64,000 nucleotides of DNA from Hungatella sp. (lineage in GTDB: Bacteria; Bacillota; Clostridia; Lachnospirales; Lachnospiraceae). The notes below the pieces were generated by a model. It was not told the DNA's origin and did not search any database. It was given only the letters and a program-made list of their open reading frames with translations. The stretch spans positions 1 through 64,000 of the forward strand of contig JAAWBS010000014.1 in assembly GCA_022792815.1 (NCBI GenBank), in the 5' to 3' direction. The first letter of the stretch is position 1; the number at the start of each line of letters is the position of its first letter. The translations under genes were made by a program, and so were the position numbers. Of this stretch, positions 1-64,000 are shown piece after piece.

Positions 1-490
1 CAATCAGGAGAACCGCTGCCAAAAGAAGTTTTAGGAAAAGAAACCTGCGTCTTTTCTTTTTTCTTCCCGTCCCTTTTTCCCATTCGTCCTGGTTTGAGAC
101 TCCCTGCTCCCGCTCTCCGCGACCCGTCTGTTTTCTGTATCCGGAACCGCCGCGTCTTGCCGACTCTGCATCATCGAAATACTCCTGTCTCTGCCGTCTT
201 GAACTGCGGGGAATCGGAAGCTCCGAAACCGCCTCATCCCGAAGATCATAAAAATCCGGCATAACCCGCTCTGATTCCCTTTGACGTCTGACCTTCTGTC
301 TAGTACCTCTCTCCGACCGCTCCTGCCCATATAATCCCTGCTGTCCGGAGGACCGGCGAGGTGTCCGCTGCTGGGGCTGTTGATGCCGAGATTGCTTCTG
401 TCTCGACTGTTGCTGCTGGGAGCGCTGCTGCTGTGCTCTTTGGCGGCGTCTGCGATCACGCATCCGTTCTAATTCATCCTCATATTCCAT
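1..490 (-). CDS. Membrane protein with Arg/Gln-rich cytoplasmic N-terminus (partial, 3' end outside window)
   Basis: The frame opens at ATG 490-488, three bases after the stop of the NlpC/P60 gene, with GAGGAAT just upstream as ribosome site, so the two genes are probably translated together. 163 codons are visible without a stop before the window edge. The first 50 residues are very rich in Arg and Gln, followed by a charged, disorder-like stretch and a basic cluster (GRKKKRRR). At the edge a hydrophobic segment starts (FLFLKLLLAAVLLI). This is the layout of a single-pass protein with a long cytoplasmic tail; LytR-CpsA-Psr cell-wall ligases in Clostridia often look like this and would fit beside a wall hydrolase, but the catalytic part is not in view, so the function is unknown. 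Another frame (459 to 31) is open over the same DNA but lacks a ribosome site and has no membrane segment. Confidence 0.7.
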   Translation of the reverse strand, partial: MEYEDELERMRDRRRRQRAQQQRSQQQQSRQKQSRHQQPQQRTPRRSSGQQGLYGQERSERGTRQKVRRQRESERVMPDFYDLRDEAVSELPIPRSSRRQRQEYFDDAESARRGGSGYRKQTGRGEREQGVSNQDEWEKGTGRKKKRRRFLFLKLLLAAVLLI

Positions 491-493
491 CTT

Positions 494-2620
494 TTATTCC
501 TCATTGATTAAGCTTCTATAATGTGGCACATCCAAATCATAGGTGTTGATCGTTACGTTGTTAAAAGTTCCCGTGGTCTCATGAATCAAATACATGGAAC
601 CATCCTCTTTCCATGCCAGAAACATATATACATGGCGCTCTTCTCCGTCTCGAATCAGAAGATCTCCGGCCTGCAGTTCCTCTTTTGATATTCCATAACC
701 GCAATTTATCAGGCCAGAAGTGCTTTCAGCCGGAAGGGAGGAACCCAAAGCAGTCCAGTAGACCCAATTGATCCATCCGGAACAGTCCAGCCCTCTTAAC
801 ATTCTTCCATCCTCGTCAGGTGTTGTCACTGTCCCGAAACCATTCCTTTCGAAACCGCCTCCATATGGTTTTCCGCCCCAGTAATAGGGAATACATCCAA
901 CTGATAAAAGCGCCTGTTTTACAACTTCTCTTCGCTTCGAAGAGATCTCTTTCGGGAGGAGATTCAGATAAAATCCCACCTCTGAAGAAGTAAGGGGATT
1001 GCGCACATACATGCCGGCTGAGGCAGACAGACCATATAAAGCATACCAATCCTGTTCTTCCAAGGTTCTTGCATATGCCTGTTTCTCCAAATCCCAGCCC
1101 TCCCACACTCCGGAATCAGCACTTCCTCCAATCGGGTCAGCCGCAAACAGATTCCCTGCCTCCTTCAGACCAATAATCTTTGCGGAAACATTTAAATCGA
1201 TATGTCCCTGGCAGACTTTTGTCCCATCTCCGTCTCCTACGGCTTCGGCACCGCCCTCATAGATTCTCGATCCATCTTCCGGCTGGTCAGCACTCTCCCG
1301 CTGTCCTCCACCTTCCGACGGTCCGGCACTCCCCGGCTCTCCTACGACTTCCGACTGTCCGGCTCTCTCCGGCTCTCCTACGACTTCCGACTGTCCGGCT
1401 CTCCCCGGCTCTCCTACGACTTCCGACTGTCCGGCTCTCCCCGGCTCTCCTACGACTTCCGACTGTTCGGCTCTCTCCGGCTCTGCGACGACCTCTGACG
1501 ATCCTGGATTTCCCGGCTGTCCTACTTCCGACGGTTCGCCGCTCCCCGGCTCTCCTGCGCCTTCCGGCCGTCCGGCCCCCTCCGCCTCTGCGACTCCCGA
1601 CGGTTCGACTCCCGGTCCTGCCTCCCTGGTCTCATCTTCCTCCACAGCGCTGCCGGAGGAAGAAGTACTTTCGACTCCGGGTCCGACTTCCTGCCATGCT
1701 CCAGCCGGCGCTGTCAGGCTTTGATTTTCCGAAAGCGTTTCATCCGTCCATCTTCCATCCTGATCAGCCCCCTGAATCCTCTCCTGGTCACCTTGTACAC
1801 CGAGGCTCTCAGATGGCTCTGACTCCTGTCCGGAATCTATGTATTGGCAGTCTCCGTCGCAAAAATAAAAATCACTGACCGACACGGTATACGAGTGGGA
1901 ATTGCCCCACAATCTGTCCGCGTATTGATAAAACGCATCATAATCTTCCCATTGATGAAAATAGCCATAGACACTGGCCATAGAAAGAATTTCTTTCGCG
2001 TTGGAGTATCCGCTGACAGGAATCCCGTCTCCATTATAAAAGGAAACGTTGACTCGGGTCCACTCTTTTGCCAAAGGTGCCTCAGCCCCCAAACGTGCTG
2101 CCATATCCTGGACAGAAATCTGTCTCAGGCTATAAAGATCATGAATCCAGGAGGAATCCCGCTCTGACAGAGACTGATAAATCCGCCCTGCCACACTCTG
2201 TGAGCTGTCTTCGGCCGAATCTTCCTCCTCAAAATAGCCGGCACTGTTGAGCCGATCCGGCAAATCTGTCTCCAATCGGCGCTCACTTAAATCTACATGA
2301 TCTGCTGTCTCTGCGGCACCGCCTTTTGCCTCTGCCTCTGATGTCCCAAAAACGACCGGCTCTTTTTTCTCAAAAGGACAGTCCTCCTTCACACGGCTAA
2401 GCCAGCGGCTGCTTGCTCTTCCTGTTTCTTCAGAACTCACCGGCTCTATCCTTCCTTGGGTTTCAGATGGAATCTCCAGATAGAAGGGTATCGCCCACAC
2501 GGTAGCGATCTCAATACTCGATAGTCCCCCGGCAGTCATACACACTGCCCCAAACCATGGGGACACCAAAACCTTTTTCACCTTACAAAACTTTTTTCTC
2601 ATCATACGCAACACATCCAA
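494..2620 (-). CDS. NlpC/P60 family cell-wall endopeptidase with repeat linker
   Basis: This 708-residue protein has a basic N-terminus and one hydrophobic segment (about residues 18-45; signal or anchor), a long acidic low-complexity region, and a C-terminal NlpC/P60 domain. The catalytic Cys is in the DCSGW motif (about residue 613), the His in RHVYMF (about 663), with a polar residue near His680. NlpC/P60 enzymes cut peptide bonds in peptidoglycan stems. Residues about 372-430 are near-identical 12-residue units rich in Glu, Pro and Gly, probably a flexible wall-spanning linker. The first codon is TTG at 2620 with AGGA five bases upstream; ATG at 2605 is an alternative. A membrane-protein gene follows after three bases. 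Substrate bond and biological role cannot be read from the sequence. Confidence 0.85.
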   Translation of the reverse strand: MDVLRMMRKKFCKVKKVLVSPWFGAVCMTAGGLSSIEIATVWAIPFYLEIPSETQGRIEPVSSEETGRASSRWLSRVKEDCPFEKKEPVVFGTSEAEAKGGAAETADHVDLSERRLETDLPDRLNSAGYFEEEDSAEDSSQSVAGRIYQSLSERDSSWIHDLYSLRQISVQDMAARLGAEAPLAKEWTRVNVSFYNGDGIPVSGYSNAKEILSMASVYGYFHQWEDYDAFYQYADRLWGNSHSYTVSVSDFYFCDGDCQYIDSGQESEPSESLGVQGDQERIQGADQDGRWTDETLSENQSLTAPAGAWQEVGPGVESTSSSGSAVEEDETREAGPGVEPSGVAEAEGAGRPEGAGEPGSGEPSEVGQPGNPGSSEVVAEPERAEQSEVVGEPGRAGQSEVVGEPGRAGQSEVVGEPERAGQSEVVGEPGSAGPSEGGGQRESADQPEDGSRIYEGGAEAVGDGDGTKVCQGHIDLNVSAKIIGLKEAGNLFAADPIGGSADSGVWEGWDLEKQAYARTLEEQDWYALYGLSASAGMYVRNPLTSSEVGFYLNLLPKEISSKRREVVKQALLSVGCIPYYWGGKPYGGGFERNGFGTVTTPDEDGRMLRGLDCSGWINWVYWTALGSSLPAESTSGLINCGYGISKEELQAGDLLIRDGEERHVYMFLAWKEDGSMYLIHETTGTFNNVTINTYDLDVPHYRSLINEE
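1331..1505. repeat. 36-bp in-frame tandem repeat inside the NlpC/P60 gene
   Basis: The segment cctacgactt recurs at 1341, 1377, 1413 and 1449, exactly 36 bp apart, with a degenerate copy near 1485. Each unit encodes 12 residues of the form EPGRAGQSEVVG. Copies differ at only a few bases, so the array is recent or kept uniform by slippage or recombination, and copy number may vary between strains without breaking the frame. Confidence 0.9.
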
Positions 2621-2637
2621 TTTTTCCTGACCCTAAA

Positions 2638-2646
2638 AATATAGCA
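2638..2646 (-). promoter_or_regulatory. Extended -10 promoter for the NlpC/P60 gene
   Basis: On the minus strand TGC-TATATT (TGn-TATAAT type) sits about 18 bases before the TTG start. There is no good -35 at 17 bp, as allowed for extended -10 promoters. The leader would be only about 10 bases and contains the AGGA ribosome site. Confidence 0.45.
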
Positions 2647-2719
2647 CATTCCAATTACAAAATACACCATAAATTCTTTAAAAATTAATTAAGACCCGTG
2701 ACAGGCAGCCGTAAATGAG

Positions 2720-2748
2720 TTGACGCATAAGCTATATCAGCCTATAAT
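2720..2748 (+). promoter_or_regulatory. Sigma-A promoter of glmS
   Basis: TTGACG (2720-2725), a 17-bp spacer and TATAAT (2743-2748) form a near-perfect housekeeping promoter. Transcription would start near 2755, leaving about 33 bases before the ATG, which is too short for a glmS ribozyme. Confidence 0.85.
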
Positions 2749-2787
2749 AGAAAAACGTATGGACAAAAAGAAGGGAGAAATCAGATT

Positions 2788-4605
2788 ATGTGCGGAATCA
2801 TCGGATACAGCGGCCCTTTGGAGGCCAGAGACATCTTGCTTACAGGGCTGTCCCAGCTTGAATACCGTGGATATGACAGCGCCGGAATTGCATATTTTGA
2901 CACCTTTTCCGACATTCACGTAGTGAAAAAAATCGGAAAAGTAGCCAACTTAAAGTCTATTTGTGCCTTGGAAACAGATACCGCTCACTGCGGCATCGGA
3001 CACACCAGATGGGCCACACACGGAGGGGTCAGCGATGCCAATGCCCATCCCCACCGGGCCGGAAAAGTAACTCTGATCCATAACGGGATTATCGAAAATT
3101 ATCACGGCCTTACCGAAGAATTCGACCTTGAGGATCAATTGGCCTCCCAGACAGATTCTGAGGTGGCTGCCTGGGTCCTGGACCGTTTTTATGAGGGAAG
3201 TCCTCTGGATGCCATAAGACACCTTCTGGAGCGAATTCAGGGATCCTACGGCTTCTGTATCATGTTTGACGACCGTCCCGGAGAAATCTATGCTGTCCGC
3301 AGCATAAGTCCCCTGGTGGCTTCCTACACCCATTCCGGAGCCCTGATCGCCTCGGACTTAACCGCTCTGATTCCCTATACCAGAAGCTACTTTGTAGTCC
3401 CGGAACACCATATCGTCAAACTCACCGGATATAAGATCTCTCTCATGGACTTAGAGGGCAATGCTGTCTCTCCGGAGATGATGAAAGTGGACTGGAATAT
3501 GGATTCTGCCATGAAAAATGGATTCCCCCACTTTATGCTCAAGGAGATCCATGAACAGCCGGAAGCCTTAAAGCAGACTATCCTGCCCCGTATGGCGAAA
3601 GGGATTCCCGACTTTGAGGATGACAGGATTCCTGACAGCCTGTTTACCCGGTGCAGCCAGATCCACATCATCGCCTGCGGAACTGCCATGCATGCGGGAA
3701 TGGTAGCAAAAGCTCTGATGGAGCCGGTTTTAAGGATTCCGGTTACCGTATCTATCGCCTCCGAATTCCGATATGAGGATCCCCTCATCGACGAAAAGAC
3801 TCTTGTGATGATCATATCCCAATCCGGTGAAACCATTGACACCCTGGCGGCCCTGCGCCTGGCCAAAAGCTGCGGCTCCATGACTCTCGCCATTGTCAAT
3901 GTCAAAGGCTCCACCATCGCCCGGGAAAGCGATTATGTGCTGTACACCCATGCAGGCCCTGAGATCGCCGTCGCCAGCACCAAGGCCTACTCTGTGCAGT
4001 TGGCTGCCCTCTACATGATCAGCTGCCGCATGGCTTTTGTCCGCGAGAAATTCACCAGATCTGAGGCTAAGGCCTTCCTCACGGAGCTTTTGGATGCCAT
4101 CCCTGCCATGGAGACCATGATCAGGAAGAAAGAGGAAGAAAAACATCTGGTGACTCACCTGATTCAGCAAAACGACGTCTTTTTCATGGGCCGTGGGCTG
4201 GACTATGCCTTCTCCTTAGAAGGCGCCCTGAAATTAAAGGAGATCTCCTATATCCACGCGGAAGCCTATGCGGCCGGAGAACTGAAACACGGAACCATCG
4301 CTCTCATCGCCTCCAAGGTCCCGGTGATCGCCATCGCCACCCAGGAGCATGTGTTTGCCAAAATGATCTCCAATGTCCGGGAAGTAAAAGCCCGAGGGGC
4401 TTTCGTCATCCTTCTGACCAAGGAACATGCCGCGGTGGAGGAGGGACTGGCAGACATCCATATCCGCATCCCGGATCTGGATGACCGCTTTACCGTATTT
4501 CCCATCGCCGTGATTCTTCAGCTTATCGCCTACTATGCATCCATCGGGAAGAATCTGGATGTAGACCAGCCCAGAAATCTGGCCAAATCTGTGACCGTAG
4601 AGTGA
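2788..4605 (+). CDS. glmS: Glutamine--fructose-6-phosphate aminotransferase (isomerizing)
   Basis: GlmS makes glucosamine-6-phosphate from fructose-6-phosphate and glutamine, the first step towards UDP-GlcNAc and peptidoglycan. The 605-residue protein has the usual length. It starts with MCGIIGY, where Cys2 becomes the N-terminal nucleophile of the glutaminase domain, and has the motifs GHTRWATHG and HNGIIEN. Two SIS sugar-isomerase domains follow (SQSGETIDT about residue 350; SLEGALKLKE about 480), and it ends with the conserved DQPRNLAKSVTVE. The ATG has a GGGAG ribosome site 8-9 bases upstream. It is one of only two plus-strand genes and has its own promoter and a bidirectional terminator. 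Many Firmicutes control glmS with a self-cleaving ribozyme in the leader; here the leader is too short, so control must be different. Confidence 0.97.
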   Translation: MCGIIGYSGPLEARDILLTGLSQLEYRGYDSAGIAYFDTFSDIHVVKKIGKVANLKSICALETDTAHCGIGHTRWATHGGVSDANAHPHRAGKVTLIHNGIIENYHGLTEEFDLEDQLASQTDSEVAAWVLDRFYEGSPLDAIRHLLERIQGSYGFCIMFDDRPGEIYAVRSISPLVASYTHSGALIASDLTALIPYTRSYFVVPEHHIVKLTGYKISLMDLEGNAVSPEMMKVDWNMDSAMKNGFPHFMLKEIHEQPEALKQTILPRMAKGIPDFEDDRIPDSLFTRCSQIHIIACGTAMHAGMVAKALMEPVLRIPVTVSIASEFRYEDPLIDEKTLVMIISQSGETIDTLAALRLAKSCGSMTLAIVNVKGSTIARESDYVLYTHAGPEIAVASTKAYSVQLAALYMISCRMAFVREKFTRSEAKAFLTELLDAIPAMETMIRKKEEEKHLVTHLIQQNDVFFMGRGLDYAFSLEGALKLKEISYIHAEAYAAGELKHGTIALIASKVPVIAIATQEHVFAKMISNVREVKARGAFVILLTKEHAAVEEGLADIHIRIPDLDDRFTVFPIAVILQLIAYYASIGKNLDVDQPRNLAKSVTVE

Positions 4606-4631
4606 CGTCAGCCCCAGGAACGCTTTCCCAT

Positions 4632-4673
4632 GAGAAAAGAACAAGCCCGGAAAACCGGACTTGTTCTTTTCTC
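4632..4673. terminator. Bidirectional terminator between glmS and the cytidylate-kinase-like gene
   Basis: A long stem (GAGAAAAGAACAAG paired with CTTGTTCTTTTCTC, then CCGG/CCGG around an AAAA loop) lies between two convergent genes. The A/T-rich flanks of the stem can act as the U-tract in either direction. Confidence 0.85.
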
Positions 4674-4712
4674 ACACCAGAGCAGAAATGAATGTTCAGA
4701 CACGCTCCAGGG

Positions 4713-5345
4713 TCACTTCCTGGACGCCATCTTAATTTTTGCGAACTCCTGAATCATATGGACTGCACCATCTACACCGGTCACACTGCTGTTGAGACAC
4801 AGATCATAGCTTCTGGCATCGCCCCACTTCTTGCTGGCGTAATAGTTGTAATAGCTGGCTCTCTGCTTATCGGTCTTCACCATAATATCCTTGGCCTTAG
4901 CCTCACTTACATTGTACAAATCTTTCAGATACGACAGACGATCACTGTCATATCCGGTGATAAACACGGTGACCGCGCTTGGGTTATCTGCCAGGGCATA
5001 ATCCGCACAGCGGCCTACGATGACACAGGATTCCTCGCTGGCCAGCTTCTTGATGGTGTCAAACTGTGCCAGGAAAATCTTATGGTTGATGGGCATATCC
5101 ATATAGGCTGATGTGGTGTACCCCAGAGAATAGGTATCCATAACCAGGGAATACAGAAAGCTGTTGGTGGGCTTCTCATCGTGTGTCTCGAACAGTTCCT
5201 GGCACAAGCCGCTGTGTTTGGCCGCCTCTGCCAGCAGTTCTTTGTTGTAGCATTTAACCCCCATCTCCTCTGCCAACTTTCTCCCGATCAAATTCCCCTT
5301 GCTTCCGCAATGTCTTCCGATCGTAATGACTAAATGATCACCCAT
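4713..5345 (-). CDS. Cytidylate kinase-like family protein
   Basis: The protein starts LVITIGRHCGSKGNLIGRKLAEEMG, a modified P-loop (GRHCGSKG) typical of the AAA-type cytidylate-kinase-like family found in Clostridia. Further family signatures are the YNKELL segment, VGRCADY near residue 115, and a C-terminal SLNSSVTGVDGAV-like segment (here LCLNSSVTG) that resembles the end of nucleotide kinases. It is about 210 residues long. ATG 5345 was chosen because AAAGGAG lies eight bases before it; an upstream in-frame TTG (5366) has no such site. A TATAAT box at 5404-5409 may be the promoter, but no good -35 was found. These proteins are widespread, but their phosphate acceptor is not known; a role in CMP salvage is inference from the family name only. 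Confidence 0.85.
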   Translation of the reverse strand: MGDHLVITIGRHCGSKGNLIGRKLAEEMGVKCYNKELLAEAAKHSGLCQELFETHDEKPTNSFLYSLVMDTYSLGYTTSAYMDMPINHKIFLAQFDTIKKLASEESCVIVGRCADYALADNPSAVTVFITGYDSDRLSYLKDLYNVSEAKAKDIMVKTDKQRASYYNYYASKKWGDARSYDLCLNSSVTGVDGAVHMIQEFAKIKMASRK

Positions 5346-5470
5346 AAAATCCGCTCCTTTCCCCAATGCTTAGTTGTCTAACAAATCAAATTTCTATATT
5401 GATATTATACAACAAAAATCAAGAAAAGTATAGGATTTTTTGTCATTATCGTTTTTTCTCCCAATTCATC

Positions 5471-6376
5471 CTAAAGTTTCCGGAGCAATTCCTGAAAATA
5501 TTCTGGAAGGGGCGCCTGAAATTCCATGTATTCCCCTGTCCTTGGATGGATAAATCCCAGAGTCTTGGCGTGAAGTGTCTGTCCCTCCAGAACAAAAGGA
5601 CATCTGTCCGGCCCATAGACCCGGTCTCCCAGCAATGGGTGACGGATCTGAGCCATATGGACACGGATCTGGTGGGTTCTGCCTGTCTCCAGACGGCATT
5701 CGATATAAGTAAATTTCTCAAATCGTCTCAATACCCGGTAGTGGGTCACAGCCCGACGGCCGTTTCTCTCGTTGACGCACATCTTCTTTCGATCGATTGG
5801 ATGGCGGCCGATGGGGGCATCCACAGTTCCCTCATCCTCCCCGATCACCCCATGGACGATGGCCTCATACCTCCGGACAATGGTGTGTTCCTTTAACTGC
5901 TCCGCGACCGATCTGTGAGCCGTATCGTTTTTGCAGACAATCAGCACACCGGTGGTATCCATGTCGATTCGGTGGACGATTCCGGGTCTGGCACTGCCGT
6001 TGATACCGGAAAGTTGTCCTCGGCAATGACTCATCAGTCCGTTGACCAGAGTGCGGCTGTAATGACCTGCCGCCGGGTGAACCACCATGCCCTTGGGCTT
6101 ATTGATGAGAATCACATCCTCGTCTTCATAGAGAATGTCCAGGTCCATAGGCTCCGCGGCAATCTCAGGTTCTGTCACCTCCGGAACCATAACTTCGATC
6201 TGGTCCCCAGGGCAGGTCTTATAGTTGGCTTTTACCGTCTTCTGATTCACCAGCACCGCCTGAGTCTTCAGCAGCTTCTGCACATGAGAGCGGGACAATT
6301 CCTCACAGGACTTTGCGACAAACACATCGATTCGGTCCCCGGCACCCTCGGCCGTGACACAAAAAGTCTGCTTCAA
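5471..6376 (-). CDS. rluD: 23S rRNA pseudouridine synthase, RluA/RluD family
   Basis: The 301-residue protein has an N-terminal S4 RNA-binding domain (about residues 12-75: RIDVFVAKSCEELSRSHVQK) and a pseudouridine synthase domain with the catalytic-Asp motif HRIDMDTTGVLIV (about residue 135), NKPKGMVVHP and the C-terminal RTHQIRVHMA. It converts uridines in structured RNA, usually 23S rRNA, to pseudouridine. The start codon is TTG, overlapping the lspA stop as TTGA, with AAGGAG upstream in the lspA end. lspA followed by rluD is a very common Firmicute pair. Whether it is strictly RluD or another RluA-family member (YlyB-like) cannot be decided from motifs. Confidence 0.93.
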   Translation of the reverse strand: MKQTFCVTAEGAGDRIDVFVAKSCEELSRSHVQKLLKTQAVLVNQKTVKANYKTCPGDQIEVMVPEVTEPEIAAEPMDLDILYEDEDVILINKPKGMVVHPAAGHYSRTLVNGLMSHCRGQLSGINGSARPGIVHRIDMDTTGVLIVCKNDTAHRSVAEQLKEHTIVRRYEAIVHGVIGEDEGTVDAPIGRHPIDRKKMCVNERNGRRAVTHYRVLRRFEKFTYIECRLETGRTHQIRVHMAQIRHPLLGDRVYGPDRCPFVLEGQTLHAKTLGFIHPRTGEYMEFQAPLPEYFQELLRKL

Positions 6377-6888
6377 GTCCGCTCCTTTCTTCCCGGAAAC
6401 AGCACATCAAACTCCTCATCTTTATAAAACCACAGAAAGAGGATGATCACTGCAGCCGTGGCCACTGTCACATAACAGTCCGCCACATTAAAAATCGGAA
6501 AATCGATCAGCTTCACATATAGAAAATCTACCACATACCCCTGGGACACCCGATCAATCAGATTGCCTGCAGCCCCTGCAGCGATGCAAGTCAGGCACAG
6601 CCTCAGCGGAAAAAAGCGCCTGTTGACAGGCAGCTTAGCCATGGCATAAAGAATTGCCCCAAAGACACACAGGGCAATGAGAAAGAAAAAAGTCTGTCTT
6701 CCCTTCAGCATCCCAAAAGCTGCCCCCGTATTCTCCGAGTAAAACAATTCAAACACACCCTCCCAAATCACATAGGGACTGCTTCCCATAAGGAACTTTA
6801 CCGCAAGATGTTTTGTCCACTGATCCAAGGCGGTGAGGCACAAAAAAACTGCCCCAAAACCCAGGTTGTGGCTCTGTCTCTGGTTCAT
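6373..6888 (-). CDS. lspA: Lipoprotein signal peptidase (SPase II)
   Basis: This 171-residue membrane protein has four hydrophobic segments. The two catalytic Asp motifs are visible: GNLIDRVSQGYVVDFL (about residue 115) and FNVADCYV (about residue 134). LspA removes signal peptides from prolipoproteins in the membrane; the window encodes several substrates (BtuF, CbiK, DppA, DacA, DUF3048 and an unknown lipoprotein). ATG 6888 has AGGAG eight bases upstream. The gene lies 11 bases after aroB and overlaps rluD. Confidence 0.95.
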   Translation of the reverse strand: MNQRQSHNLGFGAVFLCLTALDQWTKHLAVKFLMGSSPYVIWEGVFELFYSENTGAAFGMLKGRQTFFFLIALCVFGAILYAMAKLPVNRRFFPLRLCLTCIAAGAAGNLIDRVSQGYVVDFLYVKLIDFPIFNVADCYVTVATAAVIILFLWFYKDEEFDVLFPGRKERT

Positions 6889-6899
6889 AACATAAACTC

Positions 6900-7988
6900 C
6901 TATTCCAGAATGGAGGCCAGACCTGCCCTCATCTCTTCTTCCGTCACAGTCCGATCAATATACGCCGCTCCGACTCTGCGCAGAAGAATAAAACGAATGG
7001 CATCTCCATCCATCTTTTTGTCGTTCTTGGTATCCCTGACCACAGCCTCCAAGTCGATGCCTCCGACAGAAGTGGGCATGCCCAGCGCTTCCATAAGAGT
7101 CCGAAGAGAGATCCATGTCTCCTCCGGCAAATCTCCTCGCTCCACTGAGACAGCCATGGCGGCCAGACATCCCAGCCCTACGCAGTGGCCGTGAAGCATA
7201 GAAAAGGAAAGCTGTTTTTCCAGGGCATGGCCTAAGGTGTGGCCGAAATTCAGCAGGGCTCGTATCCCCTGCTCCTTCGGGTCTTCCTCCACCACTCTCC
7301 TCTTGATCTCATCACTTCCTGCGATCATCTCAAGACAGATCTCCGGATTCCTACCGTCGATCTCCTCTTTGTGCTCCAGAAGCCAGTCATAGTATGCCCG
7401 ATCCCGGATCAGACCATGTTTCACAACCTCCCCCATGCCGGAGGAGTACTGCTCATCAGACAGAGTCTTGAGAGTGCTCACATTGGTATAGACCAGTTTG
7501 GGCATGTGGAACGCCCCCACCATGTTCTTGTAAGACGCGAAATCGACTCCTGTCTTTCCGCCGATGCTACTGTCCACCTGGGCCAGCAGTGTGGTAGGAA
7601 TCTGAAGAAAGGAGACCCCTCTCAGATAGGTTGCCGCCGCGTAACCGCACAGATCCCCCACCACTCCGCCGCCTAATGCAGCCAGCCAGTCTTTTCGGTC
7701 AAACCGGTTTTCAATCAGCACCCGATACAGCTCCTGCACCGTGTCAAGGTTCTTAGAAGGCTCCCCGGCAGGGAACACGAAGACTACAACCTCTCTGCAA
7801 AGAGAATCAAAGACCTTTTTTACCTGTTCCAGGTACAGGCCGGCCACGGTAGAGTCAGTGACAATACACATGCGCCGCCCCGCAGCCCCTAACTGTCCTG
7901 TCAACTGCCCCAGACCGTCAAAGTCGGTATCCAAAACGATCTCATAGGCAGGTTTTCCATCCTGATGTACTGTTAATCTCTTAGGCAT
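6900..7988 (-). CDS. aroB: 3-dehydroquinate synthase
   Basis: AroB closes DAHP to 3-dehydroquinate, step two of the shikimate pathway, using NAD and a divalent metal. The protein (about 362 residues) has the NAD-binding loop GGGVVGDLCGYAAATYLRG, the PTTLLAQVDSSIGGKTGVD motif, GMGEVVKHG, and metal-binding His residues in NFGHTLGHALE and MLHGHCVGLG. Two ATG codons stand side by side; the second (7988) has better spacing from AAGGAG, the first is at 7991. Other shikimate genes are not nearby, so it sits here as part of the sepF-lspA cluster. Confidence 0.96.
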   Translation of the reverse strand: MPKRLTVHQDGKPAYEIVLDTDFDGLGQLTGQLGAAGRRMCIVTDSTVAGLYLEQVKKVFDSLCREVVVFVFPAGEPSKNLDTVQELYRVLIENRFDRKDWLAALGGGVVGDLCGYAAATYLRGVSFLQIPTTLLAQVDSSIGGKTGVDFASYKNMVGAFHMPKLVYTNVSTLKTLSDEQYSSGMGEVVKHGLIRDRAYYDWLLEHKEEIDGRNPEICLEMIAGSDEIKRRVVEEDPKEQGIRALLNFGHTLGHALEKQLSFSMLHGHCVGLGCLAAMAVSVERGDLPEETWISLRTLMEALGMPTSVGGIDLEAVVRDTKNDKKMDGDAIRFILLRRVGAAYIDRTVTEEEMRAGLASILE

Positions 7989-8000
7989 CATGACTCTCCT

Positions 8001-8531
8001 TTATAATCGCAGATTCAGTCCCGTCATATCAAGCCCGGTGTTTCCTCCACCGCCAAGCAGATCCTGAAAGTCCCCGGAAAGTTCCACGGACTCCGGTGTG
8101 GCGATAAAGATATAATTGGAAATCTTCTGCAGATTTCCGTTCATGGAGTAGGTGGCTCCGGAAGAAAAGTCGATAATCCTCTGGGCGATCTCCGTGTGGA
8201 GTCCTTCCATATTAAGAACCACTGTCTTGCCTGCCAGCAGATAATCACAGATCTCCTTGGAGTCTTCCATGGAGGTAGGCTTGACCATGGATACTTCCAT
8301 ATTTTTCCTTAAAGGTACTACTTTATTGTTAGATGGATTCGAACGTCCCAGGAATCTTGGCTTTGATGTCTCTTCTGGTTCTTCATCATCATAATATTCT
8401 TCGTCTCTTTTTCCAAACAGGCTTTTTCTGGGAGGTCTCTCTTCTTCTTCATAGTCGTCATCTAAGAAGTAATCGTCGTCATCGCCATCGCTTAATCGCA
8501 TGCTTTCCATAAATTTTCCCAAAAAACTCAT
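8001..8531 (-). CDS. sepF: Cell division protein SepF
   Basis: SepF is a cytoplasmic membrane-associated partner of FtsZ that aligns protofilaments during septum formation. The 176-residue protein begins with an amphipathic helix (MSFLGKFMESMRL), followed by an acidic Asp/Glu/Tyr-rich linker (residues 16-60), and then the SepF core (EVSMVKPTSMEDSKEICDYLLAGKTVVLNMEGL) with a C-terminal half containing SGATYSMNGNLQKISNYIF. ATG 8531 has GGGAG seven bases upstream. It follows the YggS gene by 17 bases, the usual yggS-sepF arrangement of Gram-positive division clusters. Confidence 0.95.
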   Translation of the reverse strand: MSFLGKFMESMRLSDGDDDDYFLDDDYEEEERPPRKSLFGKRDEEYYDDEEPEETSKPRFLGRSNPSNNKVVPLRKNMEVSMVKPTSMEDSKEICDYLLAGKTVVLNMEGLHTEIAQRIIDFSSGATYSMNGNLQKISNYIFIATPESVELSGDFQDLLGGGGNTGLDMTGLNLRL

Positions 8532-8548
8532 CGCAATTCTCCCATCTT

Positions 8549-9229
8549 CTATCTGGCACTAAAAATCCCGGTGCCGATCCTTACCATGGTCGCCCCCTCT
8601 TCCACGGCGACCGAAAAATCACCGGTCATTCCCATGGAAAGGACAGCCATATTAACATTATCAATGTTTTTACATTTCATGTCAACAAAAAATTGATTTA
8701 ATTTTCTAAAGATTGGGCGGTTCTCCTCCATATCTGCGGTAAACGGCGCAATTGTCATCAGTCCGCAGACCCTGACATGCTTTAATTGGCTGATTTCACG
8801 GAGCGCCTCCTCGGTCTCCTCCAGGAAAAAGCCGAATTTGCTCTCCTCCCTCGCCACATTCACCTCCAAAAGAATCTCTGTCACCAATCCCCTTTTCGCG
8901 GATTCCTTCTCGATCTCCCGGGCCAGCCTCACCGAATCCACAGAGTGGATCAGACGGGTCCTGCCGATCACCTGTCTCACTTTGTTGGTTTGCAAATGTC
9001 CGATCAGGTGCCACATCGTGTCATCCGGCATCTGAGGGATCTTCTCCAACAACTCCTGTACTCTGTTTTCCCCAAACTGTCTGGCACCGGCCTCATAGGC
9101 TTTTGTCATCATACTCACCGGTTTCGTCTTGCTGACGGCGATCAGAGTCACCTCAGAGGGATCCCGTCCTACCCTCCTGCAACTCTCCTCTATCTGTTGT
9201 TCGATTTTCTTCAGTCTCTCTCCAATCAC
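8549..9229 (-). CDS. YggS-family pyridoxal 5'-phosphate homeostasis protein
   Basis: This 226-residue PLP protein has the family motif TLIAVSKTKPVSMM with the PLP-binding Lys near residue 35, FGENRVQELLEK, WHLIGHLQTNKVR, and the phosphate-binding end SMGMTGDFSVAVEEGATMVRIGTGIFS. YggS/YlmE proteins bind PLP without known catalysis and balance vitamin B6 and amino-acid pools. The start is GTG 9229 with GGAGG eight bases upstream. It sits directly before sepF, as ylmE does before ylmF in Bacillus. Confidence 0.93.
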   Translation of the reverse strand: MIGERLKKIEQQIEESCRRVGRDPSEVTLIAVSKTKPVSMMTKAYEAGARQFGENRVQELLEKIPQMPDDTMWHLIGHLQTNKVRQVIGRTRLIHSVDSVRLAREIEKESAKRGLVTEILLEVNVAREESKFGFFLEETEEALREISQLKHVRVCGLMTIAPFTADMEENRPIFRKLNQFFVDMKCKNIDNVNMAVLSMGMTGDFSVAVEEGATMVRIGTGIFSAR

Positions 9230-9244
9230 AATAAGCTCCTCCCA

Positions 9245-10645
9245 TTACTGATAGATAAACGCGCCTTCCTTTTCGATCACGGAGGCATTTAATACGATGT
9301 GGTCATAGACACTGAGTCCATACCGCATATTCTTTTTGATCGTATAAAATTCATCACTCTGCGCCAACACCTCAATCTGTTTAAACACGGTGTATCCCTT
9401 ATTGATATTGTAAACCCCCTGAAGGGAGGCGGTGATGCCAACCTGAAACCGTTCTGTAGAATCGGGTTTTACCAGATAATCTCCGGCCTGAATCACCTGA
9501 TCTTTGTCACAGTCAATATAATAATAGTCGTCATTCCCATAGTAGATGGTTGTCGGAACAAACACGGCTGACGTACCGGCCTCAGAATAGACTTCCTTAT
9601 TAAATCCGTCTCCTGTGCCGTCTCCCCCTTTGGTGAGAAAATCTATGGGAACCAGGTAAAAATTCTTGGTAGTCACAGAACTGATGGGAATCTTAAGACC
9701 CTCTGTGGTGCTGGTTTCGATTCGAAAATCCACATACCGCTCCGAGGCAAACTGAACCATATATTTGTCAAAATCCAGCCTCCCGTAAGCCTTCCCATCC
9801 CCTCCTGTAACCAGGGAAAAGGCAGCGGTAGTGTTTAAATTTCTCCCGGGAAAGCTGACTTTCACTCGCCCCTGAGTGCCAAAAACATAGGCCTCCTCCT
9901 CAGTGATGGGAAATATGATAGACCAGGCATCGTCTGTGATCACCTTATAGACAGGCGTTCCCGGCTCCACCCGCTGTCCTGCCTTGGTGATAGCCTTCTC
10001 ATACCCGCTGCGGTCAAAGATCCCCTCATTGATCTGAGAGAGATCCAGAGTCTCGTAGGAATCGATCCCATAGGAGACCACACCGCTGACAGGCGTCACC
10101 ACCTGTTTAAAATGAATGCCGTCCTGATCCGCCATTTGTCCCTGACTCTCCAAAATATTAAAGTTCACGTATTCCATAACCATGGCTTCCAGCGTGGACT
10201 TAGCGCCGTAGACCGAGTCAAAAGACTCGTCCGAATAGGCGAGGGAATAAGCATTGAGCTGTCTTCGTATATCAGAGAGATCCCGATCGGTCAAAGCCCC
10301 TGCCCCTTCACTCTGCTTTTCCAAAAAAGCAGTCAATGTACCGCTCTCGTCGATGGAGTAGACACAGGTTCCCACAGAGGCTCTCTTTCCCTCCCTGACA
10401 TAATAATTGATGGTTCCGGCACTGTCCGCATACTCTGTAGTCTCATGGCGCAAAATGATCCCTGAATAGCTTTTATCATCCACGATAGAACCGTCGGCAA
10501 CCTCATAAAACTGGATCTTTTCTTTTGTGATATAGAGATACACGCTGAACATCATGTAGACGAAGATCGCCGCGAAAATGAGCATGCCTATATTTACGCC
10601 TGTCCGTCTCCGATATTTGACAATTTTCCTATTTTTTTGGGCCAC
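9245..10645 (-). CDS. HlyD-family membrane adaptor protein
   Basis: The 466-residue protein has a basic N-terminus, one transmembrane helix (about residues 18-40, TGVNIGMLIFAAIFVYMMFSVYLYI), and a long extracytoplasmic part with lipoyl/HlyD-like halves: GIILRHETTEYADSAGTINYYVREGKRASVGT near the N-terminus and PVSGVVSYGIDSYETL followed by QRVEPGTPVYKVI. A GDYLVKPDS/GIYNINKGY-like segment (here GVYNINKGY) lies near the C-terminus. HlyD proteins normally link an inner-membrane pump to an exit path, but no pump gene is adjacent. The start is GTG 10645 with GGGGG six bases upstream. In this cluster it precedes yggS and sepF, so a cell-envelope or division-site role is possible but unproven. Confidence 0.8.
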   Translation of the reverse strand: MAQKNRKIVKYRRRTGVNIGMLIFAAIFVYMMFSVYLYITKEKIQFYEVADGSIVDDKSYSGIILRHETTEYADSAGTINYYVREGKRASVGTCVYSIDESGTLTAFLEKQSEGAGALTDRDLSDIRRQLNAYSLAYSDESFDSVYGAKSTLEAMVMEYVNFNILESQGQMADQDGIHFKQVVTPVSGVVSYGIDSYETLDLSQINEGIFDRSGYEKAITKAGQRVEPGTPVYKVITDDAWSIIFPITEEEAYVFGTQGRVKVSFPGRNLNTTAAFSLVTGGDGKAYGRLDFDKYMVQFASERYVDFRIETSTTEGLKIPISSVTTKNFYLVPIDFLTKGGDGTGDGFNKEVYSEAGTSAVFVPTTIYYGNDDYYYIDCDKDQVIQAGDYLVKPDSTERFQVGITASLQGVYNINKGYTVFKQIEVLAQSDEFYTIKKNMRYGLSVYDHIVLNASVIEKEGAFIYQ

Positions 10646-10663
10646 ATAGATCCCCCTTTCTTG

Positions 10664-10696
10664 TAAAAAGAGGGACCCTTAACAAGGCCCCCTCTT
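10664..10696 (-). terminator. Rho-independent terminator after the P-loop gene
   Basis: On the minus strand AAGAGGG and TCCCTCTT form a GC-rich stem with inner GGCCTT/AAGG pairing and one mismatch, followed by TTTTT. It lies 19 bases after the P-loop gene stop and ends that transcript before the HlyD gene. Confidence 0.75.
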
Positions 10697-10715
10697 ATGT
10701 AACTTCTCTATATGG

Positions 10716-11135
10716 TTATAAAGAGATGATAACATCCTTTTTTGCATTCTCAGGTAATTCATCAGCATCCAAGGACACGCTCAATACAAAGTCCACATGA
10801 AACTTCTGGCTGATGGTTTCCAGTTCTGCCACCGCCCCGGAGATGTCTTCCCCCTCCAGACAGGCCAGTTTCAGAAAACTGTCCAAATACATAATCTCCA
10901 AATCGTGATCCTGTGAGATAATGCCACAGATAAAACCGATAAACCCGGAGCAATCCGTTATATCAAATCCTTTCACATTAATCAATCGAATCTTATTATT
11001 CAGCTCATACATGTGCTTGGAACTCTTGTCCAGATAAACAATCGAGCCATTGGCCTCCTTGATCGCGGCATTGGCCTTCTCAAGCAAATGCTTGGTTTTT
11101 CCCTTACCCTTGTTACCTGCTATAATCTGCACCAT
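10716..11135 (-). CDS. Small P-loop NTPase-like protein of unknown function
   Basis: The 139-residue protein starts MVQIIAGNKGKGKTKHLLEKAN, a clear Walker A motif (GNKGKGKT, residues 7-14). An IMYLDSFLKLA segment may be a Walker B-like strand. ATG 11135 was chosen because AAGGAGG lies eight bases upstream, although the frame is open back into the dacA gene. It has its own promoter and terminator, so it is a single-gene unit. Relatives in Lachnospiraceae are sometimes labelled PilT-like, but the protein is much too short for a pilus-retraction ATPase and lacks its motifs. Function is unknown. Confidence 0.8.
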   Translation of the reverse strand: MVQIIAGNKGKGKTKHLLEKANAAIKEANGSIVYLDKSSKHMYELNNKIRLINVKGFDITDCSGFIGFICGIISQDHDLEIMYLDSFLKLACLEGEDISGAVAELETISQKFHVDFVLSVSLDADELPENAKKDVIISL

Positions 11136-11193
11136 ATCCGTGTCCTCCTTGAGTTTATTGGCGTTGTATAAAAAGACGGTTAATTTATTACTA

Positions 11194-11222
11194 ATTATAG
11201 TATAAATAAGCGGAAAAGGCAA
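11194..11222 (-). promoter_or_regulatory. Promoter of the P-loop gene
   Basis: On the minus strand TTGCCT (11217-11222), 17 bp and TATAAT (11194-11199). Transcription would start near 11187, about 50 bases before ATG 11135. The frame upstream of that ATG is therefore mostly not transcribed, which supports the short form of the protein. Confidence 0.75.
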
Positions 11223-11226
11223 TGAC

Positions 11227-12234
11227 TTAATTGACAATTTTGGAAATTATATTTGTCATGTTGTCATATAGGTTGTTTCTCGTACTCGCCTTCAAGATGA
11301 CGGAGATATACTCCTCTCCGCCGTTCTCTTTTCTGGAACCCAGAACCAGACAGCATCCCGCCGCCTGTGTGGTGCCTGTCTTTCCGGAAAACACGGTTAC
11401 ACCCTCCGGTGTCTCCCTTTTCCCTGTCAGATACCAGTTTCCCCCCTCCCACGTCCTGCTGACATCATTGCCGTCTTTATCTTTGTAGTCAGCGGCATAG
11501 ACAGCCGTCTTTGTCACCTCCCTGAATTCCGGATATTTGAGAGCCTCCTGGAAAATCAGGTACAAATCATAGGCTGTGGTGTAATGGTTTTCATCGTGCA
11601 GCCCGTGAGGATTGACAAAATGGGTCCCTGTGGCTCCCAATCGAATCGCCTCCTCATTCATCATCTGGGCAAACCCCTCGATGGTCTGGCCCATATGAAC
11701 CGCGATGGCGGCTCCCGCATCGTTGCCGGAGGGAAGCATAAGCCCGTATAAAAGCTGGCGCAGGGAGAGCACATCCCCCGGCTTGATCCCGCTTAAGGTG
11801 GCTCCTGCCTCCGTGATCACCGCCTCATCGGTCACGGTGACCATATCATCTAAGTTTCCGTACTTGACGGCAAGGAGTGCTGTCATGATCTTGGTGGTAC
11901 TGGCCGGATAGAGGCGCTCAAAAGCATTCTTGCTGTACAGCACCTCCCCGTCGGATATAGAAAACAGAATTCCGGCCTCCGAATTCACCACGTCGGCGTC
12001 ATAGAGAGATTCATCACTGACCACACACAGCTCTTCCGCAAACAGAGGAACCGTGCCGGACTCCCCGGTTTCCTTATCTTCCAGTTCAAAGCCTTGTTCC
12101 TGAAAAGAATAAGGGAGCTGCAATTCTCTCTGAGGACCTGCGCATGAGGATACCAGAAGGCACGCCAGACCGCACAGAGGCGCCAAAACCTTTCTTTTTG
12201 CTGCTCTTCTCCCTACTTGTACATCTCGCGCCAT
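11227..12234 (-). CDS. dacA: D-alanyl-D-alanine carboxypeptidase (peptidase S11), lipoprotein
   Basis: The 335-residue protein belongs to the penicillin-binding S11 family that trims the terminal D-Ala of peptidoglycan stems. Its active-site motifs are ASTTKIMT (SxxK), PSGNDAG (SxN) and SGKTGTTQ (KTG). The N-terminus is basic, then hydrophobic, and ends in a lipobox, LLVSSC, so it is probably a lipid-anchored extracellular enzyme rather than the C-terminally anchored DacA type; it also lacks the usual PBP5 beta-domain tail and anchor helix, which agrees with its short length. It overlaps mgsA by 22 bases and is last in the mre-min run. The gene symbol is by family; dacB/dacF-like paralogues cannot be excluded. 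Confidence 0.9.
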   Translation of the reverse strand: MARDVQVGRRAAKRKVLAPLCGLACLLVSSCAGPQRELQLPYSFQEQGFELEDKETGESGTVPLFAEELCVVSDESLYDADVVNSEAGILFSISDGEVLYSKNAFERLYPASTTKIMTALLAVKYGNLDDMVTVTDEAVITEAGATLSGIKPGDVLSLRQLLYGLMLPSGNDAGAAIAVHMGQTIEGFAQMMNEEAIRLGATGTHFVNPHGLHDENHYTTAYDLYLIFQEALKYPEFREVTKTAVYAADYKDKDGNDVSRTWEGGNWYLTGKRETPEGVTVFSGKTGTTQAAGCCLVLGSRKENGGEEYISVILKASTRNNLYDNMTNIISKIVN

Positions 12235-12608
12235 TCCAAATCCCCCCGCTCCAAAGCCTTGATCAGAAGCTCTGCCGTCGCCACATTGGTGGCAAGCGGA
12301 ATGTTGTGCATATCGCAGACACGGGCTATGGGGCTTCCGTCCGGATCGATCCTTTTGGGAACCTCCGGTTCTCTCATAAAGATGACGAGATCCAACTGGT
12401 TCTGCTCGATGTCAATACACAGCTGCTGGCTTCCGCCCAGATGGCCTGCCAGGTATTTGCGGATATTTAAGTTTGTCACCTCTTCAATCAGACGCCCCGT
12501 CGTACCTGTCGCGTACAGCGAGTGCTTGCTGAGAATCCCTCTGTATGCGATGCAGAAGTTCTGCATCAGTTTTTTCTTTGAATCATGGGCAATCAGACCA
12601 ATATTCAT
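12213..12608 (-). CDS. mgsA: Methylglyoxal synthase
   Basis: MgsA converts dihydroxyacetone phosphate to methylglyoxal and phosphate, a bypass that relieves phosphosugar stress. The 131-residue protein starts MNIGLIAHDSKKK; His8 and Asp9 lie in the family's first conserved motif. TGTTGRLIEE binds phosphate, GGSQQL follows, and the catalytic Asp lies in DLVIFMREPE; IPLATNVATAELLI is the conserved end. ATG 12608 with AAGGAGG eight bases upstream is preferred over the upstream ATG 12626. Its place between rodA and a carboxypeptidase is a common Lachnospiraceae arrangement. Confidence 0.94.
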   Translation of the reverse strand: MNIGLIAHDSKKKLMQNFCIAYRGILSKHSLYATGTTGRLIEEVTNLNIRKYLAGHLGGSQQLCIDIEQNQLDLVIFMREPEVPKRIDPDGSPIARVCDMHNIPLATNVATAELLIKALERGDLEWREMYK

Positions 12609-12622
12609 GTTGTCCCCCTCCT

Positions 12623-13744
12623 TCATTCGTTGTTATATTTTCGCTGTAGCCCCACATTTAACACCACTCCCATGCCCATATAGATACTCAGCAGAGAGCT
12701 TACACCGGAACTGATCAGCGGCAGCGGCAGCCCTGTATTGGGAAAAATCGCCGTTGCCACCGCAATGTTGGCAAAACTCTGAAACGCAAACAGAGTCGCC
12801 ATCCCCACACAGATCAGACGCCCCGACAGATCCCTCGCCCGATTTGCCATGAGCAGACACTCAAAGACAATCAAAAGAATCAGTGCCAGGACCGCCATAC
12901 CGCCGGCAAACCCCAACTCCTCTCCCACGATGGCAAAGATAAAATCCGTCTGCTCCTCGATAAGAAAGTTGCCGTTCTTCACCGACGCGATCTCCGTATT
13001 GCTTAACCCCTTCCCCCATAACTGTCCGGAACCGATAGCCATAATGGAGTTCTCCTGCTGATAGTATGCCTCGGCATACTTCTCCGGATCGATCCAGGCC
13101 AGAATCCGGTTTGCCTGATACTGTTCGATAAAAGGTATCATATCGTGCTGCATCAGATATACCATCAGTCCGCCGGCGGGAATCACCACCGCCAGCACAC
13201 CCAGTATCCACTTATAACTGACACCCGATGCGAATACCACGGATGCGATGATCACCGTAGTGACCAGGGTGGTAGACAGATTGGGCTGCTTGAAGATAAG
13301 AAACGCCGGCACGGCAAACAAAAACGCCGCGATTCCCAGGGTGGAAAGCTGATTCTTCTTTTCCTGATACTTTCCAAAATACCAGGAAAAGAAGATGATC
13401 AGTCCGATCTTCACAAACTCGGCCGGCTGGATCTGGCCGATCACCGGGAGCACGATCCACCGCCTGGCGATGCCTCTGGCCTTTCCCATGATAAGCACCG
13501 CTCCCAGGATCACCACACAGGCCAGGTAGATCATGGTGCTCAGAGACAGAAGTCTGTGATAGTCGATCAGCGACAGAGCCACCGCGAGAGCCAGTCCCAC
13601 GGCGATGCCCATGATCTGTTTGTTCACTGCACTCCTGCTCTGGTTGGTCGCACTCCAGATGGCAAGTATACCTATGACGCTCAACGCCAGCATATACAGG
13701 ACAATCCGGAGATTGTATCTTTTGAAGTTATAATCAAAAAGCAT
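12623..13744 (-). CDS. rodA: RodA/FtsW/SpoVE-family peptidoglycan glycosyltransferase
   Basis: The 373-residue protein has about ten hydrophobic segments and SEDS-family signatures: GKARGIARRWI..IGQIQPAEFVK near residue 90-115, the EEQTDFIFAIVGEELGF motif (about 265-282), and GLPLPLISSGVSSLLS near the C-terminus. SEDS proteins polymerise lipid II with a partner class B PBP. The PBP and mreC/mreD upstream in the same run point to the elongation form (RodA) rather than FtsW or SpoVE, though family membership alone does not settle this. It sits one base after minE and ends before mgsA. Confidence 0.93.
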   Translation of the reverse strand: MLFDYNFKRYNLRIVLYMLALSVIGILAIWSATNQSRSAVNKQIMGIAVGLALAVALSLIDYHRLLSLSTMIYLACVVILGAVLIMGKARGIARRWIVLPVIGQIQPAEFVKIGLIIFFSWYFGKYQEKKNQLSTLGIAAFLFAVPAFLIFKQPNLSTTLVTTVIIASVVFASGVSYKWILGVLAVVIPAGGLMVYLMQHDMIPFIEQYQANRILAWIDPEKYAEAYYQQENSIMAIGSGQLWGKGLSNTEIASVKNGNFLIEEQTDFIFAIVGEELGFAGGMAVLALILLIVFECLLMANRARDLSGRLICVGMATLFAFQSFANIAVATAIFPNTGLPLPLISSGVSSLLSIYMGMGVVLNVGLQRKYNNE

Positions 13745-13745
13745 A

Positions 13746-14027
13746 TCAGATAATCCCCTTGCAAGTCAGACACCGTATCGGAATATTCGTATAAAGTACC
13801 GGCACACAGTCTGAAATTCCGTGGAAAAAGGTTTTGGTAAGTCCCACCTCGATCTCCCCGGAATCGATCTCCATGTATTTTGAGACAACACCTGCGATGT
13901 CGTCCTTTATCATCTCCAGAAACTCGGGAGAACAATTGGTTTTGTCCGCTACCAGAAGGAGTTTCAACCGCTTTCTGGCGATTTCTCCGGAACGTCTCCC
14001 CAAAATACGCCTGCCTCTGCGATCCAT
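13746..14027 (-). CDS. minE: Cell division topological specificity factor MinE
   Basis: The 93-residue protein has the MinE pattern: a basic N-terminal membrane-targeting part (here RRGRRILGRRSGEIARKRL), then KLLLVADKTNCSPEFLEMIKDDIAGVVSKYMEID with the MinD-binding region, and a C-terminal dimer domain EIEVGLT. MinE stimulates MinD ATPase and drives oscillation of MinCD, keeping the septum at mid-cell. ATG 14027 has AGGAGG five bases upstream. Bacilli use DivIVA/MinJ instead, so MinE marks this as a clostridial-type Min system. Confidence 0.93.
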   Translation of the reverse strand: MDRRGRRILGRRSGEIARKRLKLLLVADKTNCSPEFLEMIKDDIAGVVSKYMEIDSGEIEVGLTKTFFHGISDCVPVLYTNIPIRCLTCKGII

Positions 14028-14036
14028 GCTCTCCTC

Positions 14037-14828
14037 CTATGCCCTCTTTAAAAATCCGGTCAGACGGGATATCAGTCCTCTTCCTGATTCCGGCACCGTG
14101 ATCGGGATGTCCTCCCCCAAAAGACGCTTGCAGATATCCATATAGGCCTGTCCGGACGGAGTGTCCGTGCCTGCCAGAGGCTCCCCCTGATTCGTGGACA
14201 CCACGATGGACTCGTCATCCGGGATAGCCCCCAAAAGAGGGATGGCCAAAATATCCATGACATCGTCCACGGACATCATGTCTCCTCTTCTCACCATGTC
14301 GGTTCTGACCCGGTTCACCACCAGCTGAATCTGGCCGATATCCTTGGCCTCCAGAAGGCCGATGATCCGATCCGCATCCCGAATGGCCGACACCTCCGGC
14401 GTGGTCACCACCAGAGCTCGGTCCGCCCCTGCGATGGCATTGCGGAATCCCTGCTCGATTCCCGCCGGACAGTCCAGAAGGATATAGTCAAAATCATCTT
14501 TTAAGTCCTCTGTCAATTTTATCATCTGTTCAGGATTTACTGCCGACTTGTCCCTAGTCTGAGCCGAAGGGAGCAAGTACAAATTGGGGTATCTTTTGTC
14601 TCTGATCAGGGCCTGCTTCATCCTGCAGTTCCCTTCCACCACATCCACCAGATTATAGACAATCCGGTTCTCAAGTCCCATCACCACATCCAGGTTGCGC
14701 AGCCCGATATCCGTATCGATCAGTGCCACACGCATCCCCAGCATAGCCAGGCCTGTTCCAATGTTGGCAGAAGTTGTGGTTTTACCCACCCCGCCTTTTC
14801 CGGAGGTAATCACAATGACTTCACTCAT
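14037..14828 (-). CDS. minD: Septum site-determining ATPase MinD
   Basis: The 263-residue ParA/MinD ATPase starts MSEVIVITSGKGGVGKTTTSANIG with the deviant Walker A motif (KGGVGKTT). LIDTDIGLRNLDVVMGLENR and DYILLDCPAGIEQGF complete the nucleotide site. The C-terminus ends with LISRLTGFLKRA, an amphipathic membrane-targeting helix. MinD recruits MinC to the membrane to block FtsZ assembly. ATG 14828 was chosen since AGGAGG lies eight bases upstream; an in-frame codon at 14846 has no such site. Confidence 0.96.
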   Translation of the reverse strand: MSEVIVITSGKGGVGKTTTSANIGTGLAMLGMRVALIDTDIGLRNLDVVMGLENRIVYNLVDVVEGNCRMKQALIRDKRYPNLYLLPSAQTRDKSAVNPEQMIKLTEDLKDDFDYILLDCPAGIEQGFRNAIAGADRALVVTTPEVSAIRDADRIIGLLEAKDIGQIQLVVNRVRTDMVRRGDMMSVDDVMDILAIPLLGAIPDDESIVVSTNQGEPLAGTDTPSGQAYMDICKRLLGEDIPITVPESGRGLISRLTGFLKRA

Positions 14829-14896
14829 ATTACTTTCCTCCTGCAATAAATGCCTAACATAGATATTCTACTCTATATTTAAAAATATTTCCAGTA

Positions 14897-15562
14897 TTAA
14901 ATGGATTTTATCACATTAAAAAAACTTTTTTTTATGGATATGACACAAATCTCCCCTTCTCTGATCTCGGCAGTCATGGGGCCCCGCCCCAGACGGCGTC
15001 CTTTCTCGTTGATCTTGGTAGCCACATCAGCGATCTTAAGCTGGGTGGGCGCCATGGTCAGAGCCGCGATCACAGACTCCTCATTTCCTGCCGCCCCCGC
15101 GACCACCGTGCCCCGCAGCTCGCCTAAGACGATCACATTGCCCTTGGCCGTCACTCTTGCGCCCTGCTCCACATCGCCGATGACCACGATGCTGGCCTCG
15201 GACTCCAGAGACTCTCCTTTCTTTAAGCACCCCCGATAAAACTGGCCTGTGGCCGACGACAGTTCCATCAGCTTCTCGTTCAGGGCCTTTTCACAGCGCC
15301 TGGTACGGTTGCCGTCCAAGTCCACCAGACACACGATCTCGATCTGAGAGTGGTCCATGATGACATTGGCGATCTGGAATTCCTGCTCCGGCGTCACCGG
15401 CCGGCCGGCCAGGGTGAGAGCCATCTGGGCAGCGCCCCAAAACCTGGCGCTCTCCTCGAACTTGACCGCAAGGTCTTTCAGGAGCTGTTCGAAGGGAACC
15501 TCGGGAGCCATGATGACCGTCATCCCTGACTTATTACTCTTGATCACTACTGAATTTTTCAT
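14897..15562 (-). CDS. minC: Septum site-determining protein MinC
   Basis: The 221-residue protein begins MKNSVVIKSNKSGMTVIM, an N-terminal FtsZ-inhibiting domain, and ends in the MinC beta-helix with LKKGESLESEASIVVIGDVEQGARVTAKGNVIVLGELRGTVVAGAAG, the face that binds MinD. ATG 15562 has AAGGTGG five to six bases upstream. The frame is open further upstream, but that part overlaps the PBP gene. It lies 34 bases after the PBP stop. Together with minD and minE it makes the full division-site selection module. Confidence 0.95.
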   Translation of the reverse strand: MKNSVVIKSNKSGMTVIMAPEVPFEQLLKDLAVKFEESARFWGAAQMALTLAGRPVTPEQEFQIANVIMDHSQIEIVCLVDLDGNRTRRCEKALNEKLMELSSATGQFYRGCLKKGESLESEASIVVIGDVEQGARVTAKGNVIVLGELRGTVVAGAAGNEESVIAALTMAPTQLKIADVATKINEKGRRLGRGPMTAEIREGEICVISIKKSFFNVIKSI

Positions 15563-15596
15563 ACCATCCACCTTCTTACTTAAATTACAGAGCCTT

Positions 15597-18479
15597 TTAA
15601 TCTCCGATGATGACGTTGCTGGCAGCAAGAGCGCCTGCATTGACAATATCTTCCAGCTTGCTGTAGCCATAGTAAAGGCGATACACACTCTTGGCCACAG
15701 TGGCCGCGTTGGCGGAAGAATATCCATAGGGAATATTCACGGTCACACTGATCTCCGGGTTGGCATAGGGACCGTAGGAGATAAAGAACGCATGGTTTGC
15801 CCTGGTATTCTCCTGGGCAGTACCGGTCTTACCCGCGATCTCCACCTCCAGATCCCGGAAAATCCTCTTAGATGAGCTTTCGGTGATCACCCGTCTCATA
15901 CCGCTTTGGACAGCCTCCCATGTGGTGTCCGCAATATTGACATAATTGGAGATTTCCGGTGTACAGTCCTCCACCACAGTCCCGTCGGACCTGGTGATTT
16001 TATCGATCAGGGACAGTTCAAACACCTTTCCCCGGTTGGCCAGAGCCGTCACGTACCGGGACAGCTGGACATTGGAGTAGGAGTTGTTGCCCTGTCCCAT
16101 GGAGGAACGCTCCGGGTCCTCTGTGGTAAGCTGCGGAGGGCTCTCCGCGATCTCGATTCCCGAGGGATGGTCAAATCCAAACTGGGACGCGTACCTTCGG
16201 ATCACCTCCAGACCCCTGTCCGTAGAGTATACCCCCTCCTCATTGGTGGAGAGACGGTGAGCTGCCTCGGAGAAAAAGTAGTTGCAGGAATTCTCGAGAG
16301 CCCCTGACACGTCCAGCTTCCCGTGTCGTCCCGGGTTGATCCAGCAGCGGATCACGGGAAATACTTCCTCGTAAATTCCGGTGCACTCGATCTCATCTGC
16401 GGTTGAGATCACCCCCTCCTCCAGGGCAGCGATGGCGGTGATCGGCTTGAATGTGGAGCCCGGCGCTTTCACCACCTGGGTGGCATTATTATACAGCGGA
16501 AGGGATAAATCCTCGTTGAGCTGGGCAAAATACGCGGGGTCCACGGAACCTGACATCATATTGTTGTTGTAGCTGGGATAGGTCACCAGCGCCCGCACTT
16601 CTCCTGTATTCACATCCGTGACCGTACAGCCCGCGGTACAGGGGTCTAAGGCCAGCTGCGCCGCCGTAATCTCAAGGTTGGTGATCTTTTCGATCAGGAA
16701 ATCAAAGGCAACGTCGGCTCCTCCCGCCCCCAGGCGTCTCACCTGCTCCTCGTCATAGGGAAGAATATTCTGGGAGTAGAGAGCCAGACACAGTTCTCTG
16801 CCTGTGATCACGTCCTGGTTGATCAGATATCGGAAGATCCGCTTGGTAAATCTCACGTCTCCCATCAGCTCTTCCATCACATAGTCCACCAGGGCCTGAA
16901 AGGTGTCATCGGCATTGGTGTACTTGTTGTCATAGGGAAGCTTGGAGGTGTCAATCCAGTCCTGGGATATGCCGTAGTACAGATAGTCCCGAAGACTTAA
17001 GGATTCCTCCTGCCACGCCTGAGCCTGGGGGCTTGTCTTGTCGATCTTGTCCCGCTTGAGAATCTCTTCTGTGTCCGAGGACAGATAAGTATAGACATAG
17101 GTCATATATGCTTTCATATCCTCGGGAAGCTCCGACATGGGAAGGGCGTTTTCGCTGGTGAGCTGGCTCTTCATATCCGTCAGAATCTGCTGCCTGGAAG
17201 CGGAAAACTTACTGTAAATCTCCTTTTCCACCTGTCCGGCATCCTCCCTCTCCATCTCTTTTAAGGAGAGGACGTTGTTGTTAATCAGCTGATAATAGGC
17301 ATCTTTTACCGGAATCTTCTTTTTACTGGAGTCCCGATTCTCCTCCTCCGTCACCTCCCGGTTCACCAGACGGCCTGTGATGATTCCCGCCAGATGCTGC
17401 TCTAAGAGATGATAGATACCGATCTGCAGATCCCGGTCCAGAGTCAGGTAAATATCGTTGCCCGCCTCCGGTTCCGTGGCATCCTCCAGGACCTTCAGCA
17501 CACGGCCTCTGCTGTCCACATACATATTCTGCACACCCTTTTTTCCTCTCAGAACATCCTCCTGGGTGGATTCAATGCCGATACGGCCCACGATGTCGTT
17601 GAGCTCATAGCTCTCGTCCTTCTGTCTCAGCTCCTCTAACTGTTCTTCGCTTGACACCTTCCCGGTATACCCGATGATGGATGCAAAGTAGAGGGCATCC
17701 TCATAGATCCGTCTGGTAGACTCCGCGATATCCACCCCCTGAAGCTCTGCCATGTGCTCCGAGATATCCACTACCGTCTCCTCCGACACATTGGAGGCCA
17801 CCGTGGTGGTCCTGTAGCTGGTAAACGCCGTCAGGGACATGGTATACCGGATGATTCCCACCTTTAGAGCCTCGTCGTCCGGCAAAATCAGCGGATTTCC
17901 CTTCTTGTCCTTCATCTTATGGATATCAAATTTTTCCTTCATCCTGTCAAAGACTTCCCGGGCAGACACATTGGAGGGATATTTTCCGCCTTCGTCATCC
18001 AGTTCGCTGACCGAGCGCAGATTGTAGAAGTCCCTGAGAAAGCGCAGCCTGGCCGTCTCGGAGGAGGTCGTGTACACAAAATTGCCATCCCGGTCTATGG
18101 CGATAGGCAGTTCCCCCTCTATGGTCTCCCCATGCCGGTCCAGGATCCGCACCAGTTCCAGAATCATCAGGTTCCTGTCCTGCGCCGTGTTGTAGACTCC
18201 CACGTCCCGGATGGTGACAGAGTAGGACAGTTCGTTTCTGGCCAGAATCACCCCGTTTCTGTCATAGATGTTGCCCCTTGTCCCGTTGGTGTAGGTAGTC
18301 CTCAGAATCTTGGACTCATACTTATTCATATACTCTTCCCCGTGAACGATCTGCAGATCAAACAGACGGCCCACAAGAGCGGCAAACATCAGGGTAAAAA
18401 TCACAGCCAGCGCAAACAGCCTTGATGTGATCACTTTTTTAATGGCAAGATGCAGAAGTTCCAGTAGATCTCTAAACAA
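15597..18479 (-). CDS. mrdA: Class B penicillin-binding protein (PBP2-like transpeptidase) with large insertion
   Basis: This protein of about 960 residues is the elongation-type transpeptidase expected beside mreC/mreD and rodA. One transmembrane helix near the N-terminus is followed by the pedestal (NGTRGNIYDRNGVILARN) and a transpeptidase domain with APGSTFKP (catalytic Ser about 675), SCN (about 731-733) and AGKTGTAQ. Between LTLDRDLQIGIYHLLEQ and the strand GCTVTDVNTGEVRALVTYPSY there are about 250 residues, where typical PBP2 proteins have some 20; this accounts for most of the extra length. The start is uncertain: TTG 18479 overlaps the mreD stop and has AGGAG 11 bases upstream; TTG 18503 has no ribosome site. 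Confidence 0.9.
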   Translation of the reverse strand: MFRDLLELLHLAIKKVITSRLFALAVIFTLMFAALVGRLFDLQIVHGEEYMNKYESKILRTTYTNGTRGNIYDRNGVILARNELSYSVTIRDVGVYNTAQDRNLMILELVRILDRHGETIEGELPIAIDRDGNFVYTTSSETARLRFLRDFYNLRSVSELDDEGGKYPSNVSAREVFDRMKEKFDIHKMKDKKGNPLILPDDEALKVGIIRYTMSLTAFTSYRTTTVASNVSEETVVDISEHMAELQGVDIAESTRRIYEDALYFASIIGYTGKVSSEEQLEELRQKDESYELNDIVGRIGIESTQEDVLRGKKGVQNMYVDSRGRVLKVLEDATEPEAGNDIYLTLDRDLQIGIYHLLEQHLAGIITGRLVNREVTEEENRDSSKKKIPVKDAYYQLINNNVLSLKEMEREDAGQVEKEIYSKFSASRQQILTDMKSQLTSENALPMSELPEDMKAYMTYVYTYLSSDTEEILKRDKIDKTSPQAQAWQEESLSLRDYLYYGISQDWIDTSKLPYDNKYTNADDTFQALVDYVMEELMGDVRFTKRIFRYLINQDVITGRELCLALYSQNILPYDEEQVRRLGAGGADVAFDFLIEKITNLEITAAQLALDPCTAGCTVTDVNTGEVRALVTYPSYNNNMMSGSVDPAYFAQLNEDLSLPLYNNATQVVKAPGSTFKPITAIAALEEGVISTADEIECTGIYEEVFPVIRCWINPGRHGKLDVSGALENSCNYFFSEAAHRLSTNEEGVYSTDRGLEVIRRYASQFGFDHPSGIEIAESPPQLTTEDPERSSMGQGNNSYSNVQLSRYVTALANRGKVFELSLIDKITRSDGTVVEDCTPEISNYVNIADTTWEAVQSGMRRVITESSSKRIFRDLEVEIAGKTGTAQENTRANHAFFISYGPYANPEISVTVNIPYGYSSANAATVAKSVYRLYYGYSKLEDIVNAGALAASNVIIGD

Positions 18480-18990
18480 TGGTGGTATCTCTCCTATTTT
18501 CAAATTCAGTCAATCGTCTGTTGATGTAGAGAAGCAGGCGGTAGATAAACAGTGTGGTCACAACCGTAAATATGGTCTCGGGAATCACCAGTTCCCGAAA
18601 ATAGTAAAAGATATTTAACCGCCCCCGGATCAGAAAGCGGAACACGTAGACATACAGGTTGTACGCCAGCTCATTGAGTACGCTTAACACCAGGGGCAGG
18701 GTGATGTATTCTTCATAATAGTACTTTGTGCAGATCCCGTTGACAAATCCCACATACACATAGAACAGGGTATAGAACCCAAAGGGACCGCTGTAGAACA
18801 AGTCCAAAAGCACGCCGGCCAAAACTCCGTAGAGCATCCCCGCACGCTGCCCTTTCATGAATCCGAAGGAAAAGGTCAGAATCAGCAGCAGATTGGGCGA
18901 GGCCGACAAAAAAGGAATCAGCGGAAACACGCAGTTCTGGATGGTAAATGCCGCAATCATAAGAAGCAGATTAATCAGGGTTCTCTTCAT
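18472..18990 (-). CDS. mreD: Rod shape-determining protein MreD
   Basis: The 172-residue protein is almost wholly hydrophobic with five or six predicted helices and the MreD pattern: TIQNCVFPLIPFLSASPNLLLILTFSFGFMKGQRAGMLYGVLAGVLLDLF. MreD is an integral part of the MreBCD elongation complex. ATG 18990 has GGAG six bases upstream and lies directly after the mreC stop. It overlaps the PBP start. mreB is not in this window. Confidence 0.93.
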   Translation of the reverse strand: MKRTLINLLLMIAAFTIQNCVFPLIPFLSASPNLLLILTFSFGFMKGQRAGMLYGVLAGVLLDLFYSGPFGFYTLFYVYVGFVNGICTKYYYEEYITLPLVLSVLNELAYNLYVYVFRFLIRGRLNIFYYFRELVIPETIFTVVTTLFIYRLLLYINRRLTEFENRRDTTIV

Positions 18991-18991
18991 A

Positions 18992-19837
18992 TTATTCTCC
19001 TGCAAAATCCCCGTCTTCTTTCACGTCGGTGATGATCAGAACCTCCTGGAGATTGTTGAATTTCGCCGCCGGAATCAGATATCCGGAACTGGTCAGCTGG
19101 TTGCTGTCAACGGAGATATCCACGGCGTATCCCACTAAAATTCCCGGTTGAAACCGGGAGCTGATATTAGAGGTGATAATCCGGTCTCCCTCCTTGATGT
19201 CTCCGCCTTTCTTGATGTTGGTGATCCGAAGGCGGCCGTCTTTGTACAGTGTCAGATCCCCTGCCACGATACAGGTCTCCCCCGACTGCACTGCCATGGC
19301 GCTGACCCGGCTGGAGTCGTCGATGATGGAGCGGACTGTGGCATAGTGGGCTCCCACATCCGTGACGATCCCCGCAAGCCCTCCGCCGGCCAGGACGTTG
19401 CTCCCCACCTTCACGCCGTCTGCCGACCCCTTGTCCACCCGGAATACCTGGAACCAATCGCCGGAATCATTGGCGATAACCCTGGCAGCGGTTTTTTCAT
19501 ACTGCATGTACTCCTGGTCCAGACCGTAAAGCTCCCGAAGCCGCGCCAGCTCAAACTGTTCCGCCGAAAGGCGGTTGTTCTCCTCCACCAGCCGGTCAAT
19601 CTCGGCCTGGAGCCTGCGGTTTTCCTCCACGGCGCCTTTCAGCCTCCCGTAATCGGACAGTTCCTGGTATATGGATACTCCCAGCTTGTTCACTCCGGTC
19701 TGAATGGGAATCAAAATATAGCCCACTCCGGTCCGAAGAGGAGTCAGCCACTGGTCGTTGACTGAGGTAACTCCGATCAACAGGACACAGAAAATAGTCA
19801 GTCCTGTCAGCACATATCTGTTTTTCTTGGATTCCAT
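18992..19837 (-). CDS. mreC: Rod shape-determining protein MreC
   Basis: MreC is an extracytoplasmic scaffold that links PBP2/RodA to MreB. The 281-residue protein has one N-terminal membrane helix (YVLTGLTIFCVLLIGVTSV), a coiled-coil stretch (about 65-110, EENRRLQAEIDRLVEENNRLSAEQ) and a beta-rich C-terminal region with ARVIANDSGDWFQVFRVDKGSADGVKVGSNVLAGGGLAGIV. ATG 19837 has AAGGA nine bases upstream. It starts one base after the radC stop, so radC, mreC and mreD are tightly joined. Confidence 0.95.
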   Translation of the reverse strand: MESKKNRYVLTGLTIFCVLLIGVTSVNDQWLTPLRTGVGYILIPIQTGVNKLGVSIYQELSDYGRLKGAVEENRRLQAEIDRLVEENNRLSAEQFELARLRELYGLDQEYMQYEKTAARVIANDSGDWFQVFRVDKGSADGVKVGSNVLAGGGLAGIVTDVGAHYATVRSIIDDSSRVSAMAVQSGETCIVAGDLTLYKDGRLRITNIKKGGDIKEGDRIITSNISSRFQPGILVGYAVDISVDSNQLTSSGYLIPAAKFNNLQEVLIITDVKEDGDFAGE

Positions 19838-20536
19838 CTATAACATTCCTTCTTTTTTAAAACTGCAAAAGCTGTTGTCTCCGATGACAATGTGGTCCAA
19901 AAGCTGAATCTCGATTAAGTTTCCTGCCTCAAAAACCCGTCTGGTCAGCATACAGTCCTCCCTGCTGGGCACAGGGTCCCCGCTGGGATGGTTATGAACC
20001 AGAATAATCCCCACCGCCTGATAGCGCAGAGCCTGAATAAAAATCTCTCTGGGGGAAGCCAGAGAGGCGTTGACAGTCCCCTTGGAGATCAGCAAATCCC
20101 GAATCAGCTGATTCTTGACGTTGAGAAGCATGACATAGAGGTGCTCCTGCTGCAGATGTCTGACCTCTTCCATATAGTACTCCACCACCGAACGGGGATT
20201 GTCAAATACCGTGCTTCTGGCCATGGCCGAACGGCGGCTGATCCGCTTGGACAGCTCTCCGATGCACAACAGCTGAATCCCTTTTACGGTTCCGATGCCC
20301 TCCAACTTCTTAAGCTCCGGAAGGGTCAGCCTGCAAAGGCCCAAGAGGCCGTCATCATTGGGGTAGTTAAGCTCCAGTACCTGCCGGGCCAGCGCCAGAG
20401 AACTGGATTTTCTGCTGCCTGTCCGTATGATCACGGCCAGCAGCTCTGCGTCGCTTAATCCTTCCGGCCCCATGCGCAGACACTTCTCATAGGGACGGTC
20501 ATTCTCCGGGATATCTTTTATCTTAATGTGATCCAT
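19838..20536 (-). CDS. radC: DNA repair protein RadC (JAB/MPN-like)
   Basis: The 232-residue protein has an N-terminal helix-hairpin-helix region (LPELKKLEGIGTVKGIQLLCIGEL) and a C-terminal JAB1/MPN metal-binding domain with HNHPSGDPVPSREDCMLTRRV, where the His residues and Asp bind zinc. Its role in DNA repair is disputed. ATG 20536 is preceded by GAGGAG at short distance. It is first in the mre-min run, as in many Firmicutes (radC-mreB-mreC-mreD), but mreB is missing from the usual slot between radC and mreC. Confidence 0.93.
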   Translation of the reverse strand: MDHIKIKDIPENDRPYEKCLRMGPEGLSDAELLAVIIRTGSRKSSSLALARQVLELNYPNDDGLLGLCRLTLPELKKLEGIGTVKGIQLLCIGELSKRISRRSAMARSTVFDNPRSVVEYYMEEVRHLQQEHLYVMLLNVKNQLIRDLLISKGTVNASLASPREIFIQALRYQAVGIILVHNHPSGDPVPSREDCMLTRRVFEAGNLIEIQLLDHIVIGDNSFCSFKKEGML

Positions 20537-20580
20537 CCATCTCCTCGCCTCGTGACTCTCCAAAGTACGGGGCTGGTGAC

Positions 20581-20609
20581 ATTTTACCATAACTTGGTAT
20601 TTCTGTATA
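20581..20609 (-). promoter_or_regulatory. Promoter of the radC-mre-min-dacA run
   Basis: On the minus strand TATACA (20604-20609), 17 bp and TAAAAT (20581-20586) with an extended TGG before the -10. It is the only good promoter seen upstream of ten closely spaced genes down to 11.2 kb, with transcription starting near 20574. Confidence 0.7.
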
Positions 20610-20625
20610 GACAGTTTATAAAATC

Positions 20626-21918
20626 TTAATACTGATCAGGCAGGGAACACAGTCCTTTCTCCCACAGCTTCTGTAAGGACATCAGGATGCCAAGTTTAGC
20701 GTGATACCAGGTTAAACCGCCCTGGAAATATACGGCATAGGGAGGTTTGATGGGGGCATCGGCGCTCAGTTCGATGGAGGAGCCCTGGACAAAGGCTCCG
20801 GCTGCCATGATCACCGGCGCGTCATAACCCGGCATATCCCACGGCTCCGGCGTGACAAAGCTGTCCACCGGGGCTGCTGCCTGGATTCCCTGGCAGAAGG
20901 CGATGACTCCCTCCGGGCTTCCGAAAGTGATGGACTGGATGATGTCGTGGCGCTCCTCTCTGCCGCCGGGAACCACCAAAAATCCCAGCCTCTCATAGAG
21001 ATTGGCTGCAAAGACAGCCCCTTTTAGGGCTCCCGCCACCACGGTGGGAGACAGAAATAGTCCCTGATAAAAGGACTGATTCAACCCCAGACTGGCCCCC
21101 ACCTCTCTCCCCAGTCCCGGGGCGCTTAACCGGAAGGAAGCCCTGTCGATGCAGTCTCTCCTCCCTGCGATGTAGCCGCCGATAGGTGCCAGGCCTCCCC
21201 CCGGATTTTTGATGAGGGACCCCACCACCATGTCCGCCCCCACTTCCGACGGCTCTATGGTCTCCACAAACTCCCCGTAACAGTTGTCCACCATGCAGAT
21301 TAAGTCCGGCTTGATCTTTTTGGCAAAAGCGATCAGCTCTCCGATCTGTTCCACCGAAAAAGTAGGCCTGGCGGCATAGCCTTTGGACCGCTGGATGGTC
21401 ATCAGTTTGGTCTTCTCGTGGATGGCCTTTTCGATGCCGGCGAAGTCAAAGGTTCCGTCTTCCTTTAAATCCACCTGGCGGTAGGAAACCCCATACTCCT
21501 TCAGGGAACCTGTGGACTCCCGGATGCCGATCACCTCCTCCAAGGTGTCGTAGGGTTTTCCGTTGGGGGAGAGAAGCTCGTCCCCCGGCCGCAGATTGCC
21601 GGAGAGGGCGATGTGAAGGGCGTGGGTGCCGCTGATCAGCTGGGGGCGCACCAGGGCGCTCTCGGTGCCGAACACGCCGGCAAACACCTGCTCCAGGGTA
21701 TCTCTCCCCAGATCATTGTACCCGTAACCGGTGGTTGCGGCAAAATGGATGTCGCTGACCCGATTGTCCTGCATGGCCTTGACAACCTTCAGCTGATTGT
21801 ACTCGGCCCGGCCGTCGATGGCCTCAAACCGGTCCTTTAACCCTGTCTCGATGTCCTTTGCAAACCCTAAAACCCGTGGGGAAATCCCCATGGACTCATA
21901 CATGTGATCCAAATTCAT
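20626..21918 (-). CDS. PLP-dependent methionine gamma-lyase-like protein (YnbB / aluminium-resistance family)
   Basis: The 430-residue protein belongs to the fold-type I PLP family annotated as methionine gamma-lyase-like or aluminium-resistance protein (YnbB in Bacillus). Visible features are GYGYNDLGRDTLEQVFAGVFG near the N-terminus, SGTHALHIALSG, the MTIQRSKGYAARPTFS segment with the likely PLP Lys, LICMVDNCYGEFVE and GSLIKNPGGGLAPIGGYIAG. ATG 21918 has GGAG eight bases upstream. It follows miaA, as in mutS-mutL-miaA-hfq-ynbB of Bacillus, but no hfq reading frame lies in the 87-base gap. The physiological substrate is not established for the family. Confidence 0.9.
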   Translation of the reverse strand: MNLDHMYESMGISPRVLGFAKDIETGLKDRFEAIDGRAEYNQLKVVKAMQDNRVSDIHFAATTGYGYNDLGRDTLEQVFAGVFGTESALVRPQLISGTHALHIALSGNLRPGDELLSPNGKPYDTLEEVIGIRESTGSLKEYGVSYRQVDLKEDGTFDFAGIEKAIHEKTKLMTIQRSKGYAARPTFSVEQIGELIAFAKKIKPDLICMVDNCYGEFVETIEPSEVGADMVVGSLIKNPGGGLAPIGGYIAGRRDCIDRASFRLSAPGLGREVGASLGLNQSFYQGLFLSPTVVAGALKGAVFAANLYERLGFLVVPGGREERHDIIQSITFGSPEGVIAFCQGIQAAAPVDSFVTPEPWDMPGYDAPVIMAAGAFVQGSSIELSADAPIKPPYAVYFQGGLTWYHAKLGILMSLQKLWEKGLCSLPDQY

Positions 21919-22005
21919 ATTCTTCTCTCCTGTTGTTCTCATCTTCTCTTCTATACGGATAGGAAACACCATAACCCGTTTTCTTCTGACGACTTTCCCG
22001 CCCGG

Positions 22006-22986
22006 TTATCCGTTATGCAGAGTCGGGGAGGCCGACGGACAAAGTCCGGGACACACTGCCCGGATCTCGCCTAAGATGTATTCCAGCACCTTCTCCCGGT
22101 CGTTGTCAAATCGGGGAAGGTCCAGCCATCTCACATCCCGCTCTCTCCGAAACCAGGTCAGCTGCCGCTTTGCAAAATGTCTGGTGTCCCGCTTGATGGT
22201 GCTGACAGCCTCCTCAAGGCCTGTGCGCCCTTCCAGGTAATCCAGAATCTCCTTGTATCCCAGGCCCTGCATGGATACCAGCTCTCTGGTGCAGCCCATG
22301 GCCCTGAGGCGTCTCACCTCGTCCACCAGCCCGTCTGCCATCATCTGATCCACTCTGGCCTCGATCCTCTCGTAGAGAATGCTTCTCTCCGTGTTCAGCA
22401 CATAGTAAAACAGGTCATAGGGGGAATTTTTCTTCCTCTCCGTCTCATTGTGTTCCGAAATCCTTCCTCCTGTCTGATGAAAAAACTCCAGTGCCCGGAT
22501 CACCCGCTTTACATTGTTGGGGTGGATCTCATCGGCAGCCTTTGGGTCCTGTTCCCGAAGCATCCGGTGGAGTACCTCCGGCCCCTTTTCTCCTGCCACC
22601 TGCTCTAACTGCCGTCGGAAGGTGTCATCCATCCCGTGCTGTGTAAAGTCGATGTCATAGGCTAAGGCCTGGATATAAAACCCGGTCCCCCCTGCCACGA
22701 TGGGGACATGTCCCCGGCTGATGATCCCGGAAAGTGCCTCCTTGGCCATAGCCAGAAACCGAGTCACGTTAAAGTCCTCCGTGGGCTCCAGCACGTCGAT
22801 GAGATGATGGGGAACCCCTCTCATCTCCCCTCTCGTCACCTTGGCGGAACCGATGTCCATGTGGCGGTACACCTGCATGGAGTCGGCGCTGATGATCTCT
22901 CCGCCTGCCGCCCTGGCAAGTTCAATGGAAAGGCCGGTCTTCCCCACTGCCGTGGGACCGGCCAGAATAATCAGAGGCTGAGCCAT
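22006..22986 (-). CDS. miaA: tRNA dimethylallyltransferase
   Basis: MiaA adds an isopentenyl group to A37 of tRNAs that read codons beginning with U, the substrate that MiaB then thiomethylates. The 326-residue protein has the P-loop ILAGPTAVGKTGLSIELA, the DSMQVYRHMDIGSAK motif, GGTGFYIQALAYDIDF and RRQLTWFRRERDVRWLD near the end. ATG 22986 has AAGGAG six bases upstream. It follows mutL by 12 bases. Confidence 0.97.
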   Translation of the reverse strand: MAQPLIILAGPTAVGKTGLSIELARAAGGEIISADSMQVYRHMDIGSAKVTRGEMRGVPHHLIDVLEPTEDFNVTRFLAMAKEALSGIISRGHVPIVAGGTGFYIQALAYDIDFTQHGMDDTFRRQLEQVAGEKGPEVLHRMLREQDPKAADEIHPNNVKRVIRALEFFHQTGGRISEHNETERKKNSPYDLFYYVLNTERSILYERIEARVDQMMADGLVDEVRRLRAMGCTRELVSMQGLGYKEILDYLEGRTGLEEAVSTIKRDTRHFAKRQLTWFRRERDVRWLDLPRFDNDREKVLEYILGEIRAVCPGLCPSASPTLHNG

Positions 22987-22998
22987 AGCAATCTCCTT

Positions 22999-24897
22999 CT
23001 ATAGGATTCGTTTGAATTTTTTCTCCAGTTCGTATCGGCTCATGGAGATGATTGTGGGCCTCCCGTGCGGGCAGGCATAGGGATTCTCCAGTTCTAAAAG
23101 CCGGTCGATGAGATGATCCGCCTCCTGGACAGACAATCGGTGATTGCCCTTCACCGCCGCCTTACAGGACATGGAGGCCACCTTCTCGTAGATCATATCC
23201 GTGTTCCCTCTCAGAATGTCATCGGAGAGATTGTCCAGAATCTCCATCAGCAGTTCCTTCTTGGCGACGGAAAACAGGTTGTCCGGGACCGCCCGCACCG
23301 CGTACTCCTTGCCTCCGAAAGGCTCGATCTCAAAGCCGATCTGGGCAAAGCAGCTCATATATTTATCCAGAAGGACCTGCTCCTCGCTCCCCAGTGTGAG
23401 GATGATGGGAGGGTTGACCAGCTGAGAAGTGTACTCCCGTTTTTTTAAGGAGGCCATGGTCCTCTCATAGAGAATCTTCTCGTGGGCCGCGTGCTGATCG
23501 ATGATGTAGAGCTGGTCCCGAAATTCCACCAGCCAGTAGGTATCAAACAGCTGTCCGATGAGCTTGTGGCGGAACCGGCTTTTGGGCTCCAGCAGCTTCT
23601 CCTCAAAAAGGTCCAGCTGACACGGCTCCCTCTCGGCTGTCCCGGCCTTGGGAACCTGGGACTTTAACGGCTCCCGGCCGGCCGGATTCATGACTTTAGA
23701 AACCTCGGAAGACTTCCCCGAAATCTCCGCCGTGTCTTTTGATCCCGCATTCCAGGAAGGACCGGTCTCCGCCACAACCGGGGGGAGAGGATCCTTCCCG
23801 GTCTCATACAGAGTCCTGCGCTTCACCTCAAATGGCTCCGGCCGCGGACCTATGTCTTTTTCTGATGTCTCCTTCTTCGGACCGTTTAGTTCCACCTGAG
23901 GGATCAGCTCTTTCTGGGAGAGGGCTGTGGTTACGGCCGTGCGGATGGTCTCATAGATCCGCTCCTCGTCCCGAAACCGCAGCTCCATTTTGGTGGGATG
24001 GACGTTGACGTCCAGATACTCCGGCTCGATAGTCAGGTGCAGGAGCACAAAGGGGTATTTGTGCTGCATCATAAAAGGCCTGTAGGCCTCCTCGATGGCC
24101 TTGGCTATCAGGCCGCTTCGGATATAGCGCCCATTGATATAGTAGTTCTCATAATTCCGGTTGCTCCTGGCGATCACCGGCTTCCCCGCAAATCCTCGGA
24201 TCTGCAGGGTTTCCTGGCTGCACGCAACCGGAAGCAGATTGGCGGCGATCTCCCTGCCGAACACCGTGTAGATGATGTCCTTTAGGTTGTGGTTGCCTGA
24301 TGTGTGAAGTTTGCTCTGATTGTTCTGGATAAACCGGATGGAGATGTCTGGGTGGGACAGGGCCATCTTCTCCACCAGAGCCGCCACATGGGAGCCTTCG
24401 GTCTGGGCTGTCTTCAAAAATTTCTGTCTGGCCGGCGTGTTGTAGAACAGATTCCGCACCAGGAATGTGGTCCCGTCGGGGGCTCCGATCTCTTCTAAGG
24501 ACCGCTCTTTTCCCCCCTCGATCTGGTAGCGGATGCCGGAGAGCTGTTCCGGCGTCTTGGTGATCAGCTCCACCTGGGATACCGAGGCGATGCTGGAGAG
24601 GGCCTCTCCCCGAAACCCTAAGGAGGACACGGTAAACAGATCCTCCACCGACTGAATCTTGCTGGTGGAGTGGCGGAGAAATGCCACGGGAACCTGTGCT
24701 TCGGGGATGCCGCAGCCATTGTCCGTCACCCGGATAAACGAGATCCCTCCGTCCCGGATCTCCACAGTGATGGCTGTGGCCTTGGCATCGATGGCATTCT
24801 CCAGAAGCTCCTTCACCACAGAAGCCGGCCTCTCGATGACCTCTCCGGCCGCAATCTTATTGATGGTATTCTGATCCAGTACTTTAATCTCTGTCAT
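22999..24897 (-). CDS. mutL: DNA mismatch repair protein MutL
   Basis: The 632-residue protein has the GHKL ATPase motifs: IAAGEVIERPASVVKELLENAIDA, DNGCGI, SLGFRGEAL and DGTTFLVRNLFYNTPARQKFL. A poorly conserved linker (about 340-430) precedes the C-terminal dimer and endonuclease domain. DQHAAHEKILYERT contains the family's DQHAAHER-like motif for the metal-dependent nicking activity, and ACPHGRPT near the C-terminus is another part of that site. It is therefore likely a nicking MutL of the Bacillus type. ATG 24897 has GAGGAG five bases upstream. Confidence 0.97.
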   Translation of the reverse strand: MTEIKVLDQNTINKIAAGEVIERPASVVKELLENAIDAKATAITVEIRDGGISFIRVTDNGCGIPEAQVPVAFLRHSTSKIQSVEDLFTVSSLGFRGEALSSIASVSQVELITKTPEQLSGIRYQIEGGKERSLEEIGAPDGTTFLVRNLFYNTPARQKFLKTAQTEGSHVAALVEKMALSHPDISIRFIQNNQSKLHTSGNHNLKDIIYTVFGREIAANLLPVACSQETLQIRGFAGKPVIARSNRNYENYYINGRYIRSGLIAKAIEEAYRPFMMQHKYPFVLLHLTIEPEYLDVNVHPTKMELRFRDEERIYETIRTAVTTALSQKELIPQVELNGPKKETSEKDIGPRPEPFEVKRRTLYETGKDPLPPVVAETGPSWNAGSKDTAEISGKSSEVSKVMNPAGREPLKSQVPKAGTAEREPCQLDLFEEKLLEPKSRFRHKLIGQLFDTYWLVEFRDQLYIIDQHAAHEKILYERTMASLKKREYTSQLVNPPIILTLGSEEQVLLDKYMSCFAQIGFEIEPFGGKEYAVRAVPDNLFSVAKKELLMEILDNLSDDILRGNTDMIYEKVASMSCKAAVKGNHRLSVQEADHLIDRLLELENPYACPHGRPTIISMSRYELEKKFKRIL

Positions 24898-24918
24898 AGT
24901 CTCTCCTCAAAATCGGTA

Positions 24919-27570
24919 TCACCATCTGTTTTTGATCTTTCCCTGAATCCGGCTTAAGATATTGAGGGCTTCCATGGGCGTGATCTCGTTGATCTGAATA
25001 CCCTCGATCTCCTTCATGATATCGTCGCTTTTTACGGTGTCAAACAGGGTCATCTGATTTAAATCCACCTCGTCCGGTTTGGGGATGGCCTTCTTCGCCG
25101 GCGCGGCAGTGTTCTGCTGGGCGATCTCCCTGGCCCGCGTGGTGATGTCGGCGCTGCTCAGCTCCTCCACCAATTCCTTGGCCCGGTCGATGACCGGCCC
25201 GGGAACTCCCGCCAGCTTGGCCACCTGGATGCCGTAGCTCTTGTCCGCTCCTCCCTTGACGATCTTGCGCAGAAATACGATGTCATCTCCCTGCTCCTTC
25301 ACGGCGATACAGTAATTGTTCACACCGCTCATGGTGCCTTCTAACTCCGTCAGTTCATGGTAGTGGGTGGCAAACAAGGTCTTGGCTCCCAGGATCCTGG
25401 GGTTGCTGATGTGCTCCACCACGGCCCAGGCGATGGACAGCCCGTCGAAGGTGCTGGTGCCTCTGCCGATCTCGTCCAGGATGATCAGGCTGCTTCGGGT
25501 GGCATTGCGCAGGATATTGGCCACCTCGGTCATCTCCACCATGAAGGTGCTCTGTCCGGAGGCCAGATCGTCGGAGGCCCCCACCCGCGTGAAGATCCTG
25601 TCACAGATGCCGATGTCCGCCTCGTCCGCCGGGACGAAGCTGCCGATCTGAGCCATGAGAACGATCAGGGCGGTCTGGCGCATGTAGGTGGATTTGCCTG
25701 CCATGTTGGGGCCGGTGATGATGGAGATCCGGTTCTTGGAGTTGTCCAACATCGTGTCATTGGACACGAAAAGATCATGGTTTAACATCAGCTCCACCAC
25801 CGGATGCCTGCCGTTTTTGATGTGGATCGCCCCCTTCTCGTTGATCCTGGGCTTTATGTAGTTGTTTCTGGTTGCCACCAGGGAGAGGGAGGCAAAGACA
25901 TCGATTCCAGCCAGCGCTTTGGCGCTCTTCTGAATCCGCCCTACCTGGGAGCCGATCCGGTCCCTGACCTGGCAAAACAGGTCGTACTCCAGGGAAAACA
26001 GCTTGTCCTCTGCCCCTAGGATGATATCCTCCAGCTCTTTTAACTTGTCCGTGGTGTACCGCTCTGCGTTGGCCAGGGTCTGTTTGCGGATAAAGTAGTC
26101 AGGCACCATATCCTTAAAGGAGTTAGTCACCTCAAAATAGTATCCGAACACCTTGTTATACTTGATCTTTAAATTCTTGATCCCCGTCTTGTCCCGCTCC
26201 TCGGCCTCCAACTGGGCCAGCCAGGTCTTTCCCTCGGTCTTGGCGCGGCGCAGCTTGTCCGCCTCCTCATGGTAGCCGTCCTTGATGATGCCCCCCTCTT
26301 TTACGGCGATGGGCGGGTCGTCTATGACAGAAGCCTCGATCAGCCCAAAAAGATCCTCCAGGGGATCCAGATCCTCGTAAAACTGTCTCAGCAGAGGGGC
26401 GTTCATCTCCGAGAGCAGATGTTTCACATGGGGCAACATCTTCAGAGAATTCTTGAAGGAGATCAGATCCCTGGGATTGGCGGACTTGTAGCTGATCCGC
26501 CCCATGAGACGCTCCAGGTCATAGACCGCGTTTAAGTACTCCCGGATCTCCTCTCTGGTGATGTAATTCATATTCAGCTCTTCGACGGCATTCTGGCGGT
26601 CCAAGATCGCCGACTTTTTCAGAAGAGGCTGTTCGATGAGGGTACGAAGATACCTAGCTCCCATGGCAGTCTTCGTCTTGTCCAGGACCCACAGAAGAGA
26701 GCCTCTCCGCTGCTTCTCTCTCAAAGTCTCCAAAAGCTCCAGGTTCCGCCGGGTGGAGGTGTCGATGATCATAAATTCCCCGGTGGAGTAGGGAGTGATG
26801 GTGGCGATGTGGTCCAGGGTATTTTTCTGGGTCTCGTACAGGTATTCCATCACGGCTCCGGAGGCGATGACTCCGGCATCATAGTCCTCCAACCCCAGCC
26901 CCTTTATGCTTCCCACGTGAAAATGTTCTCTCAGCACCTTCTTGCAGGACTCATCGGAAAAATAGTGGTTGTCCAGGGCCGAGATGGCCACTTGGTATCT
27001 GGCCTTCAGATCCTCCAGATCGATGCCGCACATGTAGAACGCCTCGTTGCAGATGATCTCCGACGGGGAGAACTTGTGGATCTCATCCAGCAGGTTCCGC
27101 TCTCCCTCCACCTCGGTCACCAGATAGTCCCCGGTGGTGATATCGCAGGCAGAGACTCCGAAGACATCCCCCACATAGACGATGCCCATCAGATAGTTGT
27201 TCCTGGTCTCATCCAGAGCCTGGCTGCTGGTAATGGTTCCCGGTGTCACCACGCGGATGACCTCCCGTTTTACCAGTCCCTTGGCCTGCCGCGGGTCCTC
27301 CATCTGCTCGGCGATAGCCACCTTGTAGCCCTTCTGCACCAACTTGTACAGGTAGGAATCCACGGCGTGGTAGGGGATCCCGCACATAGGCGCCCGCTCC
27401 TTGAGGCCGCACTCCTTTCCCGTCAGTGTGATCTCCAGCTCCCTGGATGTGGTAATGGCGTCCTCGAAAAACATCTCATAGAAATCTCCCAGCCGGTAAA
27501 ATAAAAGGCAGTCGGGATACTGCTTTTTGGTCTCCATATAATGAACCATCATCGGCGACAATCCTGCCAT
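24919..27570 (-). CDS. mutS: DNA mismatch repair protein MutS
   Basis: The 883-residue protein has the mismatch-binding N-terminal motif (YRLGDFYEMFFEDA, with the Phe-x-Glu wedge at FYE), then connector, lever and clamp domains, and the ABC-type ATPase: Walker A GPNMAGKSTYMRQ, DEIGRGTSTFDGLSIAWA (Walker B) and FATHYHELTEL. The end QGKIKNRW is preceded by a short dimer helix-turn-helix part. ATG 27570 has AGAGG eight bases upstream. A hairpin upstream separates it from miaB. Confidence 0.98.
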   Translation of the reverse strand: MAGLSPMMVHYMETKKQYPDCLLFYRLGDFYEMFFEDAITTSRELEITLTGKECGLKERAPMCGIPYHAVDSYLYKLVQKGYKVAIAEQMEDPRQAKGLVKREVIRVVTPGTITSSQALDETRNNYLMGIVYVGDVFGVSACDITTGDYLVTEVEGERNLLDEIHKFSPSEIICNEAFYMCGIDLEDLKARYQVAISALDNHYFSDESCKKVLREHFHVGSIKGLGLEDYDAGVIASGAVMEYLYETQKNTLDHIATITPYSTGEFMIIDTSTRRNLELLETLREKQRRGSLLWVLDKTKTAMGARYLRTLIEQPLLKKSAILDRQNAVEELNMNYITREEIREYLNAVYDLERLMGRISYKSANPRDLISFKNSLKMLPHVKHLLSEMNAPLLRQFYEDLDPLEDLFGLIEASVIDDPPIAVKEGGIIKDGYHEEADKLRRAKTEGKTWLAQLEAEERDKTGIKNLKIKYNKVFGYYFEVTNSFKDMVPDYFIRKQTLANAERYTTDKLKELEDIILGAEDKLFSLEYDLFCQVRDRIGSQVGRIQKSAKALAGIDVFASLSLVATRNNYIKPRINEKGAIHIKNGRHPVVELMLNHDLFVSNDTMLDNSKNRISIITGPNMAGKSTYMRQTALIVLMAQIGSFVPADEADIGICDRIFTRVGASDDLASGQSTFMVEMTEVANILRNATRSSLIILDEIGRGTSTFDGLSIAWAVVEHISNPRILGAKTLFATHYHELTELEGTMSGVNNYCIAVKEQGDDIVFLRKIVKGGADKSYGIQVAKLAGVPGPVIDRAKELVEELSSADITTRAREIAQQNTAAPAKKAIPKPDEVDLNQMTLFDTVKSDDIMKEIEGIQINEITPMEALNILSRIQGKIKNRW

Positions 27571-27604
27571 GTTGTAAACCTCTCTTCTTTGAAGTAAAAA
27601 CTAT

Positions 27605-27632
27605 GAAAACTCCCGAAACAAGTTCGGGAGTA
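27605..27632 (-). terminator. Hairpin terminator or attenuator between miaB and mutS
   Basis: ACTCCCGAA pairs perfectly with TTCGGGAGT around a five-base loop. On the minus strand it is followed by TTTTC. The short T-tract suggests partial termination, with some read-through from miaB into mutS-mutL-miaA, where no separate promoter was found. Confidence 0.65.
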
Positions 27633-27663
27633 TCTTTGGTAAGTCTGGGGGAACCGCCCCGGC

Positions 27664-29115
27664 TTACCGGCTGGCGGCGGTTCCCATATAGTAAAATCCT
27701 TTGGACTCCTCCAGATAGACCGGGACGATGCTTCCGATCAGGGAGGAATCTCCCGGGAAATGCACCACTGTGTTGTTGTCCATGCGGCCGGTTACATAGC
27801 CGTCCAAGTGGCCGTCCACGGTCTCTACCAGCACCTCCCTTGTGGTGTGAAGGTCCCTGGCGCAGACCTCGGAAGAGATCTGCTGCACTCTGGTAAGCAG
27901 CCGGTCAAACCGGTCCTTCACCACCTCCTCCGGCACCGCCCCCTCCATGGAAGCCGCCGGAGTCCCGGTTCGCCTGGAGTAGATAAAGGTGAAGGCGCTG
28001 TCAAACCGCACCCGCTCTACCACATCCATGGTCTCCAGGAAATCCTCCTCACTCTCCCCGGGGAAGCCCACGATGATGTCCGTGGTCAGGGAGATATCCG
28101 GCACTGCCTCCCGGATTCTCTCTACCAGCTCTAAGTACTGTTCCTTGGTGTATCTTCGGTTCATAACCTTTAAGATCCTGGTACTTCCCGACTGGACGGG
28201 AAGATGAAGGTGATGGCAGATCTTCGTTGACTCCCTCATCACCTGAATCAACTCCTCCGACAGATCCTTGGGGTGGGAGGTCATAAACCGGATCCGGCGC
28301 AGACCCTCGATCTCCTCAATCTGACGCAGCAGCTGTGCGAAAGTGACCGGGTGTTCTAAGGTCTTTCCGTAGGAGTTTACATTCTGACCCAGAAGCATGA
28401 CCTCCACCACGCCTTCTGATACCAGTTTTTGCAGCTCCGCCAGGATGTCCTCAGGCTGTCTGCTTCTCTCCCGGCCTCTGACGTAGGGGACGATACAGTA
28501 GCTGCAGAAATTGTTGCAGCCAAACATAATGTTGACACCGGACTTGAAAGGGAATTTCCGTTCGGTGGGAAGCTCTTCCACGATCTGATCGGTGCCGTCT
28601 AAGATGTCTACGATTCGATTCTTCTGTTCCAGTCTCTGACAGATCAGTTCGGCCAGCTTGAAGATGTTGTGGGTTCCGAACACGATATCCACAAACCCAT
28701 AGCTCTTTTTGATCTTCCTCACCACATCCGGTTCCTGCATCATACAGCCGCACAGGGCGATGAGCATGTGAGGATTTTTCTTTTTTAAGGTGTTCAGATA
28801 GCCAAGGCGTCCGTAGACCTTCTGGTTGGCGTTCTCTCTCACGGTACAGGTGTTGTAGAGGACGAAATCCGCCTTCTCATCCTTGGCCTCCCGAAAGCCG
28901 ACCTGAGTCAGGATGCCCTGGAGTTTCTCGGAATCACGGGCGTTCATCTGGCAGCCGAAGGTCTGGATGAAGGCGGTGGGGCGACATCCGTTTTTCTGTT
29001 CCAATGCCCGGACCCATTCCCGGCATTTTGCCATGAAATAATATTGGCGTGCCGGTTCTTCTGTCGGCGGATCCGAACTTATGTCAAATTTATCCAAATC
29101 AATTTCATTATACAT
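27664..29115 (-). CDS. miaB: tRNA-2-methylthio-N6-dimethylallyladenosine synthase
   Basis: MiaB is a radical-SAM enzyme that thiomethylates i6A37 of tRNA. The 483-residue protein has an N-terminal domain with three cluster-binding Cys (TFGCQMNARDSEK, NTCTVRENA, ALCGCMMQEP), the radical-SAM triad CNNFCSYCIVPYVRG, and a C-terminal TRAM domain ending near IPVYLEESKGFYYMG-like sequence. Its partner miaA lies in the same gene run. ATG 29115 has only a weak ribosome site (AAGAAAG). A promoter at 29199-29227 drives it. Confidence 0.97.
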   Translation of the reverse strand: MYNEIDLDKFDISSDPPTEEPARQYYFMAKCREWVRALEQKNGCRPTAFIQTFGCQMNARDSEKLQGILTQVGFREAKDEKADFVLYNTCTVRENANQKVYGRLGYLNTLKKKNPHMLIALCGCMMQEPDVVRKIKKSYGFVDIVFGTHNIFKLAELICQRLEQKNRIVDILDGTDQIVEELPTERKFPFKSGVNIMFGCNNFCSYCIVPYVRGRERSRQPEDILAELQKLVSEGVVEVMLLGQNVNSYGKTLEHPVTFAQLLRQIEEIEGLRRIRFMTSHPKDLSEELIQVMRESTKICHHLHLPVQSGSTRILKVMNRRYTKEQYLELVERIREAVPDISLTTDIIVGFPGESEEDFLETMDVVERVRFDSAFTFIYSRRTGTPAASMEGAVPEEVVKDRFDRLLTRVQQISSEVCARDLHTTREVLVETVDGHLDGYVTGRMDNNTVVHFPGDSSLIGSIVPVYLEESKGFYYMGTAASR

Positions 29116-29198
29116 CTTTCTTAACTTTTTCCCCTTCTAATCTCCTGATATGAAAAGAAACGTTTTTTACCGTATAGCTTTCTGACGTTTCAGACGCT

Positions 29199-29227
29199 AG
29201 TATACCACAACTTAATTGAAACGACAA
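29199..29227 (-). promoter_or_regulatory. Promoter of miaB (-mutS-mutL-miaA)
   Basis: On the minus strand TTGTCG (29222-29227), 17 bp and TATACT (29199-29204). The leader of about 75 bases contains a GAAACG...CGTTTC inverted repeat (29157-29196), whose meaning is unclear. Confidence 0.7.
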
Positions 29228-29298
29228 CATAAAATGTTTTTTAAACCTCCCCCTTAAGCTCTCCCATCTCGGCATATCCGCCAGCGCTTCTCCCGCTG

Positions 29299-30405
29299 TC
29301 AGCCCATCACCAATTTCCCTTTAGCCCACCCCAGCAGCTCATCCAGTTCTTCATAGACCGCCCCGCCTTTTTGCGGATTCAGGGTACAGACTACCTGCCG
29401 GCAACCCTCCATCAGCGCTCTTGCCCGGCCCTTCTCCTCCTCCGTGACCCTGCCGAATGCCCTGACGCTGACGACCTCGGAGGCCAGCATGGAAGCCGCC
29501 GGATAATCCAGATCATTTTCCCACAAAATTCCGGTGGCAAAAGGGATGTCATCCCGTTGCAGTCTGCGATACACTGCCGTCCCCGTCCCATTGCCGCCTA
29601 GGACAAACACCTCCGGCTGACCCGCCGGTCCTGGCAGCTCTAAGGCCCCTGTACTCTCGTCAAAACACCCCTCTTCCAGGCCATAGAGCTCTGTGATATA
29701 GCTCGGCACAAAGATTTCCTCCGGTGTCCCCAGCCGAACCACCTGATCTTTTTGGATGCAGGCAATCTTGTGGGAGATCCGCCTTGCCAGATCCAACTCG
29801 TGGAGGGACATGATCACGGTGAGCCCCTTTTTCCGGGCCATGTCCTGGAGCACAGAGAGAAATTCCAGCTTGTAGCGAATATCCAGAAAGGATGTAGGCT
29901 CGTCCAGCACAAGGACCTTAGGTTCCTGGCTGATAGCCCTCGCCAGCATAACCCTCTGCCGCTGCCCGTCGCTGAGACGGGTAAAGTCAAGCTCTCCCAA
30001 GTCTCCCACCCCGACCAAATCCATAGCTTCCTCCACCACCTGCCGGTCATGCTTTGTCAGCAGGCCGAAAGGGCCGGTGTAAGGATATCTGCCGGTAGCC
30101 ACCACCTCCCTGCTGGTCATCATCTCCGTCCTCAGGCGCTCTGTCAAAAGGATGGCCAGGGTTCTGGCCATGTCCTGGCCTGACATGGATTCCAGATCCC
30201 TTCCCTCCAGATACACGGTTCCCCCAAGAGGCTCAAGCCGCCGAAGAATACTCTTTAAGACAGTGGTCTTGCCGGCCCCGTTGGGCCCGATGAGAGTCAG
30301 AATCTCCCCTCTGTTTAGGTCAAAATCTACGTCCCTCACCAAGGGCTTTCCGTCATATCCCACCGTCAGAGACCGCACGGCAATGGTACAGCATGTCCTT
30401 TCCAT
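29299..30405 (-). CDS. btuD: ABC transporter ATP-binding protein, cobalamin/iron-complex type, with C-terminal extension
   Basis: The ATPase of the riboswitch operon. Residues 1-250 are an FecE/BtuD-type domain with Walker A GPNGAGKTT, the signature LSDGQRQRVMLARA, Walker B VLVLDEPTSFLD and the switch His in MSLHELD. About 110 further residues follow, starting PEVFVLGGNGTGTAVYRRL and containing WENDLDYPAASMLASEVVSVRAF; they look like a separate small Rossmann-like domain not needed for ATP hydrolysis. ATG 30405 has GGAGGGAG upstream and lies one base after btuC. Cobalamin or a related corrinoid/tetrapyrrole is the substrate suggested by the riboswitch, not by the protein itself. Confidence 0.88.
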   Translation of the reverse strand: MERTCCTIAVRSLTVGYDGKPLVRDVDFDLNRGEILTLIGPNGAGKTTVLKSILRRLEPLGGTVYLEGRDLESMSGQDMARTLAILLTERLRTEMMTSREVVATGRYPYTGPFGLLTKHDRQVVEEAMDLVGVGDLGELDFTRLSDGQRQRVMLARAISQEPKVLVLDEPTSFLDIRYKLEFLSVLQDMARKKGLTVIMSLHELDLARRISHKIACIQKDQVVRLGTPEEIFVPSYITELYGLEEGCFDESTGALELPGPAGQPEVFVLGGNGTGTAVYRRLQRDDIPFATGILWENDLDYPAASMLASEVVSVRAFGRVTEEEKGRARALMEGCRQVVCTLNPQKGGAVYEELDELLGWAKGKLVMG

Positions 30406-30406
30406 C

Positions 30407-31420
30407 TCACATCTCCCTCCTTCTCTTGATCATGACCAAGATGACCACCGGAGCGCCGAACACCGCCGTCACAGTGCTGATGCTCAGCTCCCTAGGCGCC
30501 AGAAGGAGCCTGGACAAAAGATCGCACAGCAGGCAGAAAACTCCTCCTCCCAGCACACAGGCCGGGATCATAACTATAGGCCGAACCGTCCCCAGCAAGC
30601 ATTTTACCAGATGGGGAACCGCGATTCCCACAAACGACACCGGACCGGCAAAAGCGGTGACACAGGCTGATAGGATACTGGACAGTCCCACCAATACAGC
30701 CCGAAACTGTCTCACGTCCAACCCCATATTCCCTGCATAAGTCTCGCCCAGGCTGTAGGCGCCTATGGGCTTGGACAGCAGAAACACCAAGAGAAATGAG
30801 ATCCCCGACACCGCAGCCATCACCGCCACATGGTCCCAGCCGATTCCGGAAAAACTGCCCTTGGACCAGTTGTGCAGGTTTACAATATCCGCATCGTCAG
30901 CAAAAGCCACCACAAAATCTGTGATGGCAGAACAGATATACCCAATCATCACCCCGCTTACGATCAACATGGACATAGCATCCACAATTCTGGACATCCA
31001 CATGACGATCCCCATAGACAAAAGCGCACCCAAAAACGCGGCCCCGATCATGGCACCAAACCCGGCCGCCCGGCCGCTTCCAAGGCAGACCACCATCACC
31101 AAAGCCACGAAAAGCCTGGCGCCGGAGGATATCCCCAGAGTGAAGGGACCGGCAATGGGATTGTGGAAAAAGGTCTGCAGAAGATACCCGGAGAGGGCCA
31201 GGCTTCCTCCCAAAATCATGGCTGCCAGAGCCCGGGGAAGCCGGATCTCACTGACGATATCCCGAAAAACCGTATCTGCCCCTCTCCCTCTTACAATGGA
31301 GCATACCTCCCTGAGAGGGATGTCTACACTCCCGATGCAGACATTGGCCATGAGGAACAAAAGATTCAGACTAAACAGGCCAGCCAGTGCCAGCCTGCAG
31401 CGTTTCTTTTCATATCCCAT
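30407..31420 (-). CDS. btuC: FecCD/BtuC-type ABC transporter permease
   Basis: The 337-residue protein has about ten hydrophobic segments and typical FecCD motifs: RLPRALAAMILGGSLALSGYLLQTFFHNPIAGPFTLGISSGA near residue 60-100, and GPVSFVGIAVPHLVKCLLG near residue 265. This family imports cobalamin, haem and siderophore complexes with a BtuF-type binding protein. ATG 31420 has AAAGGAG five bases upstream. Confidence 0.93.
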   Translation of the reverse strand: MGYEKKRCRLALAGLFSLNLLFLMANVCIGSVDIPLREVCSIVRGRGADTVFRDIVSEIRLPRALAAMILGGSLALSGYLLQTFFHNPIAGPFTLGISSGARLFVALVMVVCLGSGRAAGFGAMIGAAFLGALLSMGIVMWMSRIVDAMSMLIVSGVMIGYICSAITDFVVAFADDADIVNLHNWSKGSFSGIGWDHVAVMAAVSGISFLLVFLLSKPIGAYSLGETYAGNMGLDVRQFRAVLVGLSSILSACVTAFAGPVSFVGIAVPHLVKCLLGTVRPIVMIPACVLGGGVFCLLCDLLSRLLLAPRELSISTVTAVFGAPVVILVMIKRRREM

Positions 31421-31433
31421 TGAGACTCCTTTC

Positions 31434-32582
31434 CTATGTAAGAGGGTAGAAATAGACCAATTCCTCCCCCTTCTGTGTCAGAATCTTATGGAGATCAGAG
31501 ATGATCACCCCCAGCTCCATGGAAGACTGATACAAATTTTTAGCGGTGCAGTACACATTTCCCTCCTGAACCGCTCGGAAATTTCCAAGCAATCTGTTTT
31601 TCTCCAACAGCTCCTCCAGAGAACCCAGTTCACTGTCCACGGCGCTGTTGTAGATGAGGTAATCCGCCTCTTTTGCCGTCTGATAGAACTCTTCCATCTG
31701 CACCGTCATGGAAGATCCCCCGCTTTCCTTTCCGCTACCGCCAGGCGCCAGATAGGTTCCCCCTGCCAGCCGGATCATCTTCGCGAGATAGTCGGATGGT
31801 TTGCGCACATTGACGGCTCCGCCTCCGGTCACATAAAAAAACGCCACGCTCTTTCCGCTTTTTGTGCCCGTTGCCTCCACTGTCTGGAAGGCTTCCTCCT
31901 GGACGCGAAATGCCTCCATAGCCTTCTCCTCGTTTCCTGTCAAAAGCCCGTAGCATTTCACCCACTCAGTCCGCCCCAGAGGCTCCTCCTCATAGCTGGA
32001 ATGGTCCACCAGAACCGGGATCTCAAAGCGCTCCAGCTGCTCCTTCACCTCAGGCGAGTGGTAGATCATGGTATTTTCCACCGCAAGACCGCAGTGCTCT
32101 GCCAAGATCCGCTCATAATCCGGAGCGCTGTAATTGCCGGCATAGAGGATCTCCCCTTCATCCATGGCTCTCCTGGCCTCCTCGATGTACCATCCGTCCG
32201 GTTTTGTGCCGGAAAACCGGATAGAGGCCAGACTGTCCATGGCCACAAACATGTCCATGACAGCAGAGGCCACCAAGTAGATGTTTTCGACGGGCTGCCT
32301 CAAAGAGACGATATCAGGCTTTAACCCTCCTGGAACCGGGGCCCCCTCGGGGATGATCAGAAACCGATCCTCATCCTCTTCTATGGTGAGCAGGGCGTAT
32401 CCTCCCTCATAGTAATCCACGGAAAACTGTTTGGCATAGGCAAGATCCATGCTGTGGGTATAGGTGAGCTCCGGGCTGATCTTCCTAGCCTCCTCTTTCC
32501 CCTGTCGGCCTTTTGCCTGACAGGACACCAGAAAGAGAATTGCCAGAAAACACAACCCTGGCCATGCAATTTTCCTCCTCAC
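31434..32582 (-). CDS. btuF: Substrate-binding lipoprotein of the BtuF/FecB type
   Basis: The 382-residue protein has a lipoprotein signal ending in FLVSC (Cys about 21) and the two-lobe layout of helical-backbone binding proteins: LRQPVENIYLVASAVMDMFVAMDSL in lobe one and FFYVTGGGAVNVRKPSDYLAKMIRLAGG in lobe two. It starts at GTG 32582, overlapping the stop of the NEAT-like gene as GTGA, with GGAGGGG seven bases upstream. It would deliver the substrate to BtuC/BtuD. Binding-site residues cannot be assigned to cobalamin or haem by eye. Confidence 0.88.
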   Translation of the reverse strand: MRRKIAWPGLCFLAILFLVSCQAKGRQGKEEARKISPELTYTHSMDLAYAKQFSVDYYEGGYALLTIEEDEDRFLIIPEGAPVPGGLKPDIVSLRQPVENIYLVASAVMDMFVAMDSLASIRFSGTKPDGWYIEEARRAMDEGEILYAGNYSAPDYERILAEHCGLAVENTMIYHSPEVKEQLERFEIPVLVDHSSYEEEPLGRTEWVKCYGLLTGNEEKAMEAFRVQEEAFQTVEATGTKSGKSVAFFYVTGGGAVNVRKPSDYLAKMIRLAGGTYLAPGGSGKESGGSSMTVQMEEFYQTAKEADYLIYNSAVDSELGSLEELLEKNRLLGNFRAVQEGNVYCTAKNLYQSSMELGVIISDLHKILTQKGEELVYFYPLT

Positions 32583-33643
32583 AGGTCAGCCCCTCCTCTT
32601 TTTTTCTTTCTTCGAAGCAGGTGACCTCCCACTGCCATTGCCGCCACCGCTGCTCCTCGAGCCCACGGTCCCCAGCCCACAAAATCTGTATTCGACTCCC
32701 GTGTTATCTCTGCCGTCGAATCCTCCGAAATCGCCGCCGCAGAGTCCAAATGAAAGGTAAGCTGGTATTCCACCTCGTGAGGAGTGCTCATTGCTATGGT
32801 GTCCCCGATCACAATCATAGGCCGGTCAAACACCACCACCGGAATCTCAAAGACAGAGAAGTCCTCCCCTTGCACCGGAAGGTAGGTTTCCTCCCCTACC
32901 CTGACGTAATCATAGTTGGGGCTCGTAAAGACGAGCCTGGCCCAGGACTTCCCCTCCTTTACGGTGAGAACTGTCGGGGAGACCACCTTCGTTCTCCCCG
33001 TTCCTCCAAAAAAGTCAAGCTCAATGGAGTATTCTCCGTCCAAAAGAGCGGTGTCCGCCGGCTGATCCCCTTCTCCGGCCGTCTCCTCTTCCTCTCCGGA
33101 CTGTGCCATGGCCGAAATCCTCTTCTCTCTTTCGTCCCTTTTCAGCTGCTCATAATCCGGCAGAGGTACCAGCACTGCCTCCCTAGGCAGACTCTCCGCC
33201 CGAAACAGGATCTGCCTGTCATACCACTTCTCCTTTTTTTTACTAAAAGCCGCACAGGCCATGGGCTGATCCAGAGCCTCCACGGGAACCGTGTAGGTGT
33301 ATCTGCCGTCCTCTCCCTCCTCATATCCGATATAGTCAGACTCCTCTGCCGCTGCCTCCTTGGTGCCCATAAACAGCGCCAAGTATCCGGTTCCGCTCAA
33401 AGTGAGATCCGCCGTCATCACATGATCCTCCACGGTCAGATAAGCCTCCTCCACCCGGAACATAGAGGAGCTGGACTCCACACTCACCTGGTAGACACCG
33501 TCCTCCACATCCGTGCCATAGATGGGACTCATCCCCTCCACTCCCACCCTGTCGGCCTTCACCTGCTCGTCATCGGAAGCCGTCTGCCCGTAAGAAACCG
33601 CAGAGACCAGCAAAACCCAAAGGAGTACTCTCATCCGGATCAC
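32579..33643 (-). CDS. Membrane-anchored protein with two NEAT-like domains
   Basis: The 354-residue protein has an N-terminal signal (VLLWVLLVSAVSYGQ), two beta-rich domains of similar plan (about 46-150, DGVYQVSVESSS; and 200-300, DGEYSIELDFFGG), an acidic linker between them, and a C-terminal hydrophobic anchor (about 325-343) with a RRKKKRGG tail. Each domain runs from a DG-Y start, through a VxxxxxxAxLxxS-like strand and a P-Y segment, to a paired Y/F strand, which resembles NEAT domains that bind haem on Gram-positive cell surfaces. The NEAT haem-ligand pattern (S-x4-Y, Y-x3-Y) is not clear, so haem binding is doubtful. GTG 33643 overlaps the cbiK stop and has GGGAGG six bases upstream. 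The family is inference; the layout and position are seen. Confidence 0.65.
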   Translation of the reverse strand: MIRMRVLLWVLLVSAVSYGQTASDDEQVKADRVGVEGMSPIYGTDVEDGVYQVSVESSSSMFRVEEAYLTVEDHVMTADLTLSGTGYLALFMGTKEAAAEESDYIGYEEGEDGRYTYTVPVEALDQPMACAAFSKKKEKWYDRQILFRAESLPREAVLVPLPDYEQLKRDEREKRISAMAQSGEEEETAGEGDQPADTALLDGEYSIELDFFGGTGRTKVVSPTVLTVKEGKSWARLVFTSPNYDYVRVGEETYLPVQGEDFSVFEIPVVVFDRPMIVIGDTIAMSTPHEVEYQLTFHLDSAAAISEDSTAEITRESNTDFVGWGPWARGAAVAAMAVGGHLLRRKKKRGGADL

Positions 33644-34653
33644 CGAAGACCTCCCACGGCCTCCAGAACATGGTCTACATAGATATCCCGGATCGCCTCT
33701 GACTGTCCCAGACCCTCAAGGACGCACTCCACCTCATAGCCTTTTTGGGTGAGTACCGTCTTCCAGGAATCCTCCTCATCACCTGCCATATCATTGTTGG
33801 CGTGATCCCCGGCCACCACCATGAGAGGTTTGAGAACCACCTTCTTGTAGGTGCCCTTTTCCTCCAACGCGCGGGCCACGTCATCCAGTGCCGGCTCTGC
33901 CTCCACCGTGCCTACATAGTAATGGTCGAATCCCTCCTCTGCGAGGGTGGTCTGCATCCTCTCATACACCTGATTGGACCTGGCCTCTGTCCCGTGTCCC
34001 ATAAACACTATGGCCGTCTCCCCATCGTCAAAGGATCGGGTATCCGCCGTGATGGCCTCTGCCACTGCCTTAAAATCTTCTTCTCCGGTCAGAAGCGGAG
34101 CTCCCACTAAGATCTGGTCAAAGAGATCTCTGTACTCCTCCAACTCTGCCATCACATCCTGGTACTCAAACCCGTCCATCAGGTGGGTGGGCTGGATCAC
34201 CAGATTTTTGATCCCGTCGGCTGCTGCTCTATCCAGAGCCTCAGTCACATTGTCGATCTCAAGGCCATCCCGCTTTTTTAAGATGTCGATGATGGTCTGG
34301 GCCGTAAATGCCCTGCGCACCTCATACTGGGGACAAGCCCGGGCGATGGCTTCCTCCACTGCTCCGATCGTAACGTCCCGGCTGTCATTGTAGCTGGTTC
34401 CAAAGCTCACCACAAGGATGGCGGTATCTGATATGTTCTGATGCTCTTCCATAGTACTCTCCTTTGTCTTCTTCCCTGACACCTGGGACGGCCCTTTCTC
34501 CTCTGGTTGTGTTACGGTGTCCCTGGATGTCTCCCGGCCCAAATCGCCGGCCCCGGCGCTCTGTTCCACGTCTACCTTCCCGCAACCCTGGCAGGCAGTC
34601 AGAACTGCCGCCGCCAATGCCGCTACCAGTAATGCGGATGCTCTTCTCTTCAT
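33640..34653 (-). CDS. cbiK: Exported sirohydrochlorin cobaltochelatase-like lipoprotein (CbiK family)
   Basis: CbiK inserts cobalt into sirohydrochlorin in anaerobic cobalamin synthesis. This 337-residue protein has a CbiK core with all three expected metal-site residues: His220 (FMGHGTEARSN), Glu251 (VGTVEAEP) and His284 (VAGDHANNDMAG). Unusually it starts with a lipoprotein signal, LLVAALAAAVLTAC, with the lipid Cys at residue 21, followed by a disordered linker to about residue 75, so it should act outside the cytoplasm. A periplasmic CbiK (CbiK-P) that also binds haem is known from Desulfovibrio vulgaris. ATG 34653 has GAGGAGG about eight bases upstream. It is the first gene after a cobalamin riboswitch and overlaps the NEAT-like gene by four bases. 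Confidence 0.88.
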   Translation of the reverse strand: MKRRASALLVAALAAAVLTACQGCGKVDVEQSAGAGDLGRETSRDTVTQPEEKGPSQVSGKKTKESTMEEHQNISDTAILVVSFGTSYNDSRDVTIGAVEEAIARACPQYEVRRAFTAQTIIDILKKRDGLEIDNVTEALDRAAADGIKNLVIQPTHLMDGFEYQDVMAELEEYRDLFDQILVGAPLLTGEEDFKAVAEAITADTRSFDDGETAIVFMGHGTEARSNQVYERMQTTLAEEGFDHYYVGTVEAEPALDDVARALEEKGTYKKVVLKPLMVVAGDHANNDMAGDEEDSWKTVLTQKGYEVECVLEGLGQSEAIRDIYVDHVLEAVGGLR

Positions 34654-34737
34654 GTTGCTTCCTCCTCGTATGATTTGATGGATTGCCAAGGTCTGCGGCC
34701 CCGGCTTCTGCCATACGCCTCCAGGAAAATCTCAACA

Positions 34738-34766
34738 CGAAAAAAGGTTCCTTAATTAGGAACCTT
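34738..34766 (-). terminator. Riboswitch-controlled terminator before cbiK
   Basis: AAGGTTCC and GGAACCTT pair around a seven-base loop, followed on the minus strand by six or more T. It lies between the cobalamin aptamer and the cbiK start, the position of an expression platform, so bound cobalamin would favour termination. Confidence 0.85.
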
Positions 34767-34849
34767 CCCGCATACGACAACGCAAAGCTTTCTGATCAAA
34801 GAAAAACTGCATCATCATTATTGGTACACTTTCACAGGAAGCGCCAACA

Positions 34850-35015
34850 TAACAGGCCAAGCAGGTTTCCTGGCTTACGGCTCCTTGCTCTCCTGCGCCT
34901 TCTCATGCTTAGCATAATGGCATTCTGCAGGATCGCTCCCCGCTCACAGTGACCGGATCGCCCGGGACTTTCACCCGGTTCTCTTTTACCCGACTTCGTA
35001 AAGCCGGCACTTGAC
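34850..35015 (-). ncRNA. Cobalamin riboswitch (aptamer)
   Basis: On the minus strand the leader contains the B12 box AGCCAGGAAACCTGC (34861-34875), the paired GCCGGCTTTACGAAGTCGGG-like entry, a CCGGGTGAAAGTCCCGGG segment and TCACTGTGAGCGG, the order seen in cobalamin riboswitches. The aptamer limits are approximate. Together with the downstream terminator it should switch the operon off when cobalamin is abundant. The 434 bases between cbiK and the serine hydrolase hold this RNA, its terminator and its promoter, and no gene. Confidence 0.95.
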
Positions 35016-35046
35016 CATCTATGAAATTTTGGTTGATACCCTATTT

Positions 35047-35075
35047 ATTGTAAAGGGAATCTACAGAAATGTCAA
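35047..35075 (-). promoter_or_regulatory. Promoter of the cobalamin-riboswitch operon
   Basis: On the minus strand TTGACA (35070-35075), 17 bp and TACAAT (35047-35052), close to consensus. Transcription would start near 35040, just ahead of the aptamer. Confidence 0.85.
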
Positions 35076-35087
35076 TTGCTTTGTTCT

Positions 35088-36029
35088 TTACAGATACGGC
35101 ACAATATTCTCCCACACGCAGTCGCTGATGCCGCCTGCGTCAAACTCATGGCCGGTGACGGCGACGCAGGCATCCTGCTCGGGCAGCACGAAGATCCGCT
35201 GTCCGCCGTAGCCGTTGCCGCAGTAGGCATTGTCCCTGGCACATCTCCAGAAGAAGTATCCATACCCGGCACAGCTGTCCGGATGCTGAACCTTCCCCTC
35301 GATCTTATTGGAGATTAAGTTGGAGGTGGCCTCCTTTACCCAGGCGGCGCTAACCAGCTGCTTTCCGTTCCACTCTCCCAGATTCAGGCACAGCTGGCCG
35401 AACTTAGACAGCTCCTCGGTGGACAGATGGAGGCCACCGCATCCTAAGGTGTAGCCCTTTACCGACTCAAACCACTGAGGGTTCTTGATCCCTAATGGGG
35501 TGAAGAGTCTTGGCTTCAGCCAGTCCGTCAGCTTCTGGCCTGTCCGGTCCTGGATGATCACGGCGGTCAGATAGGGGCCGAAATTGTTATACTTCCAGTA
35601 TGTACCCGGTTTGTACGGCACGTCAAACTCTAAGGCATACTGGACCCAGTCATCATTCTCGATGGCATCTCGGACGGGCTTGTCATCATCCTTGGAATAT
35701 CCCTGAAGGATGAAATGATCGTGGCCTGTGGCCATCATAATCATATCCCGGATGGTCATAGCCATGAGATTCTCCGACGGGTGAGCCGGCAGCTTCTCGC
35801 GAAAGATCTCCGACGGCTTTTCGTCCAGACGAAGGATCCCCTCGTCGATGGCCATACCGATGGCGATGCTTAAGACACTCTTGCTGACCGAGTGAATGTC
35901 GTCTCTCCGGTTCTCCCGCCAGTCAAAGGTTCCGATGATCTTATTATGCTGCCGCACCACCACATGATACAGATTTAACTTCTTTTGGATCGTGCCCCGC
36001 ACAAATCTCTCCATTGGCAGTTGATTCAT
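35088..36029 (-). CDS. Serine hydrolase of the beta-lactamase / class C PBP family
   Basis: The 313-residue protein has the serine beta-lactamase-like motifs SVSKSVLS (SxxK, about residue 48) and YKYNN-like WKYNNFGPYL (YxN, about residue 130), with GGLHLSTEELSKFGQL and GYGYFFW typical of class C-like esterases and D-aminopeptidases. No signal peptide is visible, so it is likely cytoplasmic. ATG 36029 has AAAGGA nine bases upstream; the frame is open further upstream, inside dppF. It lies 77 bases after the dpp transporter genes and may process imported peptides. Function beyond the fold is not known. Confidence 0.85.
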   Translation of the reverse strand: MNQLPMERFVRGTIQKKLNLYHVVVRQHNKIIGTFDWRENRRDDIHSVSKSVLSIAIGMAIDEGILRLDEKPSEIFREKLPAHPSENLMAMTIRDMIMMATGHDHFILQGYSKDDDKPVRDAIENDDWVQYALEFDVPYKPGTYWKYNNFGPYLTAVIIQDRTGQKLTDWLKPRLFTPLGIKNPQWFESVKGYTLGCGGLHLSTEELSKFGQLCLNLGEWNGKQLVSAAWVKEATSNLISNKIEGKVQHPDSCAGYGYFFWRCARDNAYCGNGYGGQRIFVLPEQDACVAVTGHEFDAGGISDCVWENIVPYL

Positions 36030-36106
36030 GATTGTTTTTCCTTTCTGCTTTTTTATTCTCATGTCCAGAGGACCTGCAGAAACCGACCGGCTCCGCCTCG
36101 GCCCTC

Positions 36107-37078
36107 TCACACGGTACGGGCCGATCCATCCCCGGGGAAATGGCATGCCGCATAATGTCCCGTTTCCAGTTCTTTCAGTTCAGGCGCTTCTCTTCTGCAC
36201 TTGTCCTGACAGAACTGGCAGCGCCCCGCAAACCTGCAGCCCGGCGGCGGGTCTATGGGGGAAGGAACATCGCCCTCCAGAACCAGCCGCTCCACATGAT
36301 AGTCGATAGACGGGATGGGGACCGCACTTAAGAGAGCCTGAGTATAGGGGTGAAAAGGATGGGCAAACAGCTCCCTGCCGGAAGCCTTTTCCATGATCTT
36401 CCCCAGATACATGACCGCGATCTCGTCGCTGATATGCTTCACCACACTTAAGTCATGGGAGATGAATAAGTAGGTGAGACCGAACTTCTCCTGCAGTTCT
36501 TCCATCAGATTCAGAACCTGGGCCTGTATGGAGACATCCAGGGCCGATACCGGCTCATCCAGCACCAGAAAATCCGGGTTGAGTGCCAGAGCCCTGGCGA
36601 TGCCCACCCTCTGTCTCCGCCCTCCGTCCAGCTCATGGGGATAGGAGTTGGCCAAGCGTCTGGCCAGCCCTGCCGTCTCCATCAGCTCATAGACCTTTTC
36701 CTCCATCTCCCGCTTGTTTTGGCAGATCCTCTGGACCTTAAGAGGCTCTACGATGCTCTCAAAGACGCTTTTCCTTCCGTCCAAAGACGCATAGGGGTCC
36801 TGGAATACGATCTGGAGCTTCCTCCTGGCATGGCGCATCTTGGCCTTGTCAAACTTTCTTAGATCCTCCCCATAAAACCGGATTTCCCCGTCGGTCGCCT
36901 CCGTCAGTCTGAGAATCAGCCGCCCCACCGTAGATTTGCCGCAGCCTGATTCCCCTACCAGTCCCATGGTGCTTCCCTTTTCGATGGTGAAGCTGATATC
37001 GTCCACAGCGTGGAGCAACCCCTTTTTGGTGGGAAAATATTTTTTTAAATTTCTCACATCCAGAATCTTCTCACTCAT
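36107..37078 (-). CDS. dppF: Dipeptide/oligopeptide ABC transporter ATP-binding protein (DppF/OppF)
   Basis: The 323-residue ATPase has Walker [14 protein letters not shown], the variant signature [15 protein letters not shown] (normally LSGGQ), Walker [15 protein letters not shown] and a switch His in FISHDLSVV. The C-terminal oligopeptide-transporter region has [22 protein letters not shown] with the Cys cluster seen in the family. The LDGGR change from LSGGQ is seen in some DppF proteins and is worth noting but not disabling by itself. ATG 37078 overlaps the dppD stop by four bases. Confidence 0.93.
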
Positions 37079-38055
37079 ACCGGCTTACTCCCTTCCGCAA
37101 GAATACATGTCACAAAATGGCCCGGCTCCACCTCTGTATTGGCAGGCGGCATCTCCGTACAGGCCTCGGTCTTATAGGGACAACGGGGGGCAAAATGGCA
37201 GCCCTTGGGCAGATCGGTGGGATCCGGTGTCATCCCCTCGATGGGCACCAGGGTTATGGACTCTTCCATCAGATTGGGAATGCAGGCAAACAGCCCCTTG
37301 GTATACGGGTGGGTGGGTCGGTGGAAGATCTGCTCTCTGTCTCCGTATTCCACGATCTCTCCCGCATACATAACTGCCACATAATCGCAGATCTCCGCCA
37401 CGATCCCCAGATCATGGGTGATCAGAATCATGGCTGTCTGATACTTGTCCTTCAGCTTTCTCATCAGCTCCAGCACCTGAGCCTGAATGGTCACATCCAG
37501 AGCCGTGGTGGGCTCGTCCGCGATCAGAAGCTTAGGGTTGCAGGCCAGCGCCATGGCGATAATCACCCGCTGCTTCATCCCTCCCGAAAACTGGTGGGGG
37601 AAATCTCCGGCCCGGTCTGCCCGGATTCCCACCAGCTCCAGCATCTCACAGGCTTTGGTGTAGGCATCCTTTCTGCTTAAAGCCTTATCGTGAAGCCGGA
37701 TCACCTCCATGATCTGTTCCCCCACGGTGATCACCGGATTTAGGGAGGTCATGGGATCCTGAAAGATCATGGAGATCTGCTTGCCCCGGATTTTGTGCAT
37801 GGCCTTTTTATTCTTCTTTAACAGGTCTTCCCCCTCAAAAAAGATCTCCCCGCCTCTGATCTTTGCCGGCGGGTCCGGCAGAATCTGCATCACGGCCTTT
37901 ACCGTGGTGGTCTTGCCTGCCCCCGTCTCTCCCACAAGCCCAAGGGTCTTCCCCTCCTCCAGAGAAAGGCTTAAGTTCTCCACCGCATGGACTGTCCCGT
38001 CCACAGTCACATATTGAACCGTCAGATCTTTAATTTCCAGTAAATGCTTGCTCAT
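37075..38055 (-). CDS. dppD: Dipeptide/oligopeptide ABC transporter ATP-binding protein (DppD/OppD)
   Basis: The 326-residue ATPase has Walker [15 protein letters not shown], signature [16 protein letters not shown], Walker [15 protein letters not shown], switch [11 protein letters not shown], and the C-terminal Cys cluster in [20 protein letters not shown]. It pairs with DppF to power the DppB/DppC channel. ATG 38055 has AGGAGG about 12 bases upstream. Confidence 0.94.
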
Positions 38056-38071
38056 ATGGTCCGCCTTCCTC

Positions 38072-38941
38072 CTAATTCTTCAGTTTTGGATCCAGGGCAT
38101 CGCGAAGTCCGTCACCCATGAGATTCATGGCAAAGACGGCAAACATGATAGCCATTCCCGGAAATGCCGTCAGGTGAGGGGCATCTCTCAAAAAGTCTCT
38201 TCCCGTGGAGAGCATGGCTCCCCACTCCGGAGTGGGAGGCACGATTCCGAGCCCGATAAAGCTCATGCTGGCACAAGAAAGGATGGCTCCGCCGATCTTT
38301 AGGGTGGCCTGAACGATCAGAGGCGCCAGGCTGTTGGGCAGGATATGGTGGACGATGATGTGGAAATCACCGGCTCCCGCCGCCCTGGACGCATCCACAA
38401 ACTCTTGATTCTTCAGGGACAACAGAGATGCCCGCATGATCCGGCAGTAGGCCGGCACGCTGGAGATTCCGATGGCGATCATCACGTTCTGAAGTCCTGT
38501 GCCCAGGGCCGCCACGATGGAAATATTTAAAAGGATGCTGGGGATGGCCATCAGGATATCCGTACAGCGCATAATCACATTGTCCAGCACACCTCCATAG
38601 TACCCGGCGATGGCGCCGAGGCTGCACCCGACCACACTGGAGATCCCTACGGCGATGAGCCCTACGGTCAGGGAAATCCTGCTGCCATAGAGGATCCTGG
38701 AAAAGATATCTCTTCCCAGCTCATCAGTGCCGAACCAGTGGGCGGCTGAGGGCGGCTGCAGGCGGTGGATCAGATCCTGCCTGACGGGATCGTAGGGGGC
38801 GATCACATCGGCGAAGATCGCAGCCAGGACTAAGACAAGCAGCATCACCATCCCCACCATGGCCTGCTTATTGCGGCAGAATCTCCGCCAGACCTCCCTC
38901 GCCTGGCTTCTCTTCTTAAATACGGTATTTTCATGCTCCAT
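38072..38941 (-). CDS. dppC: Dipeptide/oligopeptide ABC transporter permease (DppC/OppC)
   Basis: The 289-residue permease has an N-terminal cytoplasmic stretch, a first helix (MVGMVMLLVLVLAAIFADVIAPYDP), the HWFGTDELGRDIFSRILYGSRISL motif typical of DppC/OppC, and the inner-membrane transport EAA-like loop DASRAAGAGDFHIIVHHILPNSLAP. ATG 38941 has AGGAGG seven bases upstream, 11 bases after dppB. Confidence 0.94.
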   Translation of the reverse strand: MEHENTVFKKRSQAREVWRRFCRNKQAMVGMVMLLVLVLAAIFADVIAPYDPVRQDLIHRLQPPSAAHWFGTDELGRDIFSRILYGSRISLTVGLIAVGISSVVGCSLGAIAGYYGGVLDNVIMRCTDILMAIPSILLNISIVAALGTGLQNVMIAIGISSVPAYCRIMRASLLSLKNQEFVDASRAAGAGDFHIIVHHILPNSLAPLIVQATLKIGGAILSCASMSFIGLGIVPPTPEWGAMLSTGRDFLRDAPHLTAFPGMAIMFAVFAMNLMGDGLRDALDPKLKN

Positions 38942-38952
38942 ATGGGCACCTC

Positions 38953-39879
38953 CTATCTGTACTGAGAACGGATTCTCGGGTCAACATAGGCATACAGAAT
39001 GTCCACAGCCAGATTCACCAGACTGAAGGTCAGGGCAACCATCAGCACCCCTCCCTGGACCACCGGATAGTTTCTGGCCTTGATGGCATCCACCATCATC
39101 TTCCCCACACCAGGAACCGCGAAGATGGATTCGGTCAGCACAGCGCCTCCCAACAGATGTCCGAACTGGATTCCCACTGTGGTGATCACCGGAATCAGGG
39201 CATTTTTCAGGGCGTGGTGGATGATGATCTTCAGTTCTGTCTGCCCCTTGGCCTCCGCCGTGACGATATAGTCCTGGCGGATTACCTCCAGCATGCTGGA
39301 TCTGGTCATCCTGGCGATAGCCGCCGCCGAGCTGGTTCCAATGGTAACCGCCGGGAGAATCATGTATTTCCACCCGTCGAATCCAGAGGCTGGAAGCAGC
39401 TTCCACCGCAGGGCGAAGAGAAGCATAAGGAGGAGCCCCTGCCAGAAGTTGGGCATGGCGTTTCCCACCATGGCCAGGGCCATGGCGATGTTGTCGAAGA
39501 CGGAATACTGCTTGACCGCGGATACGATTCCAAATGTCAGTCCGATGATCATGGCCAGCAGGACCGAGCATCCGGCCAGCTTTAATGAATTGGGAAATGT
39601 CTGAAGGATGCGGTCCATAACCGGCTGTTTGGTGGCATAGCAGATGCCCAGATTGCCGTGAGCCACATTGACCAGATATTTCCCCAGACGTTCCAGATAG
39701 GTGCCGTTTAATCCCAGCTCCTCTCTCAGCTGCTCTGCCATCTCCGGAGTGGCATCATCCCCCAGCAGGGTATCCACCGGATCGCCGGGGGTTATGTACA
39801 GCAGCGTGAACACGATGATGATAACCCCCAGCATAACCGGAATCATCAGCAGCAGTCTCCGTATGGTGTATTTCAGCAT
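38953..39879 (-). CDS. dppB: Dipeptide/oligopeptide ABC transporter permease (DppB/OppB)
   Basis: The 308-residue permease starts MLKYTIRRLLLMIPVMLGVIIIVFTLLYITPGDPV, a DppB/OppB hallmark, with six helices and the EAA-like loop TAEAKGQTELKIIIHHALKNALIPVITTVG. It precedes dppC by 11 bases. ATG 39879 has AAGGAAGG about seven bases upstream. Confidence 0.95.
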   Translation of the reverse strand: MLKYTIRRLLLMIPVMLGVIIIVFTLLYITPGDPVDTLLGDDATPEMAEQLREELGLNGTYLERLGKYLVNVAHGNLGICYATKQPVMDRILQTFPNSLKLAGCSVLLAMIIGLTFGIVSAVKQYSVFDNIAMALAMVGNAMPNFWQGLLLMLLFALRWKLLPASGFDGWKYMILPAVTIGTSSAAAIARMTRSSMLEVIRQDYIVTAEAKGQTELKIIIHHALKNALIPVITTVGIQFGHLLGGAVLTESIFAVPGVGKMMVDAIKARNYPVVQGGVLMVALTFSLVNLAVDILYAYVDPRIRSQYR

Positions 39880-39970
39880 GGCAGAACCTTCCTTTCCTGT
39901 TTTCTCGGGTCCCGGAACCGGAAAGTTGTCTGCCTTGCCGCCTTTCCGGTCCTGAGACCCTGTATCATTA

Positions 39971-41611
39971 CTATTCTACAAAATAGACGCTTCGGAAATC
40001 ATACATGGCCGTCGGTACCGGGACGAACCCGCGAACCTTGCTGCTGGCTCCGATGATGTTCTTGGTGAATGCCAGGTAGATAAAAGGAGATTCCTCGTGA
40101 ATCAGCTTCTGAGCTTCCACTACCAGCTCCGCTCTCTTCTCGGCATCCACCGTCACCACGATCGCATCCAAAACCTTGTCCACGTCCGGACTCGACAGGT
40201 TGGCTCTGGCGCTTCCGCTGTACATCCTGTCTGTATGGAACATGTTGTAGAGACCTGCTCCTGCCTCAAAGATCTCAAAGTTGGTTCCCGCGCAGCACAG
40301 CTCCTGTTCACCTTTATTGAGAGAAGAGGTGAGGGCTCCGGACTCTGTCGGCTTTAACACTAAGGTCACCCCGATCTCTCCCCACATCTGCTGCAAAAGC
40401 TCTGCCAGCATGTTGTTAGTAGAATTGGCCAAGTACATAAATTCTACCTCCAGACCGTCGCCGCATCCGGCCTCCGCCAGAAGCTCCTTGGCCTTCTCCA
40501 CATTGTACTCATAGGGTGTCAGGTCTGAGGTGTGTCCCGGAAGGGTGTTGGGAACCACGCTGTCCATGACATCCGATGTCTTTTCTCCATAGCATACCAC
40601 CCGAATGGCCTCTTTATCCGTAGCGTAGTTTAGAGCCTGGCGGACACGCTTATCTTTAAATACTTCCTTCTGGCAGTTAAACGCGATGTAGCGGTCCGTA
40701 GCTCCGGTGCTGATGATCAGCTGAGTATCCGGATTCTCATCGATCCGGTCCGCATCCGCGTTGGGCAGTCCCAGAGTGATGTCCACGCCGCCGCTTTCCA
40801 GGTCAATAGTGCGGCTTGCGCTCTCGGTGATGATCCTGAACTTAATGGTTTTTAAGACGGAAGGCTCTCTCCAGTAATTGTCATTGCGCTCGACGGTGAT
40901 ATTGTCCCCTGCGGTCCAGGATACGAATTTATAGGCTCCCGTTCCCACTGGTGCCCGCCCGAAAGCATCATCACCCATCTCGGTCACCACCTTCTCCGGA
41001 ACGATGCTTAAGGCCTCGGAGCAGACCTGGGCTTCTGTAAATGCCCACGGCTCCAAAGTTCTCAGGATAAAGGTGTAATCGTCCGGAGTCTCATATCCCT
41101 CCGGGTCAAACTGGGATGCAGCGTTATTACCCTGGGTGCCGTCATGGACTCTCTTAAAGCTGAACAGCACATCTGCGGAGGTCAGCGGATCGCCGTTGTG
41201 GAACTTCACATCTTTTCTCAAATGAAATTTCCATGTGCACTCATCCACCTGCTCCCAGCTCTCCGCCAGACAGGGGGAGGGATTTAAATCCGTGTCAAAC
41301 TCCAAAAGGGTGTCAAAAAGATTGCCCTCGATCATGCGCTTTACGACTACATTATTTCCCAACGGATCCAGGGTTGCCGGTTCCCGGTCAAATGCCACCA
41401 CCAGCGTATCCCTGTCCGATTTCTGCTCCCCCTCACTTGCCTCCACAGGACCTTTATTCACTCCTGCCGCCGCCTCACTGGTCTGCTCTGTGGCTTCCTG
41501 TACAGACTGAGCTTCAGACGCAGACGGCTCCTGTGCCCTCTTCCCGCCGCAAGCCGTAAGCGACAGCCCCATACACAGGACCAGGGTGAGACTTAACAAT
41601 CGTTTTTTCAT
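39971..41611 (-). CDS. dppA: Dipeptide/oligopeptide-binding lipoprotein (SBP family 5)
   Basis: The 546-residue protein has a lipoprotein signal ending LSLTACGG (Cys about 21), a disordered linker, then the family-5 binding fold: LVVAFDREPATLDPLGNNVVV, LAESWEQVDECTWKFHLRKDVKFHNGDPLTSADVLFSFKR and DKRVRQALNYATDKEAI. It captures peptides for the Dpp channel outside the membrane. ATG 41611 follows AAGGAGG. It is first in the operon, which explains a high expected level. Whether it prefers di- or oligopeptides, or another ligand such as nickel, cannot be decided. Confidence 0.94.
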   Translation of the reverse strand: MKKRLLSLTLVLCMGLSLTACGGKRAQEPSASEAQSVQEATEQTSEAAAGVNKGPVEASEGEQKSDRDTLVVAFDREPATLDPLGNNVVVKRMIEGNLFDTLLEFDTDLNPSPCLAESWEQVDECTWKFHLRKDVKFHNGDPLTSADVLFSFKRVHDGTQGNNAASQFDPEGYETPDDYTFILRTLEPWAFTEAQVCSEALSIVPEKVVTEMGDDAFGRAPVGTGAYKFVSWTAGDNITVERNDNYWREPSVLKTIKFRIITESASRTIDLESGGVDITLGLPNADADRIDENPDTQLIISTGATDRYIAFNCQKEVFKDKRVRQALNYATDKEAIRVVCYGEKTSDVMDSVVPNTLPGHTSDLTPYEYNVEKAKELLAEAGCGDGLEVEFMYLANSTNNMLAELLQQMWGEIGVTLVLKPTESGALTSSLNKGEQELCCAGTNFEIFEAGAGLYNMFHTDRMYSGSARANLSSPDVDKVLDAIVVTVDAEKRAELVVEAQKLIHEESPFIYLAFTKNIIGASSKVRGFVPVPTAMYDFRSVYFVE

Positions 41612-41694
41612 AACGTATTCCTCCTTGTCTTTTTTCTGTCCGGTTCACACATCCTGCTCCTTCCGATGTGGTGTCCCGGTGAAAAAGGTTCTTA

Positions 41695-41715
41695 CTGTCT
41701 GTCTCTGACAGACAG
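41695..41715. repeat. Perfect inverted repeat in the dppA leader
   Basis: CTGTCTGTC and GACAGACAG pair perfectly around TCT. It lies just downstream of the predicted dppA start of transcription (near 41728), so it could be an operator or a 5' hairpin in the mRNA. Confidence 0.75.
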
Positions 41716-41734
41716 ATGTAATTACCTTTTTATC

Positions 41735-41763
41735 ATTATACATATTTTCTGATTATTTGTAAA
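41735..41763 (-). promoter_or_regulatory. Promoter of the dpp operon
   Basis: On the minus strand TTTACA (41758-41763), 17 bp and TATAAT (41735-41740). The leader to dppA would be about 117 bases. Confidence 0.8.
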
Positions 41764-41787
41764 ATTTATTAATATTATTAAAATGTT

Positions 41788-41815
41788 TTGTTTTTCTTAT
41801 AATTTATGGTAAAAT
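41788..41815 (+). promoter_or_regulatory. Probable promoter of the LysR-type regulator
   Basis: TTGTTT (41788-41793), 16 bp and TAAAAT (41810-41815). It is divergent from the dpp promoter, about 25 bp away, a spacing typical for a LysR regulator acting on both. The rest of the 298-base gap (41612-41909) holds only the dpp promoter, its leader and this region. Confidence 0.5.
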
Positions 41816-41909
41816 ATGATGATATAGGAATCGTATCTCGAAATCACGGAAATACTCGCAGAAGTCATACCTGACATGTGTGACATGCCATAGGACGCGG
41901 AGGATGATT

Positions 41910-42854
41910 ATGAATTTAAAAGAACAGCTATATGTATGTACGCTGGCAGAGACAGGCAGTCTGACCCAAGCTGCCAAACAGCTTTTTATCTCTCAGCCTG
42001 CCTTAAGCCTCTACATCAGCAACCTGGAAAATACTCTCGGCGCCCGTCTCTTCGAGCGCATCGGCAAGCAGTTTGTCCCGACTCAGGTGGGGGAGCTCTA
42101 CGTGAAAGCGGCCAAGGAGATGCTCTGCCTGAAGGAACGGTTTGACACGGAATTCTCAGAGATTCAGAACGGTCAAAAAGAACGGATTCGGGTAGGGATT
42201 CAGGCGATTCGTTCCCACCATCTGACCCCGAAGATGCTGCCTGCCATCACTGCTTTATACCCAAAGACCAAGTTTCTGTGGTATGAAGATTACTATGAAT
42301 CCATGGAGCGGATGCTGCTGGATCATGAACTGGATATCTTCTTCTGCAACTGCAAGACTCTCCGCAAGGAATTTGAGTATATCCCGATTCTCAACGACGA
42401 GATCGTGTTTATGGCGCCCAAAAATCACCCTCTCGCCGTCAGTCCCGGACCTCTGCCGAGTCATACCTTTCCATGGCTCGACCTGACCCTTTTTGAGGGG
42501 GAGCGCTTCATCTTGACCAGGGAGAGCCAGAGTCTCAGCAAATACAGCTGGCAGGTGTTAAAAGCCTGCCAGCTGGTGCCGAAACATATCTTTAATCTGA
42601 CCAAGATTTTCAACATCATCACCCTAGTCAACTCCGGATACGGTGTCGGCTTCTCCCTCGCCGGCTATATCTCTCCCAACAATGCCCTCAGCCCCACAGA
42701 CAATCTGGGCGTCTTCTCCGTGGTGAACCCTCCCATCACTGCCACCTTCTATGGGGTTTACAAAAGGGGATACCAGCCGGTTCCTGCTGTTCTCACCCTC
42801 ATCGACATGGCAAAGACTCTGATGGCAGAACAGGTCTCCCACCTGCCCAGATGA
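41910..42854 (+). CDS. LysR-type transcriptional regulator
   Basis: The 314-residue protein has the LysR winged helix-turn-helix near the N-terminus (ETGSLTQAAKQLFISQPALSLYISNLENTLGARLFERIGKQF) and a C-terminal periplasmic-binding-like effector domain from about residue 90. ATG 41910 has GGAGG six bases upstream; an earlier ATG at 41904 is too close to it. The gene is divergent from the dpp operon, so it probably controls peptide uptake in response to a small ligand. That link is inferred from position only. Confidence 0.93.
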   Translation: MNLKEQLYVCTLAETGSLTQAAKQLFISQPALSLYISNLENTLGARLFERIGKQFVPTQVGELYVKAAKEMLCLKERFDTEFSEIQNGQKERIRVGIQAIRSHHLTPKMLPAITALYPKTKFLWYEDYYESMERMLLDHELDIFFCNCKTLRKEFEYIPILNDEIVFMAPKNHPLAVSPGPLPSHTFPWLDLTLFEGERFILTRESQSLSKYSWQVLKACQLVPKHIFNLTKIFNIITLVNSGYGVGFSLAGYISPNNALSPTDNLGVFSVVNPPITATFYGVYKRGYQPVPAVLTLIDMAKTLMAEQVSHLPR

Positions 42855-42896
42855 CCGGACAAACAGTCGGATCACGGCCCGGCAGCTCCCCGGTGT

Positions 42897-43799
42897 CTAC
42901 TCCGTCACCAGCACATACCCGGCAGTTCCCCAAAATCCATTCTTCTCCAGCTTCTCCTTCTTCCACCGGGCCTCGATCCCATACACCTTATCCTTCTCCA
43001 GGACAAGTCCCGGCACCGTACCATAATAGGTGGTGCGGCTCTCTTCCTCCGCATCCTCACCGCCCAGCTGAGACACATCCCACTGAGAGATCACCAGAAT
43101 ATCCGGAGCAATCACGGTGTTTATGGTGTAGAGAACCTGATCCATCTTTTGATATCTGGGAAGTTTCAGTCTGGCCCCTCGGTCCGCAGCAGCCTCCTCG
43201 AGAGGGGCGGCTCCGCAGGCGATCACGGCTCCTCCTCCTGTATCCCAGGTATAGTTGCCCGAGCGGATCTCAAAGGGCTCATAACGGCTGGACAGCGCAT
43301 CCGTCAGAATCAGCGGCGGGGCTTCTGTCAAAAATACATCCGCCTTCCCGGTCTCCTGGTCCTGCGGCAGCACAAACAGCTGAATCCCCCGGAACTTCTC
43401 AAGACCGTCGGATTCCCTCTCCTTTATGTCCTCCATGAGCACGAAGACAGAAGTACCGCCTTTTAACTCTTCCGGCACTGCGATCTTCTCCGCCTCTGTA
43501 ACCCAAAAAGCCCCTGGAAACTCGTCTGCGTCGGAACGGATCAGCGCCATATCACTCCGGACCTCCTTGATGTGTCCCTTAAGGCCCACATACTCTCTCG
43601 TCCCCCTCGCCTCCAAGTCTTTCTCACCCTCAGAAGCAGTCTGGGAAGGCACCGCCTCTCGTGTGTTTTCCTTTTTTGCCGCAGTGCTCTGTTCTGCCGA
43701 CACGTCAAACTGTGTTTCCGTCTTCCCCACGGAAGCCCCGCCGCATGCTGTCAGCCCAAGCGCCATCAGAAGAACCGCACCATACCGTTTCATGTTCAT
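42897..43799 (-). CDS. Lipoprotein of unknown function
   Basis: The 300-residue protein has a signal MNMKRYGAVLLMALGLTACGG with a lipid Cys at about 19, a low-complexity linker to about 65, then a beta-rich part with GLKGHIKEVRSDMALIRSD, EELKGGTSVFVLMEDI and a C-terminal TYYGTVPGLVLEKDKVYGIEARWKKEKLEKNGFWGTAGYVLVTE. No catalytic motif was recognised. It is convergent with the LysR gene and has its own extended -10 promoter. ATG 43799 has AAAGGAG about ten bases upstream. Confidence 0.8.
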   Translation of the reverse strand: MNMKRYGAVLLMALGLTACGGASVGKTETQFDVSAEQSTAAKKENTREAVPSQTASEGEKDLEARGTREYVGLKGHIKEVRSDMALIRSDADEFPGAFWVTEAEKIAVPEELKGGTSVFVLMEDIKERESDGLEKFRGIQLFVLPQDQETGKADVFLTEAPPLILTDALSSRYEPFEIRSGNYTWDTGGGAVIACGAAPLEEAAADRGARLKLPRYQKMDQVLYTINTVIAPDILVISQWDVSQLGGEDAEEESRTTYYGTVPGLVLEKDKVYGIEARWKKEKLEKNGFWGTAGYVLVTE

Positions 43800-43834
43800 A
43801 GGCCTGTCTCTCCTTTCCTTTTACAGATATCACC

Positions 43835-43843
43835 AGTATATCA
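43835..43843 (-). promoter_or_regulatory. Extended -10 promoter of the lipoprotein gene
   Basis: On the minus strand TGA-TATACT gives an extended -10 (TGn) with no clear -35. The start would be near 43828, about 30 bases before the ATG. Confidence 0.5.
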
Positions 43844-43962
43844 CGCAAATATAAAGAACTTGGTACCATTTTTCTTACAATACTCTGAGGCTCCTAAACG
43901 GATGACTATCGTTCTGAAGGGGAAACATCTATTACATTCTTTCGCAGATTCAGAAAACCTTC

Positions 43963-44004
43963 AAAAAAGTGCCTGCGCAATTTGCTTTTGCGCAGACACT
44001 TTTT
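43963..44004. terminator. Strong terminator after surE
   Basis: AAAGTG + CTGCGCAA pair with TTGCGCAG + CACTTT with one mismatch, flanked by T-tracts on both strands. It ends the surE transcript (minus strand). Confidence 0.85.
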
Positions 44005-44061
44005 AATTTCTCTTCAATTACTGTCAAAATCAGGGGGTATGAGAACCGCAGGACCGTTATC

Positions 44062-44781
44062 TCACATCAGCACCCCACTGCTCACCTTCCCCACCGAGAT
44101 ATACCCGCCAAGCACTGCCGCCAAGTCACTGCCCTCCTCGGCCTTGACCTCCGGGATACTCAGGACAGAAAGTTCTCTCCAGCCTTCTCTCTCCTTCCCT
44201 GGGTTATACACTGTGCAATATGCCGATTTGCGGCAGATCCGGCGGCGCCTCAGGATCCCTTTGACCTCTGAGACATCCCCAGAGGGAAAGTTAACATTCC
44301 AGATCTCATGGCGGCCTATGGGACTTTCCACCAGTTCTTTTACGAGAGGAATCAGGAAATGTTCCGGCACACGACTATCCCTGTTGTCGGCACTGGAAAA
44401 TGCCATGGCAGGGATCCCGTTTGCCAGTGCTTCCATGGCAGCCCCGATAGTGCCGGAATAGAGGATGTCAACCCCTACGTTGTAGCCGTGATTGATGCCG
44501 GAAAACACCAGGTCCGGCTTTTGGGGCATCAGATATTCTAAGGCCACCTTCACACAGTCTGCAGGGGTGCCGCAGATCCGGTAAGCCCGGGCATCCTCCG
44601 CGTAAAAGTCTTTTTCTTCCCTCACGTCTATGGAAGAGTGCAGGGTGATCCGGTGGGACATGGCGCTGCACTGGCTGTCCGGCGCTGCCACCCACACTTC
44701 TCCCAGACGGGAGGCTAGGGAGGCAAGACAGTGGATCCCTGCCGAGTCGATCCCATCATCATTTACAACCAGGATTCTCAT
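44062..44781 (-). CDS. surE: 5'/3'-nucleotidase SurE
   Basis: The 239-residue protein starts MRILVVNDDGIDSAGIHCLASL with the Asp pair (NDD) that binds metal, followed by VAAPDSQCSAMSHRIT with the Ser/metal loop and SGINHGYNVGVDILYSGTIGAAMEA. SurE removes phosphate from nucleoside monophosphates and helps in stationary-phase survival. It overlaps the FtsA-like gene stop by four bases (ATGA), so expression is tied to that gene. Confidence 0.95.
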   Translation of the reverse strand: MRILVVNDDGIDSAGIHCLASLASRLGEVWVAAPDSQCSAMSHRITLHSSIDVREEKDFYAEDARAYRICGTPADCVKVALEYLMPQKPDLVFSGINHGYNVGVDILYSGTIGAAMEALANGIPAMAFSSADNRDSRVPEHFLIPLVKELVESPIGRHEIWNVNFPSGDVSEVKGILRRRRICRKSAYCTVYNPGKEREGWRELSVLSIPEVKAEEGSDLAAVLGGYISVGKVSSGVLM

Positions 44782-47126
44782 TCTCGCCTCTCTTCCCTGA
44801 TCTGTATCACATCCCTTGCTCTCAGGACCTGCTGAAATCTTCCGGTCTCCCCGTTGACATTGAGGGTGACTGTACCCTTAGGGTGCTCCAGATCAATACC
44901 GGAATACTGGATCAGATCCATCAGATAATAGGGACGCCCGTCTTCCTTTTTGGGCAGACGCAGGCTCTCGCCGTTTAACAGAAACTCCACAGTCTCTCTC
45001 TCCGGAACCTGCCGAGGCGGTGCATCCGCCTCTTTTTCTTCCAAAGCATTGCCGGAAAGAGGCATAACCTTTCCGCCCAGACGGCTGAGCCTTTCCAGGG
45101 CCCCGCCTCCAGGAGCCGATGCCTCCGCCTCAGAACCTGCTGCCTGCTGCCCTCCGCCTAAAGCGGGCTCACTCTCTTTAGGTTCCCCTTGGACGAAAGC
45201 AGCCTGCACGTATTCCGCCTCTTTGTCTGCCAAAGCTTCTCTCACTTCCGGCTCTGTCCCTTCCTCCGGCGCTCTTTCCTCTTCCTCTTTGGCTGACAAG
45301 GCTTCCTGTTCTTTCTTCTCTGCCTCTTTGGTGGCCACCACTTCCTGATCTCTCCGCTCTGCCTCCTCCTCCGCCTTTCGCTCCGGCTCTTTAGCCGCCG
45401 GCGCCTCCTGCTCTCTTCTCTCCGCCTCGTTTGCCTCCGGCACTTCCTTTCTTTCCTCCGGCTTCTCCTCCTCCGGATACTTTATGGAAATCACATCTCC
45501 GTTTTTCAGCAACGTCTTCAAAGAGGCTCCCATCCCGTTGAGGCTGATGTCCGCAGCCGCAGCAGCCCCCTCCACGTCTTTCAGGCATGGTTTTGCCGCC
45601 TTTCCCTGGATGGCGGGTACAAACCGGATATCATCGCCCGCGTGGATGATATCCGACAGCTTGCCCTCTTTTTGATTGATCAGAAGGGAGGCCGGCTCTG
45701 AGACAGTGCCGTAAAATACCTTCCGTTTTCCGTTGACCGTCACAGTCACATTGGTTCCCGGCCTGCCCATGATATCCCGGAAGTTATAGCCGTTCATCAT
45801 CAGAAGATTGAGAGCCGTGAAGGTGCCGCTGCGGAACAGCTTGGCGGGACGCCCGTTTAAAGTCACCCGAAAGCTGTCATTGATCATGTTCAGCCCGGAA
45901 GACACCACGATTCCGAGGGGGGTGGCGTACTCCGGATTATTCAGGTCAACTTCCCTGGAAAATGCATTGGCCCGGAAGTAATTTCCCGCGATGGCCACAC
46001 GGTTGGCATCCATGCCCAGGGCCTCCGTAATCCCCTCTTTTAACCCTGCCAGCTTGCTGCCTCCTCCGGCCAGAAACAGAGCCGACGGAGCCGTGCCGTT
46101 GATCTCGATGACCTTGTCCGCAATCTCCTTGGACAGCGCCTCCTCCGCTCCACGGATACACTTGAAGATCTCGGTCCGGGAAAGCTTCTGCTCAAATCCC
46201 AGGATATCCGTAAAGCAGATCTCCTCATGATCGTCCAGCTGCATCTTCATGGACTCTGCCGTGGAAAAATCCACCAGATACTGCCGCATAATCGTCTCGG
46301 TGACCTCATCTCCTGCCATTGTAGCCATAGTATAGCCGGTAACACTGCCGCCGGTGCAGGCGGCGATATCCGATGTTCCCGCCCCGATGTCCACCATGAC
46401 TAAATTTAACAGCCTGATATTTTCCGGTATAGCCGCATTGATAGCGGCGATGGGCTCCAGAGTCAGGCTGGCTACTTCAAGGCCGATCTTGTTCATAGTG
46501 GTGTACAGGCTCTCCACCACTTCGCTGGGAAGAAATGTGGCAATCAGATCCACTTTGATCTGCCGGCCTCTGTGATCCTTTAAGTTGGAGATCATATACT
46601 GATCCAGAAAATACTGACACACCGTGTATCCAACCAGATAGAACCGGCGGGCATCCTCGGCCGATTCGTTGTCTGCCTCAAAGGCCTCCTCGGCTTTGGT
46701 GATGGCGCCGGCCTCCAGACGGCTGATAATCTCATCATCGATCAGCTGAGTTCCCGGCAGTTCCAGCTCATAATCTGCCCGCTTCGTCTTTAAGGCCCGC
46801 CCGGCGGCAGCCACACAGACTCTGGAAAGTTTTATGCGGGTCTTCTCCTCCAGGCGCTTTTTTATCTTTCCCGCCAGCCCGGACACTTTCTCAATGTTCT
46901 CGATCTGTCCGTCGTTCATGGCCCTCTGGGCATGTTCTTCCCGGTCTACGGCGATGATATTGACTTTTCCGTCCTCCACGACTCCCACCATGCCGATGAT
47001 GCTCCGGGTTCCGATGTCCAGGGCAAATACCACGTCATTGTCCTGCTCCTTCATGGGAATCTTTGCCTGTGGGAAGCCCTTTTCCCGCCTGGGAACCGGT
47101 GTTTTCTTTACTTGTGATCTAGCCAT
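44778..47126 (-). CDS. FtsA-like actin-fold ATPase with beta-grasp-like domains
   Basis: This 782-residue protein has an actin-like ATPase core (residues about 30-405) with phosphate 1 (ALDIGTRSI, 35-43), phosphate 2 (VDIGAGTSDIA, 245-255) and adenosine (FLAGGGSKLAGL, 351-362) motifs; the inserted 1C-like region (about 100-210) fits FtsA better than MreB. Beyond residue 410 it has repeated beta-grasp-like pieces ending in L..GD.I.I patterns (SDIIHAGDDIRF, KTLLKNGDVISI, QQVLRARDVIQI), separated by a long Glu/Ala-rich linker (about 551-705). FtsA normally ends with a membrane helix; none was seen here, so it may bind a partner instead. It could be an FtsA relative working with surE and cell division, but its role is unknown. 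ATG 47126 has AGGAGG four bases upstream. Confidence 0.8.
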   Translation of the reverse strand: MARSQVKKTPVPRREKGFPQAKIPMKEQDNDVVFALDIGTRSIIGMVGVVEDGKVNIIAVDREEHAQRAMNDGQIENIEKVSGLAGKIKKRLEEKTRIKLSRVCVAAAGRALKTKRADYELELPGTQLIDDEIISRLEAGAITKAEEAFEADNESAEDARRFYLVGYTVCQYFLDQYMISNLKDHRGRQIKVDLIATFLPSEVVESLYTTMNKIGLEVASLTLEPIAAINAAIPENIRLLNLVMVDIGAGTSDIAACTGGSVTGYTMATMAGDEVTETIMRQYLVDFSTAESMKMQLDDHEEICFTDILGFEQKLSRTEIFKCIRGAEEALSKEIADKVIEINGTAPSALFLAGGGSKLAGLKEGITEALGMDANRVAIAGNYFRANAFSREVDLNNPEYATPLGIVVSSGLNMINDSFRVTLNGRPAKLFRSGTFTALNLLMMNGYNFRDIMGRPGTNVTVTVNGKRKVFYGTVSEPASLLINQKEGKLSDIIHAGDDIRFVPAIQGKAAKPCLKDVEGAAAAADISLNGMGASLKTLLKNGDVISIKYPEEEKPEERKEVPEANEAERREQEAPAAKEPERKAEEEAERRDQEVVATKEAEKKEQEALSAKEEEERAPEEGTEPEVREALADKEAEYVQAAFVQGEPKESEPALGGGQQAAGSEAEASAPGGGALERLSRLGGKVMPLSGNALEEKEADAPPRQVPERETVEFLLNGESLRLPKKEDGRPYYLMDLIQYSGIDLEHPKGTVTLNVNGETGRFQQVLRARDVIQIREERRE

Positions 47127-47149
47127 ACTTCCTCCTGCATCTTTTTGCG

Positions 47150-47210
47150 GGTCCCAAAGTCCAAACTCCTCCTGTAAGCTGGCTTACTTCGGATTTTGGA
47201 CCTTTTGACC
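47150..47210 (-). ncRNA. Structured 5' leader hairpin of the FtsA-like gene
   Basis: GTCCAAA (47159-47165) pairs with TTTGGAC (47195-47201), GTAAGC (47174-47179) with GCTTAC (47182-47187), and CAAAG/CTTTTG plus GGTC/GACC extend the stem. The structure begins a few bases after the predicted start of transcription and stops before the ribosome site. It contains an AGGAGGAG sequence that could compete with the true ribosome site. It may be a regulatory leader. No known riboswitch class was recognised. Confidence 0.5.
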
Positions 47211-47221
47211 CTGGTATCATC

Positions 47222-47250
47222 ATTATATAAAAAGAATCCCTGTCTGTAAA
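47222..47250 (-). promoter_or_regulatory. Promoter of the FtsA-like gene and surE
   Basis: On the minus strand TTTACA (47245-47250), 17 bp and TATAAT (47222-47227). Start near 47215, with a leader of about 90 bases. Confidence 0.8.
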
Positions 47251-47264
47251 TGATTTTCCGGCCT

Positions 47265-49049
47265 CTACTCATAAATCGTCACATAGGACTCCGTGTTCAC
47301 TTCTACATCTCCCGAAAATCGGATGCCCGTGGCAGCTTCCTTGTCCACGGAGAGCTGCTCCAGCTTTTTACAGGCCAAAAGAGGCGACAGATCCTGGAGC
47401 TCATTATCCTGAAGGCTGCACACCCTTAAGTCCTCAAGCTCTGAGACAAACGAAATTTCCGCCAGCTCGCAGCCGTCCAGATACAGCCTTTTCACGTTGG
47501 GATAGTGAGACAAAAATCCGAAGTCCAGCGCCTCTTCAGTCTGTACATCTTTTGGAAAGCAATTTAAAAAGGCGATCTCCTCCAGGGCGGGATTGTCGGA
47601 TAAAAGCTGGGGATTCAGTAAGATATCCGTCTCGGTTGACATCCGCTTGCCGTAGCGAAACGCCTCCAGTCTCGGAAGGTTCAAAACAGCCTCCAATCCC
47701 GCAAGGTCGGAATCCCAGAAATTATCCAGATAGAGAAGTTCCAGATTGGACAGAGAACCAAGGGAAGATACATCTGTGGGGACCTGGTACTCGTCGATGG
47801 CCATATGGAGCTTTAACACCTTCAGGCTCTCCATGGCTGCCAGCTTCTTTAGAGCCTCGGGATCATTTACCGCTATGATCAGTTCCTCAAGATTCCCCAG
47901 TTTCTCGATCTCACCGGGCGGGATATATTCGGTGTCCAGAAACTCCACGCTCACAAGATCGGGAAGCTTTGCAAGAACCGTCAGATCCGGCTCCTCTCCC
48001 GTATAGACAGACAGCTGTTTTAGATCGGTCAGATGCTCCAGAAATTTACAGTCTCCAAACTCCACGTGATCGATGTAGAGACTCTCAAGCCCGGACAACT
48101 TCCCTAAATCCTCCAGCCCGGTGTAGCTCTCCCCGCAGCGCAGTTTCAGCCTCTCAAGCTTGGGGCACTGAGCCAGAAAACTTACATCCACCACCTTGTC
48201 CGGCAGATTGGTGTCCACCTCCAGCTCCACAAGGTTTTGATACTGGCCGATCTGCTCTAAGTCCCTGGCCATGATCCCCATATGGAGCACCTCAATCTGC
48301 GCCGGATCCAGGACAGCGGACACCGTAGCCAGGCTGTCCTTGGTGTCCACACAGGTGATCTGATTCTCCTCGGGAAAGCTGTTTAAGGACATCCACACGC
48401 TCTCGGTAGTGTCGATCCTGGTGAGGCCGGTGAGCATAGTATAGTCAGACGGCCAGCTCACCCGATGCATGCGGTAGGTCCATTTTTTTATAGTATCCTG
48501 AAACTCCTCCTCGCTTTCGCAGTCCTTGTAGTCGGTAAAGCTGTAGGAGATCACATTGTAGGTCTCGCTTCCCTCGCTCTCATAAGAGCATTTGATATAG
48601 CGGATGCTCTCCAGCTCCTCCTCCGTGATGTCTCTGTATTCTTTCTCAAAGATATCCTGGAAGAAGATGACCAGAAGCTCCCCGTGGGCATCCACCGGGA
48701 TATCCTTGTCTGACGTGGAAAAGACAGATTTCTTTGCCGCGATGTTGAATCCTAAGATGATCACCACCAGCACTGCGGCCACAGCCAGAAAGATCAGGAG
48801 AGCATTTCTGGCGCTGCCGATGGCCCGGCGCATCTCCTTGTCTCCGCTGTAATCCACCTGTATGTTGATGACTGTGCCCTTGGCCTCGTCGATGAGATAT
48901 TTTTGTCCGCAGTAAGGGCAGACGGCGTGGGTTCTGTCAATCAGCTCCAGAACACCGCCGCAGTTTCTGCACTCTAAGCCCATCAGTTCCGGCTTCTCGT
49001 TGGTGGCAGAAGTATGTATGGTAATTTGCTGATCTTTTTGGTCGTTCAT
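47265..49049 (-). CDS. Zinc-ribbon, single-pass membrane protein with leucine-rich repeats
   Basis: The 594-residue protein starts with a zinc ribbon (Cys27, Cys30, Cys44, Cys47: ECRNCGG and CPYCGQKY), then a transmembrane helix (about 82-104), and an extracytoplasmic part of leucine-rich repeats such as CPKLERLKLRCGESYTGLEDLGKLSGLESLYIDHVEF and ELEDLRVCSLQDNELQDLSPLLACKKLEQLSVD. Leucine-rich repeats usually bind other proteins. It lies 22 bases after its shorter paralogue, which has the same plan. ATG 49049 lies after a GGGAGG site. No enzyme motif was seen. Confidence 0.8.
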   Translation of the reverse strand: MNDQKDQQITIHTSATNEKPELMGLECRNCGGVLELIDRTHAVCPYCGQKYLIDEAKGTVINIQVDYSGDKEMRRAIGSARNALLIFLAVAAVLVVIILGFNIAAKKSVFSTSDKDIPVDAHGELLVIFFQDIFEKEYRDITEEELESIRYIKCSYESEGSETYNVISYSFTDYKDCESEEEFQDTIKKWTYRMHRVSWPSDYTMLTGLTRIDTTESVWMSLNSFPEENQITCVDTKDSLATVSAVLDPAQIEVLHMGIMARDLEQIGQYQNLVELEVDTNLPDKVVDVSFLAQCPKLERLKLRCGESYTGLEDLGKLSGLESLYIDHVEFGDCKFLEHLTDLKQLSVYTGEEPDLTVLAKLPDLVSVEFLDTEYIPPGEIEKLGNLEELIIAVNDPEALKKLAAMESLKVLKLHMAIDEYQVPTDVSSLGSLSNLELLYLDNFWDSDLAGLEAVLNLPRLEAFRYGKRMSTETDILLNPQLLSDNPALEEIAFLNCFPKDVQTEEALDFGFLSHYPNVKRLYLDGCELAEISFVSELEDLRVCSLQDNELQDLSPLLACKKLEQLSVDKEAATGIRFSGDVEVNTESYVTIYE

Positions 49050-49071
49050 AGGAATCCCTCCCTTTGCCGTC

Positions 49072-50049
49072 TCATTCCCGGATCAGGACGATCCGTTCCC
49101 CGTAAGTCTCCACAAGCCGTTCCCACTCCTCATCTGTGATATACCAGGCTGTTTTTCCGGATATGGCAAAGGATTTGAGCGAAGGAAGGGTCAGAAGCTG
49201 TTCCACCATTTCATAGGTATCCTCTTCCTTCATGGTCACATGGTACAGCACCAATTGCTCCAGCCTGTCAAATCCTTGGAACATATCCACGTCTTTTAAG
49301 GTCGCGCCATCCAGAAGAAATCCCTTTATCCCTCGAAGGTTTGCCATAAAGGAAAAATCTTCCAGATCCTCTGCCTCCAAAAGAAGCACCTCCTCCAATG
49401 TTTCCGGATTGACCTGATCGAAAAACTCGGGAGTGCCGTACTTTGAAAGACCGTTTTTACAGCAGAGATAGCGCAGCACATTATCCCGGGGCAGGGTGTA
49501 GTTCTGCCAGCCGTCGGTGTACAGCTCCAGCCGGGTCAGACCTGTAAAATACTGGGTGTTGGTGGGAGAAAAATCGTCTGTGCTCCCCTCAATCTCGATG
49601 ATCTCCAGGGTCTTTTCGTAGGTCCCCATGTCCTGATAGTCGTAGACGTCCTCAAAACTGTAGGTGAACGAATACTTCTTTCCCCTCTCGATCTTCAGAT
49701 ATTTTATCCGGTCAAGGTCCTCCGGGGTAATATCGGCGATGGGCTTGTCGTAGGCCTCCATGAGGAAGTCCCGGACCACCACACAAAACCGGCTGGCCGA
49801 CATCACCAGGCGGCCTGTGTAGTACTGATATCCGGCCACCGCCAGGGCCCCGATGAGGATGGCCGCGGCCGCGCACAGCAGGATCGTCTTTCCCACCGAC
49901 ACCCGGACAGACACCTTGTGGAGCCGGTCCGCGGATACATAGTACTTTCTCCCGCAGGAACTGCACTGGTACTCATAGGTGTTGATCCGCACCAGGCAGC
50001 CGCCACAGGACTGACATGGTTTTTCGCTTTCTTGTGACATATGGCTCAT
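49072..50049 (-). CDS. Shorter zinc-ribbon / membrane / LRR-like paralogue
   Basis: The 325-residue protein repeats the plan of its neighbour: an N-terminal zinc ribbon (PCQSCGG, CSSCGRKY; Cys12, 15, 29, 32), a transmembrane helix (about 54-76) and a region with leucine-rich-like elements (LTRLELYTDGWQNYTL, LEEVLLLEAEDLEDFSFMANLRGIKGFLLDGATLKDVDMF). ATG 50049 was chosen for its GGAGG site five bases upstream; an in-frame TTG at 50064 overlaps the proA stop but has no such site. The pair probably arose by duplication. Confidence 0.75.
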   Translation of the reverse strand: MSHMSQESEKPCQSCGGCLVRINTYEYQCSSCGRKYYVSADRLHKVSVRVSVGKTILLCAAAAILIGALAVAGYQYYTGRLVMSASRFCVVVRDFLMEAYDKPIADITPEDLDRIKYLKIERGKKYSFTYSFEDVYDYQDMGTYEKTLEIIEIEGSTDDFSPTNTQYFTGLTRLELYTDGWQNYTLPRDNVLRYLCCKNGLSKYGTPEFFDQVNPETLEEVLLLEAEDLEDFSFMANLRGIKGFLLDGATLKDVDMFQGFDRLEQLVLYHVTMKEEDTYEMVEQLLTLPSLKSFAISGKTAWYITDEEWERLVETYGERIVLIRE

Positions 50050-50060
50050 AGGTTCCTCCC

Positions 50061-51302
50061 TCAAAGTCGGATCTGACCGCTTCCGTAGATCACATACTTG
50101 GTGGTGGTCAGAGCCTTAAGCCCCATAGGTCCTCTGGCGTGAAGCTTCTGAGTGCTGATTCCGATCTCCGCCCCGAAGCCAAACTCAAAGCCGTCCGTAA
50201 ACCTGGTGGAGGCGTTGACATAGACCGCCGCCGCATCGATCTCCTCCAAAAATCGCTGGGCATTGGCGTAATCCGATGTGATGATGGCCTCCGAGTGTTT
50301 GGTGTTATACCGGTTGATGTGGCTGATGGCCTCGTCTAAGGAGCCCACGATCTTTACCGAGAGGATGTAATCCAGATATTCCGCTCCCCAGTCTTCCTCT
50401 GCAGCCGGCATAAACTCCGGCACCACTCGTCTTGCCTCCTCGTCTCCCCGGATTTCCACCTGGCTGAGAACCCCTCTCAGCCTGGGGAGAAATGTCTCTG
50501 CCACTGCCCTGTGAACCACCAGAGACTCACAGGCATTGCAGACTCCGATCCTCTGGGTCTTGGCATTCTCTATGATCCTCAAGGCCATATCAAAATCCGC
50601 CGACTCATCCACAAAGATATGGCAGTTGCCTGTGCCCGTCTCGATGACCGGCACCGTGCTGTTCTCCACCACCGAGCGGATCAGCCCCGCGCCGCCTCTG
50701 GGGATCAGCACATCCACATACCGGTTCATCTTCATCAATTCCATCGCAGCCCCGCGGCCGGTGTCCTCGATTAGCCAGACCCCGTCAGCGGGAAGGTTCT
50801 CCCTCTCAAGGCCTTTCTTGATACAGGCCACAATGGCCTTGTTGGAGCACAGGGCATCGCTGCCCCCTTTTAAGATCACCCCGTTGCCTGTCTTAAAGCA
50901 CAGGCCGAAGGCATCTGCCGTCACGTTGGGCCTGGCCTCATAGATGATGCCGACCACCCCCAGAGGGACTCTCTTCTCCCCGATGAGAAGCCCGTTGGGC
51001 CGTGGTTTCATGGACAATACCTCCCCGATGGGATCCTCCAGATCCGCCACATCCATAAGCCCTCTTGCCATGGAGGTGATGCGGCTTTCGTCCAGATGCA
51101 GCCGGTCCACAAGCCCCGGCTTCATCCCTTTTTCCAAGGCCGCCTTCACATCCTCCTCGTTGGCCGCTGAGATCTCCTCCCTGCCTTCCAGGATGGCCGC
51201 CGCCGCCGCCGCAAGCCCTCTGTTCCTCTCGGCCGTGCCCATATGGCTCATCATCTCCGAAGCCTTTTTTACTCTGGCTCCCATCTGCTCCAAAGCCGTC
51301 AT
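50061..51302 (-). CDS. proA: Gamma-glutamyl phosphate reductase
   Basis: ProA reduces gamma-glutamyl phosphate to glutamate semialdehyde in proline synthesis. The 413-residue protein has [52 protein letters not shown] with the catalytic Cys, and the end [25 protein letters not shown] 51302 with AAGGAG four bases upstream gives the usual length; ATG 51338 overlaps the DUF896 stop as an alternative. proB lies upstream with a DUF896 gene between. Confidence 0.96.
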
Positions 51303-51334
51303 GTCTCTCCTTCTCCCTTCCTGACCCTTTTCCC

Positions 51335-51559
51335 TCATACCTCTTTGACTCCTCCGAATTTCTTCCCCAGATCCGTGACAGTCCCGTCTTTCTCCTGGAT
51401 GGAAATCCGGTTGAGATTGGCTCTCATATTCACCCGTATTGCCTCGATATACTTCCGGCGAAGCTCCTTCTGCTCCGCAGCCTCCTCCTCAGACAGCCCT
51501 GTGTCCTGAGATTTATGGTACAGCTCATTGATACGATCAATCATCTCCTGTGTAATCAC
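51335..51559 (-). CDS. DUF896 family small protein
   Basis: The 74-residue protein [52 protein letters not shown]... matches the DUF896/YnzC pattern of a helical hairpin with a conserved E-x2-E-x5-LRR-x-Y segment. No function is established for the family. It lies between proB and proA, 40 bases after proB. Confidence 0.92.
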
Positions 51560-51599
51560 AAGCTCTCCTCCTGGTTATCAATCGGCATGCGCCTCTTCT

Positions 51600-52463
51600 C
51601 TAATACTCATGGTTTAGATAGTGCATAAGGTCAAAGTTTAAGTTCTCGTGGGCCAGGAACAGTGTGCCTGTATCCTCGCCCCGAAGAATCCGGTCGATGA
51701 CCTCCACCTGGTCTCCGTTGGCGATAACCATGTCGGAGCCGCTGTCCGTGGCGATCCTGGCTGCCGCCAGCTTGGCCGCCATGCCTCCCGTCCCCACATC
51801 ACTGCCTGTCACAGCCTTTCCCATGGACAGAAGCTCCGGGGTGATCTCCGGCACAAGGCTGATAAACTCTGCCTCATGATTGGTCCTTGGGTCGTCGGAA
51901 TAGAGTCCGTCGATGTCCGACAAAAGGATCAGAAGATCCGCGTCAATCAGGGCCGCCACGATGGCGGAGAGGCGGTCATTGTCTCCAAAGCTGTCCAAAA
52001 ACGGGATCTCCGACGTGGACACCGTGTCGTTTTCATTGACAATGGGAACCGCTCCCAGAGCCAGAAGCTCCTCGAAGGTGTTCTGGGCGTTGTATCGGGA
52101 ACTGTCGTTTATCATGGTGTCTTTGGTCAGAAGGATCTGGGCCGCAACCTGGTTGTACTCCGCAAACAGCTTCTGATACACCATCATCAGTCTGGCCTGG
52201 CCCACCGCCGCAAAGGCCTGCCTCTGGGCCAGACTGTCCGGCTTCTTCGGATGATGAAGGGCCTGCCTGCCTGTGGCGATGGCTCCGGATGACACCAGCA
52301 CCACCTCTCTGCCCTCACCTTTTAGATCACTGATCACCCTCACCAGCCGTTCTATCTTCAGCAGGTTCAAATCCCCGGACTCCGGGTGAGTCAGGGAAGA
52401 AGAACCGATCTTTATCACCACTCTCTTTTTCTCTTTTAATCCGTCTCTCGCTGAACCGTTCAT
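51600..52463 (-). CDS. proB: Glutamate 5-kinase (without PUA domain)
   Basis: ProB makes gamma-glutamyl phosphate, the first step of proline synthesis. The 287-residue protein has the amino-acid kinase motifs VVIKIGSSSLT, EVVLVSSGAIATGRQALHH, PIVNENDTVS and LLILSDIDGLY (here LLILLSDIDGLYSDDPR), and a C-terminal GTGGMAAKLAAARIATDSG for nucleotide binding. It ends at about residue 287 and lacks the C-terminal PUA domain of the E. coli-type enzyme, so it is a short form. ATG 52463 has AAGGAGG four bases upstream. Confidence 0.95.
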   Translation of the reverse strand: MNGSARDGLKEKKRVVIKIGSSSLTHPESGDLNLLKIERLVRVISDLKGEGREVVLVSSGAIATGRQALHHPKKPDSLAQRQAFAAVGQARLMMVYQKLFAEYNQVAAQILLTKDTMINDSSRYNAQNTFEELLALGAVPIVNENDTVSTSEIPFLDSFGDNDRLSAIVAALIDADLLILLSDIDGLYSDDPRTNHEAEFISLVPEITPELLSMGKAVTGSDVGTGGMAAKLAAARIATDSGSDMVIANGDQVEVIDRILRGEDTGTLFLAHENLNFDLMHYLNHEY

Positions 52464-52472
52464 CCTGCCTCC

Positions 52473-54065
52473 TTATCTCATGGCCCTGTAGGTCCGGGCG
52501 ATCTCCTCCGCCACCCGAAGCCCGTCCATGGCCGCCGAAGTGATACCTCCGGCGTAACCCGCCCCCTCGCCGCAGGGGTACAGCCCTCTCACCTGGCTCT
52601 GCAGGCTCTCGTCTCTGTGTATCCGCACCGGGGAGGACGTGCGGCTCTCGACCCCTGCCAGGATACTGTCCGGCCTGGCAAATCCCCGGATCCGATGTTC
52701 AAACTGATCGATCCCCTCCGCCAGAGGACCATGGAGGGACTCCGGAAGCAGTCTGCGCAGATTGGCAAATCCATATCTCCCCTTCATCTGGGGGATCACG
52801 CCTCCAAAGCCGCCTGAGCACACATCGGCCTTAAAGTCCCCGTAGAGCTGCACGGGGACGGCTCCGTCTCCCAGCCTGTAGGCCTGTGCCTCCAGCCGGC
52901 GCTGAAATTCCACTCCGGACAGAGGCGAATCCCCGGGGAAATCCTCCGGCGTCACGGTGACGATCACCGCACTGTTGGCGTTTTCTCCCCCTCTGTCATG
53001 ATTGCTCATGCCGTTGACAGCCAGCCGTCCCGTCTCCGACGATGCGTTGACCACATAGCCTCCCGGACACATGCAGAAGGTATAGACCCCTCTTCCCTCC
53101 GATGACTGCCAAGCCGCCTTGTAGGATGCCGGTCCTAACAGGCGGGCATTCTCCTCCCCGTACTGGGACACATTGATCATCTCCTGGGGATGCTGAATCC
53201 GCAGTCCCACGGCAAAGGACTTGGCCGCCATGGGGATCTGCCTGTCCCAGAGCATGGAAAAGGTATCCCTGGCACTGTGACCGACGGCGAGAACCACTGC
53301 CTGGGCCCGGATTCGCTCCCCGCTCTCCAGCTCCACGCCTGTGATCCGATTCTCTCGGATGACCAGATCCGTCACATGGGCGCCGAACCGCACCTGTCCT
53401 CCCATCTTCAGGATGTCTAGCCGGATCCTCTTGACCACCTGGCTCAGCACGTCGGTTCCGATGTGAGGCTTCTGGACATAGAGGATCTCTTTGTCGGCAC
53501 CGTACTCCGTCAAAAGCCTTAACACTTCCCGGTTTCTCATAGCCGGGTCCTTCACCAGGGTATTCAGCTTTCCGTCGGAAAATGTGCCTGCTCCTCCCTC
53601 CCCGAACTGGACGTTGGATTCCGGATCCAGGACACCGCCTGCCCAAAAAGCCTCCACCTTCCCCTTTCGGCTGTCCACATCCTCCCCCCGCTCCAAAATC
53701 AGAGGACAATACCCGGCCTTAGCCAGCATAAGGCCGCAAAATAAGCCTGCCGGGCCGCTTCCGACGATCACGGGAGGACCTTCTAAAACCTTCTCTCCCG
53801 GTTCCGGAAACCGGTAGCTCTCCTCTCTGATCAGGCTGACCTGGGTGCTCTTTGCCCTCCTTGCGGTCTGGGCCTCTCTCTTCGTCCTGACATCCACAGT
53901 ATAGGTATAAAAGATATCGCTCTTCCTCCTGGCATCCAAGGACTGTCTCACAATCTGCAATTCGTCCACTTCCTCCACGGGGATCCTCAAAATCTTTGCA
54001 GCCTTGTTTTGGATCTCCGTCTCTCCATGATTCATGGGAAGTCTCAGCTGACTGATCCGTATCAT
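52473..54065 (-). CDS. FAD-dependent oxidoreductase (NAD(FAD)-utilising dehydrogenase-like)
   Basis: The 530-residue flavoprotein has a dinucleotide fold (VIVGSGPAGLFCGLMLAKAG about residue 103), LILERGEDVDSRKGKVEAFWAGG, FSDGKLNTLVKD, and a second AVVLAVGHSARDTF segment that often marks a substrate or NAD site, ending with YPCGEGAGYAGGITSAAMDGLRVAE. The N-terminal 80 residues are a small alpha/beta domain found in this family. Its substrate is unknown. ATG 54065 overlaps the stop of the preceding flavoprotein by four bases. Confidence 0.88.
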   Translation of the reverse strand: MIRISQLRLPMNHGETEIQNKAAKILRIPVEEVDELQIVRQSLDARRKSDIFYTYTVDVRTKREAQTARRAKSTQVSLIREESYRFPEPGEKVLEGPPVIVGSGPAGLFCGLMLAKAGYCPLILERGEDVDSRKGKVEAFWAGGVLDPESNVQFGEGGAGTFSDGKLNTLVKDPAMRNREVLRLLTEYGADKEILYVQKPHIGTDVLSQVVKRIRLDILKMGGQVRFGAHVTDLVIRENRITGVELESGERIRAQAVVLAVGHSARDTFSMLWDRQIPMAAKSFAVGLRIQHPQEMINVSQYGEENARLLGPASYKAAWQSSEGRGVYTFCMCPGGYVVNASSETGRLAVNGMSNHDRGGENANSAVIVTVTPEDFPGDSPLSGVEFQRRLEAQAYRLGDGAVPVQLYGDFKADVCSGGFGGVIPQMKGRYGFANLRRLLPESLHGPLAEGIDQFEHRIRGFARPDSILAGVESRTSSPVRIHRDESLQSQVRGLYPCGEGAGYAGGITSAAMDGLRVAEEIARTYRAMR

Positions 54066-55342
54066 CGCTTATCCTTTCTCCTCCCGCCGTCTCCCGACGT
54101 CGGGTCTCTCTCTTCCTGTCCTTCCCCCTTCGCAGCCTCCCGTCCGGCCACCGCTCCGCTGGACCAGGCCCACTGCAGGTTATATCCGCCGCAGATGCCG
54201 TCCACATCCAGGATCTCGCCGCAGAAATACAGGTTTTTTACCAGCTTGGACTCTAAGGTGGCCTGCACCTGTCTGGTATCCACCCCGCCGCAGCACACCT
54301 GAGCCTGCTCAAAGGAATTGACCCCGCACACCCGGGTCTCATAGGCGGTGATCTGACGAAACAGCTGGTCCCACTGGACACGGGACAGAGTCTTTACCTT
54401 CTGCTTTTCCTGAATACCTGCCAATTTTAACAGAACCAGAGACAATTTGCTGTTCAAAAGCCCGTTCATCCACTGGATGGCAGTCCGCTCCTCCATAGAC
54501 TGCCTCCGTCTCTCCATCAGAGCGCGGATCTCCTCCTCCTTCATCCGCGGAAGAAACCCGATCCTCACCGTAACTTTCTGTCTTCTATGTAATGCGACGG
54601 CCGCATAGCGGCTGATCTGAAAAGTGGGTATCCCTGAGATCCCGTAGTCAGTTATCTGCAGCTCCCCCTCATCCTGGGCCAGAAGCTTCTCCCCCACATA
54701 GAGGCTTACCCTGGCCTCGGTCCTTATGCCGGCCAGCTGCCTGTAATGCTTCTCCTCACATCGAAGCTGCACAAGCGCCGGAAGGGGCGGGATAAGGCGA
54801 TGGCCGAAGGCGGCTGCCAGATCGTAGCCGCTGCCGTCGGAGCCTGTCACCGGAGCTGCCCTGGAGCCTGCAGACAAAATAAGCGCCTCTCCCCGGAACA
54901 CCCCCTGACCGGAAATCACCGCGAACTCTCTCCCTTCCTTCGTGATCCGCTCCACCTGACACTGACATCGAATCCTGACCTTAAGCCGCTCCAACTCCTG
55001 TGTCAGAGCCTCGAGAACCGACACTGCCTGGTCTGAGTTGGGATAGATGTATCCGTTTCTGCTCTTTGGCAAAATCCCCAGGCCCTCGAAAAAAGACAGG
55101 GTATCCCCGACCGGAAACTGCCTTAACACGGTCTCCGGAAACCCCTCATTGGAACAGCGATAACATTCTTTTTTCTGCTCCAGGTTGGTCATATTGCATC
55201 TTCCGTTGCCTGTGGATAAAAGTTTCTTTCCCGGCCGCTCCCTGTGCTCCATGATTGTCACATCTCCCCCTGCCCTGGCTGCCTGGATCGCCGCCATCAT
55301 GCCGGAAGCCCCGGCGCCGATGATGATTACCCGTCTCCTCAT
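54062..55342 (-). CDS. NAD(P)/FAD-dependent oxidoreductase, HI0933/BaiN-like family
   Basis: The 426-residue flavoprotein starts MRRRVIIIGAGASGMMAAIQAARAG (FAD-binding fold), then ERPGKKLLSTGNGRCNMTN (the HI0933 signature), and ends NLYFCGEILDVDGICGGYNLQWAWSSGAVAGR. Family members have been linked to bile-acid reduction (BaiN) and to other reductive steps, but most are uncharacterised. ATG 55342 lies after GGGAGGG and agrees with the promoter at 55371-55399. It is followed by the second flavoprotein with a four-base overlap. Confidence 0.9.
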   Translation of the reverse strand: MRRRVIIIGAGASGMMAAIQAARAGGDVTIMEHRERPGKKLLSTGNGRCNMTNLEQKKECYRCSNEGFPETVLRQFPVGDTLSFFEGLGILPKSRNGYIYPNSDQAVSVLEALTQELERLKVRIRCQCQVERITKEGREFAVISGQGVFRGEALILSAGSRAAPVTGSDGSGYDLAAAFGHRLIPPLPALVQLRCEEKHYRQLAGIRTEARVSLYVGEKLLAQDEGELQITDYGISGIPTFQISRYAAVALHRRQKVTVRIGFLPRMKEEEIRALMERRRQSMEERTAIQWMNGLLNSKLSLVLLKLAGIQEKQKVKTLSRVQWDQLFRQITAYETRVCGVNSFEQAQVCCGGVDTRQVQATLESKLVKNLYFCGEILDVDGICGGYNLQWAWSSGAVAGREAAKGEGQEERDPTSGDGGRRKDKR

Positions 55343-55370
55343 AGACCCTCCCTGTACGTTTTCAAAATCC

Positions 55371-55399
55371 ATTGTAGTCGGTTTGCCCCTGTATTTCAA
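55371..55399 (-). promoter_or_regulatory. Promoter of the flavoprotein-pro-LRR run
   Basis: On the minus strand TTGAAA (55394-55399), 17 bp and TACAAT (55371-55376). Transcription from about 55364 may cover seven genes down to 47.3 kb. It also excludes the longer start of the first gene. Confidence 0.8.
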
Positions 55400-55417
55400 G
55401 CAGTACTTTTCATTTTT

Positions 55418-55810
55418 TTAGCTGGTATAAGATTCCAGATAGTGAAAAATCTCCATCATGGAGGAGAACCACATGCCTGCCCGAAGCTTTTCCTGCTCCT
55501 TCTCGGGAAATTCCGTGATGGGAATATGGGTATACAGGCAGATGGTGGACTGATCCTGGGCAAAGACAAGCAGGTATCCGGTTTCCGACACCAGGTAGAA
55601 CTCTTCCCGGGCACTCACTGTCACAGGCTCCACATCGTTCTGATTGATCACCAGCTGGGGCTCCGTGACGGTCTCCGTCTCCACCTCTGTGGTGGGAGCC
55701 GATGTCTCCTCTCTGGAATACTCCCTTGTTCTGGTGACAAAAAAGCCTGCTCCGAAACAGGACAGGACTATGACCAGAATCAGCAATGCGCAGATACTAT
55801 AGTTTCTCAT
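55418..55810 (-). CDS. Small single-pass extracytoplasmic protein, unknown function
   Basis: The 130-residue protein has one N-terminal helix (ICALLILVIVLSCFGAGFFV), a Thr/Glu-rich linker (35-55) and a compact C-terminal part with EEFYLVSETGYLLVFAQDQSTICLYTHIPITEFPEKEQEKL, which resembles the C-terminal domain of BofC-type forespore proteins in shape; this resemblance is weak. ATG 55810 has AGGAGG about seven bases upstream. A role in sporulation is possible but unproven. Confidence 0.7.
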   Translation of the reverse strand: MRNYSICALLILVIVLSCFGAGFFVTRTREYSREETSAPTTEVETETVTEPQLVINQNDVEPVTVSAREEFYLVSETGYLLVFAQDQSTICLYTHIPITEFPEKEQEKLRAGMWFSSMMEIFHYLESYTS

Positions 55811-55920
55811 GGAACGTGCCTCCTGAAAAAAGTTGATAACCTCTTAAACCTAGTATCTGCAAATTTTTGCTATTTTAAACATTTTCGGCACAGACAGCCC
55901 GGCTGAGCCCTTTCTGAGAC

Positions 55921-55967
55921 GAAAACATGGCGCCAAACCTTACCGCAAAGTTTGGCGCCATGCTTTC
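55921..55967 (-). terminator. Terminator after the DUF4234 gene
   Basis: CATGGCGCCAAAC (55926-55938) and GTTTGGCGCCATG (55950-55962) form a 13-bp perfect stem, with outer GAAA/TTTC pairing. On the minus strand TTTTC follows. It ends the short DUF2752-DUF4234 unit. Confidence 0.8.
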
Positions 55968-55990
55968 ACTGACGAAAAGCCGATTCTATA

Positions 55991-56395
55991 TTAGATCACT
56001 ACTCCGTGCTCTCTGTTATAGTTCTCTGCCAGGGTGTTCATGTTGCGAATCATCAGATACATGCCGAAGATCGGACCGAGACCGCAGACAAATGCTCCCA
56101 GCAGGCACCACAGCAGATAAGTGGTTCCGGTCTCATGGAACTCCGTGCCGTAACCCTTGGCTGCATCCGCCATACGGTTGCCCTGGCCGTACAGCCATAC
56201 ATAGTAGTAGATTCCGCAGGTTATCATAGACAGAAGCGCCACCACGATGTAGTTGGGGCTTGGCTTGTCATTCGGAACCTTATCTGCACAGACCTTGTTC
56301 AAATCTACGATGAACATATACCAGAAGTATATGCCGTAGAGACCGCAGGTCACGCCTGTGAGCAGAAAATAGAGTATGAAGTTGCGCTGTTTCAT
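55991..56395 (-). CDS. DUF4234 domain membrane protein
   Basis: The 134-residue protein has three hydrophobic segments and the DUF4234 pattern FLLTGVTCGLYGIYFWYMF near the N-terminus and LLSMITCGIYYYVWLYGQGNRM in the middle. No function is known for the family. ATG 56395 has GGAGGG about six bases upstream. It follows the DUF2752 gene by 45 bases and probably shares its promoter. Confidence 0.88.
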   Translation of the reverse strand: MKQRNFILYFLLTGVTCGLYGIYFWYMFIVDLNKVCADKVPNDKPSPNYIVVALLSMITCGIYYYVWLYGQGNRMADAAKGYGTEFHETGTTYLLWCLLGAFVCGLGPIFGMYLMIRNMNTLAENYNREHGVVI

Positions 56396-56440
56396 ATCAT
56401 TCCCTCCTGAAAGAATAATTGATGGAAAAACCATCTGCTT

Positions 56441-56863
56441 TTATGAGAAACGAAGGATCTTTGAGAAAAAACCAAAGGCCTGAAAGATAAGTCCTGAGGG
56501 AATGTCGATCTCCAGCACCGGATCTCTTGCAATAAGCCGGACCAGATACACGACAAAAAACATCACCCCTAACAGGCTGATCCCCCACAAAAGTCCCCTG
56601 GTCGGCTTTCTGCTGTAAAGCCAGCCAAACACTCCCAGAAGCGGAACAGCCCAAAACATGGGATGATAGGTAAAGGCAGAAGGGACATCCAGCCTCAAAA
56701 GAGCCAGACCCGCCCGCGACAGCCCGCATCCCGGACAGGGAACGCCGGTTCCCCAGCGGATGGGACATCCATGGCCTGTCAGTGCCAGCACCCCATAAAA
56801 ACCCAGAACCCACAATACCGCCTGATGGTCGGTTTGTCTTTTCTTCCAATCCACTCGTTTCAT
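56441..56863 (-). CDS. DUF2752 domain membrane protein, possibly leaderless
   Basis: The 140-residue protein has the DUF2752 motif CPIRWGTGVPCPGCGLSRAGLALLRLD and several helices. Its promoter is so close that transcription should start at or within one base of ATG 56863, with no room for a ribosome site; no in-frame ATG, GTG or TTG with a good site follows soon. It would then be a leaderless mRNA. The protein itself has no known role. Confidence 0.85.
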   Translation of the reverse strand: MKRVDWKKRQTDHQAVLWVLGFYGVLALTGHGCPIRWGTGVPCPGCGLSRAGLALLRLDVPSAFTYHPMFWAVPLLGVFGWLYSRKPTRGLLWGISLLGVMFFVVYLVRLIARDPVLEIDIPSGLIFQAFGFFSKILRFS

Positions 56864-56870
56864 TCCACTG

Positions 56871-56899
56871 ATTATATCGTAAATTCATGATATCGTCAA
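56871..56899 (-). promoter_or_regulatory. Promoter of the DUF2752-DUF4234 unit
   Basis: On the minus strand TTGACG (56894-56899), 17 bp and TATAAT (56871-56876), near consensus. The expected start is about 56864, directly at ATG 56863. Confidence 0.8.
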
Positions 56900-56961
56900 G
56901 AAATTTTGACTTTTTTCGGCAAATTTTGGAACATTATGATTGCTGTTCGGTCCCGTCTTCT

Positions 56962-58860
56962 CTACATCAAATGCAGTCTTTTGGCAACTCTCAGAAGCCT
57001 GGTTCCTCCCGGCATCCCTCTCATCTCCTGCTCATCCACTCCTCTCAGCCTGATTAAAAGGACAAAGTACACCGCCATGGCCGCAAGTATGGCGATACCG
57101 GTGCTGCCCCCATTGCCCATCACCTTGGAACACAGACCATAGATCCCCCATGCCGCAGCTCCCATGACCGCGGAGGCTGCCAGAGGAATGAGGAATGTCC
57201 GAATGATCTCCTGGCGGTACCTGACTGCTCTGGCGATGGAGACGGCATTTAAGACGCAGACCAGGGCGGCAAAGAGGATGTTGGCATAGACCACACTGTA
57301 GATGCCCAGATGAAAGATCTTCAGCATCACGTAGAGAAGTGCCACATGGACTGCCAGGGAGATAGCCGAGTTGACGATAGGCACCTGCATCCGGTTAATC
57401 CCCTGAAGCACTGCATTGGTCACTGTGGACAGGGAGAAAAATACCACGGCAGAGGACCCCAGAACCATCATACGGATCAGCATGGTATTATCCATACCTG
57501 CAAAGAGAAGGTTACTCACAGGCGCTGCCAGCACCCCTAATCCTACCGCCGAAGGGATGGCGATGATCATGGAGAAGCGGATCACGCTGGATATCCTCAA
57601 AAGCATCTGCTTTCGGTCCCTCTCTGCCGCCGCCCGGGAAAGTGCCGGAATCAGCGAGGAGGAAAGGGAGTTGGCGATGGCAACCGGAATATTGAACAGC
57701 AGGTGATACCGCCCCATATAAACCCCCCAGTGAGAGGCTGTAAGATCGCTCTCCCCCAATCCCTCCATCACATGTCCGAAAATACTGTTATCCACCACAT
57801 TGCTGATATTGTAGATAGCGCTGCTGATCATGATGGGCACAATGGTCACAAACAGGGCATGAGAGATAGCGCCGTAGCTCTCCACATAGCCTCCCCGGTC
57901 TCTTCTGGCCTGCCTTTTTAGCGTGGGCCGGTACCCTGCCGTCAGAAAGAGGAAAAACACAAAAGCGGTGAGGGCTCCTGCCCCGGTTCCGATGGCTCCT
58001 CCTGCTGCCCCAAAGGCATAGGAATACTCCGTATCCCCGTAGACCAGATTGGACTTGACACCTAGATCAAACAGAAGGGAAGCCGCCGCAATGCTGACTA
58101 TCGCATTGACAATCTGCTCGAAGATCTGGGACACAGCCGTAGGAATCATGGTGGTATGTCCCTGGAAATATCCCCTGAGAACTCCCAGATATGCCATGAT
58201 CCAGATGGTGGGAGCCAGGGCTTTTAAAGCATATGCGCTGTACGGCATCTTTATGACCATCCCCGCAAAGTAATCGGCTCCAAACCACAGGGCGCAAAAA
58301 CCGGCCATGCCTGCCACCGTGGCGTAGAACATGGCTGCGCGGAAGATCCTGACGGAACTGCGGTATTCTCTTTTGGCCAGCCTGGCCGAAACCATCTTAG
58401 ACACGGCTACCGGCAGGCTGTAGGAGGACATGATGAGCAAAATCGAATAGATGGAGTAGGCCGCGTTGTAGTAGCCGTTGCCGTTGTCTCCAATCTTTCT
58501 GGCAAGGGGGATCCGATATACCATGCCGATCAGGCGGACGATGATGCCTGCCGCTGCAAGGATACTTCCCTGAACCAGAAAATTGTTGCCGGAGCTTTTT
58601 TTGCCCTTGGACTTTCCACCGACAGACCGGTCTTTTCCCGAAAGTGCCTGGCTGACCGGCCTCCTTCCCGCTCTCGCCGGCTTCCTTTGGCCTCCATGGC
58701 TGACCGGCCGGCTGGCCGCTCCCTTCCGGCCTCTGACAGCCCCCCGATCCACTGCCTCTCTGGCTGCCAGCTGCGCCTGTCTGGCTCTCTCGGTCTGACG
58801 AGGTCTTCCCGGCAGAGGCGCTCCGGCCGACCGCTGTATTGTTCTAGTTGTCTTTTCCAT
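56962..58860 (-). CDS. MurJ/SpoVB-like MATE-family lipid flippase
   Basis: The 632-residue protein has an Arg-rich N-terminal tail of about 90 residues and then about 14 hydrophobic segments of the MOP/MATE fold: NNFLVQGSILAAAGIIVRLIGMVYRIPLARKIGDNGNGYYNAAYSIYS, SVLRGYFQG-like LGVLRGYFQGHTTMIPTAVSQIFEQIVN and GINRMQVPIVNSAISL. This is the pattern of SpoVB/MurJ-type flippases that export lipid-linked precursors such as lipid II. SpoVB acts in spore cortex formation, MurJ in vegetative growth; which one this is cannot be decided. ATG 58860 has GGAG four bases upstream and overlaps the DUF3048 gene by 17 bases. Confidence 0.88.
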   Translation of the reverse strand: MEKTTRTIQRSAGAPLPGRPRQTERARQAQLAAREAVDRGAVRGRKGAASRPVSHGGQRKPARAGRRPVSQALSGKDRSVGGKSKGKKSSGNNFLVQGSILAAAGIIVRLIGMVYRIPLARKIGDNGNGYYNAAYSIYSILLIMSSYSLPVAVSKMVSARLAKREYRSSVRIFRAAMFYATVAGMAGFCALWFGADYFAGMVIKMPYSAYALKALAPTIWIMAYLGVLRGYFQGHTTMIPTAVSQIFEQIVNAIVSIAAASLLFDLGVKSNLVYGDTEYSYAFGAAGGAIGTGAGALTAFVFFLFLTAGYRPTLKRQARRDRGGYVESYGAISHALFVTIVPIMISSAIYNISNVVDNSIFGHVMEGLGESDLTASHWGVYMGRYHLLFNIPVAIANSLSSSLIPALSRAAAERDRKQMLLRISSVIRFSMIIAIPSAVGLGVLAAPVSNLLFAGMDNTMLIRMMVLGSSAVVFFSLSTVTNAVLQGINRMQVPIVNSAISLAVHVALLYVMLKIFHLGIYSVVYANILFAALVCVLNAVSIARAVRYRQEIIRTFLIPLAASAVMGAAAWGIYGLCSKVMGNGGSTGIAILAAMAVYFVLLIRLRGVDEQEMRGMPGGTRLLRVAKRLHLM

Positions 58861-59974
58861 GGATCTCCGATTTGGAGAAATCACTGGACGGTATGATACA
58901 GACCCATGTCTTTCCCTGATTTAATGTGATTTCTTCCTTCTCTGTATTATAATAGTGAGTTACGCCAAACTCGCCGTCCTTTTCCCATGAGATGGGGATG
59001 GCTCGTCCGCCAGTTATGTAGTATCCGTAGTAAGACGAGTGGACATCGATATCCAGATAGTCGGTCGTGGCATAGTGGCCTACATGACAGTACTGGAAGA
59101 TAATGTTGGTCACCCCGATCTGCCCTTCATCGCCCTTGTGAGGACCTCCATACTGATATCGATAATATAACCGATCCTCCTCATTGTATTCAAAATATGC
59201 CTGATTCATGGCATACCCCGGCACGACCTTCCAGGCCTCCATGGAATTTTCCAATTCCAGGAACCGGCCGTTTCCGGCAAACTGGTAATGTCCTTTATAA
59301 TCCGGGTCGTACTCCTGGGAATATCCCAGCTTTTCCATGACTGACTGAAGTTTCTCAAAACTGGCATAGGCATTGTGAGGGGCCTTCCTGTCGCCGGAGC
59401 GGTAAAATGCCCCGCTTCCGACTCCCTCTATGCCGTTGATGTTGTCCACATTTTTCAGATAGGGCTTGGCAAAGGTGCTCTGCCCGAAATGGGCGTAGAC
59501 GGCATCGAACTCCCTTGCAAAATAGGTGTAATAAGTGCGGCAGCTGCGGACGGAACCGATGCGCTCCAGATCGTCGTAATCCTCTATGAGGGCCATGTAT
59601 CGGTTCATAGACCCCTCCACGGGAGCCTCATAGACCACCCCTGCCCGGTTGATGCCGTGCTGAGGAAGGGCCTGCTTGTCATTGCTCATCATGATAGCCA
59701 AAGGCCTCCTGTTGGCCTTCTCCACTTCCACCATCTCTCCGGTGAGATAGCTTTTGATCTTTCCGTCGATCTCCACCCGCTCCTCGGGCTCTTCCTCCGT
59801 CGTCTCCTCCGGTATGGCCTTTGTCTCCTCAGCTGCAGTGATCTCCACCACTATGGTCTCCTGAGGACTGGTCTCCGGGGCGGTCACGGTCACGTCAGCC
59901 TCCACGTAAGATTTGCCGCATCCTCCCAGGATCAGCGATGATGCCAGAATCAGTCCCAGAACATAGTTTCTCAT
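58844..59974 (-). CDS. DUF3048 domain lipoprotein (YerB-like)
   Basis: The 376-residue protein has a lipoprotein signal ending LILGGC (Cys about 19), a Thr/Glu-rich linker to about 70, and a DUF3048 domain with RPLAIMMSNDKQALPQHGINRAGVVYEAPVEGSMNRYMAL, RIGSVRSCRTYYTYFAREFDAVYAHFGQS and GAFYRSGDRKAPHNAYASF. The family (YerB) has no settled function. ATG 59974 overlaps the ybeY stop by four bases. Confidence 0.92.
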   Translation of the reverse strand: MRNYVLGLILASSLILGGCGKSYVEADVTVTAPETSPQETIVVEITAAEETKAIPEETTEEEPEERVEIDGKIKSYLTGEMVEVEKANRRPLAIMMSNDKQALPQHGINRAGVVYEAPVEGSMNRYMALIEDYDDLERIGSVRSCRTYYTYFAREFDAVYAHFGQSTFAKPYLKNVDNINGIEGVGSGAFYRSGDRKAPHNAYASFEKLQSVMEKLGYSQEYDPDYKGHYQFAGNGRFLELENSMEAWKVVPGYAMNQAYFEYNEEDRLYYRYQYGGPHKGDEGQIGVTNIIFQYCHVGHYATTDYLDIDVHSSYYGYYITGGRAIPISWEKDGEFGVTHYYNTEKEEITLNQGKTWVCIIPSSDFSKSEIHGKDN

Positions 59975-60468
59975 CGTGTGTACCCCCTGTCTTCCAGTAT
60001 CTCCCTCTGTTTCCTCTCCATGACAAGCCTCTCCGACTCCTCCATGTGGTCATAGCCAAACAGATGCAGCATGCTGTGAGCCACCAGAAAGGCCAGCTCC
60101 CGTCTCTGGGAATGGCCGTACTTGGCCGCCTGCTCCTCTACTTTGTCCATGGAGATCATAATATCCCCCAAAAGCAATTCTCCGCTCTCCGGGTCAAAGC
60201 AGTCAAAAGTCTCTTCCTCTACCCGGCTAAAATCCGAGGGAGTCTCATACTCCACCATAGGAAAGGACAACACGTCCGTAGCCTGGTCGATGCTCCGGTA
60301 CTCCCGGTTGACCTGGCGGATGGACTCATCGTCTGTGAGCACCACATTCACCTGGGCCTCATAGGGACACTGTTCATAGTCCATGGCCCCGCAGACAATC
60401 TCCTCTATGATCTCCCTGTAGGGAAGCTCTGTCTCCCTCTCGGCTTCGTAGTCAATATCAATCGTCAT
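59971..60468 (-). CDS. ybeY: Endoribonuclease YbeY (rRNA maturation factor)
   Basis: The 165-residue protein has the YbeY metal-binding motif HSMLHLFGYDH near residue 130 (HxxxHxxxxDH) and IRQVNREYRSIDQATDVLSFPM, a family hallmark. YbeY takes part in 16S rRNA 3'-end processing and ribosome quality control. ATG 60468 overlaps the phoH stop (ATGA). Confidence 0.96.
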   Translation of the reverse strand: MTIDIDYEAERETELPYREIIEEIVCGAMDYEQCPYEAQVNVVLTDDESIRQVNREYRSIDQATDVLSFPMVEYETPSDFSRVEEETFDCFDPESGELLLGDIMISMDKVEEQAAKYGHSQRRELAFLVAHSMLHLFGYDHMEESERLVMERKQREILEDRGYTR

Positions 60469-61475
60469 TCGTATCTCCTTTTTTGTTGTCTTGGCTCCTT
60501 TTTGCGGGAACTCTTTGATTCCCTGGACTCATAGTCATCATAGGCCTGTACGATCTTCTGAACCAGAGGATGGCGTACCACATCCAGGCTGGTCAGATGG
60601 CAAAAACCGATGTCATCCAGTTTCCCCAGCACCCGGATGGCCATGTCCAGTCCCGACACACTCCCTCCCGGCAGATCCTTCTGGGTCTGGTCCCCGGTAA
60701 TCACTACCTTGGATCCAAACCCAATGCGGGTGAGAAACATCTTCATCTGAGCCGGTGTTGTGTTCTGGGCCTCGTCCAGGATAATGTAGGCGTTGTCCAG
60801 GGTGCGCCCCCGCATGTAGGCTAATGGAGCCACCTCGATAAGCCCCTTCTCCGAATTGTGAAGATACGCCTCTGCCCCCATGATCTGATAGAGGGCATCG
60901 TAGAGAGGCCGCAGATAGGGATCAATCTTGCTCTGTAAATCTCCCGGGAGAAATCCCAGCTTCTCCCCAGCCTCGATGGCTGGCCGGGTCAGTATGATCC
61001 GGCCCACCTCCCCGTCCTTAAAGGCCTGGATAGCCATAGCCATGGCAAGATAGGTCTTCCCGGTTCCCGCCGGTCCGATGCCAAAGACGATCATCTTCTT
61101 CCGGATGGCATCCACATAGGCTTTCTGGCCCAAGGTCTTGGGCTTCACCGGCCGGCCGTTTATGGTCCTGCAGATAATATCCCGGTCAATCTCCAGGATC
61201 TCATGGTCCTTCTCGCTAAAGGACAGGGACAGGGCATAGTCTACATTCTGGGCCGTGATTAAATTGCCTCTCTTGGAAAGCTCTGTCAGATTGTGAAACA
61301 CCCTCTTTGCCTTCCCTGCCATCTCCTCGGAACCGATGATCTTGATGGCGCCGTCTCTGGCCACCATGGTCACATGGAGAGTCCTCTCTATCTTTTTTAT
61401 ATATTCGTCAAACTGCCCGCAGACATTCTTCTCGTGTTCTGTCGGGATATCAATTATTGTCTCAATCACGCTCAT
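60465..61475 (-). CDS. phoH: PhoH-like ATPase
   Basis: The 336-residue protein has a KH-like RNA-binding N-terminus (residues 15-80) and a PhoH ATPase with GIGPAGTGKTYLAMAMAIQAF (Walker A) and AYIILDEAQNTTPAQMKMFLTRIG (Walker B), ITGDQTQKDLP. PhoH-family proteins are thought to act in RNA metabolism with YbeY, its neighbour. ATG 61475 is used; the start lies inside the yqfD 3' end, so the ribosome site (AGGAG) is 13 bases away and the start is not certain. Confidence 0.95.
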   Translation of the reverse strand: MSVIETIIDIPTEHEKNVCGQFDEYIKKIERTLHVTMVARDGAIKIIGSEEMAGKAKRVFHNLTELSKRGNLITAQNVDYALSLSFSEKDHEILEIDRDIICRTINGRPVKPKTLGQKAYVDAIRKKMIVFGIGPAGTGKTYLAMAMAIQAFKDGEVGRIILTRPAIEAGEKLGFLPGDLQSKIDPYLRPLYDALYQIMGAEAYLHNSEKGLIEVAPLAYMRGRTLDNAYIILDEAQNTTPAQMKMFLTRIGFGSKVVITGDQTQKDLPGGSVSGLDMAIRVLGKLDDIGFCHLTSLDVVRHPLVQKIVQAYDDYESRESKSSRKKEPRQQKRRYE

Positions 61476-62691
61476 CGGTTTCTTTCGTCTCCTCAATCTC
61501 CGCTATATAATGGGGCTCGCTGATCTCCTCTTCCACGGTCACCGTTCCTTCCACTTTCCAGGAACGGCCGCACTCTTGTATTTTAACATTATTTTCGATA
61601 ATTTGAACCCCCTTTTCCAATAAATTTTTCACATATTTTTCCTGGACCTTCCCCGCCTCCTGTTTTTTTTCCTCTTCGGTGTACGGCCGCTCATAAGAGA
61701 CATAGGACTCACCCCGGATCTGTTCTACATAGACGGGCAGATAAAAGTCCTCAAACAGACACAGCTGAGTTTTGTCTGTCACGTCATTCCAGGTCTCCTT
61801 TTTTAAATCCGGCATGAGAATCCGCAGGTGATAAGGCCCTGCCCCCACGCCGATGCCCCTCCTTTTCCGCCCCGTCTTCACGTCGACCCTGTGGTACTGG
61901 GGAAATTCCTCCTCATAAGTGTAGACTGTCCTAGCATAGATCTCCCCGTCCCCGTGGACATAGGCCGTCCGCACCACCTCGGCGGCATCATTTAATATGG
62001 ACAGCCGTCCGGATACCAGCAGCTGCCCCGCCTCCACCTGATCCCCCACGGCCACCTCCGCCTTTCCCTGGCGGATGACCATTCTGGTGATGACTCCGCA
62101 AACCTTGGCTCTCAGCTCACAGGGGGCGGAATCGATCTGGGGAACACCGGAGAACACCTGATTTTCCTTCAGCTTTATGAGCAGGCGGGTGCCTGACACA
62201 CGGGCTGACACCCATGTAATCTCCGGGAAACGGCTGCGGATCCCCTCCTCCAATCTGTCGCAGTCGATCCGGGATTTCAAGATGCCGTACCGGATCTTTT
62301 CCTCCTCCAGATAGTCTAAAAGCGTCTCCCGGCTGTAGCGGTAATTTCCGTCGAAGGAGATGTTCCACACAAACAGGGACATGGCATACAAAACCACAAA
62401 AAAAGAAAGGACTGCCGCTGCCAGCGCCTTTCTCTTTCGATTCTGCCGCATCAAAAAAGGCAGCCCTTCCCGAGAAGCGATCCTCATGGACATATGGGAC
62501 TTTCTCAGAAAAGGACGAATCTTATAAAAATCCCTCAAGGCGATGCAGACGTAATATCCGTCCCTCTCCCGCCTCATATTCCAGCAGTCAAGCTTCCCGC
62601 TTCTGCAAAGATTAAAAAAACGCTCCGGTGTATATCCGTTCAGCTTTATGTACAGATATCCTTTCAGCCATCGAACGACCCCTTCCGGCAC
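61462..62691 (-). CDS. yqfD: Sporulation protein YqfD
   Basis: The 409-residue protein begins with the YqfD pattern (VVRWLKGYLYIKLNGYTPERFFNLCRSGKL), has one helix about 85-110 (KALAAAVLSFFVVLYAMSLFVWNISF), and a long extracytoplasmic part with YRYSRETLLDYLEEEKIRYG and KVCGVITRMVIRQGKAEVAVGDQVEAGQLLVSG. YqfD is needed for sporulation in Bacillus, in the mother cell. The start is GTG 62691. The gene is followed by phoH with a 14-base overlap. Confidence 0.93.
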   Translation of the reverse strand: MPEGVVRWLKGYLYIKLNGYTPERFFNLCRSGKLDCWNMRRERDGYYVCIALRDFYKIRPFLRKSHMSMRIASREGLPFLMRQNRKRKALAAAVLSFFVVLYAMSLFVWNISFDGNYRYSRETLLDYLEEEKIRYGILKSRIDCDRLEEGIRSRFPEITWVSARVSGTRLLIKLKENQVFSGVPQIDSAPCELRAKVCGVITRMVIRQGKAEVAVGDQVEAGQLLVSGRLSILNDAAEVVRTAYVHGDGEIYARTVYTYEEEFPQYHRVDVKTGRKRRGIGVGAGPYHLRILMPDLKKETWNDVTDKTQLCLFEDFYLPVYVEQIRGESYVSYERPYTEEEKKQEAGKVQEKYVKNLLEKGVQIIENNVKIQECGRSWKVEGTVTVEEEISEPHYIAEIEETKETDERD

Positions 62692-62735
62692 TCTTCATCA
62701 TCTCCCTCTTCCATCACTTTTTGGCCATCCTCCGG

Positions 62736-63002
62736 TCAGCTTTCTGTCATAACCGAGTGGATCAGCCCTGATATTAAAATGTCGTCCCCCGTGTAGTAGC
62801 AGATCTTCAGCCGCTTCCCGACTACGATGATCCGGCACGTCTTGGCCTGAATCTTTATCTCATTGTCCAGAAAGCTGAGAATCCGGTTATAATTCTCGAT
62901 GTAGACATTTCGCCTCCCAGTCACCGTGATCACCGGTTCTCCCGGTATCACATCCTGAGGTATATGGAGAAAGGATGCTGCCTGAGAAAATACTCGCATC
63001 AT
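62736..63002 (-). CDS. yqfC: Sporulation protein YqfC
   Basis: The 88-residue protein matches YqfC: PQDVIPGEPVITVTGRRNVYIENYNRILSFLDNEIKIQAKTCRIIVVGKRLKICYYTGDDILISGLI. Function is unknown beyond an effect on sporulation; it is a YabP-like beta-strand family. ATG 63002 has AGAGG six bases upstream and is preferred to ATG 63023, which has none. A weak CATAGATT box at the rpsU-yqfC gap could be a sigma-E promoter, which controls yqfCD in Bacillus; it is too weak to annotate. Confidence 0.92.
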   Translation of the reverse strand: MMRVFSQAASFLHIPQDVIPGEPVITVTGRRNVYIENYNRILSFLDNEIKIQAKTCRIIVVGKRLKICYYTGDDILISGLIHSVMTES

Positions 63003-63053
63003 AAAAGGCCTCTTACATGCCATAGGATTATTATTAATCTATGTAAAATGAAT

Positions 63054-63089
63054 AGAAAAAAGTCCTCAATCTTCAGACTGAGGACTTCA
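63054..63089 (-). terminator. Terminator after rpsU
   Basis: AAGTCCTCA and TGAGGACTT form the outer stem, with TCT/AGA pairing within, followed on the minus strand by TTTTTT. It separates rpsU from yqfC. Confidence 0.85.
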
Positions 63090-63099
63090 ATTCCTGCAC

Positions 63100-63276
63100 T
63101 TAGTTGAACTTGCGCTTTCTCGCAGCTTCAGACTTTTTCTTGCGTCTTACGCTGGGCTTCTCATAATGTTCTCTCTTGCGAATCTCCTGCTGAATGCCGG
63201 CCTTCGCGCAGTTTCTTTTGAATCTGCGTAAAGCGCTGTCCAGAGACTCATTATCTTTAACGATAACGTTTGACAT
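63100..63276 (-). CDS. rpsU: 30S ribosomal protein S21
   Basis: The 58-codon frame encodes [20 protein letters not shown], with the S21 helix [31 protein letters not shown] and a basic end. S21 sits at the 3' end of 16S rRNA and helps initiation. ATG 63276 has AGGTG or GAGG sites upstream. It is a single-gene unit with its own promoter and terminator, upstream of yqfC as in many Firmicutes. Confidence 0.97.
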
Positions 63277-63352
63277 AGCTCACACCTAACCTCCCTCCAG
63301 TTGTGTACTTGTGCATAATACAACTGTTTGGGTATTTTATAGCACTGCTATG

Positions 63353-63380
63353 ATTATAGCATAAAATCCCCATTCGTCAA
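63353..63380 (-). promoter_or_regulatory. Promoter of rpsU
   Basis: On the minus strand TTGACG (63375-63380), 16 bp and TATAAT (63353-63358). The leader would be about 70 bases. Confidence 0.8.
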
Positions 63381-63454
63381 CTGGTTTTTTTAAGGATTTA
63401 CAATTTTTTACCAAAATTTCGTCTCAAGAGCCCAAAATCCCCGATTTCGGCCCC

Positions 63455-64000
63455 CTAAGCCTCTTTAATCTGGCCCTTCACCACCTCTTCCACCTTAGCT
63501 AAGGCTTCGTCGATGCCCTCCGGATTCTTACCTCCTGCCTGGGCCATGCCGGGACGGCCGCCTCCGCCTCCGCCTACCAGGCCGGCGATGGCCTTGATCA
63601 GATTGCCTGCGTGAGCGCCCCTCTTCTGGGCTTGGTCGGTGGCGGAAGCCATCAGATTCACCTTGCCGTCCTGAGCGGAGGCGATGACCACCACACCCTC
63701 TCCCAACTTGTCCTTCAGCTGGTCTCCCAGGTTGCGCAGACCGTTCATATCCACGTCCGCCACCTTCACGGCCAGAACCTTCACACCGTTGACTTCTTTC
63801 ACCTGACTCATCACGTCGCCCACAGCGGAATTGGCCAGTTTGCTCTTTAACTTTTCATTTTCCGAGTGGAGGGCTTTGACCTCCCCTAAGAGGGCATCAA
63901 TCTTGTGAGTCAGTTCCGCCGGTGTGGTCTTCAGCGCCTTCACCGCGTCGTGAAGCTTCTCCTCCACCTGCTGATAATAAGCCATCAGACCCTCCCCGGT
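63455..64000 (-). CDS. alaS: Alanine--tRNA ligase (C-terminal part, 5' end outside window)
   Basis: The visible 181 residues are the end of AlaRS: TGEGLMAYYQQVEEKLHDAV, a coiled-coil stretch (ALKTTPAELTHKIDALLGEVKALHSENEKLKSKL) and the DHHA1-type C-Ala domain (DGKVNLMASATDQAQKRGAHAGNLIKAIAGLVGGGGGGRPGMAQAGG). The catalytic and editing parts lie outside the window. It ends in TAG at 63455. Confidence 0.95.
   Translation of the reverse strand, partial: TGEGLMAYYQQVEEKLHDAVKALKTTPAELTHKIDALLGEVKALHSENEKLKSKLANSAVGDVMSQVKEVNGVKVLAVKVADVDMNGLRNLGDQLKDKLGEGVVVIASAQDGKVNLMASATDQAQKRGAHAGNLIKAIAGLVGGGGGGRPGMAQAGGKNPEGIDEALAKVEEVVKGQIKEA

Follow-up and report, generated by a model that had tools for sequence, protein, structure and literature searches.

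A cobalamin-riboswitch operon of Lachnospiraceae encoding an exported CbiK, a NEAT protein and a BtuFCD-type importer: a candidate surface route for corrin precursors

In the Gram-positive Isd relay (IsdH/IsdB/IsdC) haem is handed on to a binding protein and an ABC importer, a hand-over of the kind that we propose below. The operon described here resembles that relay in its tandem NEAT domains, recognized by a fold match, and differs from it in its cobalamin switch, its CbiK partner, its linkage to cbi genes and, on an alignment by eye, a His289 that apparently takes the place of the axial Tyr of NEAT proteins. An exported CbiK is represented by the periplasmic CbiK-P of Desulfovibrio vulgaris (PDB 2xvx, 2xvz), around whose gene we know of no NEAT/BtuFCD operon. 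Another relative, FetB (PDB 9b86), which we take to be IhtB of the Porphyromonas gingivalis Iht system (IhtABCDE), belongs to a Gram-negative system that is described as serving haem or iron and has a TonB receptor, which a Gram-positive cell would be expected to lack; the accessible descriptions name no NEAT protein for it. The BtuFCD corrinoid importer shares its gene types with our operon, as well as an ATPase with the C-terminal extension seen in PRK09536; unlike it, the importer described here is tied by fusion or linkage to CbiK, NEAT and CbiD, and its predicted ligand is an earlier intermediate. A further point of comparison is offered by the 180 tetrapyrrole precursor salvagers defined by Shelton et al. 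(PMC6461909), mainly Firmicutes, which likewise retain the corrin pathway and lack early tetrapyrrole genes. Among the salvager types dependence on ALA has been shown experimentally, and the accessible part of that paper names no uptake protein for ring-sized precursors. The present operon is a concrete and widespread candidate entry route for such precursors, which makes the question of their entry testable; it may be the means by which some gut bacteria, unable to start B12, could still complete it. No description of an exported CbiK-NEAT-BtuFCD system was found in the open-licence literature, taken without preprints and as far as its accessible text extends (PMC6461909, PMC12654859, PMC10913741, PMC7689651, PMC7242693, PMC6593275, PMC4410737).

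The window, a stretch of 64,000 nucleotides from Hungatella sp., carries the operon at 29299..35075 on the minus strand, where a promoter, a cobalamin riboswitch and a terminator hairpin precede five packed genes. The promoter (TTGACA-17-TACAAT, 35047..35075) agrees with the consensus at 11 of 12 positions, two promoter-like sites being present in the region against a mean of 0.7 in shuffled sequence. The aptamer (34843..35029) aligns with positions 1-189 of the 189 in the Rfam model RF00174 and scores 115 bits, above the gathering threshold of 31.5. Between it and the first gene lies a hairpin followed by a U run (34740..34768, bounds taken from the fold) with a folding energy of -17 kcal/mol (z -4.3), which none of 200 shuffles equalled in stability. 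All these elements, together with the five packed genes, had been recognized in the first-pass annotation from the letters alone, and its proposal of cobalamin control extends to most relatives. Of 46 exported cbiK genes, 39 have a B12 box in the 1 kb preceding them, whereas no more than 5 of the 58 cytoplasmic cbiK genes do; among exported cbiK genes in the named loci the figure at this distance is 53 of 57, and Rfam confirmed 10 of 11 such boxes.

The first gene (33640..34653, minus strand) encodes a lipoprotein of 337 aa with the fold and family profile of CbiK. Its H220, E251 and H284 align with H145, E175 and H207, the cobalt ligands of Salmonella CbiK, and these three positions are invariant in all 30 aligned exported CbiKs. 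The closest structures in the PDB include Salmonella CbiK, CbiK-P and FetB, the first and last of these being nearer by E-value than CbiK-P. Among 150 genomes of Lachnospiraceae, a family common in the gut, 47 were found to have an exported CbiK; these CbiKs constitute one clade, with a single signal-less member. The export first suggested for the window protein is thus a property of its relatives in the same context: where a CbiK gene is followed by BtuF in the named loci, the product is exported in 59 of 60 cases (58 called by script and L176 by eye, leaving out genes cut by a contig start). Signal-less homologues in this context, which had been named as evidence against the proposal, are mostly wanting; the exceptions are L101, L111 and L127, in which a signal-less CbiK adjoins BtuF, BtuC or BtuD genes but no NEAT gene is present, and L208, in which one precedes a NEAT gene.

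The second gene (32579..33643, minus strand) encodes a membrane-anchored protein in which a helical linker connects two NEAT domains (approximately aa 47-150 and 199-303). The window protein matches the fold of the haem-binding Isd proteins, although its PF05031 score of 17.6 bits falls below the gathering value of 32.8; 55 of 63 family members match PF05031 at E<=0.1, the best with 3.5e-11. These profile matches and the fold match rule out a second gene unrelated to NEAT, and a structure check bears out the NEAT-like character originally ascribed to it. Invariant residues comprise W140-Y141, Y244-D245 and Y293. The haem-binding motif of NEAT proteins we take to be YxxxY with an axial Tyr. Domain 1 keeps WY141; domain 2 instead displays PHExxY, with His289 present in 53 of 63 members in a register set by eye. 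A PDB search with the NEAT profile returned three NEAT chains, each without significance.

The remaining genes, all on the minus strand, encode a substrate-binding lipoprotein of the BtuF type (31434..32582; PF01497, 2e-26), for which a PDB sequence search gave no relative at E<=0.01, a BtuC-type permease (30407..31420) and a BtuD-type ATPase extended at its C-terminus by about 110 aa (29299..30405). The best NCBIfam models for the latter two are BtuC PRK03784 and PRK09536, respectively, each below its cut-off; the extension of BtuD by itself matches PRK09536, a corrinoid ABC transporter ATPase (5.4e-5). The operon thus unites a binding protein, a FecCD permease and an ATPase, with scores below the equivalog cut-offs.

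Comparative analysis ties this gene set to corrin synthesis. CbiD is present in 46 of 47 genomes with an exported CbiK versus 41 of 103 others, and in 13 genomes the operon precedes CbiD by no more than 20 kb, with both on one strand. In four clusters inspected it continues directly into cbi genes, and CbiK-NEAT, NEAT-BtuF, BtuD-CbiD and BtuD-CbiP fusions were observed. The operon in the window has no cbi gene beyond CbiK; the Hungatella genome from which it comes has CbiD, and a cbi cluster on another contig. These observations do not bear out the earlier view that scavenging rather than de novo synthesis is served, and capture of a precursor that feeds corrin synthesis is the likelier role.

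The pattern of early tetrapyrrole genes points in the same direction. HemC is missing from 23 of 30 CbiD-positive genomes whose only CbiK is exported versus 8 of 57 other CbiD-positive genomes (Fisher p 1e-8). None of these 23 genomes has HemB, three have SUMT and four precorrin-2 dehydrogenase. In 19 of the 30 exported-only genomes, all with CbiD, none of HemB, HemC, SUMT and precorrin-2 dehydrogenase (CysG_N) is present, these four being the early genes that the tally covers. A cytoplasmic CbiK is accompanied by HemC in 48 of 50 cases, one of the 48 (G008) being a weak HemC match only. The places matched as CbiX are CbiK genes in 87 of 88 cases and the remaining one is a weak match (G084); the idea of a CbiX acting inside the cell is rejected on this ground, and the exported CbiK is the only class II chelatase found in the 23 HemC-minus genomes. 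As CbiL is also absent from 12 of these, cobalt sirohydrochlorin alone would be insufficient there unless factor III enters. When genomes are not separated by cytoplasmic CbiK, the association with absent early genes weakens (19/25 vs 27/62, p 0.009), and the phylogenetic control is weak, with two independent pairs on well-supported branches and 10 on unsupported ones. Six further HemC-minus genomes with CbiD have no CbiK at all. Among named genomes HemC occurs in 21 of the 33 that carry the BtuFCD module versus 15 of 17 others. Its presence in 24 of the 47 exported-CbiK genomes indicates that the system serves more than truncated pathways; in seven HemC-plus genomes the exported CbiK is the only one, leaving internally made sirohydrochlorin without a known class II chelatase inside. 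The nine named loci nearest to the window (L158-L166) come from genomes of which eight were tested, all with HemC. In the window's own genome, 89% complete, HemB and HemC were not found; SUMT and precorrin-2 dehydrogenase lie at a contig start.

We favor, with a probability of roughly 0.55, the reading that the operon captures a ready-made isobacteriochlorin, metallates it with cobalt extracellularly and supplies the imported product to the cbi pathway; the ligand, the site of cobalt insertion and the order of hand-over are what we infer. Low cobalamin would permit reading of the operon through the riboswitch, making this a cobalamin-repressed surface route. On the external surface of the membrane, the lipoprotein CbiK would then bind an isobacteriochlorin that carries no metal and was left behind by other bacteria, the candidates being sirohydrochlorin (factor II) and its 20-methyl form, factor III, and would insert cobalt outside the cell. 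The cobalt-tetrapyrrole might pass by way of the two NEAT domains to BtuF for import by BtuCD, and cbi enzymes inside would convert it to cobalamin. The exported CbiK, the NEAT protein and the cobalamin control together support the surface capture of a tetrapyrrole predicted at the outset; of the three ligands then proposed, cobalt sirohydrochlorin fits best, a corrinoid is a rival and haem fits worst.

The main rival is corrinoid import, in its plain form a BtuFCD corrinoid importer with a stray chelatase: cobinamide, cobyric acid or a cobamide would be the ligand, and CbiK and NEAT would now be corrinoid receptors without chelatase work. The cobalamin riboswitch, the lack of a cbi gene in the window operon and the best NCBIfam model of the ATPase, C-terminal extension included, speak for it. 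Nevertheless we consider it rather unlikely, given that none of the three cobalt ligands varies among 30 exported CbiKs, and given the BtuD-CbiD fusion, the presence in 46 of 47 carriers of a CbiD that late corrinoid salvage does not require, and early tetrapyrrole steps that are missing far oftener in exported-only carriers than in other CbiD-positive genomes. The match of the NEAT fold to haem-binding Isd proteins could instead suggest haem acquisition like that of Isd or the proposed role of Iht, with iron perhaps removed and haem or iron imported by the BtuFCD-like proteins. CbiK-P, among the nearest CbiK structures, reportedly binds haem too, and FetB bears the entry title of a haem-binding protein. 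Haem is unlikely as the ligand because most loci stand under a cobalamin rather than an iron switch, cbi genes are linked and fused to the operon and CbiD co-occurs almost throughout, so that we give this alternative little credence.

Full producers might also export their own metal-free ring through an ABC-2 pump, have cobalt inserted outside and retake the product. An ABC-2 permease is indeed found in six of the 150 genomes, each of which has HemC and an exported CbiK, cbiL and the pump genes adjoin the operon in divergent orientation in L158 and L160, and the seven HemC-plus genomes with only an exported CbiK would fit. Yet the six pump genomes also carry a cytoplasmic CbiK, no pump was found in the window's own genome or in those seven, and the HemC-minus carriers are left unexplained, making this reading highly improbable. 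Least probable of all is that the exported CbiK holds cobalt, or strips tetrapyrroles of it, for import as a cobalt complex. Cobalt importers are frequent targets of cobalamin switches and the cobalt-ligand residues are kept, but a ring is the ligand to which paired NEAT domains and an importer of the BtuF type are suited, and the association with absent early tetrapyrrole genes would go unexplained.

If extracellular metallation of a captured isobacteriochlorin is true, the cobalt-insertion step of B12 synthesis sits outside the cell, and B12 ring precursors are to be added to the compounds that may be shared among gut bacteria. One genome-based vitamin scheme (PMC6593275), as far as its accessible text goes, starts the B12 producer pathway at CbiK/CbiX, so that exported-CbiK-only species without early genes could be scored there as full producers. 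A bolder and tentative extension is that such precursors are traded at the gut-bacterial surface: producers would release an isobacteriochlorin, probably factor III, the product of CbiL, through an ABC-2 pump beside cbiL and a NEAT protein, and half-pathway species, often without CbiL, would use exported CbiK, NEAT proteins with His289 and BtuFCD to catch it, metallate it outside and import it. Were this so, the Iht/FetB 'haem' system of P. gingivalis would be one of B12-precursor uptake, and its half pathway would be explained. The trade reading is strengthened because the nearest relatives of the window have the pump next to the operon and HemC is present in 20 of the 21 pump-bearing genomes tested for it. 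CbiL is not always beside the pump, this being so in one of 18 CbiL-bearing regions (G013; 20 regions fetched). It lies beside the pump in three of the six pump genomes (G013 and, by coordinates, G081 and G140), and also in L158, L160 and L208.

The operon lies on the minus strand, and the window sequence bears out the arrangement read by the first-pass annotation, in which a promoter, riboswitch and terminator precede five packed genes. The promoter (TTGACA-17-TACAAT) stands ahead of a cobalamin aptamer (34843-35029; 115 bits, RF00174), and a terminator hairpin ending in a run of U separates the latter from cbiK (33640-34653), the NEAT protein gene (32579-33643), btuF (31434-32582), btuC (30407-31420) and btuD (29299-30405); the gene junctions comprise two four-base overlaps, one 13-base gap and one one-base gap. 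The C-terminal extension of the ATPase (29302-29658) matches the corrinoid ATPase model by itself (5.4e-5). RF00174 and PF06180 each match just once in the assembly of the same genome (3.8 Mb, 73 contigs, 89% complete), at this aptamer and at the window CbiK respectively. Directly downstream on the same strand are mutS-like and miaB-like genes (24919-29115) with no sign of belonging to the operon.

CbiK occurs at 108 places in 84 of 150 genomes of the same family, and regions were fetched for all of these except one short fragment (G063:C96). When the genes were classed by N-terminus using a loose lipobox pattern, 44 showed a lipobox and two (L035, L112) a plain signal; a further one (L123), cut by the contig start yet within the exported clade, was counted as exported. 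Exported CbiK is thereby found in 47 genomes, the window's included, 17 of which also have a signal-less, cytoplasmic CbiK, while 37 genomes have only the cytoplasmic kind. The exported proteins form one clade of the CbiK tree (support 98), inside which falls a signal-less CbiK (L125) from a genome (G062) without HemC. After the signal and ahead of the chelatase domain, many exported CbiKs (L102, L105, L119 and others) have about 60 extra residues (AADxVAALIDAIYVQ...AWDALTDAQKELV), helical by look and absent from the window CbiK. A scan of the NEAT alignment against 84,980 species genomes gave at least 586 relatives among the 597 stretches listed, and 80 loci were returned. Like the window's CbiK, 59 of the 60 CbiKs whose genes precede BtuF in these loci are exported, the exception being L208. 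Signal-less CbiKs at three family loci, L111 (G008), L127 (G077) and L101 (G063), adjoin BtuF, BtuC or BtuD genes with no NEAT gene; the CbiK of L111 is encoded in a single reading frame with CbiL.

Predicted cobalamin control accompanies the exported form in most loci. Of 46 exported cbiK genes (L123, with no upstream sequence, was left out), 39 have a B12 box in the 1 kb upstream, whereas no more than 5 of the 58 cytoplasmic genes do, and two of these five boxes are poor matches; in the 80 returned loci it lies upstream of 53 of 57 CbiK genes preceding BtuF. In HemC-minus genomes, 10 of 11 loci have the Rfam aptamer ahead of the operon; the remaining locus (L067) offers just 119 bases of upstream sequence, and in L108 the aptamer stands ahead of a NEAT gene that itself precedes cbiK. 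Among ten cytoplasmic loci none has the aptamer directly upstream of cbiK; in five it lies farther upstream, at 1.2 to 3 kb.

The exported form is also linked to corrin synthesis, as CbiD is found in 46 of 47 carriers versus 41 of 103 other genomes. Where operon and CbiD share a contig (16 carriers), CbiD follows on the same strand at no more than 20 kb in 13, the others being G013, G102 and G138. In the four clusters read (G131, G100, G080, G004) the operon continues straight into cbi and cob genes, named by Pfam for seven proteins and by reading for the rest. The window's own genome has its cbi cluster on contig C59, where CbiD and CbiL share a frame; the other genes there were named by reading. 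We also found fusions of CbiK with a NEAT domain, NEAT with BtuF, BtuD with CbiD (G004) and BtuD with CbiP (G100). These fusions suggest hand-over from the chelatase to the NEAT protein, then to the importer and on to the corrin enzymes.

Among 87 CbiD-positive genomes, HemC is absent from 23 of the 30 with only exported CbiK versus 8 of the remaining 57 (p 1e-8), all gene absences being drawn from draft genomes; cytoplasmic CbiK is accompanied by HemC in 48 of 50 genomes. HemB was found in none of these 23, SUMT in three and precorrin-2 dehydrogenase in four, and 19 have none of the four early markers. In such species the ring must therefore arrive from outside, at sirohydrochlorin or later. 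As CbiX matches coincide with CbiK genes in 87 of 88 places, their sole known chelatase is predicted to face outward. CbiL is also absent from 12 of the 23 (that of G009, 0.75 bits under the cut-off, was scored as present); hence these must obtain a ring already methylated at C20, as factor III is, unless an unknown enzyme carries out this methylation.

Surface capture of a tetrapyrrole, as proposed in the first-pass annotation, is supported; as ligand, an early cobalt-route precursor is most likely and haem less likely, with corrinoid import remaining a serious rival. Several observations limit this reading. HemC is present in 24 of 47 carriers, so the system serves full producers too, and G002, G029, G037, G049, G083, G119 and G147 have HemC and precorrin-2 dehydrogenase, yet only exported CbiK. 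HemB and HemC were not found in the window's own, 89% complete assembly; its contig C55 (L138:325-1733) has precorrin-2 dehydrogenase and SUMT at the contig start, without the HemC-SUMT-HemD-sized frames of several relatives. HemC was sought in 50 named genomes of the 80, picked before the result; 33 of these carry the BtuFCD module, and HemC occurs in 21 of them and in 15 of the 17 that do not; for the nine named loci nearest the window, all eight genomes tested have it. Ignoring the presence of cytoplasmic CbiK, exported CbiK occurs in 19 of 25 CbiD-positive genomes lacking all four markers versus 27 of 62 others (p 0.009). Parsimony places 13 changes of HemC among the exported proteins in the best CbiK tree, in which many forks are unsupported, and only two independent pairs lie on supported branches.

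In the route chemistry given in PMC7242693, sirohydrochlorin receives cobalt via CbiK/CbiX and passes to CbiL. Like the window operon, the Iht system of P. gingivalis pairs an ABC importer with a CbiK lipoprotein (IhtB); it differs in its Gram-negative host, TonB receptor and partners, and has been described as a haem or iron system (PMC10913741). P. gingivalis encodes the steps leading from precorrin-2 to cobalamin yet cannot make precorrin-2 itself (PMC4410737), which would fit the same role carried out with a different set of partners. Shelton et al. named precursor salvagers, and the portion of that paper used here gives no importer for ring-sized precursors (PMC6461909). Passages of PMC12654859 describe a rumen bacterium with 0/5 early and 8/10 corrin steps and another with a cobaltochelatase alongside BtuFCD, and repeat a statement that cobaltochelatase also transports sirohydrochlorin. 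Exported CbiK with an importer is already known as a kind; the role proposed here is unusual and testable.

Some loci have a second module, of cbiL with an ABC-2 ATPase and permease (L208:4425-14232), often joined by a further NEAT protein and a CbiK of the cytoplasmic kind, as in L208; this module may release precursor. Its permease (63-83% identity) is present in 6 of 150 genomes, all six with HemC, CbiD and both CbiK kinds; two further genomes have distant matches (24-28%), and the window's own has none. It is found in 21 of the 80 returned named loci, among them L208, L182, L189-L192, L200, L221, L227, L229 and L231, and on the opposite strand L158-L163, L165, L172 and L185, the window's six nearest relatives being included with the pump on the opposite strand. 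As read in L158 and L160, cbiL is followed by the ATPase and then the permease gene, and this set is divergent from the operon of the exported CbiK. HemC occurs in 20 of 21 permease-bearing named genomes versus 16 of 29 without (p 0.003), a post hoc split in which all 21 fall within the 50 tested and permease absence refers to the fetched stretch only. The two settings also differ at His289 of NEAT domain 2, which is kept in 58 of 60 NEAT proteins adjoining BtuF (one has Tyr, one was unparsed; the L208 fusion, adjoining both BtuF and pump, was unparsed and left out of the 60), versus Val, Leu or Ile in all parsable full-length NEAT proteins encoded behind the pump in the same orientation. NEAT proteins of L185 (second copy), L194 and L237 are without the His; L200 and L229 have an additional upstream NEAT protein with His, and the NEAT proteins of L165 and L172, divergent from the pump, have it too.
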